From assembly GCF_030817355.1 (NCBI RefSeq), contig NZ_JAUSZH010000001.1, positions 2,970,501-3,034,500 on the forward strand: DNA of 64,000 nucleotides, given 5' to 3'. The stretch is from Streptomyces sp. V1I1. Lineage in GTDB: Bacteria; Actinomycetota; Actinomycetes; Streptomycetales; Streptomycetaceae. Under the pieces are notes generated by a model. That model saw nothing but the letters and a program-made list of their open reading frames with translations, was not told the origin of the DNA and ran no database searches. The translations under genes and the position numbers were made by a program. This document shows positions 1-64,000 of the stretch, one piece after another. The first letter of the stretch is position 1. Each line of letters begins with the position of its first letter.

Positions 1-455
1 TGATCACGGCAGTAGCTCTCGCTATGGCATGCCGGCCTTCGGTCCCCGGGATCACAGACTCGCCAACCGTCCCAATGGTCCGCACCTTGACCGTGAACCC
101 TTCCTCACCGTTGACGAGGCGCCCGCAGTCATTCAACTCCACTATCTCTGCGCCATTCCTGGCCGCGAAGTCCTCGGCCTTCCTGCACGCCGCGCCCTCG
201 AGGAACCTCCGCCCGTCGAGGTAATGAGCCCACTCGAGAGGATTGAGGATGACCTTGAGCCACCCTGCCCGGAGCTGCTCCCTCGCATCCTGGGCAGCCG
301 CCAATGCCGCCGCATCCGCTGCCGTCTGGGCGCCGTTACGCGTTGCAGCCGCCTGCCCCACTGCAAAGTAAGCGAACGCGAGAAAGAGCAGGCCCGCCAC
401 CACCGTGATGTAGATGGGGAAGGCCTGCCCTGAATCGCTCCTGCGACGAAGCATC
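1..455 (-). CDS. TadG-like pilus-assembly protein (partial, cut by left edge)
   Basis: Reading the minus strand from 455 gives an open frame starting MLRRRSDSGQAFPIYITVVA and continuing out of the window for about 150 residues without a stop. Residues 9-35 form one membrane segment preceded by a charged end with a Gly-Gln, and the following QTAADAAALAAAQDA stretch is typical of TadG/TadE-type pseudopilins of tight-adherence pilus systems. Two cysteines follow. The start codon overlaps the flp stop codon (TGATG), which implies translational coupling and membership of the same operon. The family role is as a minor pilin or assembly factor at the membrane. The C-terminus is not visible, so a larger TadG with a von Willebrand-type domain cannot be excluded. 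Confidence 0.75.
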
Positions 456-711
456 AAGGCTTCTTCGGAGCACCACCCGTAAGCTCGGTGATCTTGGTTC
501 CGATGGCGCCCGCGATCGACTGGCCGATCGTCGTGCCCGATACCGCCACTACGATCGCCACGACCACCACGATGATGCCCAGGTACTCGACCGCGGTCTG
601 GCCCCGGTCGTTCGCCTGCTGGCGCTCCTTGACCCGCGTGACGGCCGTGTTCGCCCAGCTGCCGACGTACACCTTGGTGTTGATCGCGGACTTCAGCATC
701 ACGTTGCCCAT
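454..711 (-). CDS. flp: Flp-type IVb pilin subunit
   Basis: This 85-residue protein has the type IVb prepilin signature near its middle: a basic stretch ending DRGQTAVEYLG, followed by a long Val/Ile-rich helix. By family knowledge, cleavage occurs after the Gly and the Glu at position +5 is needed for assembly. I placed the start at 711 because a GGAGGGG ribosome-binding site lies just upstream; longer versions would read through a repeat-rich leader with no such site. It follows the response-regulator gene by 230 bases and overlaps the TadG-like gene by two bases. It is probably the major pilin of the tad system encoded upstream on the same strand. No prepilin peptidase gene is visible in the window. 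Confidence 0.85.
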   Translation of the reverse strand: MGNVMLKSAINTKVYVGSWANTAVTRVKERQQANDRGQTAVEYLGIIVVVVAIVVAVSGTTIGQSIAGAIGTKITELTGGAPKKP

Positions 712-839
712 GGTGTTCCCCTCCAGGTTCGGCCGACCGCTGGCCCGCCGACGCGTAAGTCTCTGTGGTGTCTCCCGCAACTCCGGCTTCCTCCTGGCCG
801 GTGGCGCTTTCGACACGAGAAACGTACGCCGGAGCAACC

Positions 840-894
840 GGCCCACTACAGGGTCCCAGGGCCCACTCCAGGGCCCAAAACGAGGATTGGGCCC
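840..894. promoter_or_regulatory. GGGCCC-type repeat boxes upstream of flp
   Basis: The 230-base gap before flp holds two near-identical direct repeats (GGCCCACTACAGGGTCCCA at 840-858 and GGCCCACTCCAGGGCCCA at 860-877) and an inverted repeat GGGCCCAA-N8-TTGGGCCC at 871-894. Similar GGGACC/GGGTCC/GGGCCC boxes lie at 11149-11175 in the leader of the Flp-fusion gene. They may be an operator, possibly for the embedded response regulator, but that is inference. Confidence 0.35.
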
Positions 895-941
895 TTCCCG
901 TTCCGGCGTGGGTCCTTCGGCCCATGCCCCGCTTCCCCCGC

Positions 942-2030
942 TCAGTCATGACCGCCGAGCCCCTTCCCGTTTCCCCCGTTGCCCGTGCCACGGACCGTGC
1001 CGAGCCACACCGCCACCGCTTCGCTGCGACTCGTACTGTGCAGCTTCGCGAAGATACGATTGATGTGGTTCTTGACGGTCTTCTCACTGATGAAGCAGGT
1101 GGCGGCGATCTGCTGATTGCTCATACCCGACGCGATCAGGTCCATCACCTCCGCCTCCCTCGAACTGAGCCCGAACTCCGCCCTGTTGCGAAGCTGCCCG
1201 GACCACCCTGCCACAGCTCGTTGCTTTTGCGAAGAGGACTGGCCAGGATTTGGTGGACCTGACACATCGGGTACAGCCTGCTGAGGCGATCCAGAGGGCC
1301 AGGACTGTGGCGGTTGGGGCGGTACGCCATGCGCAGTAGGAACCTGTTGGTACGGAGCGGCCAGCGCCTGGTCGCCGCCTGAATGCGGCAGCGTTGAGGC
1401 ATAGGACTGCCCCAGGCCTTCCGGGAGCGACTGCTCCTGCACTCCGTCCCGCACCTGGGCGAGGAGCGCGCTCGCGGCCGTCGCGGTGAAGGGGGCGCGA
1501 CCCTCCTTTATATCCCGTATCGCGCCCACGAGTTGCTCCGCTGTGAACTCCCCATGCACCAGGTACCCGCCCGCACCGAGACGCAGTGCCTCGCGGACGA
1601 TCTCGCTCTCCCGGCTGTAGGTCAGCATCACCACCGGCGCGACCTGAACCAGGTACGGCAGTACGGAAATGCCGTCCACCCCGGGCATTCGGACATCGAG
1701 CAGAACAACATCCGGCTGGTGGTGTTGTGCCATCTCGTAGGCCTGGCGGCCGTCGGCGGCCTCGGCGACGACCTCGATGTCGGCGCGGCCGGTGAGCAGA
1801 ACGGAGAGTCCCGCCCGTACCACCGGATTGTCGTCGGCAACCACGACTCTGAGGGCAGCCGTGGTGAAGGGGGCCTGGGAAGGATCGGGGAACGCAGCGG
1901 CCGGCGGGGGAAGGGGAACCTGCGCAGGGGTGTGCTCGGAGCGGAGCGGAGCGGTGTGTGAGGACGTGTGCTGAGACACGTGCGACGACACCGAGTGCTG
2001 ACCTGAGGTGCGGGACGATTCATCCGGCAT
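942..2030 (-). CDS. LuxR/NarL-family response regulator
   Basis: The 362-residue protein has a receiver domain at about residues 60-178 (acidic pair D66/D67, phospho-acceptor D112 in LLDVRMPG, T137) and a LuxR-type helix-turn-helix at about 288-343 (LSSREAEVMDLIASGMSNQQ). Two things are odd. The usual receiver Lys after the GYL motif is His159 (GGYLVHGE), and the protein carries a 60-residue Ser/Pro-rich N-terminal extension and a Gln/Pro-rich linker of about 80 residues, making it far longer than a standard regulator of some 215 residues. It lies 36 bases after the sensor-kinase gene and is probably its partner. The position inside a tad operon suggests control of pilus expression. No start codon closer to the receiver has a convincing ribosome-binding site. 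Confidence 0.9.
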   Translation of the reverse strand: MPDESSRTSGQHSVSSHVSQHTSSHTAPLRSEHTPAQVPLPPPAAAFPDPSQAPFTTAALRVVVADDNPVVRAGLSVLLTGRADIEVVAEAADGRQAYEMAQHHQPDVVLLDVRMPGVDGISVLPYLVQVAPVVMLTYSRESEIVREALRLGAGGYLVHGEFTAEQLVGAIRDIKEGRAPFTATAASALLAQVRDGVQEQSLPEGLGQSYASTLPHSGGDQALAAPYQQVPTAHGVPPQPPQSWPSGSPQQAVPDVSGPPNPGQSSSQKQRAVAGWSGQLRNRAEFGLSSREAEVMDLIASGMSNQQIAATCFISEKTVKNHINRIFAKLHSTSRSEAVAVWLGTVRGTGNGGNGKGLGGHD

Positions 2031-2066
2031 GGTGCGGCCTCCTCTCGGAAGGCGTGGGGGACGAGG

Positions 2067-3476
2067 TCAGTGCGTAAGCGGTAGTGGTGGCGGTACTGCA
2101 CCGGGCGCCGGCAGGGCCTCGACCGGGAAATCGAGGCGGACTTCGGTGCCGGAGGTGGCACGGCCCTTCCCGATGCGGATACGGGCGCCGATGCCGGCCG
2201 CCCGCTCGACCATGCCGACGAGCCCGAAATGACCAGACCGGCGCAGTTCATCGAGGGTGGTACCTGGCGGCAGACCGCGCCCGTCGTCCTGCACGCTGAC
2301 CCGCAGCAGGCCCGCCACTATGCCGGTCTCGACGGTCACATGCGCAGCGTGGGCGTGGCGGTGGGTGTTCTCCAGGGCTTCCGAGGCCACTGTCAGCAAT
2401 TGCCGGGCCACCGCATGGGGAATGGCCGGGACAACCTGGGAGCCGATCGCCCGGAAGTCGGCGGAGATCCCCGTCCGGCGGGCGAAGTCGGAGACCCTGG
2501 CGGACAGTTCATCGACGAGCAGCACGCCCGTTGTGTCGATATCGCCCTCACGACGCAGATCCGCGAGCAGCTCCCGCGACTCGGACGCGGCGCGGCGGGC
2601 AGAGCGGGCGACAATCTCGGCTTGGTGCTTCACCGTGAGCGGATCCATCCGGTCCACGGAGGAGGCGAGTCCGTCGGCGGCGAGGGCCAGGCCGTGCAGG
2701 GTCTTGGCGACCGAGTCGTGCATCTCGCGTGCCAGTCGGGTCCGTTCACCGTCGACTGCTTGCGTGACGGCGAGCCGCGCCCGTACTTCGGTGAGGGCTT
2801 GTGTGGCAGTCCCGAAGCGCAGGAGCAGATTACGCAGGGTCACACCCACCGCGCCGGCCACGATGCAGAGCCCGGGCAGCATGGTGGATTCGGCGAGGCT
2901 CGCGTCGAGGCGCGGGTCGGCGGCGTACGCCGCGAAGAGGATCAAGGACTGCAGCACCGCGAAGAACGCCGCACCCCGCCAGCTGTAGACAATTCCGGCG
3001 AGGAGCGGGGTGCAGACTCCGACATAGGCGAGTGTGCTCTGCGGGCCGGCCGCCACCAGCAGCAGCGATCCGAAAAGGGTGTCCGCGGCGAGTAGCACCG
3101 GATACTTCAGCAGCAGCGGGCCGAAGCGCTCCCAGTCCCGGAACAGAACGTAGGAGCCCATGAAGGTGACCAGCACCGCGGCACCGACCAGTTGACTGGC
3201 GAGGCCGGGTGCGGCATTCACCAGTGCCGTCGGCGCCGACAGCGCGATCATCGCGAGGCGGAACCCGAAGACCTGACGGCACATGGCCTGGAGCGCGCTG
3301 ATCTGAATGTTGAGCGCGGGTGCAGGCATGGATGTCGGCTGCGTAGTGTCGCCGGTGCCCAAGTCCCGGGTGCGGACGGGCCACGAGCGGGCAGCAGCGG
3401 CTGAAATGCCGTCCTGAGATCCGCCGTTCGCGAAGTTGCGCCGCATCCGCAGCGACCGGGGCACGCGTAACGTCAC
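2067..3476 (-). CDS. NarL-type membrane sensor histidine kinase
   Basis: The protein has about five or six membrane segments in its first half, a HisKA_3 dimerisation helix with the phospho-acceptor His in LAREMHDSVAKTLHG, and a C-terminal HATPase with an N-box (SEALENTHRHAHA) and G-box (DDGRGLPPG). I chose the GTG at 3476, eight bases after the tadC stop, because GGGGGAG precedes it; a GTG at 3503 would overlap tadC. With either start the third codon is TTA (3468-3470, or 3495-3497 for the upstream start), the rare leucine codon read by the bldA tRNA in Streptomyces. A still later GTG (CGC GTG CCC) would avoid TTA but lacks a good ribosome-binding site. The kinase probably phosphorylates the regulator encoded just downstream. 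Confidence 0.9.
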   Translation of the reverse strand: MTLRVPRSLRMRRNFANGGSQDGISAAAARSWPVRTRDLGTGDTTQPTSMPAPALNIQISALQAMCRQVFGFRLAMIALSAPTALVNAAPGLASQLVGAAVLVTFMGSYVLFRDWERFGPLLLKYPVLLAADTLFGSLLLVAAGPQSTLAYVGVCTPLLAGIVYSWRGAAFFAVLQSLILFAAYAADPRLDASLAESTMLPGLCIVAGAVGVTLRNLLLRFGTATQALTEVRARLAVTQAVDGERTRLAREMHDSVAKTLHGLALAADGLASSVDRMDPLTVKHQAEIVARSARRAASESRELLADLRREGDIDTTGVLLVDELSARVSDFARRTGISADFRAIGSQVVPAIPHAVARQLLTVASEALENTHRHAHAAHVTVETGIVAGLLRVSVQDDGRGLPPGTTLDELRRSGHFGLVGMVERAAGIGARIRIGKGRATSGTEVRLDFPVEALPAPGAVPPPLPLTH

Positions 3477-3483
3477 GACCTGC

Positions 3484-4371
3484 TCACTCCCCCGTAATGG
3501 CACCGAAGTTGGTGCCGCTGCCGAGGAAGAGGCCGGCGCCCAGCAGGATCATGGTTGCCGGGACCATCAGCGAGGTGATCACCATGGTGGCCTTCGGCAC
3601 CGCCTTCGCGGCCTTGCGGCGGGCGTTCTGCGCATCCGTCCTGCGCATGTCATTGGCGATCTGGATCAGAGTGTCGACGATCGGGGCACCGAGCTCCTCG
3701 CCCTGCTGGAGGGCGGTGACGAATTGGGCGACCTGCTCCGAGTCATTGCGCTTGCGCAGCTCCTCGAAGGCCTGACGACGGCTGACACCCATGTCCATCT
3801 GCCGCAGGGTGATGCGGAGTTCGTCGGACCAAGGGCCTTCGTACTTTTCCGCCACGCGGTCGAGTGCTTGCCGGAACCCGAGACCGGCGCTGACGACGAC
3901 GGCAAGCACGTCGAGGAAGTCAGGCAGGGTGCGTTCGATCTGGTCCTTGCGGACCCTGATTGCGGACCAGATACCGACTTCGGTCCAGAAGGCGCCGAAG
4001 GCGAAGAGCAGCAGGGCAACGAACACGCTGCCCTTCGACAGCATGACCAGACCACCGAGGCCGCCGAGGAATCCGTAGACCGCGCGACGGGCACCGTACC
4101 GGTCGATCGTGAGACCGCCGGGGTTACCGGCGAGGTCGATCTTTCGCCGGACGATGCTGACTCGCTTGGGTCCCATCATGCGCAGCACCGCCGGGGAGTA
4201 GCGCATGCCGAGCCGGTCCACGGCCGAGTCCATGGCACCGGTGCGGGTCGAGCCCACTTCCAGGGCAACGGCAAGGTCGCCAGGGAGTTTGGTCTCGGCC
4301 CGGTACATCCGGATGCTGTAGAACACTCCGGCCACAGAGAGTCCGAATATCAGTGCAAGCAGCAGGTCCAT
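3484..4371 (-). CDS. tadC: TadC-like inner-membrane platform protein
   Basis: The predicted 295-residue protein has a T2SSF-type core (VRKDQIERTLPDFLDVLAVVV ... ALQQGEELGAPIVDTL) flanked by membrane helices at both ends, the pattern of GspF/TadC platform proteins. TadB and TadC form the membrane platform on which the TadA ATPase drives pilin polymerisation. The start at 4371 (MDLLLALIFGLS) follows GGGGGCACC and gives an 11-base gap to tadB; the longer frame would overlap tadB. It ends just before the kinase gene and is probably cotranscribed with it. Confidence 0.88.
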   Translation of the reverse strand: MDLLLALIFGLSVAGVFYSIRMYRAETKLPGDLAVALEVGSTRTGAMDSAVDRLGMRYSPAVLRMMGPKRVSIVRRKIDLAGNPGGLTIDRYGARRAVYGFLGGLGGLVMLSKGSVFVALLLFAFGAFWTEVGIWSAIRVRKDQIERTLPDFLDVLAVVVSAGLGFRQALDRVAEKYEGPWSDELRITLRQMDMGVSRRQAFEELRKRNDSEQVAQFVTALQQGEELGAPIVDTLIQIANDMRRTDAQNARRKAAKAVPKATMVITSLMVPATMILLGAGLFLGSGTNFGAITGE

Positions 4372-4382
4372 GGTGCCCCCTG

Positions 4383-5321
4383 TCAGACGTCGATCTTGGA
4401 AAAGCGGCGAATGATGGCGAAGCCCACGGCGTAGAGAGCGAACGCAACGATGACGCAAATCTGGCCGATGCCTGATCCCGTCATCTTGTCGAGCGCACCC
4501 GGTTGCATGTTGTCGATGAGGAGCAGTGAGCCCACGCCGATCACAGGGACGGCGTAGGCGGTCATGCTCACCTGCGACAGCTGAGTACGGACTTCCCGAC
4601 GGGTTTCCTTGCGCTCCTCCAGCGTCTCGGTGAGGTTGCGCAGTGAGCCGACGACCGTACCTCCCGCCTTGTTGGAGAGCACAAGAGTGGTGACCAGAAC
4701 CACGAGTTCGCGTGAGGGCAGCCGGTCGGCGAGTTCACCCAGCGCGTCGTCGATGGAGTGACCGACCGCCAGCTGGTTGGCCACCTTCTCCAGTTCTTCG
4801 CCGGCCGGAGCCTCGAGTTCGTCCGCCGCCATACTGAGCGCCATCCGCAGCGCGAGGCCGGCCTGGGTGGCGTTGGCGAGGATGCGTGACAAGTCGGGCA
4901 GTTGGTTGATGAACTTCTCAATACGCTTCTGCCGCTGCCAGTTGAGGAAAGCGACCGCGACGTAGATACCGAGGAGTCCACAGATCGGACCGAAGAACGA
5001 GGCGAGCATGGCCTGGCCGATCAACCACAGACCCACCACCGTCGCCGTCATGTAGATGAAGAATTCGCCCGGTGTGATGTCGAGGCCAGTGACGCCGATG
5101 CGCAGTTCGAGCTTCTTGCCGAGCTTGGTACGCCGAACCCTCCGGTCCACACCGCGGAATCGTCGTCGGCGACCGACCACGGGTATCTGCCCGGTCTGGG
5201 AGAGGCGTTCGACAAGAGCAGCCTGCTGGTCCTTGCCGGAAGAGTAGGCATGCACACCCATGACGCCGAGCGTGCAGCAGATCAGCGTGACACCGATCGT
5301 CAGCAGAGCGAGATTGTTCAT
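4383..5321 (-). CDS. tadB: TadB-like inner-membrane platform protein
   Basis: The 312-residue protein has an N-terminal membrane helix (MNNLALLTIGVTLICCTLGV), a central pair of membrane helices, a T2SSF domain (FINQLPDLSRILANATQAGL ... GGTVVGSLRNLTETLEERKETRREV) and a C-terminal helix pair. This is the normal TadB architecture and length. It lies 10 bases downstream of the tadA ATPase stop and 11 bases before tadC, in operon spacing. It should pair with TadC as the pilus assembly platform. Confidence 0.88.
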   Translation of the reverse strand: MNNLALLTIGVTLICCTLGVMGVHAYSSGKDQQAALVERLSQTGQIPVVGRRRRFRGVDRRVRRTKLGKKLELRIGVTGLDITPGEFFIYMTATVVGLWLIGQAMLASFFGPICGLLGIYVAVAFLNWQRQKRIEKFINQLPDLSRILANATQAGLALRMALSMAADELEAPAGEELEKVANQLAVGHSIDDALGELADRLPSRELVVLVTTLVLSNKAGGTVVGSLRNLTETLEERKETRREVRTQLSQVSMTAYAVPVIGVGSLLLIDNMQPGALDKMTGSGIGQICVIVAFALYAVGFAIIRRFSKIDV

Positions 5322-5331
5322 GTCCGGCTAC

Positions 5332-6669
5332 CTACTTGGCCTCTCGGGTGGCGAGCTGTTCGTCGGACGAGGCCACACCGAAGGCCTGGGGTATCGGCTG
5401 GCCCGCCATGTACATGCGTTCGGCAACGCGTCGTGGGAGCGGGTAGTACTCGAATTGGCCGTAGACCCTTCCGTCTGCGGCCAAGGGCTGGGCGTTGAAC
5501 CGGCAGACGGTGGCGATCTTGAACTGCTCACGTCCGTTCGAGGCCAGAATGGCGATCTCGGTGATCTTGCGGGAGCCATCGGCATTACGGGCCAGCTGGA
5601 CAATGGCATCAAGAGCACTGTTGATCTGGTCCTGGAGCGCCTCGAAGGGGACCTTCACCTCGGACATGGACGCCAGCGTCTGCAAGCGCATCAGCGCGTC
5701 CTCGGCCGTGTTGGCGTGGACCGTCGCAAGCGAGCCGTCGTGACCGGTGGACATCGCCTGGAGCATGTCGAGGGTCTCGCCGCCGCGGACCTCACCGACG
5801 ATGATGCGGTCGGGCCGCATACGCAGTGAGTTGCGGACCAGGTCGCGGATGGTGACCTGCCCCTTGCCCTCGACGTTCGGGGGGCGGGTCTCCAGCCGGA
5901 TGACATGGGATTGCTGGAGCTGGAGCTCCGCGGAGTCCTCGATTGTGATGACACGCTCACCCTCGGGGATCAGCCCTGAGAGCGCGTTGAGCAGAGTGGT
6001 CTTGCCCGTACCGGTCGCACCCGAGACGATCACATTGAACTTGGCCTGTACGAGGCTGGAGAGCAGGAGCAGCATGGGCTCGTCCAGCGAGCCGAGGCCG
6101 ATCAACTCGCGCAGAGTGTAGGCCCGCGGGAAGCGCCGAATGGTAAGCGTCGCGCCTGTCAGCGACAGCGGCGGGATGATGACGTTCACACGCTCGCCGG
6201 ACGGCAGACGGGCGTCGACCATCGGATTCGACTCGTCCACGCGCCTGTTGACGGTTGACACGATGCGCTCGATCGTCTGCATCAGCTGCTCGTTGGAGGC
6301 GAAGCGAAGCGGGAGCTGTTCAACCCGGCCGGCCCGCTCGACGAAGATCTGATCGGGACCGTTGACCATGATCTCGGTGATGGAGGCGTCTTCGAGGAGA
6401 GGCTCGAGGACCCCGAGCCCGAGGGCTTCGTCGACGACCCGGCGGATCAGCTGGGCACGCTCCACCGTGGAGAGGACCGGGCCCTCCCGGCTGATGATGT
6501 GCCCGAGCACGCGCTCCAGCCTGGCCCGGCGCTCGGTGGCGGCGAGCGCGGACATCTCGGCGAGGTCGATCTCCTCGAGCAGCTTGGAGCGGTACGTGGC
6601 GACCAAATGGCCGTCCTCCCGCCCCCCGCCGTTCTCCTCAGGGGCGCTGATGCGTGCCCGCAGGCTCAT
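5332..6669 (-). CDS. tadA: TadA/CpaF-type secretion ATPase
   Basis: This 445-residue ATPase has a Walker A motif GATGTGKTT at residues 217-225, a Walker B-like segment [19 protein letters not shown], and the family histidine box [14 protein letters not shown]. The N-terminal region ([19 protein letters not shown]) is the N0-type domain of the CpaF/VirB11 branch. The family forms a cytoplasmic hexamer that powers pilin assembly through TadB and TadC. Length and motif order match full-length TadA, with no missing catalytic residue. The gene sits 35 bases after the second TadE-like gene. Confidence 0.95.
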
Positions 6670-6704
6670 GGATCCGTGCTCCTCAGTTTCGTACTTCGGG
6701 TGCT

Positions 6705-7085
6705 TCAGCCGACGGGCATGGTGGCGGACTTCACCACGTCACCGAAGTCCCAGCCGGGGACGACCGACGGGATGTGCACTCTCACCGTCGCCTCGGCCTC
6801 GTCATCGAACAGGGCGGGGTCGATGTGGGTGCGTCGGTCATTGGCCAGCCAGTCACTCATGGCCGCTCTGCCCGCCTGCTGCGGAGTCGAGCGGGCATTG
6901 TCGTCCGCCGCGGCACGCGCGGCAGCGCGTGCCGCGGTACCGGCCTGCTGTGCCGTGTACGCCGCCAGGCCCAACTGGGCGCCCGCGACCGCCAACAACA
7001 GGAGGATGGGGAGGAACCCAAGGTATTCGATCGCAACCTGGCCGCGGTCCTTGCCGCGCCTCCTTGCCTCTGTTCCCCCGAACAT
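6705..7085 (-). CDS. TadE-like pseudopilin
   Basis: This 126-residue protein begins with a basic cytoplasmic end, then DRGQVAIEYLGFLPILLLLAVAGAQLGLAAYTAQQ, the TadE hydrophobic helix with a pilin-like Gly and Glu. An Ala-rich helix and a short extracytoplasmic region follow. By family knowledge it is a minor pseudopilin that helps start or anchor the pilus. It lies three bases after the preceding TadE-like gene and 35 bases before tadA. The two TadE-like genes share only the N-terminal helix pattern, so they look like ancient duplicates. Confidence 0.85.
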   Translation of the reverse strand: MFGGTEARRRGKDRGQVAIEYLGFLPILLLLAVAGAQLGLAAYTAQQAGTAARAAARAAADDNARSTPQQAGRAAMSDWLANDRRTHIDPALFDDEAEATVRVHIPSVVPGWDFGDVVKSATMPVG

Positions 7086-7088
7086 GTG

Positions 7089-7508
7089 TCAGTACCTCTC
7101 TTCCAGAACGGCACCGGCGTCGGCCACCACCGGGAACGGGAAGTCGATGCTTCCGGGGAACAGCACCGGGACCTGAAGCGTCACCTTGGCCGTCACCATG
7201 CCCTCTTCCGCATGCGTGTCACAGTCGGCCACGTCACCTGTCATCCAGGCACCGTCGAGCCTGGCGCGCGCGGCTCTCTCGCACTCCGCCTGGCGATACT
7301 CAAGTTGAGTCACGGCCGCCGTCCGAGCGGCCTCGTCCGCGGCGTTCCCGGCGAGCGTGTAGGTATAGCCGACCAGAACGAACTGCCACAGCAGAACCAA
7401 GGTCAACAGGATGACCGGCACCATGCCCAGAAACTCGATGGACACCTGACCGCGATCCTGTCCGCAGCCCGTTCGGGTGTTGCCCGTTCGTGCTTCCGGA
7501 CGCAGCAT
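7089..7508 (-). CDS. TadE-like pseudopilin
   Basis: The 139-residue product has the pseudopilin pattern DRGQVSIEFLGMVPVILLTLVL followed by a short extracytoplasmic domain with two Cys (AECERAARAR ... VADCDTHAEEG) that could form a disulfide. It starts three bases after the stop of the TadZ-like gene, with GGGAGGG inside the end of that gene as ribosome-binding site, so translation is probably coupled. It is most likely a minor pilin acting with the neighbouring TadE and TadG proteins. Confidence 0.85.
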   Translation of the reverse strand: MLRPEARTGNTRTGCGQDRGQVSIEFLGMVPVILLTLVLLWQFVLVGYTYTLAGNAADEAARTAAVTQLEYRQAECERAARARLDGAWMTGDVADCDTHAEEGMVTAKVTLQVPVLFPGSIDFPFPVVADAGAVLEERY

Positions 7509-7511
7509 TGT

Positions 7512-8810
7512 TCAGCCCTCCCCCTCGCCCTTCCGTGACGTGTTGTGCGCGTTTTCGGCGCCCAGCGTCCCGCGACGGCGGCGCGGACCCACGGATCCAC
7601 GATCGTTGCGGAACTTACCGGCTTTCTCGGCCCCCTCGGGGGCCTTCACGATTCCCAGCTCTCCCGCCAGCCCCCACAGAGCCTGCTTGACGACACTCTT
7701 GCTCTCCAGGTCCTGCATGCGGCCGGCGTCCACCACGGCCTGCAACTCCTTGAAGTTCGCAGGCACCGCGACGCGCGCGACGCGAGTTCCGGTGATGCGC
7801 TCAATCAACGGGGGCTGGATCTCGGTGCTCCGGGAGTAGCGGTTGACCACGGTCGTGGTCTCCTCCGCCTTGCGGATCTGCAGCCGCTCCCACAGCCGCA
7901 CGGTGCGCTTGGCGGCACGCACCGCCACCACGTCCGGGGTGGTGATCAGCAGCGCTACGTCCGCCATCTCAATGGCTGCGGCGTTGGCACCGTTCATCTG
8001 GGTGCCGCAGTCGACGACGACTACCTCGTAACGATTGCGCAGGGCACTGACGATCTGTCGCGCTGCCCTGTCACTGACCTCTTCGCCCCGCTCGCCCTCA
8101 CCAGGGGCGAGCAGCAGGGCCATACCGGTCTGGTGGCTGAAGACGGCGTCCTGCAGCACGCGGGGCGAGATGTCGGTGATCGCGGCCAGGTCGGCGATCG
8201 ACCTGCGGAACTGGACGTCGAGGTACGACGCGATGTCCCCTGTCTGCAGATCCATGTCGACAAGCGCGGCACTCTTGCCTGAGGCCTGTGCCGCGAGCGC
8301 CAGTTGGACAGCCGTGACCGTTGTGCCGACACCCCCCTTCGCGCCGGTGACCGCGACCACGGTGCCACCGGGTCCGGTGAAGACGTCCCCGCTTGCTCCC
8401 AGGTGGCGCCGCACTCCGATCGACCACTGGGCCGCTGCCTGGACCCGGGCCGTCAGTTCCTCGTACGACAGCGGCAGCCCTATCAGGCCTCGCGCGCCGG
8501 AGTCCATCGCCGCCGAAAACAGTCCAGGACTGGCGTCCGCGGTGATCAGTACGACGCCGACCGCGGGAAAGCGGAGGGCGACCTCCCGGATCAACTCCAG
8601 CGCCGGCACCGGCCCGATCCGCTCATGTACCAGTACAACCTCGGGCAGCTCGTCGAGTGACTCCCCCGCCAGGCGGGCGAGGGTGTCGAGCAGCGAGGTC
8701 GAGTCACCTACCGGTGCGGCGGGTTCCGCATCGGGGAGCTGGCTGAGCAGCGTCGTGATGGAACGGGCGGCGTCTGCGTCGTTGACGACCGGGAGGATTC
8801 TGGTGGTCAT
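7512..8810 (-). CDS. tadZ: TadZ/CpaE-like ParA-family ATPase
   Basis: The 432-residue protein has an N-terminal receiver-like domain (about residues 1-125, without a clear acidic triad) and a MinD/ParA ATPase domain starting at the deviant Walker A motif GAKGGVGTT at 156-164, with VDMDLQTGDIASYLDV after it. This is the architecture of CpaE/TadZ proteins, which position the pilus machine at a cell pole or membrane site. The C-terminal 40 residues are basic and low-complexity. It lies seven bases after cpaB and four before the first TadE gene, so it is in the same operon. Confidence 0.9.
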   Translation of the reverse strand: MTTRILPVVNDADAARSITTLLSQLPDAEPAAPVGDSTSLLDTLARLAGESLDELPEVVLVHERIGPVPALELIREVALRFPAVGVVLITADASPGLFSAAMDSGARGLIGLPLSYEELTARVQAAAQWSIGVRRHLGASGDVFTGPGGTVVAVTGAKGGVGTTVTAVQLALAAQASGKSAALVDMDLQTGDIASYLDVQFRRSIADLAAITDISPRVLQDAVFSHQTGMALLLAPGEGERGEEVSDRAARQIVSALRNRYEVVVVDCGTQMNGANAAAIEMADVALLITTPDVVAVRAAKRTVRLWERLQIRKAEETTTVVNRYSRSTEIQPPLIERITGTRVARVAVPANFKELQAVVDAGRMQDLESKSVVKQALWGLAGELGIVKAPEGAEKAGKFRNDRGSVGPRRRRGTLGAENAHNTSRKGEGEG

Positions 8811-8817
8811 CCAAGCC

Positions 8818-9522
8818 TCACTTGTCCCCGTCGAGGGTGTAGTTGCGCTCGCCCGGACGGATCGTGGTGTCGCTGCCCGGCGCGATGAGGGCGAGGCGTA
8901 CGTGGTCGGCGAATGACTCCGCGTATGCCACGCGTTGCGCGTCCCTGGTACTCAACGCGAACGTGATCGGCACAGCCTCGGAGGCCTGACGCTGGTCGTC
9001 GTTCTTGGGCTCAAGGGCCGTCAGCCTGCCGACGTCGATGACGTGGGCGTTTGCCACGATGATCTTAGACATGGCCGGCTCACCCTCCCTCGCCCCCGCG
9101 AAGGTGGCAAAGATGTTCACCGCGGCACCCGGGGTGATCTTGCCCGCAACGCCGGTCGCAGCGTCGATCATGATGGCGATCTCCTGCTCACCGGGCTGGA
9201 GAGCAGGGCGCTTCACAATCATGTCGGTCTGTAGCAGGGAGCCTTTGCGGAGCTGGGTGACCGCGATCTTCCCGTCCAACTCGGCGAGATCGGTCACCGC
9301 GTTGTCCGAGAGCCAGCGCTTCGGCATCGAGATCTTCTCGAACTGCCCGGAGTTCAGCTGCGTATACGGAGCAACATCGGACTTCACCCGGTACGCCGAT
9401 GCCTCGGGCCCCACCTTCGAGTTCACATCACTGATCACCGAGAGCACGCCGGCGAATGCACCGAAAGCGCAGAGGACCGACAGGAGCAGGAGTATGACGC
9501 CGCGGCGCTGGCGGGAATTCAT
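8818..9522 (-). CDS. cpaB: CpaB/RcpC-like pilus assembly protein (SAF domain)
   Basis: This 234-residue protein has one N-terminal membrane segment (GVILLLLSVLCAFGAFAGVL) and a SAF domain at about residues 40-105 (LRKGSLLQTDMIVKRPALQPGEQEIAIMID), followed by an RcpC-type beta domain (KITPGAAVNIFATF). CpaB/RcpC proteins sit in the cell envelope; Gram-negative versions contact a secretin, which is absent here as expected for a Gram-positive. It is the first clear tad gene of the minus-strand operon. The 151 bases upstream (9523-9673) contain a short inverted repeat ACGACT-CA-(A)GTCGT near 9585 and probably the promoter or an internal promoter. Confidence 0.85.
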   Translation of the reverse strand: MNSRQRRGVILLLLSVLCAFGAFAGVLSVISDVNSKVGPEASAYRVKSDVAPYTQLNSGQFEKISMPKRWLSDNAVTDLAELDGKIAVTQLRKGSLLQTDMIVKRPALQPGEQEIAIMIDAATGVAGKITPGAAVNIFATFAGAREGEPAMSKIIVANAHVIDVGRLTALEPKNDDQRQASEAVPITFALSTRDAQRVAYAESFADHVRLALIAPGSDTTIRPGERNYTLDGDK

Positions 9523-9673
9523 GGAACGAACAACCTCGTTAGGGACGTAGACGAATCGGGCATGGTACGACTCAGTCGTGCGCGCTTGGTGCTGTCGTGG
9601 TCTGCGGTAGCCGGTCCGTTGCGGGTGTTGCGAGTCGAACGGTTCTCGCGTCCGTTGTGGATCTGGTCGACTC

Positions 9674-10570
9674 CTACGCCCCCCGATGCAGGGGCGCCCC
9701 TTGGTTCAGGACACCTGGCGCGTCGGTTTGGTTCTCGTGAGAGGGCAGTGGGGCAGTGCAGAAGCCGCAGCGGTCACCAATGAGCTCCATTCCGCACCAG
9801 TGGCACTCCTCCCTCCGCACAGACGACACCAACTGATAGATCACGGAGATGTCCGGCAGATAAGCGGCGAACTCGATCAGCTTGCTGGTCCCCCACCAGC
9901 GCGGGGAGTCGGAAGGGAGGGCGGCCTCCTGTACACCTTGCACCTGCCAGGCAGGCGCAAGGCTCGCAATTGGCCAGTCGGACTGCAGCTGGCCCTTGGC
10001 CACCAGGAGTTGGGTCCCGAACTCCGGTCCGGCCAGGGAGCCCGTTCCGATTTTGATCAGCTGCGGGTTCGGGTTGGCCAGTACGCCGAACTGGGCTCCC
10101 GGCACCCAGGACTTGGCGTGCGACTTGAGGCTGACCGGGACCCGGTCGAGCTTGGCGACCGAATTGAGCAGCGCGCCTGCGTAGATGTAGTGGGACAGCA
10201 GCCGCGCGGCGGATGCGATCACTCCCGGACTGAAGTCGCAGATGGAGAGCTGGCGCAGTTGACGGACCAGCACGGCGACGGCGAGCGGCGGCAGGTCCAG
10301 CTTGAGAAGGGCGATGCGGTCACTCTCCATCACGGAGCGGATGGTGTGCAGACGCTGCTGGAGGGCGATCGGAACCGAGGACGGATAGACCGCGATGACG
10401 TATCCGTGCTGGTCCAGCAGGACCCGCATGTCCATGAGCGCAGATTCCAGCGGCTGCGCCTCGGGTGCCTGTAACACAGCTGCAGTGGGCGTTTGTTGAT
10501 CAGTCGGTGGCAGCACGAGGTCAGCGCTGGTCACCGCAATCGCTGTCGGCACGTCGAGTTCCCCGTTCAC
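9674..10570 (-). CDS. Uncharacterised protein with C-terminal zinc ribbon, upstream of tad operon
   Basis: The 298-residue product is not recognised. Residues 40-250 appear globular and soluble. The C-terminal part has a four-Cys zinc-ribbon pattern, CHWCGMELIGDRCGFC. There is no signal peptide and no membrane segment. Codon 33 is TTA (10472-10474, in AAVLQAPEAQ), so its translation may depend on the bldA tRNA. It is on the same strand as the tad genes, 151 bases upstream of cpaB, and diverges from the Flp-fusion gene. It could be a regulator or assembly factor for the pilus, but only position supports this. Confidence 0.7.
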   Translation of the reverse strand: MNGELDVPTAIAVTSADLVLPPTDQQTPTAAVLQAPEAQPLESALMDMRVLLDQHGYVIAVYPSSVPIALQQRLHTIRSVMESDRIALLKLDLPPLAVAVLVRQLRQLSICDFSPGVIASAARLLSHYIYAGALLNSVAKLDRVPVSLKSHAKSWVPGAQFGVLANPNPQLIKIGTGSLAGPEFGTQLLVAKGQLQSDWPIASLAPAWQVQGVQEAALPSDSPRWWGTSKLIEFAAYLPDISVIYQLVSSVRREECHWCGMELIGDRCGFCTAPLPSHENQTDAPGVLNQGAPLHRGA

Positions 10571-10971
10571 TCCGGCTGCCGTGGTCTCGCAGTACGACAG
10601 ATCATCACTGCTCTGCCGTACTGCACCAGCACTTTATCCACCCCTTATGGCACGAGAGAACACTCTTCCCGCCACCAGGGCAGCCAACAAGCGCCCTTAG
10701 CGGCCAAACCCGGACAAGTACTCGTGAAGGTCCTGTGGCGCAGACCTCCGTGACCGCTGAGGAAATTGAATGCTCGACAAACTCAGGAAGAAGCGGTCCG
10801 ACGAACCGGTGGGTAACTTACTGTAACTGAGGCGAATTCATGGTTCTCGCTCCTGGCGCTCCTGCCGGCAGATCAAATGGACCACTGAAGCGCCGGTCGA
10901 GAGCAGCAGTTCAGGGCGACATTGCTGCTCCAACTGTTCGATTTTGTTCCCGAAGTCGTCGGCTTCCTTCT
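10571..10971. other. Divergent intergenic region, left part
   Basis: These 400 bases lie between the zinc-ribbon gene and a coding-like remnant. They are clearly less GC-rich around 10600-10830 than the genes on either side, as expected for promoters of both divergent units. I found no convincing hairpin, RNA gene or open frame with normal codon usage. Confidence 0.4.
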
Positions 10972-11118
10972 GAGCAATACCCCGGCGAGTGGACCCACGT
11001 CTTCGAGTTCACCGACGGCGTACGCGTGCAGTTCGGGGAGGCGATGGGGATGGCGGACTGCGGCGGCGGCGCGTACAGCACCGGTTGCCGGATCCCGCAG
11101 TACACCCGCGCCCTGGGC
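10972..11118 (+). pseudogene. Coding-like remnant of unknown gene
   Basis: One frame reads EQYPGEWTHVFEFTDGVRVQ and continues to GCRIPQYTRALG, with almost every codon ending in G or C, as in real Streptomyces genes. The flanking sequence in that frame (before 10972 and after about 11120) is rich in Arg/Ser and has atypical codon usage, and no start codon with a ribosome-binding site is present. It looks like a leftover piece of a gene. The two Cys and the VFEFTDG motif did not let me assign a family. It could also be an exon-like tail of an intact gene in related strains. Confidence 0.4.
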
Positions 11119-11148
11119 CCGCCGGGGCCTGTTCGCGGGCAATCGTCT

Positions 11149-11175
11149 GGGACCGGAATTGGGTCCTGGGGCCCA
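11149..11175. promoter_or_regulatory. GGGACC/GGGTCC/GGGCCC boxes before the Flp-fusion gene
   Basis: GGGACC-N6-GGGTCC at 11149-11166 is followed directly by GGGGCCC, about 110 bases before the start of the Flp-fusion gene. It resembles the boxes upstream of flp at 840-894. A common regulator is possible but unproven. Confidence 0.3.
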
Positions 11176-11284
11176 CGCCGGGGCTACCCCTCCCTCCCTA
11201 TGCTGCTCGCGGCCAGTGGCCGATCGTGCAACTTCGCGCCGGAGAAGGCACGTTGCAAACCAGGGCAGAGCAGAGGGGCGTCGC

Positions 11285-12832
11285 ATGTTTCAGGGGGGTG
11301 GCATACTGCCGGCATTCAGGCGGAATGACCGGGGCGCGACCGCAACCGAGTATCTGGGCTCGATCGTTGTCGTCACCGCGATCGTTGTTGCCCTGGGAGG
11401 GACCGGCATCGGGCAACAACTCGCCGGCGGGATCAGTGCTCAGATCTGCCGGCTGATGGGCGGCAGCAACTGTGACCCCGGCGCGCCGGGGTCCGGGGAC
11501 CTGGCCACCGATGCCGACTACGAGCCGCCGCTTTGCCAGATCTCCTCGATCACCGACAAGGCCGGCGCCAAGGCGAAGATCCTCTTCATCGAGTGGGGCC
11601 AGGAGTACGGGTTCCAAGAGCAGAGGTTCAAGGCCAACACGGATGTCAACAAGGACGGCAAGGTCGACGACAAGGACGAGCTCGTCTATGTGACCTTCAC
11701 CGACGCCGCTTCCATCGCCGCCAAGAAGGACTGGAAGCCCGGAGCCAAGGTCGGCAAGTTCGGTGCCGACAAGGTCGAGCTCGGCGTGGGAATCAAGGTG
11801 ACCAACGGTGACACCTGGGTGTTCGAGAGCGACGACGAGGCCAAGCGGTTCCGCGACGACATCGAGAAGCTCAAGATGTACGACATGCGCCGCAAGTCGC
11901 CGGGCGGGGCAGAGGCGAGTGTCGGCGACAGCGTGCTGTACCTGTTCGGGAAGGGCCCGCTCAAGGACGAGGAGGAGACGTACGACCGCGTCAAGAAGGG
12001 CCTCGGCGGGGACCGGCAGATCACCTACGGGAAGCTGGGCCTGGAGGCCTCGGCCGCGGGCGGACTGAAACTCTCGGCCGGGGACGAGAAGAAGCTGAGC
12101 GCCACGCTCGGTGGCAACTTCAAGTTCACTCCCGATGTGACCTGGACCGACAACAAGTACAAGGGCACCGAGTCGTACACATACTCCTCGTCCATCGAGT
12201 ACGGCACCAAGGTCGGCTACGAGGCGGGCCCGATCAGCGGCGAGTCCTCTGCGTCCACCACCCAGACCGGCACGATCACCGTCACCCACGACAAGAAGAC
12301 CGGCAAGCTGATCCGGATCGACATGACGCGGACGGTCGAGAAGGGTGCGACCAAGGACGGTGTCAAGGTCGGCGGCGACAACGGCAAGAAGGACGACGAC
12401 AAGCGCGGGGGCAGCGGCGGGGTCAAGGGCACCGACGACGAAACGGGCATCGAAGTCGTGACCAACTCGGTCACCTTCGATCCCGGCGCCAAGGGCGACG
12501 CCGACCGCGCTGTCGCGGAGAAGTGGCTGGACGGCTACGGCGACAATGCAGCCCCGTTCACCTACATGTTCGACGACCACGCGCCGACCAAGCGCCCGGG
12601 CGCCGACGACCCGTTCGGTCAGCTCCTCTTCGACAAGGGCAAGTCCAGCAAGACGGTCTACACGGGGCAGACCGACGCGGCGGAGTACGGATTCGAGCTG
12701 AACCTGGGGCTCAGCCTCGGCTTCTCGGTGAGCACCGAGAAGAAGGAGGAGATGCTCAACGACGCTCAGTTCCTGGGTGCCCCCAGGAACGATCAGCGTT
12801 CCTATGTTCCGTACAGCTACTGTGCGAAGTAA
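11285..12832 (+). CDS. Flp-pilin-like N-terminus fused to a large extracytoplasmic region with EF-hand-like loop
   Basis: The start at 11285 follows GAGGGG with a seven-base gap; the open frame upstream is repeat-like. The 515-residue product begins with a pilin-like segment, DRGATATEYLGSIVVVTAIV, which aligns by eye with the Flp pilin (EYLG, IVVV, TxIGQ, AGxI). Instead of ending at about 60 residues it continues for roughly 440 more. Residues 120-131 (DVNKDGKVDDKD) match a canonical EF-hand/dockerin calcium loop at positions 1, 3, 5, 6, 8, 9 and 12. The rest is Lys/Asp/Gly-rich and soluble, with beta-strand-like repeats (YGTKVGYEAGPISGESS; FELNLGLSLGFSVS) and a final Cys. It diverges from the tad locus. 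The likely role is a giant pilin or tip adhesin, or a membrane-anchored surface protein using the pilin helix as anchor. Confidence 0.75.
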   Translation: MFQGGGILPAFRRNDRGATATEYLGSIVVVTAIVVALGGTGIGQQLAGGISAQICRLMGGSNCDPGAPGSGDLATDADYEPPLCQISSITDKAGAKAKILFIEWGQEYGFQEQRFKANTDVNKDGKVDDKDELVYVTFTDAASIAAKKDWKPGAKVGKFGADKVELGVGIKVTNGDTWVFESDDEAKRFRDDIEKLKMYDMRRKSPGGAEASVGDSVLYLFGKGPLKDEEETYDRVKKGLGGDRQITYGKLGLEASAAGGLKLSAGDEKKLSATLGGNFKFTPDVTWTDNKYKGTESYTYSSSIEYGTKVGYEAGPISGESSASTTQTGTITVTHDKKTGKLIRIDMTRTVEKGATKDGVKVGGDNGKKDDDKRGGSGGVKGTDDETGIEVVTNSVTFDPGAKGDADRAVAEKWLDGYGDNAAPFTYMFDDHAPTKRPGADDPFGQLLFDKGKSSKTVYTGQTDAAEYGFELNLGLSLGFSVSTEKKEEMLNDAQFLGAPRNDQRSYVPYSYCAK

Positions 12833-12855
12833 CCCGGCGACAGGAGTATGCACAG

Positions 12856-13428
12856 ATGATGACGACCACTGTCAGGCGCGCCGCCGCTGCGCTGGGCGCG
12901 GGGATCTTCGCGAGCGCGATCCTCACGGGCTGCGGTAGTGAAGACTCCGCAGCGAGCACCGTTCCCGAGGGCTGGAAGACGCTGAAGACCTCGAGCGTCA
13001 GCGTTTCCTATCCCCGAGGCTTCACCGAGCAGGGCGACGCCGAGCGCAGCAGGTTCAACGCGGCGGCGGCCACCCTCACCGAGGCCGGCAAGGCCGTCGG
13101 CATGATCACCGTGCAGCTCGACTTCACCAATGCGGACTCCGCTGAAGAGGCAGCCATCGGCGCCAAGGCCGGTGTCCAGCTCGGCTCCACGCTCAAGGGG
13201 CAGCAGGACGTCAAGATCGCCGGCACCGACGATGCCAAGCGCATCGACTTCGAGTTCAGCTCGACGGGGGAGGCCAACACCCCGCCCAAGGGCACGCGGA
13301 TCGGCGGCGTCATCGTGACCGGCCTGGACTCCAAGGACAAGACCTTCGCGGTCCGCATCGACGCCCAGAAAGGCAAGCTCGACGACGCCGACCTGAAGAA
13401 GATCATCGACTCGGTCGAGGTGCGCTAG
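12856..13428 (+). CDS. Secreted lipoprotein of unknown function
   Basis: The 190-residue protein has a lipoprotein signal peptide with lipobox ILTGC, Cys26 being the lipidation site. The mature domain (VPEGWKTLKTSSVSVSYPRGF ... KIIDSVEVR) resembles the PsbP/LpqN-like fold of small actinobacterial lipoproteins, though I cannot confirm the family. I used the ATG at 12856, nine bases after AGGAG; an earlier ATG at 12848 stops after three codons. It lies 23 bases after the Flp-fusion gene and two bases before the next gene, so the four genes form an operon and may act together at the cell surface. Confidence 0.75.
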   Translation: MMTTTVRRAAAALGAGIFASAILTGCGSEDSAASTVPEGWKTLKTSSVSVSYPRGFTEQGDAERSRFNAAAATLTEAGKAVGMITVQLDFTNADSAEEAAIGAKAGVQLGSTLKGQQDVKIAGTDDAKRIDFEFSSTGEANTPPKGTRIGGVIVTGLDSKDKTFAVRIDAQKGKLDDADLKKIIDSVEVR

Positions 13429-13430
13429 GC

Positions 13431-13862
13431 ATGCAGGTCCCCGGCGGCGAGTACCTCGTCTTCGGTCTTCTGACCGTTCTCTTCGGCAGCCTGACGGTGA
13501 AGTACGTCCGCCGACTGGCAACGCTGGCCCGGACGCTGCGCCGTGGTGCGCGGACGGCGGGCGAGTGCGTACGAGTCGAGACCGAGCCGTACAACCGCTC
13601 GGACGCCAAGCGCCACTTCTTCGCCTTCCGCACGGCCGACGGCACTGAGGTGGAGTTCGAGGACCTCGCGGGCTGGGGCATGAAGACCGGGAGTCCCGTC
13701 ACGGTCACCTACGACCCGGAGAACCCCCGGAAGACCGCGACCATCGCGGGCCGTGGCAGCTGGTCGCCGGTTCTGCAGTGCACAGCACTGATGGCCGGGT
13801 GCGGTATGGCGACGATCGGATTCACCACGGTTCTTCTCTTCAACGTCTTCGGAGGTCAGTGA
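13431..13862 (+). CDS. DUF3592-type membrane protein
   Basis: The 143-residue protein has one membrane helix near each end (EYLVFGLLTVLFGSLTV and CTALMAGCGMATIGFTTVLL) and a central beta domain with TYDPENPRKTATI, the hallmark of DUF3592 proteins. No enzymatic motif is present. It starts two bases after the lipoprotein stop and overlaps the next gene's start (TGATG). Confidence 0.7.
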   Translation: MQVPGGEYLVFGLLTVLFGSLTVKYVRRLATLARTLRRGARTAGECVRVETEPYNRSDAKRHFFAFRTADGTEVEFEDLAGWGMKTGSPVTVTYDPENPRKTATIAGRGSWSPVLQCTALMAGCGMATIGFTTVLLFNVFGGQ

Positions 13863-14320
13863 TGACGCGCTACGGCTATCCGGGCGCACCCGCCGGCCGG
13901 GACGAGGGCAGTAGCGCCGGCCTGTTCGCCATGATGCGGTCCTGGGCCGCCGGGATCATCGTGCTGGCCGTGACCTCGTACCTGCATGTCACTTACATCC
14001 AAGGCGCCTTCGCTTCAACCGACGAGCCGGAGAGTTTTGGCGGCGAACTGCTGCTCAGTCATCTGCCGAACGCCGTGGCCATCGCGCTCGCGGTCTGGGC
14101 CGCGGCCCGAATCCACCCCAAGCCCTACCGGGATTCGCGGGCACGGCACCTCATTGCCGCCCTCCTGGTGCCTGTCACCGCCCAGCTCGTGACGTACGCC
14201 CTCGCCTTGACGACTCCCTGGATCAGCCTCACCGCCCTGGCGGTCTTCCTGTCGGTTGCCGTGCTTGCCGTCGGCTGCACGATCGGGCTCTGCGCCGACC
14301 GGCTGCAGAGCGGCAACTGA
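13862..14320 (+). CDS. Small integral membrane protein
   Basis: The 152-residue protein has four predicted membrane segments (AAGIIVLAVTSYLHV, AVAIALAVWAAARI, LIAALLVPVTAQLVTYAL, LAVFLSVAVLAVGCTIGL) and short loops. The start ATG overlaps the DUF3592 stop. I do not recognise the family. It is the last gene of the Flp-fusion operon and is followed by a strong terminator. Confidence 0.65.
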   Translation: MTRYGYPGAPAGRDEGSSAGLFAMMRSWAAGIIVLAVTSYLHVTYIQGAFASTDEPESFGGELLLSHLPNAVAIALAVWAAARIHPKPYRDSRARHLIAALLVPVTAQLVTYALALTTPWISLTALAVFLSVAVLAVGCTIGLCADRLQSGN

Positions 14321-14328
14321 CCCGCGCT

Positions 14329-14370
14329 ACAGCGCCGTCAGCACCTTCGGGGTGCCGGCGGCGCTGTTTT
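14329..14370 (+). terminator. Rho-independent terminator of the Flp-fusion operon
   Basis: ACAGCGCCG pairs with CGGCGCTGT around an inner stem AGCACC-TTCG-GGTGC, followed by TTTT. It closes the 11285-14320 operon. Confidence 0.8.
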
Positions 14371-14393
14371 GCGTATCAAGACTGCCAGAGGAC

Positions 14394-14422
14394 TTGACAA
14401 CCGTATTGGTCTGGACCAGTTT
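14394..14422 (+). promoter_or_regulatory. Chitinase promoter with DasR-type dre operator
   Basis: A perfect -35 TTGACA lies at 14394-14399 and a weak -10 (CAGTTT) about 17 bases downstream. Between them, at 14405-14420, ATTGGTCTGGACCAGT matches the known DasR site (ACTGGTCTAGACCAGT-type) at nearly all positions. DasR is the GntR-family repressor that links N-acetylglucosamine sensing to chitinase genes in Streptomyces, and an operator lying in the promoter spacer fits direct repression. Confidence 0.8.
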
Positions 14423-14491
14423 GTACGCCCAGCGGTGGCCACCGTTCCCATTCCCCCTCCACACCCCCAACTCCCCCACCGGAGGCAGCAA

Positions 14492-16192
14492 GTGGACCGC
14501 ACCACACGCTCACGGAGATGGCTCGGCGGAGCGCTGGCGCTCGCCGTCGGGACCGGTCTCACCCTCATGGGCACCACAGGGACCGCGCAGGCCGCCGACG
14601 TCAATGTCGCCAAGAACGCCGGCTTCGAGTCCGGGCTCACCAACTGGACCTGTTCCGGGGGCAGCGGCGCCACCATCTCCTCCCCCGTGCACGGCGGTGC
14701 CTCCGCCCTCAAGGCAACCCCCGCCGGGCAGGACAACGCCAAGTGCACGCAGACCGTGGCCGTCAAGCCCAACTCGACGTACACGCTCAGCGCCTGGGTG
14801 CAGGGCGGCTACACCTACCTCGGCGCCACCGGCACCGGCACCACCGACGTCTCCACCTGGACGCCGGACTCCTCCGGCTGGAAGCAGCTGACCACCCGCT
14901 TCACCACGGGCGCGAGCACCACCTCCGTCACCGTGTACACGCACGGCTGGTACGGCCAGGCCGCGTACTACGCCGACGATGTGAGCGTCTTCGGTCCGGA
15001 CGGTGGCGGCGGCGGTGACCCCGACCCGGTGGTGCCGCCCACGCCCGCCGGGCTGAGCGCCGGGGCCGTGACCTCGTCGTCCGTGGCCCTGTCCTGGAGC
15101 CCGGTGTCGGGCGCGACGGGCTACAACCTCTACCAGAACGGCGCCAAGGTGCAGTCGGTGACCGGGGCCTCGGCCACCGCGACCGGGCTGAGCGCCTCCA
15201 CCTCGTACCAGTTCCAGGTGACCGCGACCAACGCGGCCGGTGAGTCCGCGAAGTCCGCGGCGGTGACCGGTACCACCTCGGGCACCGGCGGCGGGGGCGG
15301 AGGGACTGTGCCCAAGCACGCGGTGACCGGCTACTGGCAGAACTTCAACAACGGCGCCACCGTCCAGAAGATCAGCGACGTGCCCGCCAACTACGACATC
15401 ATCGCGGTCTCCTTCGCCGACGCGACCGGCACACCGGGCGGCGTCACCTTCAACCTCGACTCGGCCGGGCTCGGCGGCTACACCGTCGACCAGTTCAAGG
15501 CCGACATCAAGGCCAAGCAGGCCGCCGGCAAGTCCGTGATCGTCTCGATCGGCGGCCAGAACGGCACCGTGACGATCAACGACTCGGCCTCCGCCACCAA
15601 CTTCGCCAACTCCGTCTACTCACTGATGCAAACCTACGGCTTCGACGGCGTCGACATCGACCTGGAGAACGGCCTCAACGCCACCTATATGACGCAGGCG
15701 CTCAGGTCCCTCTCGTCGAAGGCGGGCTCGAATCTCGTCATCACGATGGCGCCGCAGACCATCGACATGCAGTCGACGTCGAACGAGTACTTCAAGACGG
15801 CGCTCAACATCAAGGACATCCTGACCGTCGTCAACATGCAGTACTACAACAGCGGTTCGATGCTCGGCTGCGACGGCAAGGTGTACTCGCAGGGCTCGGT
15901 GGACTTCCTCACCGCGCTCGCCTGCATCCAGCTGCAGGGCGGTCTCGCGCCGTCCCAGGTCGGGCTCGGCCTGCCGGCCTCCACCAGCGGCGCGGGCAGC
16001 GGCTACGTCTCCCCCACGATCGTGAACAACGCCCTGGACTGCCTGGCCCGGGGCACGAACTGCGGATCGTTCAAGCCGTCCAAGACGTACCCGTCGCTGC
16101 GCGGTGCGATGACGTGGTCCACGAACTGGGACGCGAAGTCGGGCAACGCCTGGTCGAACGCGGTGGGACCGCACGTGCACGGCCTCCCGTAG
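14492..16192 (+). CDS. Secreted GH18 chitinase (CBM-FnIII-GH18)
   Basis: I placed the start at the GTG at 14492, six bases after GGAGG; the frame upstream is promoter. The 566-residue protein has a signal peptide ending near TGTAQA, a jelly-roll carbohydrate-binding module (NAGFESGLTNWTC ...), a fibronectin type III domain after a Gly/Pro linker, a second Gly linker, and a GH18 catalytic domain from about residue 275. The catalytic DxxDxDxE motif DGVDIDLE is intact at about 385-392. It hydrolyses chitin outside the cell. Cys residues in the catalytic domain (MLGCDGK, ALACIQ, CLARGTNCG) probably form disulfides. The operator upstream indicates control by the aminosugar regulator DasR. Confidence 0.93.
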   Translation: MDRTTRSRRWLGGALALAVGTGLTLMGTTGTAQAADVNVAKNAGFESGLTNWTCSGGSGATISSPVHGGASALKATPAGQDNAKCTQTVAVKPNSTYTLSAWVQGGYTYLGATGTGTTDVSTWTPDSSGWKQLTTRFTTGASTTSVTVYTHGWYGQAAYYADDVSVFGPDGGGGGDPDPVVPPTPAGLSAGAVTSSSVALSWSPVSGATGYNLYQNGAKVQSVTGASATATGLSASTSYQFQVTATNAAGESAKSAAVTGTTSGTGGGGGGTVPKHAVTGYWQNFNNGATVQKISDVPANYDIIAVSFADATGTPGGVTFNLDSAGLGGYTVDQFKADIKAKQAAGKSVIVSIGGQNGTVTINDSASATNFANSVYSLMQTYGFDGVDIDLENGLNATYMTQALRSLSSKAGSNLVITMAPQTIDMQSTSNEYFKTALNIKDILTVVNMQYYNSGSMLGCDGKVYSQGSVDFLTALACIQLQGGLAPSQVGLGLPASTSGAGSGYVSPTIVNNALDCLARGTNCGSFKPSKTYPSLRGAMTWSTNWDAKSGNAWSNAVGPHVHGLP

Positions 16193-16224
16193 TGCCCCGT
16201 AGTACGCCGTAGTACGAGAGTGAT

Positions 16225-16262
16225 TTCAGCAGCGCCGCCGCTCCCCCGGCGGCGCTGCTGAA
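16225..16262. terminator. Bidirectional terminator between chitinase and Nramp-like gene
   Basis: TTCAGCAGCGCCGCCG and CGGCGGCGCTGCTGAA form a perfect 16-bp stem with a six-base loop between two convergent genes. Confidence 0.85.
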
Positions 16263-16285
16263 CCGATTGCACATTGCGGGGTGGG

Positions 16286-17611
16286 TCAGAAGAACCCGGC
16301 CCACGGCTGGTCGGCGATCTGCTTCACACACAGCACCAGGAACAGCAGGCCCGCGATGACCAGCATCGCGTTGCTCAGCATGCCGTTGCGCCATTCCCTC
16401 GGCGTACGCCCGGAGTTGAGCAGCCAGACCAGTGTCAGCGCCAGGAACGGCATGAAAGCGGCGCCCAGCACTCCGTAGATGATCACCAGTCGGAACGGCT
16501 GGCCCTGGAACAGCAGGATCATCGGCGGGAAGGTCAGCCACAGCAGATACGCCCGGAACGGCACCGACTTCTCGCGGGCGCCCGAGGCCACTTCCTCGCC
16601 GGTGACGGCCTGTTCACCCGCGCCCGCACGGTCCTTGCGGTAGCGCTCGACGAAGTCCGCGAACATCAGGCTCACGCCGTGCCATACGCCGATCAGCGAG
16701 GTGAAGGACGTGGCGAAGAAGCCGATGAGGAACAGCTTCGCGGTCGCGTCGCCGTACTCCTTCTCCAGGATGTCGCCGAGCTGGATCAGGCCCTTGTCGC
16801 CGCCGGCGATGGCGACGCCCGCAGAGTGCAGCAGCTCGGCGCCGACGAACAGCATCGCGATGACGAAGATGCCGGTGGTGAGGTACGCGACACGGTTGTC
16901 GAAGCGCATCACCTTCATCCATCCGGCGTTGGTCCAGCCCTTGGCGTTGACCCAATATCCGTACGCGGCAAGGGTGATTGTGCCGCCGACGCCGCCGATC
17001 AGGCCGAGGGTGTTGAGGATCGAGTCCTTCTCGTCGGGGAGGACCGGCAGCAGTCCGGCGAAGGCGTCGCCGAGGTTCGGCGTGACCCGGATCGCCAGAT
17101 AGACGGTGACCACGAACATCACGCCGACCAGGACCGTCATGACCTTTTCGAAGACGTCGTACTTGTTGAACCAGACGAAGACCAGGCCGACGACGCCGGT
17201 CAGCATCGCCCACCACTTCAGGCCCATGACGTCGGGGAAGAGCGCCTGGAGGGGCAGGCCGCTGGACGACATGGCGGCGGCTCCGTACACGAAGCCCCAG
17301 ACGACGACGTAGACGACGAAGAACCAGGTGGTCCAGCGGCCGAGGCTGGCCCAGCCGTCGAAGAGCGTGCGCCCGGTGGACAGATGCCAGCGGCCGGCCG
17401 CCTCGGCGAGGGAGATCTTGACGACACAGCCGATCACGGCGGCCCACAGGAGTGTGTAGCCGAAGTTGCTGCCGGCGATGAGCGTGGCGACGAGGTCACC
17501 CGCTCCGACCCCGGTCGCCGCGACGACGATTCCGGGACCGATGTACTTCCAACTCGACTTGCGTGGAAGAGAGATGGACTCGTCAGTACTGCTGTCGGTG
17601 GTGCCTGCCAT
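16286..17611 (-). CDS. Nramp-superfamily transporter with divergent metal site
   Basis: The 441-residue protein has about eleven membrane segments and the overall Nramp layout (GPGIVVAATGVGAGDL in helix 1; WHLSTGRTLFDGW; FADFVERYRK). The canonical DPGN metal-binding motif of helix 1 is replaced by GVGAGD, and the helix 6 MPH motif region reads GGVGGTITL, so both usual Mn/Fe ligands are missing. By family logic it may carry another cation or another substrate. It is transcribed alone, toward the chitinase, and shares the upstream region with the zinc carboxypeptidase. No Fur- or DtxR-like box is evident. Confidence 0.8.
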   Translation of the reverse strand: MAGTTDSSTDESISLPRKSSWKYIGPGIVVAATGVGAGDLVATLIAGSNFGYTLLWAAVIGCVVKISLAEAAGRWHLSTGRTLFDGWASLGRWTTWFFVVYVVVWGFVYGAAAMSSSGLPLQALFPDVMGLKWWAMLTGVVGLVFVWFNKYDVFEKVMTVLVGVMFVVTVYLAIRVTPNLGDAFAGLLPVLPDEKDSILNTLGLIGGVGGTITLAAYGYWVNAKGWTNAGWMKVMRFDNRVAYLTTGIFVIAMLFVGAELLHSAGVAIAGGDKGLIQLGDILEKEYGDATAKLFLIGFFATSFTSLIGVWHGVSLMFADFVERYRKDRAGAGEQAVTGEEVASGAREKSVPFRAYLLWLTFPPMILLFQGQPFRLVIIYGVLGAAFMPFLALTLVWLLNSGRTPREWRNGMLSNAMLVIAGLLFLVLCVKQIADQPWAGFF

Positions 17612-17811
17612 GAGCTTGGCCGCCTTCCCACTCGCCCCAGGATGTGACTGGGGTCACCAAAGCGGGCTGGAAGAGATCGCGCAAGAGGGTCAGCGGCCCC
17701 CGCGCTCTTCGGGCTTGGGCTCCGCCACATATATGCCGATATTTTCCGCGGGCGACGGCATGGCTGAAGGTGGCCCCTTGACCGAGCCATGCCATAGCCC
17801 CACGATGTGCG

Positions 17812-17868
17812 CGAACAACCGAACAACCGATCCCAACAACCGAACAGACCGAACATCAGCCCGAACAC
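17812..17868. repeat. CGAACA repeats in the carboxypeptidase leader
   Basis: The intergenic region 17612-17930 ends in an A/C-rich tract with CGAACA repeated five times and one CCAACA copy, spaced roughly 8-12 bases, ending about 60 bases before the start at 17931. The rest of the region shows an AT-rich patch (CATATATGCCGATATTTTCC) at about 17730 that may hold a promoter. Confidence 0.45.
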
Positions 17869-17930
17869 CCGCACCACGACATGGCGTCGCAACCTGAACA
17901 ACCCCCCACACTCCCCACCCAGGAGACAGC

Positions 17931-19271
17931 ATGCGACTTCGCATTCGCGGCAGAAAGACCGTGACCCTCGCGGCCTTGCTGGCGCTCGCAGTAGCCGCCC
18001 CCTTCACGGCCGAGGCCGCGTCCCCGGACCCGAAGGCCGCGCCCTCACCGGCCGCCCCCGCCGAGGAGCAGATCCGGCAGTACGAGATCCATGGCGCGGC
18101 CGACGCCGCGGCCCGTACCGCACTCGCCGCCACCGGCGTATCGGTGGACGAGGCGGACGCCCACTCGGCCGTCGTCAGCGCCACCGCCACCCAGGCGAAG
18201 CGGCTGCGCGCACTCGGCTACCAGATCGAAGCGCTGCCCGCGCCGCCGGCCAGGACCGACGGACGGGCCGTCGAGCCATTCGACTTCCCGTCGGCAGACG
18301 CGCGCTATCACAACTACGCCGAGATGAACGCCGAGATCAACCAGCGGATCGCCGCCCACCCGAACATCATCAGCAAGCGCGTCATCGGCAAGAGCTACCA
18401 GGGCCGGGACATCATCGCGATCAAGATCAGCGACAACGTCGCGACGGACGAGAACGAGCCCGAGGTGCTCTTCACGCACCACCAGCACGCGCGCGAGCAC
18501 CTCACCGTCGAGATGGCGCTGTATCTGGTGCGCGAACTCGGCGACGACTACGGCACCGACTCGCGGGTCACCAACGCCGTGAACAACCGTGAGATCTGGA
18601 TCATCCCGGACGTCAATCCGGACGGCGGCGAGTACGACATCGCCACCGGCTCCTACCGCAGCTGGCGCAAGAACCGCCAGCCCAACTCCGGCTCCTCGGC
18701 CATCGGCACGGACCCCAACCGCAACTGGAACTTCAAGTGGGGCTGCTGCAACGGCTCTTCGGGCTCCCCGAGCTCCGAGACGTTCCGCGGCGCGCGGGCC
18801 GAGTCCGCGCCCGAGGTCAAGGTGGTCGCCGACTTCACGCGCAGCCGGGTCGTCGGCGGCAAGCAGCAGATCAAGGCGGGCATCGACTTCCACACCTACA
18901 GCGAGCTGGTTCTCTGGCCGTACGGCTACACGAACGCCGACACCGCCCCCGGTCTGACCCAGGACGACCGGGACGCCTTCGCCGCGGTCGGCAAGAAGAT
19001 GGCCGCGAGCAACGGCTACACCCCCGAGCAGTCGAGCGACCTCTACATCACGGACGGTTCGATCGACGACTGGCTGTGGGGTAACCAGAAGATCTTCGCG
19101 TACACCTTCGAGATGTACCCGACGGGCTTCGGCGGCGGCGGCTTCTACCCGCCCGACGAGGTGATCGAGCGCGAGACGAACCGCAACCGGGACGCGGTTC
19201 TGCAGCTGGTTGAGAACGCCGACTGCATGTACCGCTCGATCGGCAAGGAGCAGCAGTACTGCGCGAGCTGA
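17931..19271 (+). CDS. Secreted M14 zinc carboxypeptidase
   Basis: The 446-residue protein has a signal peptide ([20 protein letters not shown] ending near AEA), a propeptide to about residue 115, and an M14 carboxypeptidase domain. Zinc ligands are present in HHQHAREH (HxxE) and in IDFHTYSEL, with the substrate-binding TDPNRNW and the catalytic Glu in YTFEMYPTG. This is the actinomycete carboxypeptidase T/SG-like group, which removes C-terminal residues from peptides outside the cell. AGGAGA lies eight bases before the start. The chitinase and this enzyme are both secreted degradative enzymes but have separate promoters. Confidence 0.9.
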
Positions 19272-19335
19272 CGGACAGGGGGCGCCCCGGGACAGTGTCG
19301 TCCCGGGGCGCCCTTCTGCGTACGTATCCCTGGCG

Positions 19336-19570
19336 CTAGGGCGTGTTTTAGAAGTCCCTCCCCCAGAGCTTCGCCTGGGAGGTGCCCCCACCCCGCGACG
19401 CCTGGCACGCACTCCCCCAGCTACCGCTGGGAGGTGCCCCCACGCGATGTTGTCGGAGTCGCCCAAGTACGTCCAGTACGAGGGCGATCCTCCGCCTTGC
19501 GATTGCACGCACCAGACGCCGCGGGGCCCGCCCTTCGGGCGGACGGCGCTACTTCTAAAACACGCCCTAG
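19336..19570. mobile_element. MITE-like element with 20-bp perfect terminal inverted repeats
   Basis: CTAGGGCGTGTTTTAGAAGT at 19336-19355 is repeated exactly, inverted, at 19551-19570. The 235-bp element has no transposase. The outermost CTAG is palindromic, so it can be either part of the repeat or a target duplication. Inside are two copies of a hairpin family (CTCCCCCAG ... CTGGGAGGTGCCCCCA at about 19358-19392 and 19410-19442). The right end supplies the TAG stop codon of the GntP gene at 19567-19569. It would be moved in trans by an IS element with matching ends, which is not in this window. Confidence 0.85.
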
Positions 19571-21039
19571 ACCACCAGACTCAGCGCCGCCGCGACCGCG
19601 AAGCCCGCGACCGACAGCACCGACTCCAGGACCGTCCACGACTTCAGCGTGTCCCGCTCCGAAATCCCGAAGTACTTCGCCACGATCCAGAAGCCGCCGT
19701 CGTTGACGTGCGAGGCGAAGATCGAGCCGGCCGAGATCGCCATGATGACCAGCGCCAGGAAGGCCTGCGAGTGGTCACCGCCCTCGACCAGCGGCAGCAC
19801 GATGCCGGCCGTGGTGACGATCGCGACCGTCGCCGAGCCCTGGGCCACGCGCAGCACCAGCGAGATCAGATAGGCGAGCACGATGATCGGCAGACCGATG
19901 TCGTTGAAGGTGTCGGACAGCGCCTGGGCGACGCCGCTGGCCTTCAGTACGGCGCCGAAGACGCCGCCCGCGCCGACCACGAGCAGGATGTTGCCGACCG
20001 GCTTCAGCGATGAGGTCGACACGGTCTCCAGGGACTTGCGGGACCAGCCGCGCCGGAAGCCGAGCAGGTAGTACGCCATCAGCAGCGCGATCGTCAGGGC
20101 GACGAAGGGGCTGCCGAAGAACTCGATGACCGAGCGCAGCGTCGAGGGGTCCAGCGCGATGGAGGAGAACGTCGCGGCGAGGATCAGGACGAGCGGCGTG
20201 CCGATGATGGTGAGGACCGTGCCGAGGGAGACCGGACGCTCCTGCGCGGTGCGTCCGGCGGCGGTCTGCTCGGCGGCGACGGCGGCCTTCGCGTCCTCCG
20301 CGGCCTCCACCATGTCCTGCGGGACCTCGACGAACAGGCGCTTGCCGATCCAGGCGGCGTAGACCCAGGCGGCCAGGACCGCCGGGAGGCCGACGACGAT
20401 GCCCATCAGGATGACCCAGCCCAGCGAGACATGGAGCAGTCCGGCGGCGGCGACCGGTCCGGGGTGCGGCGGCAGGAAGGCGTGTGTCATCGACAGACCG
20501 GCGAGCAGCGGCATCGCGTAGAGGATGATCGACTTGCCGGAGCGCTTGGCGGCGGCGTACACGATCGGCGCGAGGACGAAGATGCCGACGTCGAAGAAGA
20601 CCGGGATGCCGAAGATCAGTCCGGTGAGGCCCATGGCGAGCGGGGCGCGCTTCTCGCCGAAGAGGTGGAGCAGACGGCCGCTCAACACCTCGGCGCCGCC
20701 GGACACTTCGAGTATCGCGCCGAGCATGGTGCCGAGCCCGATGATGATCGCTACGTGCCCGAGGATGCCGCCCATGCCCTGCTCGATGACCGAGACGGCG
20801 GCGGACCTCTGGACGGTGCCGAAGAGTTCGGTGACGGAGAGACCGGCGGCGAGGCCGACGGCTATGGAGACGGCGAGCAGCGCGACGAACGGCTGCAGCC
20901 TGACCTTGATGATCAGGAAGAGGAGGAGCGCGATGCCGAGGGCGGCGACGGTCAGCAGACCGGCGGTGCCGTCGATGAGCAGGAGCAGTCCGCCGGTGTG
21001 TGGCGGGGCTGGTGGTGGGGAGTCAGCGGCTATGAGCAT
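19567..21039 (-). CDS. GntP-family gluconate/organic-acid permease
   Basis: The 490-residue protein has about 12-14 membrane helices and GntP signatures (MGLTGLIFGIPVFFDVGIFVL; LPPHPGPVAAAGLLH; ASHVNDGGFWIVAKYFG). The family imports gluconate and related sugar acids, and some members carry D-serine or other small hydroxy/amino acids. Its stop codon lies in the terminal repeat of the MITE-like element, although the C-terminus (AAALSLVV) is of normal length. It is 111 bases downstream of ridA and likely belongs to the pfkB-iclR-ridA operon. Confidence 0.9.
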   Translation of the reverse strand: MLIAADSPPPAPPHTGGLLLLIDGTAGLLTVAALGIALLLFLIIKVRLQPFVALLAVSIAVGLAAGLSVTELFGTVQRSAAVSVIEQGMGGILGHVAIIIGLGTMLGAILEVSGGAEVLSGRLLHLFGEKRAPLAMGLTGLIFGIPVFFDVGIFVLAPIVYAAAKRSGKSIILYAMPLLAGLSMTHAFLPPHPGPVAAAGLLHVSLGWVILMGIVVGLPAVLAAWVYAAWIGKRLFVEVPQDMVEAAEDAKAAVAAEQTAAGRTAQERPVSLGTVLTIIGTPLVLILAATFSSIALDPSTLRSVIEFFGSPFVALTIALLMAYYLLGFRRGWSRKSLETVSTSSLKPVGNILLVVGAGGVFGAVLKASGVAQALSDTFNDIGLPIIVLAYLISLVLRVAQGSATVAIVTTAGIVLPLVEGGDHSQAFLALVIMAISAGSIFASHVNDGGFWIVAKYFGISERDTLKSWTVLESVLSVAGFAVAAALSLVV

Positions 21040-21150
21040 GGCGGGGGACCTCGTTGTTCGGGGGATTTTGGGTGTGGGGGATCACGGCGCGGCGCTACGG
21101 GGAAACGCGCCGCGTCGTGAAGTGCGGGGTAGAGCAAGATCAGCCGGAGG

Positions 21151-21561
21151 TCAGCCGAGGACTGCCAGGGCGTCGATCTCGATGAGGAGGCCCTGGGGGA
21201 GGCCGACGTACACCGTCGTACGGGCGGAGGCGGGCGCCTTGAGGCCCTGCTCTTCGAAGTACGCGTTGTAGATCGCGTTCATCTCGGCGAAGTGGTCCAC
21301 GTCCGTGAGGTAGACGCGCATCATCATCACGTCGTCCCAGCCCGCGCCGCCCTCTTCGAGGACCGCCTTGACGTTGGCGAGGGTCTGGAGGGTCTGCTCG
21401 CGCAGGGTCGGCCCGGCGGGCGTCGGCGGCTGTCCCTCGACGGCGGGCAGGAAACCGACCTGACCGGCGACCTGGAGGATGTTCCCCTTGCGGACGCCGT
21501 GCGAGAACTGGGCGGGCGGGGCGGTGTGCGTGGCGGGGGTGATCGCGGTCTTCTCGGTCAT
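21151..21561 (-). CDS. RidA-family imine/enamine deaminase
   Basis: The 136-residue protein fits the RidA/YjgF family (ILQVAGQVGFLP ... QTLQTLANVKAVLEEGGAGWDDVMMMRVYLTDVDHFAEMNAIY ... PASARTTVYVGLPQGLLIEIDALAVLG), including the conserved Arg (SARTTV) that binds the substrate carboxylate. RidA proteins hydrolyse reactive 2-aminoacrylate-type imines released by PLP dehydratases. The start overlaps the iclR stop by four bases (ATGA). Since a D-serine-dehydratase-like enzyme is encoded nearby on the other strand, this RidA probably clears its enamine product. Confidence 0.9.
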   Translation of the reverse strand: MTEKTAITPATHTAPPAQFSHGVRKGNILQVAGQVGFLPAVEGQPPTPAGPTLREQTLQTLANVKAVLEEGGAGWDDVMMMRVYLTDVDHFAEMNAIYNAYFEEQGLKAPASARTTVYVGLPQGLLIEIDALAVLG

Positions 21562-22340
21562 GAGACTTCCTTCTGCGGGCCGGTCTTTTGCTGAGGGGAT
21601 ACAGCGCCTGAGTACTCCCGGCTGATGGCATCGGCCGTGCGGCGCACCACCGGAAGGAGGGTGAGGAGTTCCTCGGCCGTGACGACGACATTCGGCGCGG
21701 AGACCGACATGGCGGCGACGACGCGGCCGTCCGCACCGCGGACGGGGGCGCCGATGCAGTTGATGGACTCCTCGTGGCCGCCGAGGTCGGTGGCCCATCC
21801 CTGTTCGCGGACGACGGCGAGCTCCTTGAGGAACGCGGCGGAGTTCGGGATCGAACGGGATGTGTACATGGGGTAGTCGAGCTTCTCTGCGAGGGTGCGC
21901 CGCTCGGCCTCGGGAAGGTCGGCGAGCAGCAGCTTCGCCACCGCGGCGACGGTAATGGCCACGGGCTTGCCGATCCGCGAGTACATCCGGACGGGATAGC
22001 GGCTCTCGACCTTGTCGATGTAGAGCACTTCGCTCTCCTCGTACACGGCGAGGTGGATGGTGTGCCCGATCTGCTCGTTGAGCGCGACGAGGTGGGGGTG
22101 GGCGATCTCGCGCACGTCGAGATTCTCGACGGCCTCCTGGGCGAGGGCGAAGAGCCGGGCGCCGAGGCGGTAGCGCTGGTCCTGCTGGCGGTAGACGAGT
22201 CCGTGTTCGTGGAGCGTACGCAGCAGCCGCAACGCGGTGGACTTGTGCACACCGAGGCGCTCGGCGACCTGCCCGAGGTCGGCGGGCCCCTGGGCGAGCA
22301 ACGGAAGGATGCTCAGCGCGCGGTCGACGGTCTGGCTCAT
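21558..22340 (-). CDS. IclR-family transcriptional regulator
   Basis: The 260-residue protein has an N-terminal winged helix-turn-helix (VDRALSILPLLAQGPADLGQVAERLGVHKSTALRLLRTL) and a C-terminal IclR effector-binding domain (VREIAHPHLVALNEQIGHTIHLAVYEESEVLYIDKVES ... GAPVRGADGRVVAAMSVSAP). It overlaps pfkB upstream and ridA downstream by four bases each, so it is translated with them. It most likely controls this cluster, and the 7-5-7 palindrome at 23642-23660 in the divergent promoter region is a candidate operator. The effector is unknown, perhaps a keto acid or D-amino acid derivative. Confidence 0.92.
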   Translation of the reverse strand: MSQTVDRALSILPLLAQGPADLGQVAERLGVHKSTALRLLRTLHEHGLVYRQQDQRYRLGARLFALAQEAVENLDVREIAHPHLVALNEQIGHTIHLAVYEESEVLYIDKVESRYPVRMYSRIGKPVAITVAAVAKLLLADLPEAERRTLAEKLDYPMYTSRSIPNSAAFLKELAVVREQGWATDLGGHEESINCIGAPVRGADGRVVAAMSVSAPNVVVTAEELLTLLPVVRRTADAISREYSGAVSPQQKTGPQKEVS

Positions 22341-23548
22341 GGGATACGTACCTCCTGCGGGTCCTGCGTGCCCTGCGGGTGCTGCTCCGCGGTCGCGGTC
22401 CAGCCGGGGCCGAGTCGCAGTCTCCCCCAGTCACGCGCGTCGACTGCGACCAGCCGGTCGGCATACGCCCGAGCGGGCGGCACGGCGAGATCCCCGGCGA
22501 CGGTGAGGGTGGCGGCGGCCATGAGATGCCCGTACCGCAGCCGTTGGTGGGCGGAGAGGCCTCGGAGGGTGGCGGAGAGAAACCCGGCGGCAAAGGCGTC
22601 CCCGGCACCGACGGGTGCGACGACGTCGACGCGGGGTGCGGGCTCGTCCGTGACGGTGTCGGGGGGAAATCCAGCCCCGCCGGCGTCTGAGGCGCTGGGG
22701 GTCCCCCCACGCCCGCAGGGCGTAGGGGGCGGGTCCGGGGGCGGAGCCCCCGGTTCGGGATGGGGCGGGTAGGGGACAGGCGCCGCGCAGCGGGCGTACG
22801 CCATCGCCCCCCGCGCACCCCTCTTCACCACCAGGACCTCCGGTTCCGGCAGCGCCTCGCGGATCGCCGCCGCGCCCCGTACACCCCACGCCGCCTCCGC
22901 CTCGTCCTCGCCGACGAAGACGATGTCCGCACCCCGCGCCAGGTCCAGGAGCACCCGCGGGTCCGCCGCGTCCTGCCACAGGTTGACGCGGTAGTTCACG
23001 TCGAACGAGACGAGCGGACGGCTCGGGCTCCGCGTCGTGAGGGCGCGCATAAGGGACAGGCAGTCCGCCGAGAGCGCCGCCGTGATGCCGGACAGGTGCA
23101 GGATCCGCCCGGACCACAGGTCCTCGTACCGCATCGTCGACGGTGACATCGCCGACGCCGCCGAACCGGCGCGGTAGTAGACGACTTCCGCGCGGTCCGG
23201 CTCCTCGCCCGCCGTGCCTGTCGCCCGCTCGCCCGCCGTACGGAAGTAGATCCCCGTCGGCCGGTCCGGATCGCGCTGGACCGCCGACGTGTCGACGCCG
23301 TACGACGCGATCGCGGCCACCAGATGCTCGCCGAACCCGTCCGCACCCACCCGGCCCACCCACTTCGCGCGGTGCCCGGACGCCGCCAGACCGCACGCCA
23401 CATTGGACTCGGCTCCGCCGATGCCGCGTACGAACGACGGCACATCGGCGAGGCGGCCCGGAGCCATGGGCACAAACGTGACCATGGACTCGCCAAGACA
23501 GACGATGTCCACGGCTCCGGTCGCCGTCGCGGTCACGGTCGCGGTCAC
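22337..23548 (-). CDS. PfkB-family sugar kinase (KDG-kinase-like) with in-frame repeat insertion
   Basis: The 403-residue protein has the PfkB features: CLGESMVTF at the start, GGAESNVACGLAASGH, and the catalytic APVGAGDAFAAGF. Similarity in the N-terminal half is closest by eye to 2-dehydro-3-deoxygluconate kinases. Between VVKRGARGAMAYAR and RVDVVAPVGAGD there is a Pro/Gly-rich insertion of about 45 residues encoded by an intergenic-type palindromic repeat (22661-22775), in frame. The GTG start at 23548 begins a short Thr/Ala-Val repeat (TATVTATATG). The gene diverges from the DSD1-like gene and leads the iclR-ridA-gntP unit. Confidence 0.88.
   Translation of the reverse strand: MTATVTATATGAVDIVCLGESMVTFVPMAPGRLADVPSFVRGIGGAESNVACGLAASGHRAKWVGRVGADGFGEHLVAAIASYGVDTSAVQRDPDRPTGIYFRTAGERATGTAGEEPDRAEVVYYRAGSAASAMSPSTMRYEDLWSGRILHLSGITAALSADCLSLMRALTTRSPSRPLVSFDVNYRVNLWQDAADPRVLLDLARGADIVFVGEDEAEAAWGVRGAAAIREALPEPEVLVVKRGARGAMAYARCAAPVPYPPHPEPGAPPPDPPPTPCGRGGTPSASDAGGAGFPPDTVTDEPAPRVDVVAPVGAGDAFAAGFLSATLRGLSAHQRLRYGHLMAAATLTVAGDLAVPPARAYADRLVAVDARDWGRLRLGPGWTATAEQHPQGTQDPQEVRIP
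22661..22775. repeat. Palindromic repeat inserted in frame in pfkB
   Basis: On the minus strand the segment contains GCCTCAGACGCCGGCGGGGC and hairpins such as CCGGGGGCTCCGCCCCCGG. The same core occurs at 25065-25090 and 58610-58635 (CCTCAATTGCCGGACGGGCT-type). These are usually intergenic in Streptomyces, but here the segment lies inside a conserved kinase gene and keeps the frame open. Confidence 0.7.
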
Positions 23549-23641
23549 GATCGCTCAAGCTCCTCATTGGTCGGCCGCCGGACATCATTGACCCGGCGTT
23601 GGCTGGGATGTTAGACAGCGCTAAGCGAAGTACGCAATGAC

Positions 23642-23660
23642 CGTTGCACATAATGCAACG
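23642..23660. promoter_or_regulatory. Candidate IclR operator
   Basis: CGTTGCA-CATAA-TGCAACG is a perfect 7-5-7 palindrome in the 143-bp divergent promoter region between pfkB and the DSD1-like gene. Position suggests it is bound by the IclR regulator of the cluster. A second, weaker motif TTAGACAGCGCTAA lies just upstream at about 23611-23624. Confidence 0.55.
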
Positions 23661-23691
23661 CAGTCAAGGCAGGCGACCTCAAGGAGGCCCC

Positions 23692-24987
23692 ATGGCAGCC
23701 GACAACGCAGTCGGACGACTCGCCGACGAACCGGTCGACCACCGCTTCAAGGCACTCCCCCCGGACGCCGCAACCGCCGGCCTCACCGTCGGCGCCCTCG
23801 CCGCCGAGCGCCGCAACCTCTTCACCGGCGGCTTCACCACCCCCGTCCTCGCCCTCTCCGCCGAGTCCGTCGAGCACAACCTCGCCCTCCTCGAGACGTA
23901 CTCCGAGCGCCACGGCCTCGCCTTCGCCCCACACGGCAAGACCTCCATGTCCCCCCAGCTCTTCGCCCGCCAACTGGCCTACGGCGCCTGGGGCATCACC
24001 GCCGCCGTCCCCCACCAGGCCCGCGTCTACCGCGCCTACGGCATCCAGCGGATCTTCCTCGCCAACGAGGTCGTCGACTCCGCCGCCCTCCGCTGGCTCG
24101 CGCACGAGCTGGAGGCCGACCCCGACTTCCGCTTCATCTGTTACGTCGACTCCGTACGCGGCGTCGAGCTGATGGACGAGGCTCTCCGGTCCGCGGGCAC
24201 CACCCGCCCCCTCGACGTCGTCGTCGAACTCGGCGCCGGCGAGGCCGCCCGCACCGGAGCCCGTACGGAGTCCGACTGCGCGGCCGTCGCCGACGCCGTG
24301 GCCGCCACCCGTACCCTCCGCCTCGTCGGCGTCGCCGGTTACGAGGGCGAGGTCCCCCAGGCCGACGGCGACCGCGTCCGCGCCTGGCTGCACCGCCTGG
24401 TCTCCCTCGCCGCGGACTTCGACAAGGCCGGCCGCTTCGCTGCTCTGTCGCAGACGGAAGAGATCGTCGTCAGCGCGGGCGGCAGCGCCTGGTTCGACGC
24501 GGTCGCGGACGTCTTCGCCGAGATCCCCGAACTCTCCCTACCCGTACTGAAATTGCTCCGCTCCGGCGCGTACGTCTCGCACGACGACGGCCACTACCGC
24601 CACCTCACGCCCTTCAACCGCGTCCCGGACGAGGGCGCCCTCCAGCCCGCCTTCCGCCTCTGGGCCCAGGTCGTCTCCCGCCCCACGCCGGAGCAGGCCT
24701 TCGTCAACGCGGGCAAGCGGGACGCGGCGTACGACCTCGATCTCCCCGAGGCCCAGGTCGTACGCGACGCCCGCACCGGCGAGATCCGGCCGGCGCACGG
24801 CATCACGGTGAGCGGCCTGTCCGACCAGCACGGCTGGGTGCGTACGACGGAGGAGGCGGAGCTGGAGGTGGGCGACTGGGTCGGCATGGGTCTGTCCCAC
24901 CCGTGCACGAGCTTTGACAAGTGGCAGTTGATCCCGTTGGTGGAGGCGGACGGCACGGTCACGGACTACATCCGCACGTTCTTCTGA
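23692..24987 (+). CDS. DSD1-like PLP enzyme (D-serine dehydratase / D-threonine aldolase fold)
   Basis: The start at 23692 follows AAGGAGG. The 431-residue protein has an alanine-racemase-type N-terminal barrel with the PLP-lysine motif APHGKTSMSPQLF and a C-terminal D-serine-dehydratase-like domain with the metal-binding His and Cys in GLSHPCTSFDKW. Members of this group deaminate D-serine or other D-amino acids, or cleave D-threonine, using PLP and zinc. It is followed by a D-aminoacylase, which would release free D-amino acids as its substrate, and it faces the RidA gene that would deal with the enamine product. The exact substrate is not readable from the sequence. Confidence 0.82.
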   Translation: MAADNAVGRLADEPVDHRFKALPPDAATAGLTVGALAAERRNLFTGGFTTPVLALSAESVEHNLALLETYSERHGLAFAPHGKTSMSPQLFARQLAYGAWGITAAVPHQARVYRAYGIQRIFLANEVVDSAALRWLAHELEADPDFRFICYVDSVRGVELMDEALRSAGTTRPLDVVVELGAGEAARTGARTESDCAAVADAVAATRTLRLVGVAGYEGEVPQADGDRVRAWLHRLVSLAADFDKAGRFAALSQTEEIVVSAGGSAWFDAVADVFAEIPELSLPVLKLLRSGAYVSHDDGHYRHLTPFNRVPDEGALQPAFRLWAQVVSRPTPEQAFVNAGKRDAAYDLDLPEAQVVRDARTGEIRPAHGITVSGLSDQHGWVRTTEEAELEVGDWVGMGLSHPCTSFDKWQLIPLVEADGTVTDYIRTFF

Positions 24988-25019
24988 CCCCTGCGGGGCT
25001 GCTCCCCCACCCCGCCCCT

Positions 25020-25130
25020 TCCCTCAACCGGGGCTCCGCCCCGGACCCCCGTACGCCCTTCGGGCAACGAAGCCCCTCCGGCAATTGAGGAGCGGGGTCC
25101 GGGGCGGATCCCCGGCTACGGAAGCCCCGC
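25020..25130. repeat. Intergenic palindromic repeat cluster
   Basis: The 161-bp gap between the DSD1-like and D-aminoacylase genes is filled by GC-rich inverted repeats (GGGGCTCCGCCCC; TACGCCCTTCGGGC) and a copy of the CCTCAATTGCCGGA core on the minus strand at about 25074-25092. The hairpins may attenuate transcription between the two genes. Confidence 0.65.
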
Positions 25131-25148
25131 CGCTGAAAGGTGACACCC

Positions 25149-26762
25149 ATGGACCTGGTCATCCGCGACGCCCTCGTCATCGACGGCACCGGCGGCGCCC
25201 CCTACCGCGCAGACGTCGGCCTCGACTCCGGCCGCATCGCCGAGATCCGGCGAGACCGCGGCCCCCGCCTCAGCGCCCGCCGCACGCTGGACGCGCACGG
25301 CCTCGCCCTGTCCCCCGGCTTCATCGACATGCACGCGCACAGCGACCTCGCGCTGCTCCGCGACCCCGCGCACGAGGCGAAAGCCGCGCAGGGCGTGACC
25401 CTCGAAGTCCTCGGCCAGGACGGCCTCTCCTACGCGCCGGTCGACGACCGCACCCTCGACGCGGTCCGCAAAGCCATCACCGGCTGGAACGGCGGTGCGC
25501 CCGGGGACACCTCCATCGACTTCGACTGGCGTACGGTCGGCGAGTACCTGGACCGCCTCGACCGCGGCATCGCGGTCAACGCCGCGTACCTCATCCCGCA
25601 GGGCACCGTCCGGATGTACGCGGTGGGCTGGGACGACCGCCCCGCGACCGCCGAAGAGCTCACCCGCATGAAGCAGCTCGTCGCCGAGGGCCTGGAACAG
25701 GGCGCGGTCGGCATGTCGTCCGGCCTGACCTACACCCCCGGCATGTACGCGGGCGATTCCGAACTGACCGAGCTGTGCCGGGTGGTGGCCCGCTACGACG
25801 GCTATTACTGCCCGCACCACCGCTCGTACGGCGCCGGTGCCCTGCGGGCGTACGAGGAGATGGTCTCCCTCACCCGCGACGCCGGCTGCCCCCTCCATCT
25901 CGCGCACGCCACGATGAACTTCGGCGTGAACAAGGGCAAGGCTCCGGATCTGCTCGCCCTTCTCGACCAGGCGCTGGACGCCGGCGCGGACATCAGCCTC
26001 GACACGTACCCGTACACCCCCGGCTGCACCACGCTCGTCGCGATGCTGCCGAGCTGGGCGGGCGAAGGCGGTCCGGAGGCGGTGCTCGCCCGCCTCCAGG
26101 ACGACGAGACCGCCGAGAAGATCCGCCACCACATGGAGGAGATCGGCGCGGACGGCTGCCACGGCGTGCCCATCGAGTGGGACACGATCGAGATCTCGGG
26201 CGTGAGCGACCCGAGGCTCGCGGGCTGCGTCGGCAAGACGATCGCGCAGTCGGCCGCCCAGCGCGGCGAGGCCCCGTGGATCACGGCCCGCCGACTGCTG
26301 ATCAACGACCGTCTCGGCTCGACGATCCTCCAGCACGTCGGCCACGAGGAGAACGTCCGGCAGATCATGCGCCACCGGGTCCACACCGGCGGCAGCGACG
26401 GCATCCTGCAGGGTTACAAGCCGCACCCGCGGGCGTACGGCACCTTCCCGCACTATCTCGGCCGGTACGCGAGGGAGCTGGGCATCCTCACCCTGGAGGA
26501 GACGGTCGCCCACCTCACCTCCCGCCCGGCCGCCCGGCTGCGGCTGCCGGACCGCGGTCTGGTCCATGAGGGCTACCGCGCGGACCTGGTGCTGTTCGAC
26601 CCGGACACGGTCGCGGCGGGCTCGACCTTCGAGGCCCCTCGTACGCTTCCGGTCGGCATCCCGCATGTGCTGATCGACGGCAAGTTCGTGATCGAGGACG
26701 GATCGCGTACGGACGTACTGGCCGGCCGCTCGGTCCGCCGGACGGAGCGCACGCCCGCCTAG
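25149..26762 (+). CDS. D-aminoacylase (N-acyl-D-amino-acid deacylase)
   Basis: The 537-residue amidohydrolase has the metal motif FIDMHAHSDL, later ligands in CPHHRSYG and LAHATMNFG, and the family segments DTYPYTPGCTTL and HTGGSDGILQGY with the catalytic Asp. The C-terminus carries the usual composite beta domain (DRGLVHEGYRADLVLFDPDTV). The family removes acyl groups from N-acyl-D-amino acids using zinc. I chose the ATG at 25149, after GAAAGGTGA, over a GTG three codons earlier. It probably feeds D-amino acids to the preceding PLP enzyme. It ends directly against the convergent AlkB-like gene, with no room for a separate terminator. Confidence 0.88.
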   Translation: MDLVIRDALVIDGTGGAPYRADVGLDSGRIAEIRRDRGPRLSARRTLDAHGLALSPGFIDMHAHSDLALLRDPAHEAKAAQGVTLEVLGQDGLSYAPVDDRTLDAVRKAITGWNGGAPGDTSIDFDWRTVGEYLDRLDRGIAVNAAYLIPQGTVRMYAVGWDDRPATAEELTRMKQLVAEGLEQGAVGMSSGLTYTPGMYAGDSELTELCRVVARYDGYYCPHHRSYGAGALRAYEEMVSLTRDAGCPLHLAHATMNFGVNKGKAPDLLALLDQALDAGADISLDTYPYTPGCTTLVAMLPSWAGEGGPEAVLARLQDDETAEKIRHHMEEIGADGCHGVPIEWDTIEISGVSDPRLAGCVGKTIAQSAAQRGEAPWITARRLLINDRLGSTILQHVGHEENVRQIMRHRVHTGGSDGILQGYKPHPRAYGTFPHYLGRYARELGILTLEETVAHLTSRPAARLRLPDRGLVHEGYRADLVLFDPDTVAAGSTFEAPRTLPVGIPHVLIDGKFVIEDGSRTDVLAGRSVRRTERTPA

Positions 26763-27392
26763 TCAGCTCACTCCCCGCGGCCGGAACTGGATGCTGATGC
26801 GCGGCCCCACGGCGCGCGCCGTCTTCGGCACGGCGTGCTCCCAGGTCCGCTGACAGGAGCCGCCCATCACGATCAGATCGCCGTGCCCCAGCGGCCGACG
26901 CAGTGGGGCGCGGCCGCCCCTGCGGGGCCGCAGCACCAGATCGCGCGGTGCGCCGACCGACAGGATGGCGACCATGGTGTCCTCCCGGGCGCCGCGCCCC
27001 ACGGTGTCGCCGTGCCAGGCCACGCTGTCGCGGCCGTCCCGGTAGTAGCAGAGCCCTGCCGTGGTGAACGGCTCGCCGAGCTCGGAGGCGTAATAAGCGC
27101 AAAGGGCAGCGCGGGCCTCGTCCAGGACGGGGTGCGGGAGGGCATCCCGCACCCCGTAGAAGGCGAGCAGCCGCGGCACTGCCACCACGTGCTCGTACAT
27201 CTGCCGCCGCTCGGCACGCCACGGCACGCCGCCGGCGAGCTCCTCGAAGAGGGCGTCCGCCCCGCCGAGCCACCCGGGGAGCACGTCGATCCACGCCCCG
27301 TCCCCGAGCACGGTCCGCCGTACGTCCCTCAGCGGACCGAGTCGGATCTCGTCGGTCTGATCGAAGAGCGAACCCTGGAGATGTGCTGCCAT
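26763..27392 (-). CDS. AlkB-like 2-oxoglutarate/Fe(II) dioxygenase
   Basis: The 209-residue protein has the AlkB-type core: the HxD iron ligands in VAWHGDTVG, the distal His in RTWEHAVPK, and the 2-oxoglutarate Arg pair in GPRISIQFRPR. The YYRDGRDSVAWHGD and GDLIVMGGSCQRTWEH patterns are close to DNA-repair AlkB homologues, which demethylate alkylated bases. It is a single-gene unit convergent with the D-aminoacylase gene. No Ada-like regulator is next to it. Confidence 0.88.
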   Translation of the reverse strand: MAAHLQGSLFDQTDEIRLGPLRDVRRTVLGDGAWIDVLPGWLGGADALFEELAGGVPWRAERRQMYEHVVAVPRLLAFYGVRDALPHPVLDEARAALCAYYASELGEPFTTAGLCYYRDGRDSVAWHGDTVGRGAREDTMVAILSVGAPRDLVLRPRRGGRAPLRRPLGHGDLIVMGGSCQRTWEHAVPKTARAVGPRISIQFRPRGVS

Positions 27393-27435
27393 ACCTCCAG
27401 GGTACCCAGATAATCGAACATGTTGCCGAATCGGC

Positions 27436-28299
27436 TCACGGCCTGGGCAGCACGCAGCCCGGCCGGCCCAGGTCGATCTTGTTGTCGAGGCCGGCGCAGG
27501 GGACTATCCCGTATGTCTCCTGGCCGTAATTGATCCCGTGGCGGACCGTGACCGTGCCGTTCTCGTCGACCTCGCACGGGTTGTTGTCGGTGCAGCGCTG
27601 GCCGTCCTCGTTGCCCGTGTTGTTGACGGCGACGACCTTGCCGGTGGCGCTGTCGACGACGGGCGAGCCCGAGGTGCCGCCGATGGTGTTGCAGCTGGAG
27701 GTGTAGCGGACCGAGTCCTTCCAGGTCCACTCACCCTCCTTGAGGCGGTACGCGAAGCCGTCGATGTTGCAGCTGTAGATGCGCTTCCAGTACCCGGAGA
27801 CAACCTTGATGGCGGTGCCCTGCACCGGGTGCACGGCGCCCAGTTCGAGCGCCTTGATGCCGTACCGGCTCTGTATCTGCTGGTAGGTGCTGGTGAGTTG
27901 GTACAGCGAGACGTCGGTGTCCGTCATCGTCGCGTACGCGATCTTGCTCGCCCGAAGTGTTGCGACTCTGCTGCCCGCGGAGTTGAGCAGGCTGAAGGAA
28001 CGGCTGGACGGCTGGTCGACGATGACCTCGCCCGCGGCCGGGAAGCCGCTCTCTATGCAGTGCCCGTTGGAGAGTACGAGGGCGGGGTCGTCGGGCTCGG
28101 AGGCCGGCATGCGCACCACCGATCCGGAACAGTTGCTGAGCGCCACCGTCCCGGCGAAGTCGACTGCTCTGGCGTCGACTTGGGAAGCGGTGGCCGTGGC
28201 GCGCGACGCCGTGTCCGGGCCGGCGGCCGCGACCGCGGGTGCCGTGCTTGCCCCGAGGAGTCCGAGGACGAGCAGGGCGCCGGCGAGAGGCTTGTTCAT
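27436..28299 (-). CDS. Secreted trypsin-like serine protease
   Basis: The 287-residue protein has a signal peptide (MNKPLAGALLVLGLLGASTA, cleavage after VAAA) and a chymotrypsin-fold domain. Catalytic residues are His in LSNGHCIES, Asp in TDTDVSLYQL and Ser in IGGTSGSPVVD. The Cys pairs (NCSG/GHC, SCNID/SCNT, RCTDNNPC, VPC/GCVLP) are consistent with a disulfide-rich extracellular enzyme. Its C-terminal part (CTDNNPCEVDENGTVTV) has an extra Cys-rich loop. It is monocistronic, 43 bases from the AlkB-like gene start. Confidence 0.88.
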   Translation of the reverse strand: MNKPLAGALLVLGLLGASTAPAVAAAGPDTASRATATASQVDARAVDFAGTVALSNCSGSVVRMPASEPDDPALVLSNGHCIESGFPAAGEVIVDQPSSRSFSLLNSAGSRVATLRASKIAYATMTDTDVSLYQLTSTYQQIQSRYGIKALELGAVHPVQGTAIKVVSGYWKRIYSCNIDGFAYRLKEGEWTWKDSVRYTSSCNTIGGTSGSPVVDSATGKVVAVNNTGNEDGQRCTDNNPCEVDENGTVTVRHGINYGQETYGIVPCAGLDNKIDLGRPGCVLPRP

Positions 28300-28433
28300 G
28301 TGGGGGTCCCCTCTTGCGACTTCTGACCGAAGGGTTCCTTCGGTTTGTCATGTGCATTGTTGGGGGATCGGCCGCGGTCGACAAGGGACGGATTCCGGTC
28401 AGGCGCTGCGTCGCACAAGGAGAACTGCGGCTG

Positions 28434-28934
28434 TCAGCCGCGTAGTTGGCTCACCGGCAGCAGAACGTGGGCCGCAGTGGTGAGCGTCCGCTCGTCGCCG
28501 AGGAAGGACTGGAGCGCTTCCTCGGTGACAGGCCTGCCCGGAACCGCGTCCGGCCAGGGGCGGCTGGCGATCAGGAGGTGCGCATGACCGCGCTCTTCCG
28601 CGGCACGGAGCCACTCCGGCGGGGCGGGGCACTGGGCGCTCAGATAGGGCATGTTGAGGACGGCCCGGCCGCCCTCAACGAGCAACCTGATCGGGGAACT
28701 GGGTGAGCGGGTCCTGTCGGCCATGTCGCCGCCGGCCGAGAGCCCGACCTCCTCGATCACCGCCAGCACGGCCGCCTCCCCCGCCTGCGCACCGTCGGCG
28801 CCGTCGCCGAGGGAGTAGGCGAGCAGATAAGGCATGTCATGCCCCTCATCGGGGTCACCGATCCATGCGAGCACCGAAAGGGTGCCCAACTGGCTGCGCC
28901 GAACAGCGTTCTTGGAAGAGCTGGCTGTGGTCAT
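28434..28934 (-). CDS. Conserved Streptomyces protein, probably DUF5949
   Basis: The 166-residue soluble protein (TLSVLAWIGDPDEGHDMPYLLAYSLGDG ... GRAVLNMPYLSAQCPAPPEWLRAAEERGHAHLLI) resembles the DUF5949 family by memory; I cannot verify this. There is no signal peptide, membrane segment or catalytic motif that I recognise. The upstream region contains GGCAC-CCTA-GTGCC at about 28939-28952. Confidence 0.65.
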   Translation of the reverse strand: MTTASSSKNAVRRSQLGTLSVLAWIGDPDEGHDMPYLLAYSLGDGADGAQAGEAAVLAVIEEVGLSAGGDMADRTRSPSSPIRLLVEGGRAVLNMPYLSAQCPAPPEWLRAAEERGHAHLLIASRPWPDAVPGRPVTEEALQSFLGDERTLTTAAHVLLPVSQLRG

Positions 28935-29120
28935 GGTCCGGCACCCTAGTGCCCTGCCAACGCCCTTCTCCTCACCCCTTCACCTGGATGGCCGAAGGCG
29001 TCAGCCGCCAATTCCGCAATTCCCCACCGTGCCTCGCCGAGGGCGAAAATCCGTTCCCGCCGTACTCCACCTCCGTACCACGGCAGTGACTTCGCCCCGC
29101 GGGCGCGCGTTGGCCGACTT

Positions 29121-29384
29121 ATGGCAAGGACTACCGCATCTGCCCGATGGCAGCGCGTCCAGACGGCCACAGTGCCGAACCCGGTGAGTTCGCCGACCGG
29201 GACCCCGATCTACGAACAGCTCGTACGGGAGTGGGCTGCCGCCGACCGCACGCTGCCAGGCCTGCCCGACATGGAGTGGAGCCTGCTCGCCCACTATCCG
29301 GCGCAGTCGGGCGGCGAACCGGAAGGCCGCCCCGGTCCGCCGCCTCAGCGCAGGGGCTGGCTCCATGACCGCCACCCGGTCTGA
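29121..29384 (+). CDS. Small hypothetical protein
   Basis: The 87-residue frame has normal GC-rich codon usage across GTPIYEQLVREWAAADRTLP and DMEWSLLAHYPAQSG, which argues for real coding. No ribosome-binding site precedes the ATG at 29121; a GTG at 29172 (VPNPVSSPTG) is another possible start. No known family. Confidence 0.45.
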   Translation: MARTTASARWQRVQTATVPNPVSSPTGTPIYEQLVREWAAADRTLPGLPDMEWSLLAHYPAQSGGEPEGRPGPPPQRRGWLHDRHPV

Positions 29385-29486
29385 TCCCGCCGAGGCCGTG
29401 GAATGCAGGGGTTTCCGCTGCAGCCAGAACTCGTTACCCATGTCGACGGCGGCGACGAACGCGGCCGGAGAAAGGGATGCGAAAAG

Positions 29487-29777
29487 ATGAAGTACTCGCG
29501 GGTTGCCGCAATCGTTGCCGGTTCCGTCGTGGCGATGGGGGCCTCTCCCGCCTTCGCCGCCAGTACGGCGCCCATGCCTCCCATGAGCCTCAACGGTGGC
29601 CTTGAGACCCTCGGCTCGGCGTCGGCTCTGGATCTGACCGACGGGCGTTCCGCGGTGAACTCGGTCGCCGACACCGCGACCGACCTCAACAGCGTCAAGG
29701 GCTCCACCCCGCGGCAGGCCCTCAAGACTGCCGCCGAAGTCACCCCGCTGCTGGGTGGCGTCGAGCTGGGTGGCTGA
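29487..29777 (+). CDS. Small secreted protein of the chaplin/rodlin locus
   Basis: The 96-residue product has a signal peptide (MKYSRVAAIVAGSVVAMGAS, cleavage near AFA-A) and a short mature part of about 70 residues (LNGGLETLGSASALDLTDGRSAVNSVADTATDLNSVKG) with no Cys. The start follows AAAGGGA. It lies beside chaplin and rodlin genes and ends at its own terminator, so it may be another surface or spore-coat protein, but I do not recognise a family. Confidence 0.65.
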   Translation: MKYSRVAAIVAGSVVAMGASPAFAASTAPMPPMSLNGGLETLGSASALDLTDGRSAVNSVADTATDLNSVKGSTPRQALKTAAEVTPLLGGVELGG

Positions 29778-29803
29778 ACCGGCCTTCCATGACCGCGCGT
29801 TCA

Positions 29804-29839
29804 GCAGGGGGTGCAGCCGTCAGCGGCTGCACCCCCTGC
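29804..29839 (+). terminator. Terminator after the small secreted protein
   Basis: GCAGGGGGTGCAGCCG and CGGCTGCACCCCCTGC form a near-perfect long stem with a short loop. Confidence 0.8.
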
Positions 29840-29871
29840 CGTTCCGTGCGTCCAGGCCAGGGACACAACGC

Positions 29872-29911
29872 CGGGGTGGTGCCACCGGCCAGTACCGGCG
29901 ACACCACCCCG
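29872..29911 (-). terminator. Terminator of the minus-strand chaplin gene
   Basis: CGGGGTGGTG pairs with CACCACCCCG, with an inner CCGG/CCGG pairing, directly after the chaplin stop on the minus strand. Confidence 0.7.
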
Positions 29912-29924
29912 ATGCGAAGCGCGG

Positions 29925-30164
29925 TCAGCCGTTTTCCGCGATGTTGCCGAAGGCCGGGTTGAGGGCGCCGATGACGTTGGCGCTGTTGCCCGACAGGTTG
30001 ACCGGCAGGTGCAGCGGGACCTCCGCCAGGTTGCCGGTCAGCGCACCCGGTGAGTTCTGGGCAACGCCAGTCGTGCCGGCGTCGGCGAAGGCGGATCCGG
30101 CAGCGGATCCGGCAGCGAGACCAGCGGTGGCGAGAACCAGGGCGGCCTTCTTGACAGAATTCAT
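29925..30164 (-). CDS. Short chaplin lacking cysteines (ChpE-like)
   Basis: The 79-residue protein has a signal peptide and one chaplin domain (SPGALTGNLAEVPLHLPVNLSGNSANVIGALNPAFGN). The two Cys of most short chaplins are replaced (NLSGNS and GNIAENG), as in S. coelicolor ChpE. Chaplins assemble into amphipathic amyloid films on aerial hyphae and spores. AGAAGGTG lies before the ATG at 30164. The gene diverges from the rodlin at 30443 across a 278-bp region. Confidence 0.88.
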   Translation of the reverse strand: MNSVKKAALVLATAGLAAGSAAGSAFADAGTTGVAQNSPGALTGNLAEVPLHLPVNLSGNSANVIGALNPAFGNIAENG

Positions 30165-30352
30165 GGATAGCACCTTCTGTTCGATGTTTTGCCCGACGTA
30201 GGGCTCACACGAATCGAAACGGATTGCCCCCCGCAGATGACACGGCCCAAGACGTCGGTACCCCCTGTTCGGCCCAACGCCCCTATTAGCAGCGCAATAC
30301 GTGATCCGCTTGTCGGCGCGTCGCGTCGTACGGGCCATTTGGGTGAACCCGG

Positions 30353-30378
30353 GGAACCAACCTCCCGAGGGAGTAGTT
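30353..30378 (+). promoter_or_regulatory. Candidate rodlin promoter (GGAAC-N18-GTT)
   Basis: GGAACCAACCTC at 30353 and GTT at 30376 are separated by exactly 18 bases after GGAAC. The other rodlin gene has the same arrangement at 31906-31931 (GGAACCAAACTC ... GTT). It resembles ECF-sigma-type promoters; which sigma factor uses it is unknown. Confidence 0.4.
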
Positions 30379-30442
30379 CTCCAGGGCGCTCCAGTAGCGG
30401 GCATCGACGCGACCACGCGATCATGCAACAGAAGGACGGAAC

Positions 30443-30854
30443 ATGCTCAAGAAGGTTATGACGACTGCGGCACTGACCCTTTCCGTGGCGGCCGCGGGAG
30501 CGACAATGGGCGCCGCAGGCCATGGCCATCGGCGACGACGGCGGTACGACGTCGCAGAGCGGAAACGACGCCCAGCAGACGTTCGGCAACTCCGAGACCT
30601 TCGGGGACATGAGCCCGCAGATCGGCCTCATCCAGGGCTCGCTCAACAAGCCCTGCGTCGGTCTTCCCGCCAAGGCCGACGTCGGCTCCCTCGTCGGCGT
30701 CGTACCGGTCTCGGCCCAGGACATCCCGATCCTGTCGGCCCCGCAGACCCAGCAGTGCAGCGAGAACTCCACCCAGGTCAAGGGTGACGAGCCGCTGTCG
30801 CACGTCCTCAGCAGCATCCCCGTCCTGTCGGGCAATGGCGAGGGCAACGGCTGA
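30443..30854 (+). pseudogene. Rodlin gene with single-base frameshift
   Basis: The frame starting MLKKVMTTAALTLSVAAAGA leaves the rodlin sequence within the signal peptide. The mature rodlin (MAIGDDGGTTSQSGNDAQQT ... NKPCVGLPAKADVGSLVGVVP ... QTQQCSENSTQVKGDEPLSHVLS) continues in another frame from about 30511. Compared with the intact rodlin at 31980, there is one extra G in ATGGGCGCC (30508-30510; intact copy ATGGCGCC). Removing it restores MAPQAMAIGDDGG exactly. The mature part is fully conserved, including both Cys, so the change is very recent, a sequencing error, or phase variation. Rodlins form the rodlet layer of spores together with chaplins. Confidence 0.85.
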
Positions 30855-30869
30855 GTCCCAGCGGCAGAC

Positions 30870-30902
30870 CGAAGTCCCCGTCGCCAGTTGCCGGGGACTT
30901 CG
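30870..30902. terminator. Terminator between rodlin and VKOR gene
   Basis: CGAAGTCCCCG and CGGGGACTTCG form an 11-bp stem with an 11-base loop between the convergent genes. Confidence 0.8.
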
Positions 30903-30929
30903 CTGCGTCTGCGGCGGCCTCTGTCCGGG

Positions 30930-31571
30930 TCAGCTGGTCCAGAAGTCCCACCAGCGGGTCAGGACGAGCATCCCGATGATGCCGATCCAGATCACCGGCG
31001 GCATCCAGTGGAACTCCAGCAGCCCCTTGCGCAGTCCCTCCGGGACCCTGATGACGCGGTGCTTGATGTTGTGCACGGTGACGTAGCAGAACATCACGAT
31101 CGTGGCGGCCCAGGCCAGACAGCACCACAGGCACAGGGCGTTGATGCTGTACAGCGACTGGTACTGGAGCCAGGTGCAGAAGCCGACGCCGAAGAGGGTG
31201 CCGGCGTTGAGACCGAGCCAGTACCAGCGCCGGTAACGCGCACCTGCCAACAGCGCGACACCGATGGCGATCACCATCGCGTACGTGACAAGCCCCAGCA
31301 TCGGATTCGGGAACCCGAACGCCGACGCCTGCTCGCTCTTCATGATGTTCCCGCAGGACACCACCGGATTCAGACTGCACCCCGGCGTGAAGGACGGGTC
31401 CTCAAGCAGCTTGAACTTGTCGATCGTGATGACCCACGAAGCCAGCAGCCCGGCCGCACCCGTGATCACCAGAAGCCACGCGAAGCCACGACTGCCGCCG
31501 ACTTCTCCCTCGACATCCCGTCGCCTTCTCCCATGACCGACGGGCACCGGTCCGGTCGCTGTAATTGTCAT
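30930..31571 (-). CDS. VKOR-family disulfide-forming membrane protein
   Basis: The 213-residue protein has five membrane segments and the VKOR Cys pattern: a loop pair in TPGCSLNPVVSCGNIMKS and the active-site CxxC in NALCLWCCLAWA. Bacterial VKOR passes electrons from secreted proteins, usually via DsbA, to menaquinone to make disulfides outside the membrane. Its position between two rodlin genes and beside chaplins, which contain two conserved Cys each, suggests it may oxidise these coat proteins, although no DsbA gene is adjacent. Confidence 0.88.
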   Translation of the reverse strand: MTITATGPVPVGHGRRRRDVEGEVGGSRGFAWLLVITGAAGLLASWVITIDKFKLLEDPSFTPGCSLNPVVSCGNIMKSEQASAFGFPNPMLGLVTYAMVIAIGVALLAGARYRRWYWLGLNAGTLFGVGFCTWLQYQSLYSINALCLWCCLAWAATIVMFCYVTVHNIKHRVIRVPEGLRKGLLEFHWMPPVIWIGIIGMLVLTRWWDFWTS

Positions 31572-31905
31572 ATGGTTTCACCGTTCTGATAGCGGACTGG
31601 GGGCCCGACTGTGCCTCGATCAAGAATGGCGAATGCCCGCCAAAATCAATTCGGCAAACGGATGAAACCGGGCCCTGTAGATCATCGAGCCATGGTCAAA
31701 TGAACGTGCAGACCGTGCATGATATCTACTTCGGGTGTACGCCTCCAGCCGGCGGCGCATTGCGTCGCGGGGCAGCCATGCTTCCTATTGGCATGGCGCA
31801 TCCGGGCACGACGATCTGCACCATCGGCGGAGGGCCTCAAGAAGACCCTCCGCCGATATCGCACAGGGGTGCGCCGGCGCGATACCGGCATTCGAGTGAA
31901 CGCAC
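31572..31905. other. Intergenic region with stacked hairpins
   Basis: The gap between the VKOR and rodlin genes is AT-richer than its neighbours. It holds GCCATGC-N9-GCATGGC at 31776-31798 and a strong hairpin ATCGGCGGAGGG-N11-CCCTCCGCCGAT at 31823-31857. No coding frame with normal codon usage lies upstream of these hairpins, so they could terminate a small RNA or act as a structured leader. I cannot assign a known RNA family. Confidence 0.4.
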
Positions 31906-31931
31906 GGAACCAAACTCGCCCGGACGCGGTT
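31906..31931 (+). promoter_or_regulatory. Candidate rodlin promoter (GGAAC-N18-GTT)
   Basis: GGAACCAAACTC at 31906 and GTT at 31929 share sequence and exact spacing with the element before the other rodlin gene. The start codon lies 49 bases downstream. Confidence 0.4.
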
Positions 31932-31979
31932 GATCAGCCCGATCCACGATCGGTCGTTCAAAGCGAAGAGGGACAAACA

Positions 31980-32390
31980 GTGATCAAGAAGATTCTGACT
32001 GCCGCGATGGTTACCGCTTCGATGGTTGGCGCCGGCGCGGCGATGGCGCCGCAGGCCATGGCCATCGGCGACGACGAGGGCACCATGTCGACCAGCGGCA
32101 ACAACGCCATTCAGAGCTTCGGCAACTCCAGCACCAGCGGTGCAATGAGCCCGCAGATCGGCCTCGTCCAGGGCTCGCTGAACAAGCCCTGTGTCGGTCT
32201 TCCCGCCAAGGCGGACGTCGGCTCCCTCGTCGGCGTCGTTCCGGTCGCGGTCCAGGACATCCCGGTTCTCTCGGCCCCGCAGAACCAGCAGTGCGCCGAG
32301 AACTCCAGCCAGGTCAAGGGTGACGAGCCGCTGTCGCACATCCTCAGCGACATCCCCGTCCTGTCGGGTAACGGAACGCAGAACCAGTAA
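31980..32390 (+). CDS. Rodlin, spore rodlet-layer protein
   Basis: The 136-residue protein has a signal peptide (MIKKILTAAMVTASMVGAGA ... MAPQAMA) and the rodlin core: GNSSTSGAMSPQIGLVQGSL, NKPCVGLPAKADVGSLVGVVP and QQCAENSSQVKGDEPLSH. The GTG start at 31980 follows AGAGGGA. Rodlins organise chaplin fibrils into the rodlet layer and are secreted by aerial hyphae. It closely matches the frameshifted copy at 30443, indicating duplication. It is followed 264 bases later by a chaplin gene on the same strand with no obvious terminator between. Confidence 0.93.
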   Translation: MIKKILTAAMVTASMVGAGAAMAPQAMAIGDDEGTMSTSGNNAIQSFGNSSTSGAMSPQIGLVQGSLNKPCVGLPAKADVGSLVGVVPVAVQDIPVLSAPQNQQCAENSSQVKGDEPLSHILSDIPVLSGNGTQNQ

Positions 32391-32654
32391 CGTGCTCATG
32401 TTCGGTGCGTCAGTTGTTTCAGCAAATGCAAAATACGCACCCGCGGCCACTGATTCGCAATCCTGGAGAATCCTCTCGACTGTCCGGCAAATTATGCGTG
32501 CTGCATACGAGTGACTTTCCGGACCGGCAGCCTTGTTGAGGTTTCTTTATGGGAAACCAATCGTTACAAATGCGCAGAGGTGTTCACTACAGGAAACTGG
32601 CTGCGCAGCGCGAAGGTCGCGCTTGCGTATGACACCGCTGCCGAAAGGATCGAA

Positions 32655-32888
32655 ATGAAGCACAAGAAGGTCGCAACCGTCGCCGCGGGCATCATCATGG
32701 CCCTGGGCGGCGCCGCGCCCGCCATGGCCGATGCGGGTGCCGAGGGTGTCGCCACCGACTCCCCGGGCGTACTCACCGGCAACGTGATTCAGGTTCCGGT
32801 TCACGTTCCCCTCAACGCCTGCGGCAACACCCTCAATGTGGTTGCCCTGCTCAACCCTGCCTTCGGCGGCGTCTGCAGCAACGCCTGA
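32655..32888 (+). CDS. Short chaplin with two cysteines
   Basis: The 77-residue protein has a signal peptide (MKHKKVATVAAGIIMALGGA ... AMA) and a chaplin domain (SPGVLTGNVIQVPVHVPLNA, CGNTLNVVALLNPAFGGVC). Both Cys expected to form the intramolecular disulfide are present. The start follows GAAAGGA. It is secreted and assembles into the hydrophobic aerial sheath. The region 32391-32654 before it is AT-rich and probably holds its promoter, with GTTACAAATG near 32563. Confidence 0.93.
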   Translation: MKHKKVATVAAGIIMALGGAAPAMADAGAEGVATDSPGVLTGNVIQVPVHVPLNACGNTLNVVALLNPAFGGVCSNA

Positions 32889-32922
32889 CAGCCCAGCAGC
32901 CCGCACAGGGCGCAGTGGCACA

Positions 32923-32958
32923 AGACCCCGGAGAGCACCGCAGCGCTCTCCGGGGTCT
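32923..32958 (+). terminator. Terminator after the chaplin gene
   Basis: AGACCCCGGAGAGC and GCTCTCCGGGGTCT form a perfect 14-bp stem with an eight-base loop. Confidence 0.85.
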
Positions 32959-33146
32959 ACCGCACGCTTCAGGCCCCCTCGACCGCGGCCGATAACAGCC
33001 CTATTCAACGCCCGCATTGGTCCCTACCATTCCCATCGATCCGGCTCTTCGAGAAGCACTCAGAACTGTTTGAAGAGTTGGCATGCCCATGCGCTTCTAT
33101 GGGCTTGCCTCCGGGTGAACCCCTCACATTTCCCGATGGGAGAATC

Positions 33147-33797
33147 ATGTCCCGTACACTTATTGCGGGCGGCGCGGCAGTGGCATTTCTCGCTTCACTG
33201 CTTGCCGCACAAAACGCTTCCGCAGTCAGCATCGCGCCCCCGGACAAAATCACGATCGACATCGCGACGGTAAACGGATCGGGGTGTCGCCCAGGCACCG
33301 CCGCGGTGGCCGTGTCCGAGGACAACACCGCCTTCACCGTGACGTACAGCGAGTACCTCGCGAAGGTCGGCGTGGGCGCAGGGCCGACCGACTACCGGAA
33401 GAACTGCCAGCTCAACCTCGTCGTGCATGTCCCGCAGGGCTTCACGTACGCGATCGCCAGCGCCGACTACCGCGGCTTCGGGAGTCTGCAGTCCGGCGCC
33501 ACTGCCACCCAGAAAGCGTCGTACTACTTCCAGGGCTCACCGGACACGGCGGCGAGAAATCACCCCTTCAAGGGCCCGCTCGACGACAACTGGCAGGCGA
33601 CCGACTCCACGGAATGGGGTCAGCTGGTATGGGCGCCGTGCGGGGTGAAGCGTAACTTCAACATCAACACCGAAATCCGGGTCAATGCCGGAACCTCGGA
33701 TCCGAAGAAGACGACGAGCTTCATGACGATGGACTCGACGGACGGTGAGATCAACACCATCTACCGGCTCGCATGGAAGGTATGCGAGGAGTCCTGA
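33147..33797 (+). CDS. DUF4360-type secreted protein
   Basis: The 216-residue protein has a signal peptide (MSRTLIAGGAAVAFLASLLA, cleavage near NASA) and a beta-rich mature domain with NGSGCRPGTAAVAVSEDNTAFTV, NCQLNLVVHVPQGFTYAI and a C-terminal KVCEES, the pattern of DUF4360 proteins. Four Cys probably form two disulfides. GGGAG precedes the start. Function is unknown; some relatives occur in fungi and actinomycetes as extracellular proteins. Its place beside the chaplin-rodlin genes suggests a surface role. Confidence 0.8.
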   Translation: MSRTLIAGGAAVAFLASLLAAQNASAVSIAPPDKITIDIATVNGSGCRPGTAAVAVSEDNTAFTVTYSEYLAKVGVGAGPTDYRKNCQLNLVVHVPQGFTYAIASADYRGFGSLQSGATATQKASYYFQGSPDTAARNHPFKGPLDDNWQATDSTEWGQLVWAPCGVKRNFNINTEIRVNAGTSDPKKTTSFMTMDSTDGEINTIYRLAWKVCEES

Positions 33798-33899
33798 GCG
33801 AACGCGACGTCCCGGCCGCCTCCTCGGTGGCCGGGGCGTGTGCGGCACGGTGCGCGTACGCTCCGGCCGCCCTGTCCCGGGGCCGGGAGGCCCTACGGT

Positions 33900-34337
33900 G
33901 TGACCGTGACCGAGACCTGGCAGCCCACCGTCCCCGGCGTCCTGCGCCTCCCCTCCGGGCGCCTCGTCCGCGGCCGCGGCCTGCGGCGGCCGCTTCCGCC
34001 CGGTCCGACGCCCACGTACGCCGTCCATCTGCTCGGCAAGCGGCCGCCCGAGGTCCCCTGGGAAGCCCGTTGGCTGCGCTGGCCGGACTTCTGGCTGCCC
34101 AGCAGCGACGCCGACGCCCGGGCCGTCCTCGGCGAGGCGTGGCACCGCGCCGCCGACGGGCGCGTCGAGATCGCCTGCGGCGGCGGCCGCGGGCGCACCG
34201 GCACCGCGCTTGCCTGTCTCGCCGTGCTCGACGGGGTGCCGGCCGACCGGGCCGTGGAGTTCGTGCGGCATAACTACGACGCCCGCGCCGTCGAGACCCC
34301 CTGGCAGAAGCGCTACGTCCGCCGATTCGCCGCTTGA
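33900..34337 (+). CDS. Protein-tyrosine-phosphatase-like protein
   Basis: The predicted 145-residue protein has a Cys-x5-Arg phosphatase loop, ACGGGRGRTGTAL, at about residue 93, in the setting expected for dual-specificity phosphatases. The GTG at 33900 lies nine bases after GGGAGG. The usual His before the Cys is Ala here, a variation also seen in divergent members. The general-acid Asp is probably in PDFWLPSSDAD. The substrate is unknown. It stands alone, convergent with the next gene. Confidence 0.75.
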   Translation: MTVTETWQPTVPGVLRLPSGRLVRGRGLRRPLPPGPTPTYAVHLLGKRPPEVPWEARWLRWPDFWLPSSDADARAVLGEAWHRAADGRVEIACGGGRGRTGTALACLAVLDGVPADRAVEFVRHNYDARAVETPWQKRYVRRFAA

Positions 34338-34353
34338 CCGGAAGAACCGGCGG

Positions 34354-35145
34354 TCACCCGAACCCGACCCGCTCCAGCCAGAATTCGAGCAGCTCCGCAT
34401 CGCCCAGGATCTCGATGCGCTCGCTCCGCGCGGCCCGCCGCCCGTACACCACCAGCAGCAGCTCCGTCAGCGGGCCGCGCACCGCGACCGCCGCCTTCTC
34501 GTGCGCGCGGCGCCAGGCGATCTTGTCGCCCGTGAGGTCCATCAGCCACTCCGCCGCCAACTGAGGCGCGGTGTCCGTGGCGTGGAAATGGAGCGTGCGG
34601 CCAGGGCCGAGCAGCTCGCGCTGCTCCGGGTGGTACTCGAAGATCTGCGGCAGCGAGCCGAGCTCCATCCACTCGTCGACGGCGTCGACGGCGACCTCTT
34701 CCTCGGCCGTGAACTCCGCGCCGACGGCCAGCGTCGCGTCGGCCCGGTGGATGAGCGTCTCGTGCGCGAAGCGGCGGGCCCAGAACACCGGCGTCCGGCC
34801 CGGCACCGCGGTCCACATCTGCGCGTCGGGCCCGGCGGCGCGCAGCGTCTGAGCGAGTTGCTCGGCGCCCTCGGCGAGCCACGGGCCGAGCACGGCCGGG
34901 TCCTCGTCCGTGTAGCCGGAAAGGTCTCGCAGCCGCTCGTCGGAGGGAGGTGTCGTAGCCCTGGTCCGTACGATCGTCTCGACCCAGCGGTGCCCGCCGC
35001 CGAGATGCCGCAGCAGCTGGCCGAGATTCCACCCCGGACAGGAGGGCACCGGGGCCGTCAGGTCCGCGCCGTCGATGCGAGATCTCAACCGGTCGGTCTG
35101 CGTGACGATTTCGGCGCAGTAGCGGTCAAAAGTCAGCAGAGTCAT
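34354..35145 (-). CDS. DinB-fold protein of the mycothiol-dependent maleylpyruvate isomerase family
   Basis: The 263-residue protein has the MDMPI N-terminal domain (VPSCPGWNLGQLLRHLGGGHRWVETIV ... FWARRFAHETLIHRADATLAVG) with the metal-binding His residues in RHLGGGH and AHETLIHRAD, and the usual C-terminal domain. Many actinobacterial relatives have unknown substrates; mycothiol-dependent isomerisation or transfer is known for some. The ATG at 35145 fits the family N-terminus. The 250 bases to the aminotransferase gene (35146-35395) contain divergent promoters but no element I can identify. Confidence 0.82.
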   Translation of the reverse strand: MTLLTFDRYCAEIVTQTDRLRSRIDGADLTAPVPSCPGWNLGQLLRHLGGGHRWVETIVRTRATTPPSDERLRDLSGYTDEDPAVLGPWLAEGAEQLAQTLRAAGPDAQMWTAVPGRTPVFWARRFAHETLIHRADATLAVGAEFTAEEEVAVDAVDEWMELGSLPQIFEYHPEQRELLGPGRTLHFHATDTAPQLAAEWLMDLTGDKIAWRRAHEKAAVAVRGPLTELLLVVYGRRAARSERIEILGDAELLEFWLERVGFG

Positions 35146-35395
35146 GTCGCCACCGTAGGCCGCACCACTGACAACAGGGTGACGAGGGCAACACCGATCC
35201 GCCCCCTTCCTGCGCCCGCAGCGCAAACCGCAGGTGTACGTACCGTCCCGCCGCCCCTTTCGAAGGGAACGAGCCGCTCTCACCGGCCGAAGCGCCAAAC
35301 CGGACATTCGAGCCACGCACTCGTGGCCGTTCCCGGGCCGCTGCTAGGTCCAAAACAGGAAGCGATCAGCTTTACGCGCCCGTAAGCTCAGCGAC

Positions 35396-36607
35396 ATGCA
35401 GGTGATCCAGTCGACGAAGCTCGCAAACGTCTGTTACGAAATCCGGGGCCCGGTCCTCGAGGAAGCAATGCGGCTGGAAGCAGCAGGGCATCGCATCCTC
35501 AAGCTCAACACAGGCAACCCCGCGGCCTTCGGCTTCGAGTGCCCGCCCGAGATCCTCGAGGACATCCTCCGCAATCTCGGCGGCGCGCACGGCTATGGCG
35601 ACGCGAAGGGGCTGCTGTCCGCGCGCCGCGCGGTGATGCAGCACTACCAGACCAAGAGCATCGACCTGGACGTCGAGGACATCTACCTCGGCAACGGCGT
35701 CTCCGAGCTGATCCAGATGTCGATGCAGGCGCTGCTCGACGACGGCGACGAGGTGCTCGTACCGGCTCCGGACTATCCGCTGTGGACCGCGTCCGTATCC
35801 CTCGCGGGCGGCACGGCCGTGCACTACCGGTGCGACGAGCAGGCCGACTGGATGCCCGACCTCGCCGACATCGAGCGGAAGATCACCGATCGCACGAAGG
35901 CGATCGTGATCATCAACCCGAACAACCCGACAGGCGCTGTCTACTCCGCGGAGATGCTCCGCTCTCTCACGGAGATCGCCCGCCGGCACAATCTGGTCGT
36001 CTGCTCCGACGAGATCTACGACAAGATCCTCTACGACGGCGCCACGCACACTCCGACCGCCGCGATCGCCCCGGATCTGATGGTCCTGACCTTCAACGGG
36101 CTCTCCAAGAACTACCGGGTGGCGGGCTACCGCTCCGGCTGGATGGCGGTCTGCGGCCCGAAGGCGCACGCCTCCTCGTACATCGAGGGCCTGACCATCC
36201 TGGCCAATATGCGGCTGTGCGCGAACATGCCCTCGCAGCACGCGGTGGCCACGGCGCTCGGCGGCCGGCAGTCGATCGAGGACCTCGTCCTGCCGGGCGG
36301 GCGGATCCTGGAGCAGCGGGACGTCGCGTACGACCTGCTCACCCAGATCCCGGGCGTGACCTGCGTCAAACCGAAGGGCGCGCTGTATCTGTTCCCGCGG
36401 CTCGACCCCAAGGTCTACAAGATCAAGGACGACCGGCAGATGGTGCTCGACCTGCTGCGCGCCGAGAAGATCATGGTCGTGCACGGTACGGGCTTCAACT
36501 GGCCGGAGCCGGATCACTTCCGGATCGTGACGCTGCCGGCGGCGAAGGATCTGGCGGACGCGGTGACGCGGATCGGGACGTTCCTGGACGGCTACAGCCA
36601 GCCCTGA
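35396..36607 (+). CDS. PLP-dependent aminotransferase (AlaA/AlaT-like)
   Basis: The 403-residue class I/II aminotransferase starts MQVIQSTKLANVCYEIRGPV, typical of AlaA-type alanine aminotransferases. PLP residues include YGDAKGL, the Asn/Pro in IINPNNPTGAVYS, Asp-Tyr in CSDEIYDKILYDG and the Schiff-base Lys in TFNGLSKNYRVAGYRSGW. The final Arg in DHFRIVTLP binds the substrate carboxylate. It probably interconverts alanine/2-oxoglutarate and pyruvate/glutamate in the cytoplasm. It is monocistronic. Confidence 0.92.
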   Translation: MQVIQSTKLANVCYEIRGPVLEEAMRLEAAGHRILKLNTGNPAAFGFECPPEILEDILRNLGGAHGYGDAKGLLSARRAVMQHYQTKSIDLDVEDIYLGNGVSELIQMSMQALLDDGDEVLVPAPDYPLWTASVSLAGGTAVHYRCDEQADWMPDLADIERKITDRTKAIVIINPNNPTGAVYSAEMLRSLTEIARRHNLVVCSDEIYDKILYDGATHTPTAAIAPDLMVLTFNGLSKNYRVAGYRSGWMAVCGPKAHASSYIEGLTILANMRLCANMPSQHAVATALGGRQSIEDLVLPGGRILEQRDVAYDLLTQIPGVTCVKPKGALYLFPRLDPKVYKIKDDRQMVLDLLRAEKIMVVHGTGFNWPEPDHFRIVTLPAAKDLADAVTRIGTFLDGYSQP

Positions 36608-36650
36608 GCCGGCCGCGAGCGTGGGCCCGAGCGAAGGGTCCCGACCGGGC

Positions 36651-36679
36651 TCAACTTTAGACAGAATCTAAGCTAGGAT
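36651..36679 (+). promoter_or_regulatory. Promoter with inverted-repeat operator
   Basis: TCAACT (-35-like, 36651-36656) and TAGGAT (-10, 36674-36679) are 17 bases apart. The spacer is almost entirely the inverted repeat TTAGA-CAGAA-TCTAA (36657-36671), so a bound repressor would block the promoter. The 7-1-7-like form recalls Fur/PerR-family boxes. Confidence 0.5.
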
Positions 36680-36711
36680 GGTCTCCTGACAGTGAGCAGG
36701 AGGCCATCCCC

Positions 36712-37107
36712 ATGTACGAGCCGATCCGCACGCAACGTCGTGGGTCCGTCCACGCGATGGCCGACGACGCCCAGTACCCGCACCGCACCCGCGAGGAGGA
36801 GCTGGACATCCAGCTCGCCGGTCATCTCTCCGCGCTGCTCGCCGTCACCGACGACCTCGGCCTCGACGTGGCCGCCGAAAGCATCGCGGCCCAGGTCGCC
36901 CGCCTCCGCGGCAGCCCGCCCGTCCGCCACGCGGGCCTGAGCGGCGCGGACCCCGCGTCCCTGCACCGACGCGCACTCGCCCTCGCGGGCCGCGCCCTCG
37001 TCGTCGCGGCATCCCGCGCCGACACCGCCGCCGCGATCCTCTCCGCCGAGCGGATGGACGCGCACACCGCCGCCCTGGCCGAACTGCGCCTGGTCGGCGC
37101 CCCCTGA
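36712..37107 (+). CDS. Small conserved protein (SCO4983-like)
   Basis: The 131-residue soluble protein (YPHRTREEELDIQLAGHLSALLAVTDDLG ... HRRALALAGRALVVAASRADTAAAI) is mostly helical and resembles a conserved Streptomyces protein family I remember as SCO4983; that name is from memory. AGGAGG lies eight bases before the ATG. No catalytic motif is visible. The operator in its promoter suggests stress- or metal-responsive expression. Confidence 0.65.
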   Translation: MYEPIRTQRRGSVHAMADDAQYPHRTREEELDIQLAGHLSALLAVTDDLGLDVAAESIAAQVARLRGSPPVRHAGLSGADPASLHRRALALAGRALVVAASRADTAAAILSAERMDAHTAALAELRLVGAP

Positions 37108-37166
37108 CGGCCCCGGTTCGCGGGCCGCGGAGGCGCGCGGACCGGGTGCCACCAATTCCGTACGCA

Positions 37167-37204
37167 AGAGGGGCCCACCGAAGACTTCTTCGGTGGGCCC
37201 CTCT
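37167..37204. terminator. Bidirectional terminator
   Basis: AGAGGGGCCCACCGAAGA and TCTTCGGTGGGCCCCTCT are a perfect 18-bp stem with a two-base loop between convergent genes. Confidence 0.9.
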
Positions 37205-37210
37205 GGTATC

Positions 37211-37966
37211 TCAACTCAGGTCGACCTCGACCCCAAATTCACGCAGGACGGAAATCGCGGATCCGAGAACGCCCGCGCCGACATTCTCCTGGGACTCTGC
37301 AAAGTTCTGCCAGACGAGTCGAAACTGAGCGGCATTCGACCGACTCGACGCCAGACAGTCGGCAAGCGCATCGAGATTCGAACCGAAATAACCTCCCGGA
37401 CCATTCACAGCCTCCCCGAGAGCGCAATAGAAGCCCGCTTTGTCGGCCAGGCCGCTGCCGTCAATCACGCACGTCGCATCCTCGCCGTAGCGTTTCGCGT
37501 TCCGACCGGATCCGAACCAGACGGTCTGCACAACGTGCAGCCAACTGCCATGGGATTCCGAGGGGAATCTTCGCCACTCACCCAACTCGGTCGGGTGCCC
37601 CGCAGCCCAAAGCTGCCAGAACTTTCCCGCCCATGAATAAGGAAAGGAATAGCCGAAGAAAGATGCTTCCACATCTGTGGCGCCGCTGACACGTTCACTC
37701 GCGCGGGCCGCCCTCAAGTCGACCCTGCCGATGTAGTACGTACCGATCACTTTGCCCTGCACGTCCATCACCTGCAGCCGCACATTCTGAAGGAGTCTGG
37801 GGACCTGATCCGGTGCCATCGAGGTTCCGATCAGGCCGATGGCACCCGACTCCTCCTGTGACGAGTCGACGAAAAATCCCTCGATGTCGTTTGAGGCAAG
37901 AAACACCCGCTGCGATTCATCATCGACAAAGCGATACAGGGGGCTTACGCCAGTTTCACTTCCCAT
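37211..37966 (-). CDS. Barstar-domain immunity protein
   Basis: The 251-residue protein ends in a barstar-like domain of about 90 residues: CVIDGSGLADKAGFYCALGE, then GYFGSNLDALADCLAS and RLVWQNFAESQENVGAG. The Asp pair in NLDALAD matches barstar Asp35 and Asp39, which contact barnase. The first 150 residues (LYRFVDDESQRVFLASNDIEG ... GKFWQLWAAG) form an extra domain seen in some immunity proteins but not in free barstar. It lies directly downstream of the Rhs gene with the barnase-type toxin end, so it is the cognate antidote. The ATG at 37966 matches the domain start; a GTG at 38008 is an alternative but lies inside a hairpin. Confidence 0.85.
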   Translation of the reverse strand: MGSETGVSPLYRFVDDESQRVFLASNDIEGFFVDSSQEESGAIGLIGTSMAPDQVPRLLQNVRLQVMDVQGKVIGTYYIGRVDLRAARASERVSGATDVEASFFGYSFPYSWAGKFWQLWAAGHPTELGEWRRFPSESHGSWLHVVQTVWFGSGRNAKRYGEDATCVIDGSGLADKAGFYCALGEAVNGPGGYFGSNLDALADCLASSRSNAAQFRLVWQNFAESQENVGAGVLGSAISVLREFGVEVDLS

Positions 37967-37978
37967 GCCACGGAGAAT

Positions 37979-38030
37979 AACAGGTCCCCGTCGGTCCCTG
38001 CCTTGCACCGCGGACCGACGGGGACCTGTT
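37979..38030 (-). terminator. Hairpin between Rhs toxin and immunity gene
   Basis: AACAGGTCCCCGTCGGTCC and GGACCGACGGGGACCTGTT form a perfect 19-bp stem with a 14-base loop, ending 12 bases before the immunity start codon. It could be a partial terminator that lowers immunity expression, or a leader structure controlling translation. The run after it is not a clear U-tract. Confidence 0.65.
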
Positions 38031-38085
38031 CAATCCGCTCGATTACCTTCGCTTCTTCACCTTGGGCGGCTTCGGCCAGCCGTCG

Positions 38086-41000
38086 TCAGGGAAGTGTGGC
38101 GCGGTAAACTTGTGGATCGTCGTGTAATGATCGATCGTCCACCATGACCTTTCGGCCGTCACGGAGGGTCTTGATCAGAATCCGGGCTTCTCCGGGATTC
38201 GAGGCACCGGGAACGTCGTACTCCCAGGCATCTTCCCAGAAAGCGTTGTGGCCGTCTTCCCCACGGAATTGCTGATGCTGCCCGGTATTAGCGTTGAGAT
38301 GCTTCGTTCCTCCCCCCGACCTGATTTCCTCATAGGCATTGACGAAGGCGTTCGAAAGCCCCTGGGGAAGCTGATCGGAGAGTCGCTTCGGACAATTCGC
38401 GTTCTGGTTGTGGACGAGGAGCGGAGTGTCGGCAGCCAGCACATAGAAGCTGTGAATGCCGCTGACCGTCAGGTCGTGGGTCCGCTGCCTCTTCTCGAAG
38501 TGGCGAACACCGGCCACCGTCGCCGTCTCACCGTCGGGCTTGCGCAGCTCCATGCCGGGCTGCAAGTCACCCGCCTCGATCCACGCGCCCTCGGACTCCA
38601 CCCAGAACGGGTGGGTCGTCGTGGAAATCAGCGCGGCCGGCTGCTCGGCTTCGCCCTTGATCGTGAGGTCGACGAACTGCTTGTCGTCCTCGGTGACGAT
38701 CGTGCCGACGACCTCGCGAGCCGCGGTTTCACCGGTCTCGGGATCGGTGGCCATGATCTTGTCGCCGAGCTGGATCTCTTCGATCGGTTTACTGGAACCG
38801 TCCGCGAGGAGAACAGGAGTTGCTGGGAGGAAGCTGTGTGAAATGGGGCAGCTTCCGCCTTGTTTCTTGAATGCCGCCTTGGCCTTCTCCAGTTTCTCCT
38901 TGGCCTTCTTGACCTTGGACGAACCGTCCCACGCCGCCTTGAAAGCACCGACCAGGTCATCGAGATGACCCCAGATCTTCTTGGCCAGGTCGGCGGCCTT
39001 GCCCCACCTGAAGGCGTACTTGGTGATCAGCTTGCCGACGAGTCCACCGACGAATGAGGTCGCCACATTGAGGGCGGTCTCACCGCAGGCCGACAGGTTG
39101 CCGGAGGAGAAGCAGTCCAGGGCCGCGTCGACCCCGAGTTCCTCGCTGGCGATCGCCGTCAGGGCGAGGGCAGCGTCCTTCATCCGCTGCTTCGACTTGC
39201 TGTAGTTCGACTCGGCCTGGTCCAGTTCATCCTGGGCCTTGTTCACCGCCGCATCGGGTTTGTTCAGCCCGCCCAGGACCATCCCAGGAATCAGGATGAC
39301 GCGGAGACCGCTGGGGTCGGACAGCGTGACCGGGCTGTTGTTGGCGTACGCGTAGCCGTTGATCTGCTGCGGCTGGGTGAAATCGATGAGCGGGTCCGGC
39401 GAGATGAACTTGCCCAGCACCGGGTCGTACTGGCGGGCTCCGATGTTCGTCAGGCCGGTCTGTGCGTCGATGTCGCCGCCGACGAAGCCCTTCTCACTGG
39501 TCCAGGGGCCGGTTGGCTCTGTGCGCTCGACGCCGAAGGGGTCGAGACGGCGCTGGGAGACGGCACCCGTCGTAGCGTTCACGGCCAGCTCGCTGGTGCC
39601 GTGATGGTCGGATGCGAGGAAGGAGAGGTCCCCGTTGTCCGTCCGCATGGCGAGCGATTTGCCGGCGAAGCCGTAGTAGCGAGTCGCTTCGATCGTGCTG
39701 CTGCCCTTGGCCTGCCGGAGCTCCATGCCCGGCAGATAGATGGTGGTTCCGCCCGCGTCCTGACGCTGGACCCTGTTGCCGCCGACGTCGTAGAGGTACT
39801 CCGTCGTCTTGCTGTCGGCCTCCGTGGCCTTGGCGAGCTTGCCTTCGGCGTTCCAGTCGAGTCGCTGGGTGTCACCGCCCAGGACACGCCGGTCGGTGTT
39901 GCCGGAGGCGTCGTACCCATAGGTCGACTGACTCTCGCCCGTCGGGGTCTTCTCGACGACCTTGGTCACGGCGTGCGGACCGGCCGCGCCCTCACCGTGG
40001 GTGTAGGTGCGGGTGACGTCCTTGGCCGCGTTCAGGCCGGTGTCGTGACGGACCTCCTTGGTGCGGTTGCCGATCGCGTCCGTCTCGTAGGACTTCCAGT
40101 AGGCGGCAGGGCCGCCCAGCGGGGACGCTCCCGGAGCCGCGGCGCAGGCGGACGGTGAGGAAGCGTCGAGCTTGCTGCCGACGGTTCCCGATCCGGTCGC
40201 CGTGGTCGCGGTCGCGGCGGGAGTCCACGCGTCGGAGAGCCGTTGTCCGTTGTCGTAGGCGAAGCACTGCACGTCGGGCGACGCGCCGGCCCTGTCCGAG
40301 ATGGACAGCACGTTGCCGGTCTGGTCGTACGCGTAGTCGGCGGACTTGGCCGGTCCGGTGACGCCCTCGATGTCGACGACCGAGCGCTTGAGGCGGTCGG
40401 TGCCCTTCTCGTGGTGGAACGTCTGCCAGTTCTTCTTGCCACTGCCCGTGGACAGTTCGAGCTGCTGGATCTGGCTGGTGGGCGAGTAGACGGTGTCGGT
40501 GACGTATGAGGTCTTGCCGGTCATCGACTTCGGACGCTGCAGGTCGTCGTAGCCGAAGGTGATGGCCTCGCCGGTAAGGCCACCGGCGGCCGGCATCCCC
40601 TGGCCGTTGACGGTGCCGTCCGGGTTGTACGTGGTGGTGAAGACGTACGTGCCTGCCAGCTTGTCCTGCGACGCGGGCACCGAATACGCCGTCTTCAGCG
40701 GCCGGTACAGCGCGTCCATGTCCTGCGTGACGGTGGAGAAGTACTCGGTAGCGCTGGTGTAGCGCATCGCTGCCCAGGCCTCGCCGAGCCAGCCCGCCTT
40801 GTCGTACTTGATCTCGGTGAGCTTGGTGCCGGTGGTCGGCTCGCCCTCCCAGGTGGTGACGGGGCGGCCCAGCTTGTCGTAGACCGTGGAGACCTTCTTG
40901 CCACGGCCGTCGGTGCTGGAAGTCGCCCGGTCGACCGCGTCGTACTCGAACGTGGTGGTACCGCTGTCCGGATCGACGCTCTTGGTCTTGCGGCCCTGCT

Positions 41001-44000
41001 GGTCGTACTCGTACCGCCAGAGATTGCTCTTGGCGTCGGTGACCGACGCCAGTTCGCCGCTGGGGGTGTACGCGTACTTGGTGACGTCGTATCCGGTCGC
41101 GGGACCGTCCGGGTCCGGGCTGTCGCCGTTGTAGTGGCGCAGCTCGGTGGTCGCGCCCGCCACGTTGCGGATCACCGTGGTCGGGACACCGCCCTTCGGC
41201 GGGTCCATGTGCGTGCGGTCGCCGTCGTACGTGAACTTGGTGCGCCACTGTTCGACACCGGCGACCTGGAAGATGTCGGCCGTCTTGCGGCCCATTCCGT
41301 CGTACGCGTAGCGGAACTGGGTGCCGACCTCGCCGTTGGCGACGATCAGCAGCTCGTTCGAGGGCGCACCGACCGCGTTGTAGGTCTGGTTGCCCAGTTT
41401 GACCTTGCCGGTGCCGTCGTAGAACGAGTCGCCGACGAGCCGGCTCCCGTTGGGGCCCTCGCTCTGCAGCTGTCGTGGACGCAGCAGCGCGTCGAAGAGC
41501 TGGTACTCGACGCCGTAGCCGCCACCGTTCTCGATCTTCTCGGTCTTGATGGCGACCGGCTTGTCGCGGCGGACGTCGTAGGTGTACTTGATGCTCGGCG
41601 TCTGTGTCCTGGCACGGTCCGCGAGCCACACCGACGAGACGCGGCCGAGTGCGTCGAGCGCGATCTCGGAACGTCTTCCGTTGGCGTCGGTCTGGCCGAT
41701 GGAACGGCCCCAGGCCGGTGCGTAGTCGGTCGTGATGGCGTGACCGAGCGCGTTGGTGACCTTGACCTTGGAGATCAGGCCGTTGGCGTCGGTGTACTGC
41801 GTGCTCACCGAGGTGCCGACGGCGTCCGTCTCGGACGTCGGGCGTCCGAAGGCGTCGTAACCGATCGTGCCCGTCACCTCATAGGTGGCGGTGGTCCCGT
41901 CGTGGGACTTCAGCCGCTCGGCCTTGGTCTCGTCGCCCTTGGTGGGTGCGGCACCCAAGGCTCCACCGTCGTAGTAGGTGCGCGTGTCACCGATGACCTG
42001 CGTCTTGCGGTCGGTGGCGGCGCCGCAGCCGACCGAGACGACCTCGGTGCGTGACGGCAGTGTGTAGAGGTTCGCGGCCGGGTGGTCCGCATAGGTCATA
42101 CGGGTACAGGTGTCGTCGGCAGCCGTGGACAGGTCCGCAGAGTCGTCGGTCTGCAGCAATCGGCCGGTGCGGTTCGAGGTGTCGAACGTGGAGACCGACT
42201 TGGTGCTCCGCCAACCGCCGCCGGACAGCGCGGTGTAACCGCGGGTGGTCCGTGTCTTGACGATGGTGGCCTTGGTCGTGCCCCAGGACTCGGTCTGGGT
42301 GGCGGTGTCGTGCTTCCATGGCTCGGAGATCGCCTTGGAGGCGACCTTGGCACCGTCGTAGGTCTGTGCTTCGACCTCGAAGCCGTTGTACTCCTTGTGG
42401 CCCGTGTACTTGGTGCCGGTGGAGTCGGTGACCTCCTCCGTGCGCGTACCGCCGTCCGGCAGCTTGTCGCCGTTCAGGCCCTGGAGGTAGGTGTAGTCGA
42501 TGCGGGTCGACATGGTCTGGCCGTTGCCACTGGTCACCGAGACCTTGCCATAGCCCTGCCACTGGCCCCAGGTGAGGAACTTGTCCTCGGTCATACCGTC
42601 GGGCTCGGCCTTCCGCCAGCCGGCGTTGCCCTGGTAGTCGTACCGCGTGACGAGGTCGTCGGCGCCCCCGGTGCGGTCGGTTTCGGTGATCTCCTTGACG
42701 ACGTACTTGTGGAACCAGTCCGTCTTCGGGTCGATGCTGCCCGGCGGCGCCCACACGACCGGGTAGCAGCGCTTGACCGACTCCCCCGGCTTGGGCAGTG
42801 CGGCGGCGGTGCACTCGGTGGGTGCATAGGTGACATCGAGCTGGGCACCGGTCTCGCTCAGCACGGTGGCCAGGCGGAAGCGGTGAATGGCGTCGATGTT
42901 GTCCGTGTCGCCGGCGACACGGTTCTTGAGGTGCACACCTTGCAGCTCGACCGAAGGCATCTTGATGCTGCCGCCACCGCCCTTGCCCTCGTGGTCGATC
43001 TTGTTCAGCCACAGGGTCTTGGTGTCGTCACCGTTGTCGGTGAAAGTGTGCGTGAACGTCCACAGGTCGACATCGGCGTAGGCGTCGGCCGCGGCACCGG
43101 AGTTCATCTGGGTGGTGACGCCGGTCAGCCGCTTGGTGGTGAAGAAGGTCTGGCTGGCCTGCGTCGCGGTGCACTTGGTGTTCGCCTTGCAGAACCGGTC
43201 GACGGGGGTGTCTGGCCAGCGGGCTGCGTTGGCGGTAGTGAACTTGGACTCCGCACAGTCGAAGCCGGCGTCCGGCAGGCAGCGCTCGGCCGTGCTGAAC
43301 ACCACGCGGGCCGGAGCCTTGGTGGTGTAGACGGCGTTTTCGCGCTGGCCGTAGTCGATGCGCTTGAGGTAGCCACCGCGGTGGTATTCGGTGCCGTTGA
43401 CGTCCGTCTTGCCGTTGAGGGCGTAACGGTTGGTCTCTGCGCCGTAGAAGTAGGACATCACGTTGCCGTGGGTGTCCTTGACGTGGTCGAGGTTCCAGCG
43501 CCAGGCCTGCTTGCAGTGGGCGTTGGTGAACGTGGCGTTGTAGCAGGGCTCACCGGAGTTGTTGCCGAAGACCGGAGCCGTCCAGGTGGACGAGGTGGTC
43601 TCCTTGCCGGTGGTCCAGCCGGGCAGCTTGTTCAGGCCGAACCAGTACTCGGTGCCGTCCGTCGTCGTGAGCTTCCAGTGCTCACCGTTGTTGTCGCCGT
43701 TGTCGGCACCCGTGAGTTTGGCGATCTTCGCACCGTTCTCCGAGGCGAGGTGCCATTCCTTGGTGACGTCGTCCTGGATCAGCTCGCCGGACATCCCGTT
43801 GAGCATGATCGTGGCATTGTCGAACGCCCAGCACTGCTCGGCGGAGGTCTTCTGGCCGTCCTCGGAACAGGACTTGTAGCGCCGCTCGATGAATCCAGGC
43901 TCCCAGCCGAAGCCCTCACCTATCCAGGAGCCCTGGTTGTTGGTGGCTGCCGTACGACCGTCCGCGGACTGTGAGGAGTAGCCCAGAGCTACTTCCGGGC

Positions 44001-44892
44001 TCAGACCACCCGGTGTGGGGACGGTGCGGATCGGATAGTCCCAGGAGAACCCGCCCGCGGAGTTCGCCACCGACCAACTCGCCGACGGGGCAAGGCTGGT
44101 GGCCTTGTAGTCACCCTTGGACGAGGAGTCGCCCGCCGCCACCGCGAAGACACTCGCGGCGCCCGCGGACGGGGCCGCGGAGACCTGCGCGGTCATGGAC
44201 CGGGTGGCGGGGTCGTTCTTGAACGGGATGTGCTTGGGAGTGGCGGGACAGCCCTTGCTGCCCGGCAGCTGGGTAGCGGCACACGCGGGCAGCTCGATCA
44301 GCTGAAGCCGGGAGCCGTAGCCGCCGCCCATGCCTTGTGCGAACTTCGAGTAGTCCAGGGAGAGTTCGACCGGAGCCGCTCCCTTGGCACCGTCCGCACG
44401 CTTGACGGTGAGGAGCGCGGCGCTGCCCCACTTCGTCGCTGCCTTCTGGCCCAGCGACGTGACCTTGACCTTCGAAGGCGGCGGGGCAGCGGCGCTCGAT
44501 GCGCGGGACTTGCCAGACACCGCGGCCGGAGCCACGGTGATGGGGAGCCCGCCCGCATCGGCCTCGGCGCCCATTGCCGGTGCGGCGCGCCGGGAATCGG
44601 CGGGTGGTGCCGAGAGCTTGACTACCGCGCTCCCGGCCTGCGGCCAGAGCGCCGGGTCCAGGGTCCTTGCCGAAGCCTTGCGGACCGGGTCGGCAGGACG
44701 GGGCTTGGTCTTGGCGTTCTTGCCCTTGGCCGGGTCGGAACTGCCGGGCACACCGGGCCGCTTGGCGCCCTCGGGTTTCACCGGTATCGCCTCGGCGGTA
44801 GCGGCCGACAATGACACGGCCAGGGCCAGGACAGTGGCGGCCACCACATGCCGGGGCATGCGCGAGGCCAGCAGTCTGCCACGTAAGGACAT
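38086..44892 (-). CDS. Secreted Rhs polymorphic toxin with Hint domain and barnase-type RNase end (frameshifted)
   Basis: The 2268-residue protein has a signal peptide (SRMPRHVVAATVLALAVSLSA), a long body of RHS/YD repeats (YEYDQQGRKTKSVDPDSGTTTFEYD and many others), and the RHS core end QINGYAYANNSPVTLSDPSG. Residues 2015-2162 are a Hint autoprotease domain (SFLPATPVLLADGSSKPIEE ... LLVHN). The last 106 residues are an RNase N1/barnase-like toxin with the general-base Glu in WEDAWEYDVPG and an Arg in EARILIK. The current frame then ends in VDDRSLHDDPQVYRATLP, including a rare TTA. Dropping one G at 38139-38140 gives VTIDHYTTIHKF (catalytic DHY His) and a stop at 38043. So the toxin is inactivated, or the base is an error. 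Confidence 0.92.
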   Translation of the reverse strand: MSLRGRLLASRMPRHVVAATVLALAVSLSAATAEAIPVKPEGAKRPGVPGSSDPAKGKNAKTKPRPADPVRKASARTLDPALWPQAGSAVVKLSAPPADSRRAAPAMGAEADAGGLPITVAPAAVSGKSRASSAAAPPPSKVKVTSLGQKAATKWGSAALLTVKRADGAKGAAPVELSLDYSKFAQGMGGGYGSRLQLIELPACAATQLPGSKGCPATPKHIPFKNDPATRSMTAQVSAAPSAGAASVFAVAAGDSSSKGDYKATSLAPSASWSVANSAGGFSWDYPIRTVPTPGGLSPEVALGYSSQSADGRTAATNNQGSWIGEGFGWEPGFIERRYKSCSEDGQKTSAEQCWAFDNATIMLNGMSGELIQDDVTKEWHLASENGAKIAKLTGADNGDNNGEHWKLTTTDGTEYWFGLNKLPGWTTGKETTSSTWTAPVFGNNSGEPCYNATFTNAHCKQAWRWNLDHVKDTHGNVMSYFYGAETNRYALNGKTDVNGTEYHRGGYLKRIDYGQRENAVYTTKAPARVVFSTAERCLPDAGFDCAESKFTTANAARWPDTPVDRFCKANTKCTATQASQTFFTTKRLTGVTTQMNSGAAADAYADVDLWTFTHTFTDNGDDTKTLWLNKIDHEGKGGGGSIKMPSVELQGVHLKNRVAGDTDNIDAIHRFRLATVLSETGAQLDVTYAPTECTAAALPKPGESVKRCYPVVWAPPGSIDPKTDWFHKYVVKEITETDRTGGADDLVTRYDYQGNAGWRKAEPDGMTEDKFLTWGQWQGYGKVSVTSGNGQTMSTRIDYTYLQGLNGDKLPDGGTRTEEVTDSTGTKYTGHKEYNGFEVEAQTYDGAKVASKAISEPWKHDTATQTESWGTTKATIVKTRTTRGYTALSGGGWRSTKSVSTFDTSNRTGRLLQTDDSADLSTAADDTCTRMTYADHPAANLYTLPSRTEVVSVGCGAATDRKTQVIGDTRTYYDGGALGAAPTKGDETKAERLKSHDGTTATYEVTGTIGYDAFGRPTSETDAVGTSVSTQYTDANGLISKVKVTNALGHAITTDYAPAWGRSIGQTDANGRRSEIALDALGRVSSVWLADRARTQTPSIKYTYDVRRDKPVAIKTEKIENGGGYGVEYQLFDALLRPRQLQSEGPNGSRLVGDSFYDGTGKVKLGNQTYNAVGAPSNELLIVANGEVGTQFRYAYDGMGRKTADIFQVAGVEQWRTKFTYDGDRTHMDPPKGGVPTTVIRNVAGATTELRHYNGDSPDPDGPATGYDVTKYAYTPSGELASVTDAKSNLWRYEYDQQGRKTKSVDPDSGTTTFEYDAVDRATSSTDGRGKKVSTVYDKLGRPVTTWEGEPTTGTKLTEIKYDKAGWLGEAWAAMRYTSATEYFSTVTQDMDALYRPLKTAYSVPASQDKLAGTYVFTTTYNPDGTVNGQGMPAAGGLTGEAITFGYDDLQRPKSMTGKTSYVTDTVYSPTSQIQQLELSTGSGKKNWQTFHHEKGTDRLKRSVVDIEGVTGPAKSADYAYDQTGNVLSISDRAGASPDVQCFAYDNGQRLSDAWTPAATATTATGSGTVGSKLDASSPSACAAAPGASPLGGPAAYWKSYETDAIGNRTKEVRHDTGLNAAKDVTRTYTHGEGAAGPHAVTKVVEKTPTGESQSTYGYDASGNTDRRVLGGDTQRLDWNAEGKLAKATEADSKTTEYLYDVGGNRVQRQDAGGTTIYLPGMELRQAKGSSTIEATRYYGFAGKSLAMRTDNGDLSFLASDHHGTSELAVNATTGAVSQRRLDPFGVERTEPTGPWTSEKGFVGGDIDAQTGLTNIGARQYDPVLGKFISPDPLIDFTQPQQINGYAYANNSPVTLSDPSGLRVILIPGMVLGGLNKPDAAVNKAQDELDQAESNYSKSKQRMKDAALALTAIASEELGVDAALDCFSSGNLSACGETALNVATSFVGGLVGKLITKYAFRWGKAADLAKKIWGHLDDLVGAFKAAWDGSSKVKKAKEKLEKAKAAFKKQGGSCPISHSFLPATPVLLADGSSKPIEEIQLGDKIMATDPETGETAAREVVGTIVTEDDKQFVDLTIKGEAEQPAALISTTTHPFWVESEGAWIEAGDLQPGMELRKPDGETATVAGVRHFEKRQRTHDLTVSGIHSFYVLAADTPLLVHNQNANCPKRLSDQLPQGLSNAFVNAYEEIRSGGGTKHLNANTGQHQQFRGEDGHNAFWEDAWEYDVPGASNPGEARILIKTLRDGRKVMVDDRSLHDDPQVYRATLP

Positions 44893-44946
44893 CAGTCAAC
44901 TCCACGAGGAAGAAGGAAGAGATAAGGACGAGATCCGCCGGACAGC

Positions 44947-44988
44947 TGCCCGTACGCGGCCGTCGTCATCGACGGCCGCCTACGGGCA
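44947..44988 (-). terminator. Hairpin between LamG and Rhs genes
   Basis: TGCCCGTA-C-GCGGCCGTCG pairs with CGACGGCCGC-C-TACGGGCA around a TCAT loop, with one mismatch. It lies in the 109-bp gap and may attenuate transcription into the Rhs gene. Confidence 0.6.
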
Positions 44989-45001
44989 CCAACTGCGTTC
45001 C

Positions 45002-48000
45002 CTACAGGTCCGGGTCGCCGGTCAGCTGGTTCATCCGGCCGATCGCGGTCGCGTCCGCCGCACCCGCGTACACACGCACCTCGTCGATCGAGCCTGCGAA
45101 GTACTCACCGCCGCCGCCCAGCGCCGAGCGCCCGACCTGGAGGCCACCGCTGGAGGCCCAGGTGGTGTGGTCGAAGAAGTGCTCTTCGTCCTCCGACGCC
45201 GTGGCGACCGGCTGGCCGTCGACGTACAGATCCACCTGGTGGGTGACCGCGTCGTAGACCACCGCAAGGTGGGTCCCCGACAGCGAGACCCCGGGGAGGG
45301 CATCGGCGTCGGTCACCGTGGTGACCTTCGCCGTACCACTGTCCGCATCGGTCAGCGCGAGCTCCCACTGCTTGGTGGCGGCCTGGAAGCGCACCGTGAT
45401 CCGGTCCGCGTTCCGGCCCGGCAGGGAGAGCACCGTCTGCGACTTCTCCGCGTCCGGGGTGGTGAGCTTGGCTCGTACGGCGACGGTGTAGCTGTCCGCG
45501 CCGGTCACCACGGGGTTGGCCGTGCCGGCCCAGTCGTCGGTGCCGTCCAGGGCCAGGCTGCCGCCGTCGACCAGCGCCGCGTCGTCGAACTCGTTCGCGG
45601 GCTTGTAGATCGTCGCACCGTGCAGCGCCAGCGGCTGGCCGCCGGCCTGGACATTGGCGGAGTTGCCATCGGCGCCGACGGCCTCCAGCGGCCAGTAGCC
45701 CTTGCGCTGGGGCTTGACCGTGATCAGCTGAGCGATCTGGGTCTGCGGCAGCACCCGGTCGTACGCGCGTACTTCCGCGAGGTCGCCCTCGAAGTTGTCG
45801 CGGTAGCCGCTCTTGGCCAGCACACGGCCGATCTGGAGGCTGCGGATCGAGGACCACGCCGTGTGGCGCGCGGTCTTGGCCGCCTCCTTGTCATTGACGT
45901 AGAGCCGCAGTTCGGGACCGGCTGCTGCGTAGGCGTCGAAGACGCCGGTGAGCAGCACCCACTCATTGGCCTTGACCGGGTACGTGGCTGCCGGCGCGAC
46001 TGCCTTCCAGCTGGTCATGGCGTCGACGTCCATGTCGGGCGTGGAGAAGGCCCATGCCTTGTCCGTGGCGTCGTAACCGAGGACGAAGCCCGGCTCACCG
46101 GTGCTGTCCTGGCTGATGACGGCCATGTCCCTGTTCAGGGCCGTGGGCTTGACCCAGGCGCTGACGGAGAAGCTCCGGCCGGTGTCCATCACCGTGCCCC
46201 ACGAGTCGAGGTAGGCGTTCTTGGTGCCGTCGAAGTGCGCGGCGCCGTCGGCCACCCCGCCCGGTCCTTCGGCTCCGAAGCTGACTCCGGTGCCCGGGCG
46301 GCCCGGGTGGCTTCCGCTGTCGGAGCTGTCCTGGGCCAGTTCGCTGCCCTGCGGATCGTCCAGATTCCACTGGCCCGCGGCCTGCTTGCCGTCGGTGACC
46401 AGGAACTCGTAGTGGGCGGGAACGCTGGAGTTGTTGGCGCCGTCATAGGCCTCGACGGTCACCCAGTGACGTCCGGCCCGGGGAGGATTCCAGGTCACGG
46501 TGGCCGGTGCGCCCCCAGTGACGGTGACCGTCTTCCTGGCCTCGCCGTCGAAGACGTACCGGTACTCCTTCACGTCCTTGTCGGACGCGGCGAAGGTGAA
46601 CTTGCCGACCGTACCGATGCCGTGGTGCCACATGTCGTCGTCCGGGTACTCGGGCGAGGCGACCTTGGGCGCCTTGGGCCGGGCCGCGTCGCGCATGACG
46701 GCGCAGCGCTGCGGGGTGCCGTCGGAACTCCACGGGCCCCAGGCGTCACCGTCGAAGGCCCGGGCCTGCCAGGTGATCAGGGTGCTCGCGGGGATCGTGG
46801 GTTTGCCGGCGGGCTGGGTCACGGTGTGGGTGAACACAGTGCCCGCGTTGGGCGACTTGTAGCCGGTCTCCGCGAGGTAGTTCTGCTCGACGCCGTTGGC
46901 GTCGTTGTAGAACACCTGGAACTGCATCTTCACCTGGTCCGCGTAGGCGGAGCCGTGGTCCGGGTCGCGCGCCTCGGCGCGCAGCTGCGGCAGCACATCG
47001 GTGTACTTGCGGGTCGCGGGGTCCCAGTTGCACGGGCCGCCGGGGTTGGTCGACATCAGCTTGTAGTCGACCTGCCGGGGCGGGGTGTTGTACTCGATCT
47101 TCAGGAAGGTGTTGCCGCAGATCCGCTTCCAGCCCGGGTAGTCGGACTCGTCCTTGGCCCGCAGGCCCAGGGACATGCTGGACCAGCTGTCGGCCGTGGC
47201 CGCCTTGACCTCGTTGAGCAGCTCGCCGTTCTTGATGTTGAGGTTGGCGCTGCCGCTGCAGGTCGTGGGCGAGATCTTCGTGTCCATCGTGGCCAGGTAG
47301 TCCGACCAGTCGTCCTTGGTGTTGCCCCAGCTGCTGGTCTTGGTGACCGTGTAGTTCTTGCCGCCGATGCGGTAGAGATCGACGGGTTCGGCCTTGGCGT
47401 CGGCCCAGTACACGTGCTCCACGCGGGCCGAGAACTGGGCGCTGAGGATCTGCTTGCCCTTATAGGCGGACAACGGGAACGTGAACAGCAGACGCCGTAC
47501 GCCGATGCCGGCGCAGGTGGTCGGGTTGTAGTTGATTGGGCACTTGCCCATGCCGGCGCTGCCCGAGTACGCCCAGTCCTGCTCGTTGGGCATGCCGGAC
47601 ATGACGCCCGTCCACGCGGAGCGGTGGATGGTGCGCGGGATGGGGTCGACCACGACGGGGTAGACGGTGTCCTTGCCGCGCAGCAGCTTGGTGTCCGGGG
47701 TCAGGGTGAGGCGGTTCTTGGAGACGGCGAGGCCCACGGATGCCTTCCGGCCGCCGTCGACGGCCTACAGGGCGGCCTTGGGCGCCACAGGTCCAGCCGC
47801 GGGTCCAGCCGCGGGTCCAGCCGCGGGTCCAGCCGTGCTTCCCGTCGCGCGGGTGCCGGAACCGGCCGAGCGGGCCGCGCCCTTGGCCGGCTGGGTGGTC
47901 TTCGCCGAGGGGCTGGGGGCCGAGTCCCACATCACGGCCTTGGCCGCCTCGAAGACGGTGCCGCCGACCGCCGCGTCCACGGCGCGCATACCGCCGCCCG

Positions 48001-48730
48001 GGTCCTTTTCGATCTTCAGGCCCTTGGCGGACAGACCGAGTTCGATCCGGGTCAGCTCCGGATTGGCCGCCGCCTCGGCGTTCTTGACGATGAAGTAGTG
48101 GCCGAATCCTTCGATCTCGGCACGCACGGCCAGGTCCACGCCCGGGAGCACTTCCTCGTAGCGGGCGGTGTTGCCCTCCACCTTCGGGGCGGGCAGCTTG
48201 CCGCCCGGCCAGGTCAGCGAGTACTCACGGCCGGCTCGGCTCATCGTGGCGAACGGGCCTGCGCCGCCGCCCGAGAACTCCAGTCCGACGGTGGCCGCCT
48301 TCGGTGAAAGGCGGCCGTCCGCGCGCTTCACCAGCGTGTCGTCGACCGGTGCCCAGCCACCGGGCTTGAGCGTACGGACCGGCTGGGTGTACTCCTGCGC
48401 GGTGAACGTCCCCTTGGGGTTGGCGAACACATCGCGCCGCTCCTGGCGCAGGCCCGTGACCTCAACGCTCTTGCCTGTGCGCTTGGCTGCCGCCAGCGCC
48501 ACCTGCTCGGTCTGCGCGTGACCCGTCTCGGCCGCCACGGTGACGGCCTTCGTGTACGCGTCGGCCGCTTCGGCGGCCGCGTCCTCGGCGGTGCCCGGCA
48601 GCGCGTACGTACCGGCGGCGAGCATCGCCGTCAGCGCGCCGGTCACCAGCGCCGCGCGGCCTCTTCGTCCTCGCGTGCCTGACCTGGTCACGGGCACTCC
48701 CTCGCGTCTCCCTCTGCTCCTCTCCATCAC
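45002..48730 (-). pseudogene. LamG-domain secreted protein interrupted by in-frame amber codon
   Basis: Two open frames in the same phase, 47765-48730 and 45002-47737, are separated only by a TAG at 47765-47767 (APKAAL-stop-AVDGGRKASVGLAV). Together they make one protein of about 1240 residues: signal peptide, a propeptide-like domain ending VMWDSAPSPSAKT, a Gly-Pro-Ala repeat linker (GPAAGPAAGPAAGP, 12-bp DNA repeats at 47790-47837), then fibronectin-like and two concanavalin/LamG domains (AHFDGTKNAYLDS; SLALDGTDDWAGTANPVV). A CAG to TAG change explains the stop. The start is GTG 48730 or, with a better ribosome-binding site, GTG 48691. It lies between the FG-GAP gene and the Rhs gene, which form a conserved secreted set. 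Confidence 0.85.
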
Positions 48731-50349
48731 CGGACCACCGCGCCGAATGCCGTGCCGCCGGCCGGCAGGCCGTCCTGGCCGGGTGCGAAGGTACGCGTCG
48801 GAGCGCTGCCGCTGACGACCGTCCAGTCGAAGGCGTAGACCGAACCCGGTGTGTCACCGGACGGGTTGACGACGCCGACCAGCAGCGCCTGCGGCGTCGC
48901 GGCCAGGCTGGCGCCGGCGTACATCTGGTGCTCGGGAACACCCGGGATGCCCCAGCCCGGATCTAGCCACGCGTCGGTGGGACCGGGGTCGGCGGCGAAG
49001 GGCAGGATCTGCACTCCGCCCTTGTCCAGGTGCTCGGCCGTGGCCGAGGCCTCCTTGCCGGGGACGCCCACGGCCACCTTCACCGTGGCTGCCGTGGCAA
49101 CCTGCGTCGGTGCGGTGTTGACCACGGCCACCTGCTGCCCGAAGAAGTCGCCCGCGGCGGGGTCGCCCTCCACCTCGGTGACGCCCTGGTTCAGGTTCTC
49201 CAGGATCCGGGTCACCGTCTTGTCCGGGTTGACGCGGTACAACGCGACGCGACCGGCGTCGGTCACGGTGCCGATGTCCTCGCCAGGCACGCCCACCGCG
49301 AGTACGGCGCCCAGCGCCGAGGCCTCCGAGGAGATCCGGTGCGGGGCCATCGCCAGAGAGGTGCCGAAGCGGTCGTACGGCTCGGCCGACAGGTCCTTGT
49401 CGGTTCCGGCCGGCGCGTCAGAGGTCTGGCCAAGGCCGAATACCGGGTCGGGTATGCCACTGGTGTTCAGCGACGGACGGAAGACATGGATGGCGCCCGC
49501 GAAGGCGGCGGTGGGAATCGACTCTCCCGGCGATCCCACCGTGAAGTAACGGTCCGTCGATGCGAGCGAGGCACCGAAACGGTCGTTCGCCTCGGAGGCC
49601 TCCCACACGCCGGTGCTGTCCTGGGAGACGACAACGTTCGCCAGCGGCTTGCCGCTGAGGTAGTGGATCACTCCCGCGTCCGCGCCCGCCGTGGTGTCCT
49701 CTCCCGGAGAGCCGATCACCAGGAACGGCAGGGCGGTCGACGTGGTACCGCCGGTCAGCGCGAAGCCGAACAGGTCTCCCGCCTCGGGGCCCTGAGATGC
49801 CGTCACACCGGTCTGGTCGTACGTCACCGAGGCCGGACCCGTGCCCAGGCCGCCCGCAGCACCGAACAGCACATACACGGAGCCCGAGTCGCGGGCCGTG
49901 CCGACGTCCTTGTACGGTGCGCCGACCACCAGGTCGCTGCAGCCGTCCGCGTTGAAGTCGCCGTGGGCCAGCGACCGGCCGAACTGCGCCTTGCCCTCCG
50001 CATCACCCGGCACCCACGCCAGGTCCTGCTGGATCTGCACGCTTGTGGCCGTTGTTCCGCCGTAGACCACCGTGACCGCTCCGGATCCGGCCTTGCCGCC
50101 CATCGTCGCGTCCGGATCGGCGATCGCCGTGTCCCGCAGGCCGTCGCCGTTGTAGTCCGACTCGCCTCCGCCGCCACAGGTGCCTGCGGCCGACGCGGCC
50201 GAGTGACCGAAGAACGCTACGGCCGCCGTGATGAGAAAGCCGAGGACCGCCAGCCAGGCGATCCAGTATCCGACTCGGTAGTTCCTTCCCCATAAGCCCG
50301 CTGACGTCGGCTCACGCCGAATGGTGTCGGCGGCTTCCTCAATACTCAC
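48727..50349 (-). CDS. FG-GAP repeat surface protein
   Basis: The 540-residue protein has an N-terminal cytoplasmic part, a membrane anchor (VGYWIAWLAVLGFLITAAVAF) and seven or so FG-GAP/integrin-alpha-like repeats, with calcium-binding loops such as SDYNGDGLRDTAIADPD and GDFNADGCSDLVVGAPY. It should form a surface-exposed beta-propeller. Its stop overlaps the start of the LamG gene (GTGA), so it is first in the FG-GAP, LamG, Rhs, barstar operon. Function in toxin export or display is inference. Confidence 0.85.
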   Translation of the reverse strand: MSIEEAADTIRREPTSAGLWGRNYRVGYWIAWLAVLGFLITAAVAFFGHSAASAAGTCGGGGESDYNGDGLRDTAIADPDATMGGKAGSGAVTVVYGGTTATSVQIQQDLAWVPGDAEGKAQFGRSLAHGDFNADGCSDLVVGAPYKDVGTARDSGSVYVLFGAAGGLGTGPASVTYDQTGVTASQGPEAGDLFGFALTGGTTSTALPFLVIGSPGEDTTAGADAGVIHYLSGKPLANVVVSQDSTGVWEASEANDRFGASLASTDRYFTVGSPGESIPTAAFAGAIHVFRPSLNTSGIPDPVFGLGQTSDAPAGTDKDLSAEPYDRFGTSLAMAPHRISSEASALGAVLAVGVPGEDIGTVTDAGRVALYRVNPDKTVTRILENLNQGVTEVEGDPAAGDFFGQQVAVVNTAPTQVATAATVKVAVGVPGKEASATAEHLDKGGVQILPFAADPGPTDAWLDPGWGIPGVPEHQMYAGASLAATPQALLVGVVNPSGDTPGSVYAFDWTVVSGSAPTRTFAPGQDGLPAGGTAFGAVVR

Positions 50350-50660
50350 AACCCCACCCCAGTTCCTACATGTCCTTCACATAAGCCTGGAGAGCCTACG
50401 TTCACAGACAGGTGGGTCGCCTGTGACAAGAGTCATGTGCTCCGGGACGGCCGAACTCGCTATTTGACCGGCAATAGAGTTGTGGCCCTGAAATCCATCT
50501 GCTCGCCTATGGCATTTCCGGCCCAGAGCAGCCGACGGGCGCCGTCGCATGAGTGAGAGTGGCTGATTCCGGGTGCATACGGAGATTGCCCTTTCACCTA
50601 CCATGCATCCAACTCCGCCTGGAATGTTGAATTCCGTGACCACTCCGCGCGGAAAAGGGC
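50350..50660. other. Promoter region of the Rhs operon
   Basis: This AT-richer stretch lies upstream of the FG-GAP gene. I see no clear palindromic operator or RNA gene. It likely contains the operon promoter on the minus strand. Confidence 0.35.
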
Positions 50661-50697
50661 CCGGCCCCCGGAGCCGTGAGGGGGCTCCGGGGGCCGG
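50661..50697 (-). terminator. Terminator of pckG
   Basis: CCGGCCCCCGGAGCC and GGCTCCGGGGGCCGG form a perfect 15-bp stem with a seven-base loop, downstream of the PEP carboxykinase stop. Confidence 0.85.
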
Positions 50698-50775
50698 GGA
50701 CGCGGCGGACCTGGGTGACCCCACAGGTCAGGGCGGGATGTCGAGTTGGTCCGCCGCGACGATTCAGTACGAGCG

Positions 50776-52599
50776 TCAGCCGAGCCGGGCGACCAGCGCG
50801 CGGTACTCGTCCCACAGCTCCTTCGGGGTGTGGTCGCCGAAGGTGTTGAGGTGGTCGGGGACCAGCGCGGCCTCCTCGCGCCAGACCTCGTTGTCGACCT
50901 TGAGCAGGAAGTCGAGGTCCTCCTCGGGCAGATCGAGGCCGTTCGTGTCGAGGGCCTCACGCGTCGGCAGGATGCCGATCGGCGTCTCGACGCCCTCGGC
51001 CTTGCCCGCCAGGCGCTCCACGATCCACTTGAGCACGCGGCTGTTCTCGCCGAAGCCCGGCCAGACGAACTTGCCCGCGTCGTTCTTGCGGAACCAGTTC
51101 ACGTAGTAGATCTTCGGCAGCTTCGACGCGTCGGCCTGCTGCCCGACCTTGATCCAGTGGGCCATGTAGTCGCCCATGTTGTAGCCGCAGAACGGCAGCA
51201 TCGCGAACGGGTCGCGACGCAGCTCGCCGACCTTGCCCTCGGCCGCCGCGGTCTTCTCGGAGGCGACGTTCGCGCCGAGGAAGACACCGTGCTGCCAGTT
51301 GAAGGACTCCGTCACCAGCGGAACGGCGCTGGCACGGCGGCCGCCGAAGAGGATCGCCGAGATCGGCACGCCCTTGGGGTCCTCCCACTCGGGCGCGGCG
51401 ATCGGGCACTGCGAGGCGGGCACGGTGAAGCGGGCGTTGGGGTGGGCCGCCGGGGTCTCGGACGCCGGCGTCCAGTCGTTGCCCTTCCAGTCCGTGAGGT
51501 GGGCCGGGGCCTCCTCGGTCATGCCCTCCCACCAGATGTCGTTGTCGTCGGTGAGCGCGACATTGGTGAAGACGGCGTTGCCCCACAGGGTCTTCATGGC
51601 GTTGGCGTTGGTGTGCTCACCGGTGCCGGGCGCGACGCCGAAGAAACCCGCCTCGGGGTTGATCGCGTACAGCCGGCCGTCCTCACCGAACCGCATCCAG
51701 GCGATGTCGTCGCCGATGGTCTCCACGGTCCAGCCGGAGATGGTGGGCTCCAGCATGGCGAGGTTGGTCTTGCCACAGGCGCTCGGGAAGGCGGCGGCGA
51801 CGTACTTGGACTCGCCCTGCGGCGGAGTGAGCTTGAGGATCAGCATGTGCTCGGCGAGCCAGCCCTCGTCGCGCGCCATGACGGACGCGATGCGCAGGGC
51901 GTAGCACTTCTTGCCGAGCAGGGCGTTGCCGCCGTAGCCCGATCCGTACGACCAGATCTCGCGGGTCTCGGGGAAGTGCGAAATGTACTTGGTCGTGTTG
52001 CAGGGCCAGGGGACATCCTCCTGGCCCGGCTCCAGCGGGGCACCGAGGGTGTGCACCGCCTTGACGAAGAAGCCGTCCGAGCCGAGCTCCTCGAGGACGG
52101 GCTGTCCCATGCGGGTCATGGTGCGCATGGAGACCGCGACGTAGGCGGAGTCGGTGATCTCGACGCCGATGGCGGACAGCGGCGAGCCCAGCGGACCCAT
52201 GCAGAACGGCACCACATACATGGTCCGGCCACGCATCGAGCCGCGGAAGATGCCCTCCTCGCCGGCGAAGATGTCCTTCATCTCGGCCGGGGCCTTCCAG
52301 TGGTTCGTCGGGCCCGCGTCCTCCTCCTTCTCGGAGCAGATGAAGGTGCGGTCCTCGACGCGGGCGACGTCGCTCGGGTCGGACGCGGCGTAGTAGGAGT
52401 TCGGTCGCTTGATCGGGTCCAGCTTTTTGAAGGTGCCCTTGGCGACGAGCTCCTCACACAGGCGCTCGTACTCGGCTTCGGATCCGTCACACCAGACGAC
52501 GCTGTCCGGCTGCGTGATTGCTGCGATCTCGTCGACCCAGGAGACGAGCTCCTGGTGGTTGGTGGGGACGGTGCTGGGAGCCGCGATGTCGCGCGCCAC
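50776..52599 (-). CDS. pckG: GTP-dependent phosphoenolpyruvate carboxykinase
   Basis: The 607-residue enzyme converts oxaloacetate and GTP to phosphoenolpyruvate, CO2 and GDP, linking the TCA cycle to gluconeogenesis. It has the P-loop [13 protein letters not shown], the metal site in [11 protein letters not shown], the PCK-specific [20 protein letters not shown] and the nucleotide-binding GRRASAVPL. Length is standard for the GTP form. The GTG start follows AGGAGC. It is monocistronic. The upstream 280 bp shared with the PAQR gene contain an AT-rich patch (TGATCATCCGTGCAGTATGC) near 52710 that may be its promoter. Confidence 0.97.
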
Positions 52600-52846
52600 G
52601 ATCGCTCCTAAGTGAGGGGTTCGAAGGTTGTTGCCCCGTGGGGGCTGCGACCCGGATGCTTCGGTCCCTTTGTTGCTTCTTGGCGCTCATCCGGTGCCGA
52701 CCGCACTCATCTGATCATCCGTGCAGTATGCGCATATGTCCAGAGGACCTCTCACGTGAGCATCGCCACTCAAAGCCCGATCCGCATCTCGAAGGCCGCT
52801 CGGGCCGGGCAGCAGGGGGGCACGGCGAGGAGGTACGGACCCATCC

Positions 52847-52870
52847 GTTACCTACGGTTGCGTAGGTAAC
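52847..52870. promoter_or_regulatory. Perfect palindrome before the hemolysin-III gene
   Basis: GTTACCTACG-GTTG-CGTAGGTAAC is a perfect 10-4-10 inverted repeat ending nine bases before the start codon. Its size and symmetry fit a TetR-family operator, with the TetR gene encoded next door as a candidate. Confidence 0.65.
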
Positions 52871-52879
52871 ATCCTCGTC

Positions 52880-53557
52880 ATGACTGCTGCCGCGCCAGAA
52901 GTGACCGACATAGAGCCACCCCCTGTGAAGCCGAGGCTGCGCGGCTGGCTGCACGCCGGGATGTTTCCCGCCGTTCTGGTCGCGGGACTGGTGCTCACGG
53001 CGCTCGCCGACTCCACCCGGGCCCGGGTGGCCTGCGCGATCTACGTCTTCACCGCATGCCTGCTCTTCGGCGTGAGCGCCCTCTACCACCGCGGCAACTG
53101 GGGCCCGCGCGGCGAAGCCGTGCTGCGCAGGCTCGACCACGCCAATATCTTCCTGATCATCGCGGGCACGTACACCCCGCTGACGATGCTCCTGCTCCCC
53201 GCTTCCTCCGGCCGGGCGCTGCTCTGGGCTGTCTGGGCGGCGGCCGTGGCGGGCATCGCGTTCCGGGTCTTCTGGGTCGGCGCCCCGCGCTGGCTCTACA
53301 CGCCCTGCTACATCGCGATGGGCTGGGCGGCCGTCTTCTTCCTGCCCGACTTCATGCGCGCCGGCGGGATCGCGGTGCTCGTCTGCGTGATCGTCGGCGG
53401 GCTGCTCTACAGCGCGGGCGGCGTGATCTACGGAATGAAGCGGCCGAATCCGTCACCGCGGTGGTTCGGCTTCCACGAGGTCTTCCACTCCCTCACGCTC
53501 GCGGCGTTCATCGTGCATTACGTGGGCATCTCGCTGGTCGCCTACCAGCACTCATGA
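52880..53557 (+). CDS. Hemolysin III / PAQR-family membrane protein
   Basis: The 225-residue protein has seven membrane helices and the HlyIII/PAQR metal motifs: Ser/His in GVSALYHRGNW, Asp in RRLDHANIFLIIAGTYTPL and HxxxH in GFHEVFHSLTLAAF. Bacterial members are zinc-site membrane hydrolase-like proteins, with roles in membrane lipid homeostasis suggested for some. The start ATG lies only nine bases from the palindromic operator, so expression is probably repressed by a TetR-type regulator. Confidence 0.9.
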   Translation: MTAAAPEVTDIEPPPVKPRLRGWLHAGMFPAVLVAGLVLTALADSTRARVACAIYVFTACLLFGVSALYHRGNWGPRGEAVLRRLDHANIFLIIAGTYTPLTMLLLPASSGRALLWAVWAAAVAGIAFRVFWVGAPRWLYTPCYIAMGWAAVFFLPDFMRAGGIAVLVCVIVGGLLYSAGGVIYGMKRPNPSPRWFGFHEVFHSLTLAAFIVHYVGISLVAYQHS

Positions 53558-53565
53558 GCATCTTT

Positions 53566-53597
53566 TGAGAGTGGCAGTCATTTGACATTGACTCTCA
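53566..53597 (+). promoter_or_regulatory. Candidate TetR promoter-operator
   Basis: TGAGAGT-N18-ACTCTCA (53566-53572 and 53591-53597) surrounds a good -35 TTGACA at 53582-53587. The layout suggests autoregulation of the TetR gene. Confidence 0.45.
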
Positions 53598-53634
53598 GGC
53601 TGGCTGCCATGTCCCGCCGCCGCGATGCAGGACA

Positions 53635-54279
53635 ATGACGGACATGGCCGCCACCACACATAGCCCCACGCGCGATTCCCTCGCGAAAGCGCAGCCACAG
53701 CTCGGCCTGCGCGAGCGCAAGAAGCTCAAGACTCGGATCGCGATCCGCCGGGCGACCTACCGGCTCATCTCGGAGCAGGGGTACGAGGCGACCACCATCG
53801 AGCAGATCGCGGAGGCCGCGGAGGTCTCCCCCTCCACGGTCTTCCGCTACTTCCCGACCAAGGAAGACATCGTCCTCACCGACGAGTACGACCCGGTCAT
53901 GGAAGCGGAACTGCGGGCACGTCCGGCCGACGAGGACCCGCTGGACTCGATCCGGCATGTGATCACGCACCGCCTGTCGACCTTCGTCCAGGACGAGCGC
54001 GAGGAGGTCATTCAGCGCACCAAGCTGCTGGTGGAGGTTCCGGCGGTCCGGGCCAGGATGACCGAGGCCATGGACACCACGTCCGAGCTGCTGGTCCACG
54101 CACTCGCCGACCGCACCGGCCGGGACCACGAGGACCTGGACGTACGGGTCTTCACGGCGGCGGTGCTCGGGGCGCTGCGCGAGGTGATGCTGTACTGGGC
54201 GGCGCGGGACCACCAGGACGATCTGGCCGACCTGGTGGACCGCGCGCTGACGACGATGCGGGGCGGGCTGAAGCTCTGA
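53635..54279 (+). CDS. TetR-family transcriptional regulator
   Basis: The 214-residue protein has an N-terminal TetR helix-turn-helix (RERKKLKTRIAIRRATYRLISEQGYEATTIEQIAEAAEVSPSTVFRYFPTKEDIV) and a C-terminal ligand-binding domain. The ATG at 53635 follows GCAGGAC. It is 77 bases downstream of the PAQR gene on the same strand and may control that gene, its own promoter, or both. A GGGGCTCCGCCCC hairpin follows its stop. Confidence 0.9.
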   Translation: MTDMAATTHSPTRDSLAKAQPQLGLRERKKLKTRIAIRRATYRLISEQGYEATTIEQIAEAAEVSPSTVFRYFPTKEDIVLTDEYDPVMEAELRARPADEDPLDSIRHVITHRLSTFVQDEREEVIQRTKLLVEVPAVRARMTEAMDTTSELLVHALADRTGRDHEDLDVRVFTAAVLGALREVMLYWAARDHQDDLADLVDRALTTMRGGLKL

Positions 54280-54280
54280 C

Positions 54281-54345
54281 CCGGGGCTCCGCCCCGGACC
54301 CAGCGGACACGCCCCGAAGGGCGTGCCCGAACCGCCCGGGGCTAC
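54281..54345. repeat. Palindromic repeat/terminator after the TetR gene
   Basis: CCGGGGCTCCGCCCCGG and a second hairpin (GCCCCGAAGGGC) lie between the TetR gene and the convergent oxidase gene, and may end both transcripts. Confidence 0.6.
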
Positions 54346-56918
54346 CTCGCCCCGTCCCCCTTCCCGCACGCCAACCCGTCCCTGTTCGGGTCGAGCCGCA
54401 AGGGGTCGTCCCTCCCGTTCACCTTCAGCCGTCCGTACTCATGCGCCGCCAGCCACCCGCACCGCGCCGCCGTCGTCGCCTTCACCTCCCGTGGGAACAC
54501 CGTGGGGACACAGACCCCGGCCGCGCCGTAGTGCCGGTCGCAGCCCGCGATCTGCGGGCTCACCGGCGCCGAACTCCGCTTCTTCTGTGCCTTCTTCGGC
54601 GCCTTCGCCGGAGCGTCCGCGAAGTCGTGGACATGCGCGGACGGGGCATCGGCCGCCATCGCCGCCGGTCCCCCGAGATGCACCCACTCGGCCACCGACG
54701 GGATCCCGTTCGCGTCGACCGCGAAGAGCATGTACCAGCCGGGCGGCGCCATATTGGGGTTGCTGGTGACATTGAGGTCGATGTTGTTGCCGTCCACCGT
54801 CATCGGCAGATCCAGGAACCGCTGGTTGGGGTCGGAGGAGTGCGTGACCGCGGCCGGGCGGATCAACTCCGCCTTGGCGATGGGCCGGTCGACCGTGATC
54901 CGCTGGGTGTCCCCGTACGTCCACTGCCCGTCGATCACCGAAGTGATCTTCGGCCGGGCGCCCTTGAGCAGATACGGCGGCGTGTAGACGGACACATTGT
55001 GGTTGTACGTGCCGTTGCCCGGGTTGTCGCCCACCGCCATCACCCGCCCGTCCGGCAGCAGAAAGGCCGAGGAGTGGTACGTCCGCGGGATCGGGTCCGT
55101 CGCGAGACCCTCCTCGTAGGTATTGGTCGCCGGGTCGAAGAACGACGCCTCGTACACCGGGTCGGCCCGGTCGTGCAGCCCGCCGCCCGTCTCGAAGACC
55201 TTCCCGTCGGGCAGCAGCACGGCCGAGACGAACATCTTGCCCTCGGCGCCGGTCTGCGGCCGCTTACCCTGCCCCTGGTCGACCTGGCCCTGCGGCAGCA
55301 ACGGACCGTGTGTATAGGCCGGGTTCGGGTCCTTGAGGTCGATGATGTCGGTGAAGCGGTTGGCGGCCGGGTTGGTCTCGTTGTTGCCGCCGCCGATCGT
55401 CAGCACCCGCTGGTCCTGGGCGGGCGGCAGCAGCACGCTCGCCGACTCGTCCCGCTGGTCCTTGTTCTGCAGACCGGGCACATCGGTGATGGTGTTGGCG
55501 GTGTAGTCGTAGATGGAGGCGCCGGAGCCCTGTGTGCCGTTGCCGAAGACATGGCTGCCGGAGTAGAAGAGCCGTCCGTCCTGCATAAGGATCATCGACG
55601 GGTACAGACCCCAGTACGACCAGGTCTGGTTGACCTCGTACCACGGCAGCCACTTGTTCTGGGCCGCCGAGAACTTCTCGGCCGTCACATTGCCCGTCGA
55701 GTCCTCCTTCAGACCGCCGAAGGAGATGACGTCGCCGTTGCCGAGGATCGTCGCCGACGGATACCAGTGGCCGCCGTTCATGTCGTTCGTCTTCGTATAC
55801 GTCTCGGTCGCCGGGTCGAAGATGTACGAGTCCTTCAGCCCCTGATAGCCGATCGTGCCGTCGGCCGACGGATAGCCCTTGTTGCCGCTCATCACCAGGA
55901 CCTTGCCGTCCTGGAGCTGCACATGGCCGGCGCAGAACATGTCCACGGGAGTGGGAATGGTCCGGAAGGCGCCGGTGGCCGGGTCATAGACGGCGGAGGT
56001 GAAGGTGCCCGCCTGGAACAGCGCTTCATCGTTGCCGGAGCCCGCGATGACGAGCACCTTCCCGTTGTGCAGAACCACGGAATGCATGGAACGCACCGGG
56101 TTCTGGACCGGCAGGACGTCCCAACGGCCCTTGGCGCACTCCTCCGTCGTGCCCGTGCACACGGGGTCGGGGGCAGGTACGGTCACTTCCTCCATGACGT
56201 AGTCGTCGGTGGTGACCGAGCCCGTGCCGTAGACGGACACGCCCCAGGTGATCTGGTCGGTGCCGGGCGGGACGGCGGGGGTGCGGACCTCGACCCGCTC
56301 GTAACCGGCGCTCATCGGAAGGGTCTTGAGGTCCGTCCAGTACTGCCAGCCGCCCGTCACGTCGTGCCGGAAAAGCGTGACGGCGGTGTCGGGGGTGGTG
56401 CTCTTGTACCAGAGGGAGAGGTCGTACTGGCTGTCCGGCTTCACCTTGGGCGCGCAGACCGCGTCCTCGGTGATCAGGGCCTTGCGGTCGCCGTCGACCC
56501 GGCGGCTCAGCGAGACCTTCATGGCCTTGGTGCCCGAGTGGGCGTCGGCGACGGTCTCGAAGGCGAAGTCGTTGTCGCCCCAGCCGGACTTCTCCCAGCA
56601 GGCGGGCATGTCGGCAACGCCGGCGGTCTCGAAGCCCGGATTGGTGATCAGGTTGGGCGGGCCGGCGGAAGCCTGCTGCGGGGCGGATATCAGCAGCCCC
56701 CCGGTGAGCGCGGCTACGGCGAGCAGCGCGACGCGACGTCTCGCGCCTTGCCGCGCGACACGGCGTCTCCCGCCTTGCGGCGCAGTGCGGCGTCTCCCGC
56801 TTCGCAGCGCGGCGCCCGCCGCTCGCATGCGGCGCGGCGCGCGGATGCGCGGCAGGCGCGGCTTGGACGCGCGGGTCTCTGGCCCCGAGGGCCCGGGTGT
56901 GGGTGGCTCGGCTGGCAT
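54342..56918 (-). CDS. Galactose-oxidase-like copper-radical oxidase (GlxA-type)
   Basis: The 858-residue protein has an Arg-rich N-terminus with a membrane/signal segment (VALLAVAALTGGLLISAP), a carbohydrate-binding module (NPGFETAGVADMPACWEK), a seven-bladed kelch propeller and a DUF1929 domain. Copper-radical residues are present: Cys in DMFCAGHVQ, Tyr-Pro in GGHWYPSAT, Tyr-His in RTYHSSAFLLPDG and His region MAPPGWYMLF. The C-terminus adds an excalibur-type calcium loop (LDPNRDGLACG). S. lividans GlxA, which modifies the hyphal-tip glycan made by CslA, is a known relative but is shorter. The gene overlaps the preceding glycosyltransferase stop (TAATG), so it probably oxidises the glycan made by this operon. 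Confidence 0.87.
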   Translation of the reverse strand: MPAEPPTPGPSGPETRASKPRLPRIRAPRRMRAAGAALRSGRRRTAPQGGRRRVARQGARRRVALLAVAALTGGLLISAPQQASAGPPNLITNPGFETAGVADMPACWEKSGWGDNDFAFETVADAHSGTKAMKVSLSRRVDGDRKALITEDAVCAPKVKPDSQYDLSLWYKSTTPDTAVTLFRHDVTGGWQYWTDLKTLPMSAGYERVEVRTPAVPPGTDQITWGVSVYGTGSVTTDDYVMEEVTVPAPDPVCTGTTEECAKGRWDVLPVQNPVRSMHSVVLHNGKVLVIAGSGNDEALFQAGTFTSAVYDPATGAFRTIPTPVDMFCAGHVQLQDGKVLVMSGNKGYPSADGTIGYQGLKDSYIFDPATETYTKTNDMNGGHWYPSATILGNGDVISFGGLKEDSTGNVTAEKFSAAQNKWLPWYEVNQTWSYWGLYPSMILMQDGRLFYSGSHVFGNGTQGSGASIYDYTANTITDVPGLQNKDQRDESASVLLPPAQDQRVLTIGGGNNETNPAANRFTDIIDLKDPNPAYTHGPLLPQGQVDQGQGKRPQTGAEGKMFVSAVLLPDGKVFETGGGLHDRADPVYEASFFDPATNTYEEGLATDPIPRTYHSSAFLLPDGRVMAVGDNPGNGTYNHNVSVYTPPYLLKGARPKITSVIDGQWTYGDTQRITVDRPIAKAELIRPAAVTHSSDPNQRFLDLPMTVDGNNIDLNVTSNPNMAPPGWYMLFAVDANGIPSVAEWVHLGGPAAMAADAPSAHVHDFADAPAKAPKKAQKKRSSAPVSPQIAGCDRHYGAAGVCVPTVFPREVKATTAARCGWLAAHEYGRLKVNGRDDPLRLDPNRDGLACGKGDGAR

Positions 56919-58153
56919 TACACGGTCCTTTCCTTGCGGCTCCCTCGACTGCTGCGGCTGTTGCTGCCGCCTCCCTCGTCCCGGTGGCGCCCACCGCTGC
57001 GCGGCAGATAGACAAGCGCCTCCGTCGCCGCGAACCGCAGGACGAACGTGGTCAGCAGCGCCAGCGCGGTGGCGGGCAGCACCGCCATCTCCATCCGGCC
57101 CACGAACAGCGCGATCAGCGGGATACGCAGCAGCAGATCGGCGTTGGCGAGCAGCGCGAACCGGCCCACCCGGTCCGCCCAGTGCCGGTACCTACGGCGG
57201 TCCCGGAACAGCAGCACCTCGATGAGGAGGAAGTTCCAGATCACGCCGAACTGGTTGGCGACGATCTCGGCCGGCAGATAGTGCATTCCGGCTGCGGTCA
57301 GGACATGCAGCCCGAGCAGGTTCGGCAGAAAGCCGGTGAGGCCGATCAGTCCGAAGGCCACCATCCGGGCCGCCGGTGATGCCGTACGCAGCGCGACGAG
57401 ATGCCCGAGGAAGCGCATCCCTTCCTTCGCCGTCGACTTGGACTCGCCGGCGAACCTCTCCTGGAAGACGAACGGCACCTCGGCGACCGTCTCAGGGCGG
57501 CAGCGCACCGCCAGCTCCAGCAGGATCTTGTAACCGAGCGGCTTCAGCGCCTCGGCCGTCACCGCGCTGCGCCGGATCGCGAAGAAGCCGCTCATCGGGT
57601 CGCTGATGCCGCGCAGCCTGCGCGGGAAGAGTGCCTTCGTCAGCCAGGTCGCCCCGCGCGAGACGGCGATACGGTAGCCGCCGGCGAGGCCCGCACGGCT
57701 GCCGCCGCGGATGTAGCGGCTGGCGACGACGAGATCGGCGCCCGACCGCTCCCCCGCCGCGACGAGTTCCGGCACGAGCTCGGGCGGGTGCTGGAGGTCG
57801 GCGTCCATGACGACGATCCAGTCGGAGCCCGCGCCCTTCAGACCTTCGACGACCGCGCCGCCGAGCCCGCCGGTCGGGACGTCGCGGTGCAGTACGGCGA
57901 CCGGGAACGGGCAGTCCTGCGCGGCGCCGCGGATCACGTCCGGGGTGTCGTCCGTCGAGTCGTCGACGAAGACGACCTCGCAGGGCAGCCGGGACGGCAC
58001 GGACTCGGTGAGCTGGTGGAGCAACTCCCTTATGTTCTCGGACTCGTTGAAGGTCGGGATGATGACGGTGACGGCCCCGGGCTCGGCGAGCTGGGCGGCA
58101 CTGAGTTCCGGATCGCCGAGTTCCTCGGCTCCAGTACGGGGGGTGGTGGTCAT
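56918..58153 (-). CDS. Dpm1-like GT2 glycosyltransferase with GtrA domain
   Basis: The 411-residue protein has a GT2 polyprenol-phosphate sugar transferase domain (VTVIIPTFNESENI; FVDDSTDDTPDVI; VVMDADLQHPPELV) and a C-terminal four-helix GtrA-like membrane domain. Such proteins make polyprenyl-phosphate sugars on the cytoplasmic face, the donors used by GT-C enzymes like the one encoded just upstream. It overlaps that gene by four bases. Confidence 0.9.
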   Translation of the reverse strand: MTTTPRTGAEELGDPELSAAQLAEPGAVTVIIPTFNESENIRELLHQLTESVPSRLPCEVVFVDDSTDDTPDVIRGAAQDCPFPVAVLHRDVPTGGLGGAVVEGLKGAGSDWIVVMDADLQHPPELVPELVAAGERSGADLVVASRYIRGGSRAGLAGGYRIAVSRGATWLTKALFPRRLRGISDPMSGFFAIRRSAVTAEALKPLGYKILLELAVRCRPETVAEVPFVFQERFAGESKSTAKEGMRFLGHLVALRTASPAARMVAFGLIGLTGFLPNLLGLHVLTAAGMHYLPAEIVANQFGVIWNFLLIEVLLFRDRRRYRHWADRVGRFALLANADLLLRIPLIALFVGRMEMAVLPATALALLTTFVLRFAATEALVYLPRSGGRHRDEGGGSNSRSSRGSRKERTV

Positions 58154-59814
58154 CGCTCGCCTCCGGTGATCCGGCGAATCTCGATCCGGTCCTCGCCGTC
58201 GCCGAAGACGGCGACGGGCTTCGAATGTTCAAGTGCCGCCTTGACGTTGGGCAGGTCGACGGCGTCGCGGCGGACGGTCGGCGACGAGACGACATAGTCG
58301 AGATCCCGCCAGCCGCGCGGGATCGTCTTCGTCACCGCGGGGTCGAGGTCGGCCTTGTAGAACCAGATCGCTCCGGTGCCCGGCTCGAACCCGTCGTGCA
58401 CGAGGTCCAGCCAGAGCGCGTCGTCGACCAGGACCCGGGTGGACGCGGGGTCGGCGACCTCGTTCTGCATCCAGGAAGCGGCCGCGCGGTAGGGGGCGTT
58501 GGCGTCGACGGTGAGGGCGTCGCGGTTTCCGGCGTACCAGCTCGGCACGACGTATGCGGCGGCGGCAAGGGCGAGGGCGGCGGCGACCGTCCGCCGGAGG
58601 GGCTTGAAGTCAGCCCGTCCGGCAATTGAGGACTGGGGGTCTGGGGGCGAAGCCCCCAGCCTTCGCCGCAGCACCGCGTGCGCCACGCTCGCCGCGCCGC
58701 CCGCCAGCACCAGTGCCAGGAACGGCAGCGCCTGGATGACGTACATCGCGGGCAGATAGCCGGAGGGCCTCATCGCGACGAGCGCGAGGATCGCCACCAC
58801 CAGCGCCGGTCCGGCGAGCGCGCGTGCGGTGACCGACCAGCGCAGGGTCACCAGCAGCAGGGCCGCGCCGGCGAGTCCGCCGAGCGGCAGCACCCGGTCG
58901 TAGTAGAGCCAGGACCGGAAGACGCCGTGCGAGCCCGAGCCCGAATCGAAGATGGAGCCCGAGCCCTCGCGGCCCATCTGGTACGTGATCCCGTCGATCA
59001 GCGACACATGGCCGGGCCCGGGGAACAGCTCATTGTTGAGCAGCGCGAAGAGCGGATACGCGAGCCCGATCAGCGCACATGCGGTGATCGCGCCGGTCAC
59101 CGCGAACTTACGGGTGTCCCGGTGGCTGTGCCGCCACATCGTCACCAGCAGCGCGGGCAGCACCACCAGCATCGTCTCTTTGGTGAGCACCGAGGTCGCG
59201 GCGGCGAGCCCGGCGGCGAAGTGATGCCACAGATGGCGGCTGGGGGACGCGGCCAGGCAGAACGCCAGCAGCATCCACATCACCGCGATGTTGTCCAGGA
59301 AGATCTCGCGCTGGAGGACCACGGAGAGCGGGGAGAGCCCGAAGAGCAGCATCGCAAGACCGGCGGCCCAGCGCGGCAGGAACAGCCGGCGCGCCAGTAT
59401 GTACAGCAGCACCGCGCACGCCGCGCTGACCAGCAGCATCGCGAACCGCATCGTCGCCACGGTCATCGTCTCGGGCGCGATCAGCGACGGAATCCAGGTG
59501 AGCGCGGCTATCTGGATCCAGCCGAGCGGCGGATGGTCGTACCAGTACGTGTAGTGCGCGAGCCCGTCGCCCTGCTGTACCGCCCAGGCCTGGGCGAGAT
59601 AGGTGCCTTCGTCGTCGCTGAGGGTCGGGAAGTGCGTGATGTTCCAGCCCTGGACGAGCAGGATCACGGCCAGCAGCCCGAAGCACAGCAGGAGATCGGG
59701 CCGCGAGCTGCGGAAGCGTATGACGGGCCGGATGTGGACGGGCACCGTCGGCCGGGGCTTCGAGGCAGCGGGCAGAGTGGCGGTGTCAGGAGCCGGAGGC
59801 AGAGTTGTGGTCAC
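58150..59814 (-). CDS. GT-C (PMT/ArnT-type) membrane glycosyltransferase
   Basis: The 554-residue protein starts at a GTG overlapping the upstream gene by four bases. It has about eleven membrane helices and the GT-C motif SDDEGTY at 66-72 in the first extracytoplasmic loop, followed by YDHPPLGW. It would transfer sugars from polyprenyl phosphate on the outer membrane face. A palindromic repeat is inserted in frame near 58597-58662, adding RRLGASPPDPQSSIAGRADF in a loop. The protein remains open, so the insertion may be tolerated. Confidence 0.85.
   Translation of the reverse strand: MTTTLPPAPDTATLPAASKPRPTVPVHIRPVIRFRSSRPDLLLCFGLLAVILLVQGWNITHFPTLSDDEGTYLAQAWAVQQGDGLAHYTYWYDHPPLGWIQIAALTWIPSLIAPETMTVATMRFAMLLVSAACAVLLYILARRLFLPRWAAGLAMLLFGLSPLSVVLQREIFLDNIAVMWMLLAFCLAASPSRHLWHHFAAGLAAATSVLTKETMLVVLPALLVTMWRHSHRDTRKFAVTGAITACALIGLAYPLFALLNNELFPGPGHVSLIDGITYQMGREGSGSIFDSGSGSHGVFRSWLYYDRVLPLGGLAGAALLLVTLRWSVTARALAGPALVVAILALVAMRPSGYLPAMYVIQALPFLALVLAGGAASVAHAVLRRRLGASPPDPQSSIAGRADFKPLRRTVAAALALAAAAYVVPSWYAGNRDALTVDANAPYRAAASWMQNEVADPASTRVLVDDALWLDLVHDGFEPGTGAIWFYKADLDPAVTKTIPRGWRDLDYVVSSPTVRRDAVDLPNVKAALEHSKPVAVFGDGEDRIEIRRITGGER
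58597..58662. repeat. Palindromic repeat inserted in frame in GT-C gene
   Basis: On the minus strand it contains GGGGGCTTCGCCCCC and CCTCAATTGCCGGACGGGCT, the same family as at 22661-22775 and 25020-25130. Confidence 0.7.
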
Positions 59815-61073
59815 CGGTGGGCGTCCTCTCGGGTCTCGGTGAGATGCGCGCCGACATGACTGGTCAGCTCCCACTCGTTGCGTCCCCGCTGCTCCCGCCA
59901 GACGGCGCGTATCGCGGCGCCGGCCAGGAGGACCTGGTAGAAGGGGCCGCCGACGATGAGCTTCAGGTAGTGGACGGTCCGGACGCGAAGGCCGTACTGC
60001 TTGCCGAAGTCGTGCAGCCCGACGATCTCGAAGACGACGGTGACCATGGCCGTGATCAGCGGCAGGAAGGTCACGATGGCGATCCCGACGGGGACGTCGA
60101 GGAAGAGCGCGATGGCCACGTTGAGCGGGATGATCACGCCGGAGAAGGCCTGCAGGAATGGCGTCATCAGGGTGTAGCGGGCGAGCCACCGCTGTCCGAA
60201 GCCCGGGAGCTGTTTCCAGTCCTTCTTCCGGTAGACCTGCAGAAAGCCCTGGTTCCAGCGGGTGCGCTGCTTGAGCAGGCTCATCAGCGTGCCGGGGGTC
60301 TCCTCACGGGTGACCATGTCGCTGTCGTACGCGACGACGACCTTCTTGCCGACGGACGAGAGCCGGACGCCCAGGTCGCAGTCCTCGGCAAGGCAGTTGG
60401 GGTCCCAGCCGTCCGCTTCGCGCAGCACAGCCGTTCGGACGAAGACGGTGTTGCCGCCGAGCGGGATGAAGCCCTTCTGTGCGTGCAGATGCAGGCGGCT
60501 GCGGAACCAGAAGAAGTACTCCAGGCAGTTGCGCAGGCTGTACCAGCTGGAGTGGAAGTTGATCAGCTGTACGCCGCCCTGGACGACGTCCGCGCCGGTG
60601 GAGGTGAAGGCGTGGTCGACATGGGCGAGCAGCTCGGGGTGGACCTGGTCCTCGGCGTCGAAGACGCCCACGATGTCGCCGCGGCAGTGCGGCAGCGCGG
60701 TGTTGAGGGCCTTGGGCTTGTTCTTCACCTCATGCGTGTCGGTGATGACCCGCACCCGCACCGGATCGCGCGCGGCCGAACGCTCGGCGACCGCCGCCGT
60801 CTCCGGGTCGTCGTGGCCGACGATCACGATGATCTCGAAGTTGGAGTGGCTGGACTCCAGCAGCCGCTCGATGGTGTGCTCCAGCACGGCCTGCTCGTGG
60901 CGGGCCGGCAGAAGCAGGGAGAAAGAAAGCCCGACGCCGCCGTCGGGCCGGTCGAACCGGGTCGCCGCGAGTATCTCGGGCGTACGCCAGGCATGCATCT
61001 GCCACCACAGCGTGAACGCCGCCATCCAGAACAGCGCCACGGAAATGGCAACAACGAACACCGATATGAGCAC
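59811..61073 (-). CDS. Processive GT2 glycosyltransferase (cellulose-synthase-like)
   Basis: The 420-residue protein (start at GTG 61073, following GGGGGGACC) has two N-terminal membrane helices, a GT2 core with VFDAEDQVHP and WDPNCLAEDCDLGVRL, the QxxRW motif KQRTRWNQGFL, and C-terminal membrane helices. The QxxRW motif marks processive synthases that make beta-linked polysaccharides. It is the first gene of the four-gene operon and may make a surface glycan, as CslA does in other Streptomyces. The 180 bases upstream (61074-61253) show no clear operator. Confidence 0.85.
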   Translation of the reverse strand: MLISVFVVAISVALFWMAAFTLWWQMHAWRTPEILAATRFDRPDGGVGLSFSLLLPARHEQAVLEHTIERLLESSHSNFEIIVIVGHDDPETAAVAERSAARDPVRVRVITDTHEVKNKPKALNTALPHCRGDIVGVFDAEDQVHPELLAHVDHAFTSTGADVVQGGVQLINFHSSWYSLRNCLEYFFWFRSRLHLHAQKGFIPLGGNTVFVRTAVLREADGWDPNCLAEDCDLGVRLSSVGKKVVVAYDSDMVTREETPGTLMSLLKQRTRWNQGFLQVYRKKDWKQLPGFGQRWLARYTLMTPFLQAFSGVIIPLNVAIALFLDVPVGIAIVTFLPLITAMVTVVFEIVGLHDFGKQYGLRVRTVHYLKLIVGGPFYQVLLAGAAIRAVWREQRGRNEWELTSHVGAHLTETREDAHR

Positions 61074-61253
61074 CGAAAGGTCCCCCCTTGGACCTGCGCC
61101 CCGGCAGCAGGACCCCCCTGGCCGGCGACACACCTGTGTCAGCCTCGGTGCGGCACTCCCCAGTGCAGACCCTCGGCTACTCCTCGTGCCCAGGACCCTA
61201 TAGGCGGAAGGTTAAAGTCCGGTGCTCGCCTGATAAAAACTGAAGTTGCGCAG

Positions 61254-63305
61254 TCAATTGGCGAGTTTTCGGGCAAGTACGGACGCGTTCGCGGTAGGGG
61301 CGTCACAAACGAAGCGCTTGCACACGTACGCGGCGGGGCTGCCGTCCACCAGAGGACGGTCCCGCAGCAGCGGGAACTCCTCGCTGCCCGGTTCGCCGAC
61401 CGCGACCACCGAGCCCGGGGCCTGCGACAACAGCGCCGTACGGTGCAACTCCCGTGTCGCCGCGTCGTCCTGAGGGCCGACCACCGCCACCTCGCGCGGC
61501 CCGTCCAGCAGCGCCTCCGCGACCGCGAGCCCCCAGCCGGTGAAACGCGGGGCCCGCGGCCCGAGCGCCTTCACCACGCCCAACGCGCCCTCCGCGGCGG
61601 TGCGATGGGCCTCGGAGCCGGTGTGGGCTGCATACGAAAGCAGCGCGCCGGCCGCCGCCGTCCAGCCGGACGGAGTCGCGCTGTCCGTCGGGTCCTGGGG
61701 GCGGCGGATCAGCCGCTCGGCGTCGTGCGCGGTGTCGTACAGCGCCCCGCCCTCGGCCACGAACTGGTCGATGACGATGTCCAGCAGAAAGCCGGCGAAA
61801 TCCAGCCAAACGCCTTCACCCGTCACGCCCGCGAGCGCCAGGAAACCCTCCGCGACATTCGCATAGTCCTCCAACACTCCTGAATTCGCGCCGACTTGGC
61901 CGCCCTTGGAGGTACGGGCGAGGCGCGCCGCGCTGTCCATGTGCAGCCGCACCAGCAGATCGGCGGCCTCAGTGGCCCGCTCGACGAGATCCGGCCGTTC
62001 GAAGTACGCGCCGACCTCGGCGAGCGCCGCGATCGCGAGGCCGTTCCAGGCGGCGACCACCTTGTCGTCCCGCTCGGGGCGCGGCCGCTGCGCCCGTGCC
62101 GCAAGCAGCCGCTCCTTGACCGACGATTCGACCTCCTCGTCCGGGAGTTGAAGGACAGAGGCGCCCTCCTCGAAGGTCCCCTCCTCCGTCACCCCGAACA
62201 GCTCGGCGGCCCGCCGCCCGTCCTCGTCCCCCAGCACCTCGCGCAGCTGCTCCGGCGTCCACACATAGAACGCACCCTCGACATGCTTGCCCGTACCTCC
62301 CCCAGAGCCTTCGGCCCGGGGGTGCCCCCATCCGTCTCCGACGGCGCTGTCCGCGTCGAGCGCCGAGGCGAACCCGCCCTCGGCCGTGCGCAGCTCCCGC
62401 ACCATGAAGTCCGCGGTCTCCAGCGCCACCCGCCGGGCCAGCTCCGAACCGGTCGCCCGCCACAGGTGTGCGTACACCCGGCACAGCAGGGCGTTGTCGT
62501 AGAGCATCTTCTCGAAGTGCGGCACCACCCACTCGCGGTCCACCGAGTACCGCGCGAAGCCGCCGCCGAGCTGGTCGTACATCCCGCCGCGGGCCATCGC
62601 CGCACACGTTTCCGCGGCCATCTCCAGTGCAGCCTCGGCCCCGGTCCGGGCGTAGTGCCGCAGCAGGAACTCGACGACCATCGACGGCGGGAACTTGGGC
62701 GCGCCGCCGAAGCCGCCGTGCCGCTCGTCGTACTCCCGGGTCAGCCCGAGCAGCGCCTGCGCCAGCTCCTCCTCGCCCGGCACTCCCTCGCCGCCGTACG
62801 CGAGCGAGCGCCCGGCCAGATCCCGGACGATCTTCCCGGCGACCTCGCCGACCTCGTCCCGCCGGTCGGCCCAGGCGGCCGCGACCCCTTCGAGGACCTG
62901 CCGGAAGGAGGCCATTCCGTGCCGGGGCTCGGGCGGGAAGTACGTACCGAAGTAGAAGGGCTCGCCGTCCGCCGTGAGGAAGACGGTCATGGGCCAGCCA
63001 CCCTGCCCGGTGGCGGCCTGCACGGCCTCCATATAGACCGCGTCGACGTCGGGCCGCTCCTCTCGATCGACCTTGATGTTGACGAAATGCTCGTTCATGT
63101 AGGCGGCCGTTTGTTCATCTTCGAAACTTTCAACTGCCAGAACATGACACCAGTGGCAACTCGAATAGCCGACGCTCAGCAGCACGGGTACCCCGCGCCT
63201 CCGGGCCTCGTCGAAGGCCTCGCCCGACCACGGCCACCAGTCGACCGGGTTGTCGGCGTGCTGGAGGAGGTAGGGGGAAGTCTCATGGGCGAGGCGGTTC
63301 GGCAT
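61254..63305 (-). CDS. DUF255 thioredoxin-domain protein (YyaL/SSP411 family)
   Basis: The 683-residue protein starts [20 protein letters not shown], the conserved family start, with an N-terminal thioredoxin-like domain containing CHWC ([16 protein letters not shown]). An alpha/alpha barrel follows ([56 protein letters not shown]). The family is widespread and of unclear function, perhaps redox- or sugar-related. An in-frame insertion ([12 protein letters not shown]) near 62295-62331 comes from a hairpin repeat. The longer frame upstream of 63305 crosses a tandem repeat and is not coding. Confidence 0.9.
62295..62331. repeat. Hairpin repeat inserted in frame in the DUF255 gene
   Basis: CCTCCCCCAGAGCCTTCGGC followed by a GGGTGCCCCCA end matches the two hairpins inside the MITE-like element at 19358-19442. 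Confidence 0.65.
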
Positions 63306-63380
63306 ACTCCCATCTTCTCTCAGGTGCGGATGATCGTCAGACTCTCTCGCGCTGACGCGCCGCACGCAGGACACTTGTCG

Positions 63381-63440
63381 CCGGAACGGAACCGGAACCG
63401 GAACGGGGACCGGAACCGGAACCGGAACGGAACCGGAAGG
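63381..63440. repeat. Tandem CGGAAC/CCGGAA hexamer repeats
   Basis: About nine imperfect copies of a six-base unit lie in the 154-bp gap between the divergent DUF255 and membrane-protein genes, 20 bases before the latter's start. They may affect promoter spacing. Confidence 0.75.
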
Positions 63441-63459
63441 CTCTCGGAGGGGGACCCAT

Positions 63460-64000
63460 ATGCGGGACAGCCATCGGGCGGAAGCCGAGCGGCTGTTGGT
63501 ACGCGCCGTGGAGGAAGAGGTACGGCGCTCGGGCGGGCGGTCGGACTCGGGCGTGCTGTTGGCACGCGCACGCGCCGCCCTGGACACCATGGCGGCGAAT
63601 GCGGGCGAGGAGTACGCCGCGTACGAGCAGGCGCTGGTGGAGGCCGAGGCCGGGCAGCAGCCGCTGTCCGCGCAGTTCAGCCGACAGAACTTCTCAACTC
63701 CCTTGCTGGTCACGGCCATTGCCGCGGCCGCGGCGATCGGCGCGGACATCGCGCTGGGGACGGCTACGGGTACCGCGCTCGGCGCCGGGGCCGTCGTCGC
63801 CGTCGCCGGGGCCGCGACCACCGTCGCCAAGGTGACCGCCTCGCACTGGCCGGCCGCGCACCGTAGAGCCGGGGCGCTGGGGCAGCCGGGCGGGACCGAG
63901 CAGCTGCGGTTGCAGTGGCTGACGGCGCTGGAGGTGCGGGGCATCCGCCCGTTCCTGGACCAGCAGCGGATGCTGGCCTCCTCCACCCGTACCGCGAAGA
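63460..64000 (+). CDS. Membrane-associated protein of unknown function (partial, cut by right edge)
   Basis: The ATG at 63460 follows GGAGGGGG. About 180 residues are visible: a charged helical part ([20 protein letters not shown]), a long hydrophobic hairpin ([20 protein letters not shown] and [18 protein letters not shown]), then a soluble part with [19 protein letters not shown] do not recognise the family, and the C-terminus is outside the window. Confidence 0.7.

What the first reader, a model, noticed from the sequence alone, without database searches (positions are those of the whole stretch)
38043..38190. Rhs toxin has a one-base frameshift that removes the catalytic His of its barnase-type RNase end
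The annotated Rhs frame ends VMVDDRSLHDDPQVYRATLP, which does not fit a barnase fold and uses a rare TTA. Dropping a single G at 38139-38140 (minus-strand GTGGACG to GTGACG) gives VMVTIDHYTTIHKF, with the DHY catalytic-His motif of barnase/RNase Sa, then a tail to a TAA at 38043 with normal GC-biased codons. The Glu (WEYDV) and Arg (ARILI) of the active site are upstream in the unshifted frame. So this is a recent inactivation, a phase-variable switch, or a sequencing error.
Basis: partly seen in the sequence, partly recalled or inferred. Interest (0 to 1): 0.85.

Follow-up and report, generated by a model that had tools for sequence, protein, structure and literature searches.

The report
Frameshifted tip of a bacterial toxin
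A Streptomyces-type bacterium carries a large toxin gene whose last few dozen codons are out of frame, so its RNA-cutting tip is probably dead while its protective immunity gene beside it stays whole; this is a real but ordinary kind of toxin decay, unless it is an assembly error.

Summary
The 2268-aa Rhs/PT-HINT gene (38086-44892, -) ends in a small RNase-like domain whose last ~23 positions lie in another frame of the same DNA. A profile of relatives matches the genome in two abutting pieces: positions 1-93 in the annotated frame, 94-116 in the other. Twenty of 22 loci from named genomes read the whole domain in one frame; none ends like the window. Codon statistics agree (weakly). The barstar-type immunity gene next door is whole and is the genome's only Barstar match.

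An intact relative's model resembles RNase Sa and barnase; the window's annotated tip models poorly. Most likely: an inactivating frameshift, with immunity kept. A sequencing or assembly error is not excluded. Phase variation and programmed recoding have no support.

Side finding: a strong stem-loop lies between toxin stop and immunity start, also in most relatives.

The parts
38086..44892 (-). Rhs/YD-repeat protein ORF, 2268 aa, as annotated (TTA at codons 3 and 2256)
   Evidence: ORF; RHS_repeat and PT-HINT above, TEN_YD-shell below their Pfam cut-offs; Rhs_assc_core in NCBIfam; TTA codons
39304..39543 (-). Rhs-associated core (residues 1784-1863)
   Evidence: TIGR03696, E 1.4e-17 for the whole protein
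38407..38805 (-). PT-HINT pretoxin processing domain (residues 2030-2162), ending LLVHN
   Evidence: PF07591, E 1.4e-18
38143..38406 (-). In-frame part of the C-terminal RNase-like toxin domain, with Glu2224 and Arg2237
   Evidence: profile A2 positions 1-93, E 4.5e-25; the Glu and Arg columns are invariant in alignments A3 and A4
38046..38141 (-). Out-of-frame rest of the toxin domain (DHY strand, PHFPD..W), open to the TAA at 38043-38045
   Evidence: P0001; tblastn to relatives; profile A2 positions 94-116, E 7.1e-6; codon-position pattern
38086..38142 (-). Annotated tail, VDDRSLHDDPQVYRATLP and TGA: out-of-frame reading of the conserved tail's DNA
   Evidence: resembles only the out-of-frame reading of relatives' DNA, weakly (50% over 18 residues, E 0.11 in L004; 41%, E 0.017 in L007); pLDDT about 40 over the last 12 residues
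37979..38030 (-). Strong stem-loop between the toxin stop(s) and the immunity start
   Evidence: 90 nt after the TAA: -50.5 kcal/mol, z -5.8 against 60 shuffles; relatives fold at the same place
37211..37966 (-). Immunity gene, 251 aa, intact, C-terminal Barstar domain
   Evidence: PF01337 E 1.4e-14; only Barstar match in the genome at E <= 0.001; 508 homologues, best 94% identical

Best explanation
This is an Rhs/PT-HINT polymorphic toxin gene of an actinobacterium whose C-terminal barnase/RNase Sa-like tip was broken by a small frameshifting change, most likely a deletion, about 33 codons before the old stop, while its barstar-type immunity gene stayed whole. Shown by sequence: the frame switch, the intact relatives, the intact immunity gene. 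Inferred: the shell is still made and processed by the HINT domain but carries an RNase without its catalytic His strand, so it is inactive; the event is recent; and the immunity gene still protects the cell from neighbours that carry an intact toxin of this kind, which would explain why it is kept.
Against: No second strain of the species was available, so the bases rest on one assembly. One of the two patterns spans the intact junction, so the 20 of 22 is biased towards intact copies. Foldseek gave no significant PDB match (best E 0.94) and Pfam reports no RNase family for this domain, so the enzyme class rests on fold and motif. The poorer model of the window is partly due to its divergence and a thinner alignment (13 rows against 21): its body also scores lower. 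Loss of activity was not measured; the annotated tail has a His one residue out of register. No toxin partner of the 88-94% identical immunity proteins was found, so the closest relatives of the toxin itself are unseen.
Confidence: 0.67

Rival explanations
1. Sequencing or assembly error: the gene is intact in the living strain and the shift is an indel in the assembly.
For: One assembly only. The tail is otherwise undamaged and the immunity gene whole, as expected of a working pair. The difference lies in a G-rich stretch.
Against: Frame switches look rare in the middle of the chromosome, where the window lies: at penalty 1e-6 the scan kept 23 of 99 switches in 389,850 coding bases of 464 kb; 20 of the 23 are in the 7 samples nearest the chromosome ends, 3 in the 13 central samples, 0 in the window. 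But the filter (old frame open more than 60 nt further) would drop this very site (46 nt), at 1e-4 it keeps 36 of 150 with 5 in the window, and it cannot tell errors from pseudogenes. The genome is in 2 contigs, 99.71% complete.
Confidence: 0.25
2. Programmed +1 recoding or a phase-variable switch that makes two tips from one gene.
For: The conserved frame is offset by one base and both frames are open for about 90 nt around the site (43 up, 46 down).
Against: 20 of 22 loci need no shift. No homopolymer longer than two and no repeat of three units within 10 bases of the site (by eye). A pause at the TTA codon (2256) would come too late, since it stands at the place of the catalytic His (inference).
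Confidence: 0.03
3. The new tail is a functional variant end: the as-annotated frame makes a different but working toxin.
Against: The annotated tail scores -8.2 to its stop under the codon model, resembles only out-of-frame readings of relatives, has pLDDT of about 40, and lacks the GWT and PHFPD..W blocks of the relatives.
Confidence: 0.05

Closest known systems
Tox-Barnase / Imm-Barstar polymorphic toxins (Zhang et al. 2012, PMC3482391; passages seen)
   Same: Toxin at the C-terminus of an RHS protein, Barstar immunity gene after it, actinobacteria among the carriers. [quoted passage not shown] Its table lists an FP motif for Tox-Barnase, and the relatives here share HFPD.
   Different: Its Tox-Barnase row names PVC-metallopeptidase, not HINT, as protease, and its conserved residues (H, H, [ST], FP, [STD]) do not name the Glu and Arg seen here; its Ntox21 row has HINT and Imm-Barstar. 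No Pfam RNase or Ntox family was reported for this domain. The immunity protein has about 165 residues before its Barstar domain. Here the toxin tip is out of frame.
RNase Sa, Sa2, Sa3 and barnase (solved structures)
   Different: 14-21% identity; no significant Foldseek E-value; the window's annotated frame lacks the His strand.
Frameshifted mafB toxin genes of Neisseria lactamica (PMC4287609, passage seen)
   Same: Polymorphic toxin genes with a frameshift in a sequenced strain.
   Different: Different toxin system and phylum; the passage does not say which part of mafB is lost.

Membership tests
RHS polymorphic toxin | RHS/YD repeats and Rhs-associated core | tested here: met
   PF05593 E 3.7e-26; TIGR03696 E 1.4e-17
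RHS polymorphic toxin | Processing domain just before a variable C-terminal toxin | tested here: met
   PT-HINT 2030-2162, E 1.4e-18, toxin domain after it
RHS polymorphic toxin | Immunity gene directly downstream | tested here: met
   Barstar gene 37211-37966; a related gene follows the toxin in 20 of 22 relatives' loci
RHS polymorphic toxin | Export of the protein | not tested
   The N-terminus looks like a signal peptide by eye only
Barnase / RNase Sa-like RNase (Tox-Barnase) | Fold | tested here: inconclusive
Barnase / RNase Sa-like RNase (Tox-Barnase) | Sequence profile of a curated RNase family | tested here: not met
   No Pfam RNase family at E up to 1 for four relatives' proteins or the window's C-terminus
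Barnase / RNase Sa-like RNase (Tox-Barnase) | Catalytic Glu, Arg, His in the relatives | tested here: met
   E69, R81, H100 invariant in 21 of 21 aligned rows; their match to barnase's residues is recalled, not computed
Barnase / RNase Sa-like RNase (Tox-Barnase) | Catalytic His strand in the window's annotated protein | tested here: not met
   Leu2256 (TTA) stands at Arg+19; the His strand lies in another frame
Barnase / RNase Sa-like RNase (Tox-Barnase) | RNase activity | not testable with these tools
   Needs an enzyme assay
Phase-variable gene | Unstable repeat tract at the switch site | tested here: not met
   Within 10 bases of the site no homopolymer longer than two and no repeat of three or more units; one two-copy CGAT (sequence, read by eye)

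The most novel reading that the evidence does not exclude
In this toxin-immunity cassette family a strong stem-loop between the toxin stop and the immunity start, kept in place and shape while its sequence differs between clades, ends or attenuates the toxin transcript. That would let the immunity gene be expressed on its own, and so let the toxin decay, as in this window, without loss of protection.
Probability: 0.3. Interest if true: 0.45.

Novelty: new member of a known kind. Interest (0 to 1): 0.3.

Why it matters
It shows one step of toxin decay in a competition system: attack lost, protection kept. It also shows that the annotated C-terminus of this protein is not the evolved toxin end, which helps hide the domain: Pfam named no toxin domain in the window protein, and a protein search with its C-terminus found only the protein itself. 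The relatives' intact domains are also unnamed by Pfam, so the family itself seems to lack a curated model there.

Tried and rejected
Looked for a second intact copy of the toxin domain in the same genome: none by DNA (its second match is the stem-loop matching its own inverted arm) or by profile.

Looked for close relatives of the toxin at the protein level: only the window's own protein, among 41 candidates of Rhs length, and no candidate at about 72-227 aa. DNA searches of 392 genomes (8 with a match) and 296 genomes (17 with a match), own genome counted in both, gave no long close copy of the toxin end: beside the window itself, at most 79% identity, apart from matches of 29-41 bases.

The first scan for relatives used two peptide patterns, one of which spans the intact junction; it favours intact copies and could not find copies as diverged as the window's.

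Pfam and NCBIfam named no toxin domain. A PDB sequence search with the profile gave one weak hit (E 0.069, over positions 10-48 only). Foldseek alone gave nothing significant.

The frame-switch scan was meant to measure assembly quality. One search did not handle overlapping genes, one search stopped on a Python error, and one search is the one used; its filter dropped 76 of 99 switches at 1e-6 (old frame closing within 60 nt, as gene overlaps do) and would drop the site in question too. In one search the row labelled 'third frame' repeats the annotated frame by mistake and is not used. The promoter/terminator scan found nothing; its terminator pattern needs a T-run that this stem-loop lacks. 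Immunity queries carried extra codons in front of the ATG at 37966: eight, one.

Papers: two searches on Rhs toxins, frameshift and barnase/barstar, one on terminators or hairpins with immunity genes, one on orphan or frameshifted Rhs tips. I saw listings, and search passages of three papers: PMC3482391, PMC4287609, PMC13018210. No passage that I saw describes this case.

Full report
What is there. The window lies in an 8.3-Mb genome in two contigs, 99.71% complete. The - strand ORF 38086-44892 encodes 2268 aa with RHS repeats and a PT-HINT domain at 2030-2162 and the Rhs-associated core. After the LLVHN end of the HINT domain comes a small C-terminal domain. Downstream of it is an intact 251-aa gene (37211-37966) with a C-terminal Barstar domain (E 1.4e-14). 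It is the genome's only Barstar match.

The frame switch. The annotated protein ends VMVDDRSLHDDPQVYRATLP. The same DNA in another frame is open to a TAA at 38043-38045. Pieces were searched apart: the in-frame piece matches three relatives at 50-53% identity over 94-95 residues and a fourth (L007) at 40% over 86; the tail piece matches the same four at 68-73% over 22 residues. The annotated tail resembles only out-of-frame readings of relatives' DNA, weakly (E 0.11 in L004, 0.017 in L007). A profile of four intact relatives hits the own genome in two abutting pieces in different frames (1-93, E 4.5e-25; 94-116, E 7.1e-6) and nowhere else at E <= 0.001.

Relatives. A scan of named genomes gave 22 loci. 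In 20 of 22 the domain is read in one frame to ...HY..I..F..PHFPD..W. One, L034 from Chitinophaga, is distant, with a changed end. One, L020 from Streptomyces sp. JHA26, leaves the family after ...GDSA and is truncated in another way. None of the 22 ends like the window. One of the scan's two patterns spans the intact junction, so intact copies are favoured. The first relatives found by DNA, L004, L011, L006 and L007, also read one frame; three of these four are among the 22. In the DNA alignment the window is shorter than these four at the site by a length not divisible by three. I give no mending change.

Independent support. Against 20 relatives, mismatches of the tail fall 75, 110 and 218 on positions 1, 2 and 3 of the conserved frame; the relatives share ancestry, so these counts are not independent. 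The codon model scores the tail to the TAA -19.2 in the annotated and -0.2 in the conserved frame, and the 279 bases upstream +1.4 and -46.2. The absolute scores near zero are no strong sign of coding by themselves; the contrast between frames is the evidence. The Viterbi scan places a switch at 38134 only at a lenient penalty of 1e-3.

Real or error. No second strain was available. A frame-switch scan of 464 kb of the genome kept 23 of 99 switches in 389,850 coding bases at penalty 1e-6: none in the window, 3 in the 13 central samples (L071-L083, 260 kb), and 20 in the 7 samples nearest the chromosome ends. At 1e-4 it kept 36 of 150, 5 of them in the window, none at this site. This suggests few indels in the middle of the chromosome, but the scan cannot separate errors, pseudogenes and unusual genes, and its filter would drop this very site. 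On checking, that last point led me to raise the chance of an error from 0.22 to 0.25 and to lower the main reading from 0.70 to 0.67.

Mechanism. Shown: broken frame, intact relatives, intact immunity gene. Inferred: the shell still carries a HINT-released but inactive RNase, and the immunity gene keeps protecting against neighbours with intact toxins; homologues of the immunity protein at 94% and 88% identity exist elsewhere. Zhang et al. 2012 describe Imm-Barstar as specifically associated with barnase-like toxins, though their table also lists it beside Ntox21 (PMC3482391, passages). Frameshifted mafB toxin genes are on record in N. lactamica (PMC4287609, passage). I therefore class the case as a new member of a known kind.

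Side finding. Between toxin stop and immunity start lies a stem-loop at 37979-38030. In 19 of 23 loci examined (window and the 22) the 90 nt after the toxin stop fold with z of -2.7 or lower against 60 shuffles; L017, L020, L021 and L033 do not. L034, counted among the 19, has no immunity match and another shape. Two clades were aligned: 8 sequences with 21 pairs and 10 sequences with 17 pairs, 3 pairs in each showing changes on both sides; L017 and L033 keep most of their clade's stem. The two clades' stems differ in sequence from each other and from the window's. In 20 of 22 loci a match to the immunity protein begins 65-333 nt after the toxin stop. The stem-loop may be a terminator or attenuator; function was not tested.

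Noticed in passing
window 37979-38030 (-); after the toxin stop in most of L013-L033: Strong stem-loop between toxin stop and immunity start, kept in place and shape with different sequence in different clades, with some covarying pairs.
   Followed up: partly
window 44884-44886 (-): Codon 3 of the Rhs gene is TTA, the rare Streptomyces Leu codon; the gene may depend on the bldA tRNA (recalled biology).
   Followed up: no
L081:6757-14142 (+), G000:C1 near 5.63 Mb: A second Rhs/PT-HINT gene (2461 aa) in the same genome whose C-terminal end Pfam does not name and the toxin profile does not match.
   Followed up: partly
L020:6001-6279: Streptomyces sp. JHA26 carries a fragment of the same toxin cassette cut after ...GDSA and joined to unrelated sequence, with a related immunity gene 3-4 kb upstream.
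   Followed up: partly
L011:1249-1617 (same place as L005 and L016): A 122-aa ORF carries the toxin domain with only a short lead, like a stand-alone toxin cassette.
   Followed up: no
window 45002-47737 (-): Upstream gene of 911 aa with two Laminin_G_3 stretches, perhaps a surface partner of the Rhs protein.
   Followed up: no
P0003, P0004: Immunity proteins 94% and 88% identical to the window's exist in JGI data, but no matching toxin protein was found.
   Followed up: partly
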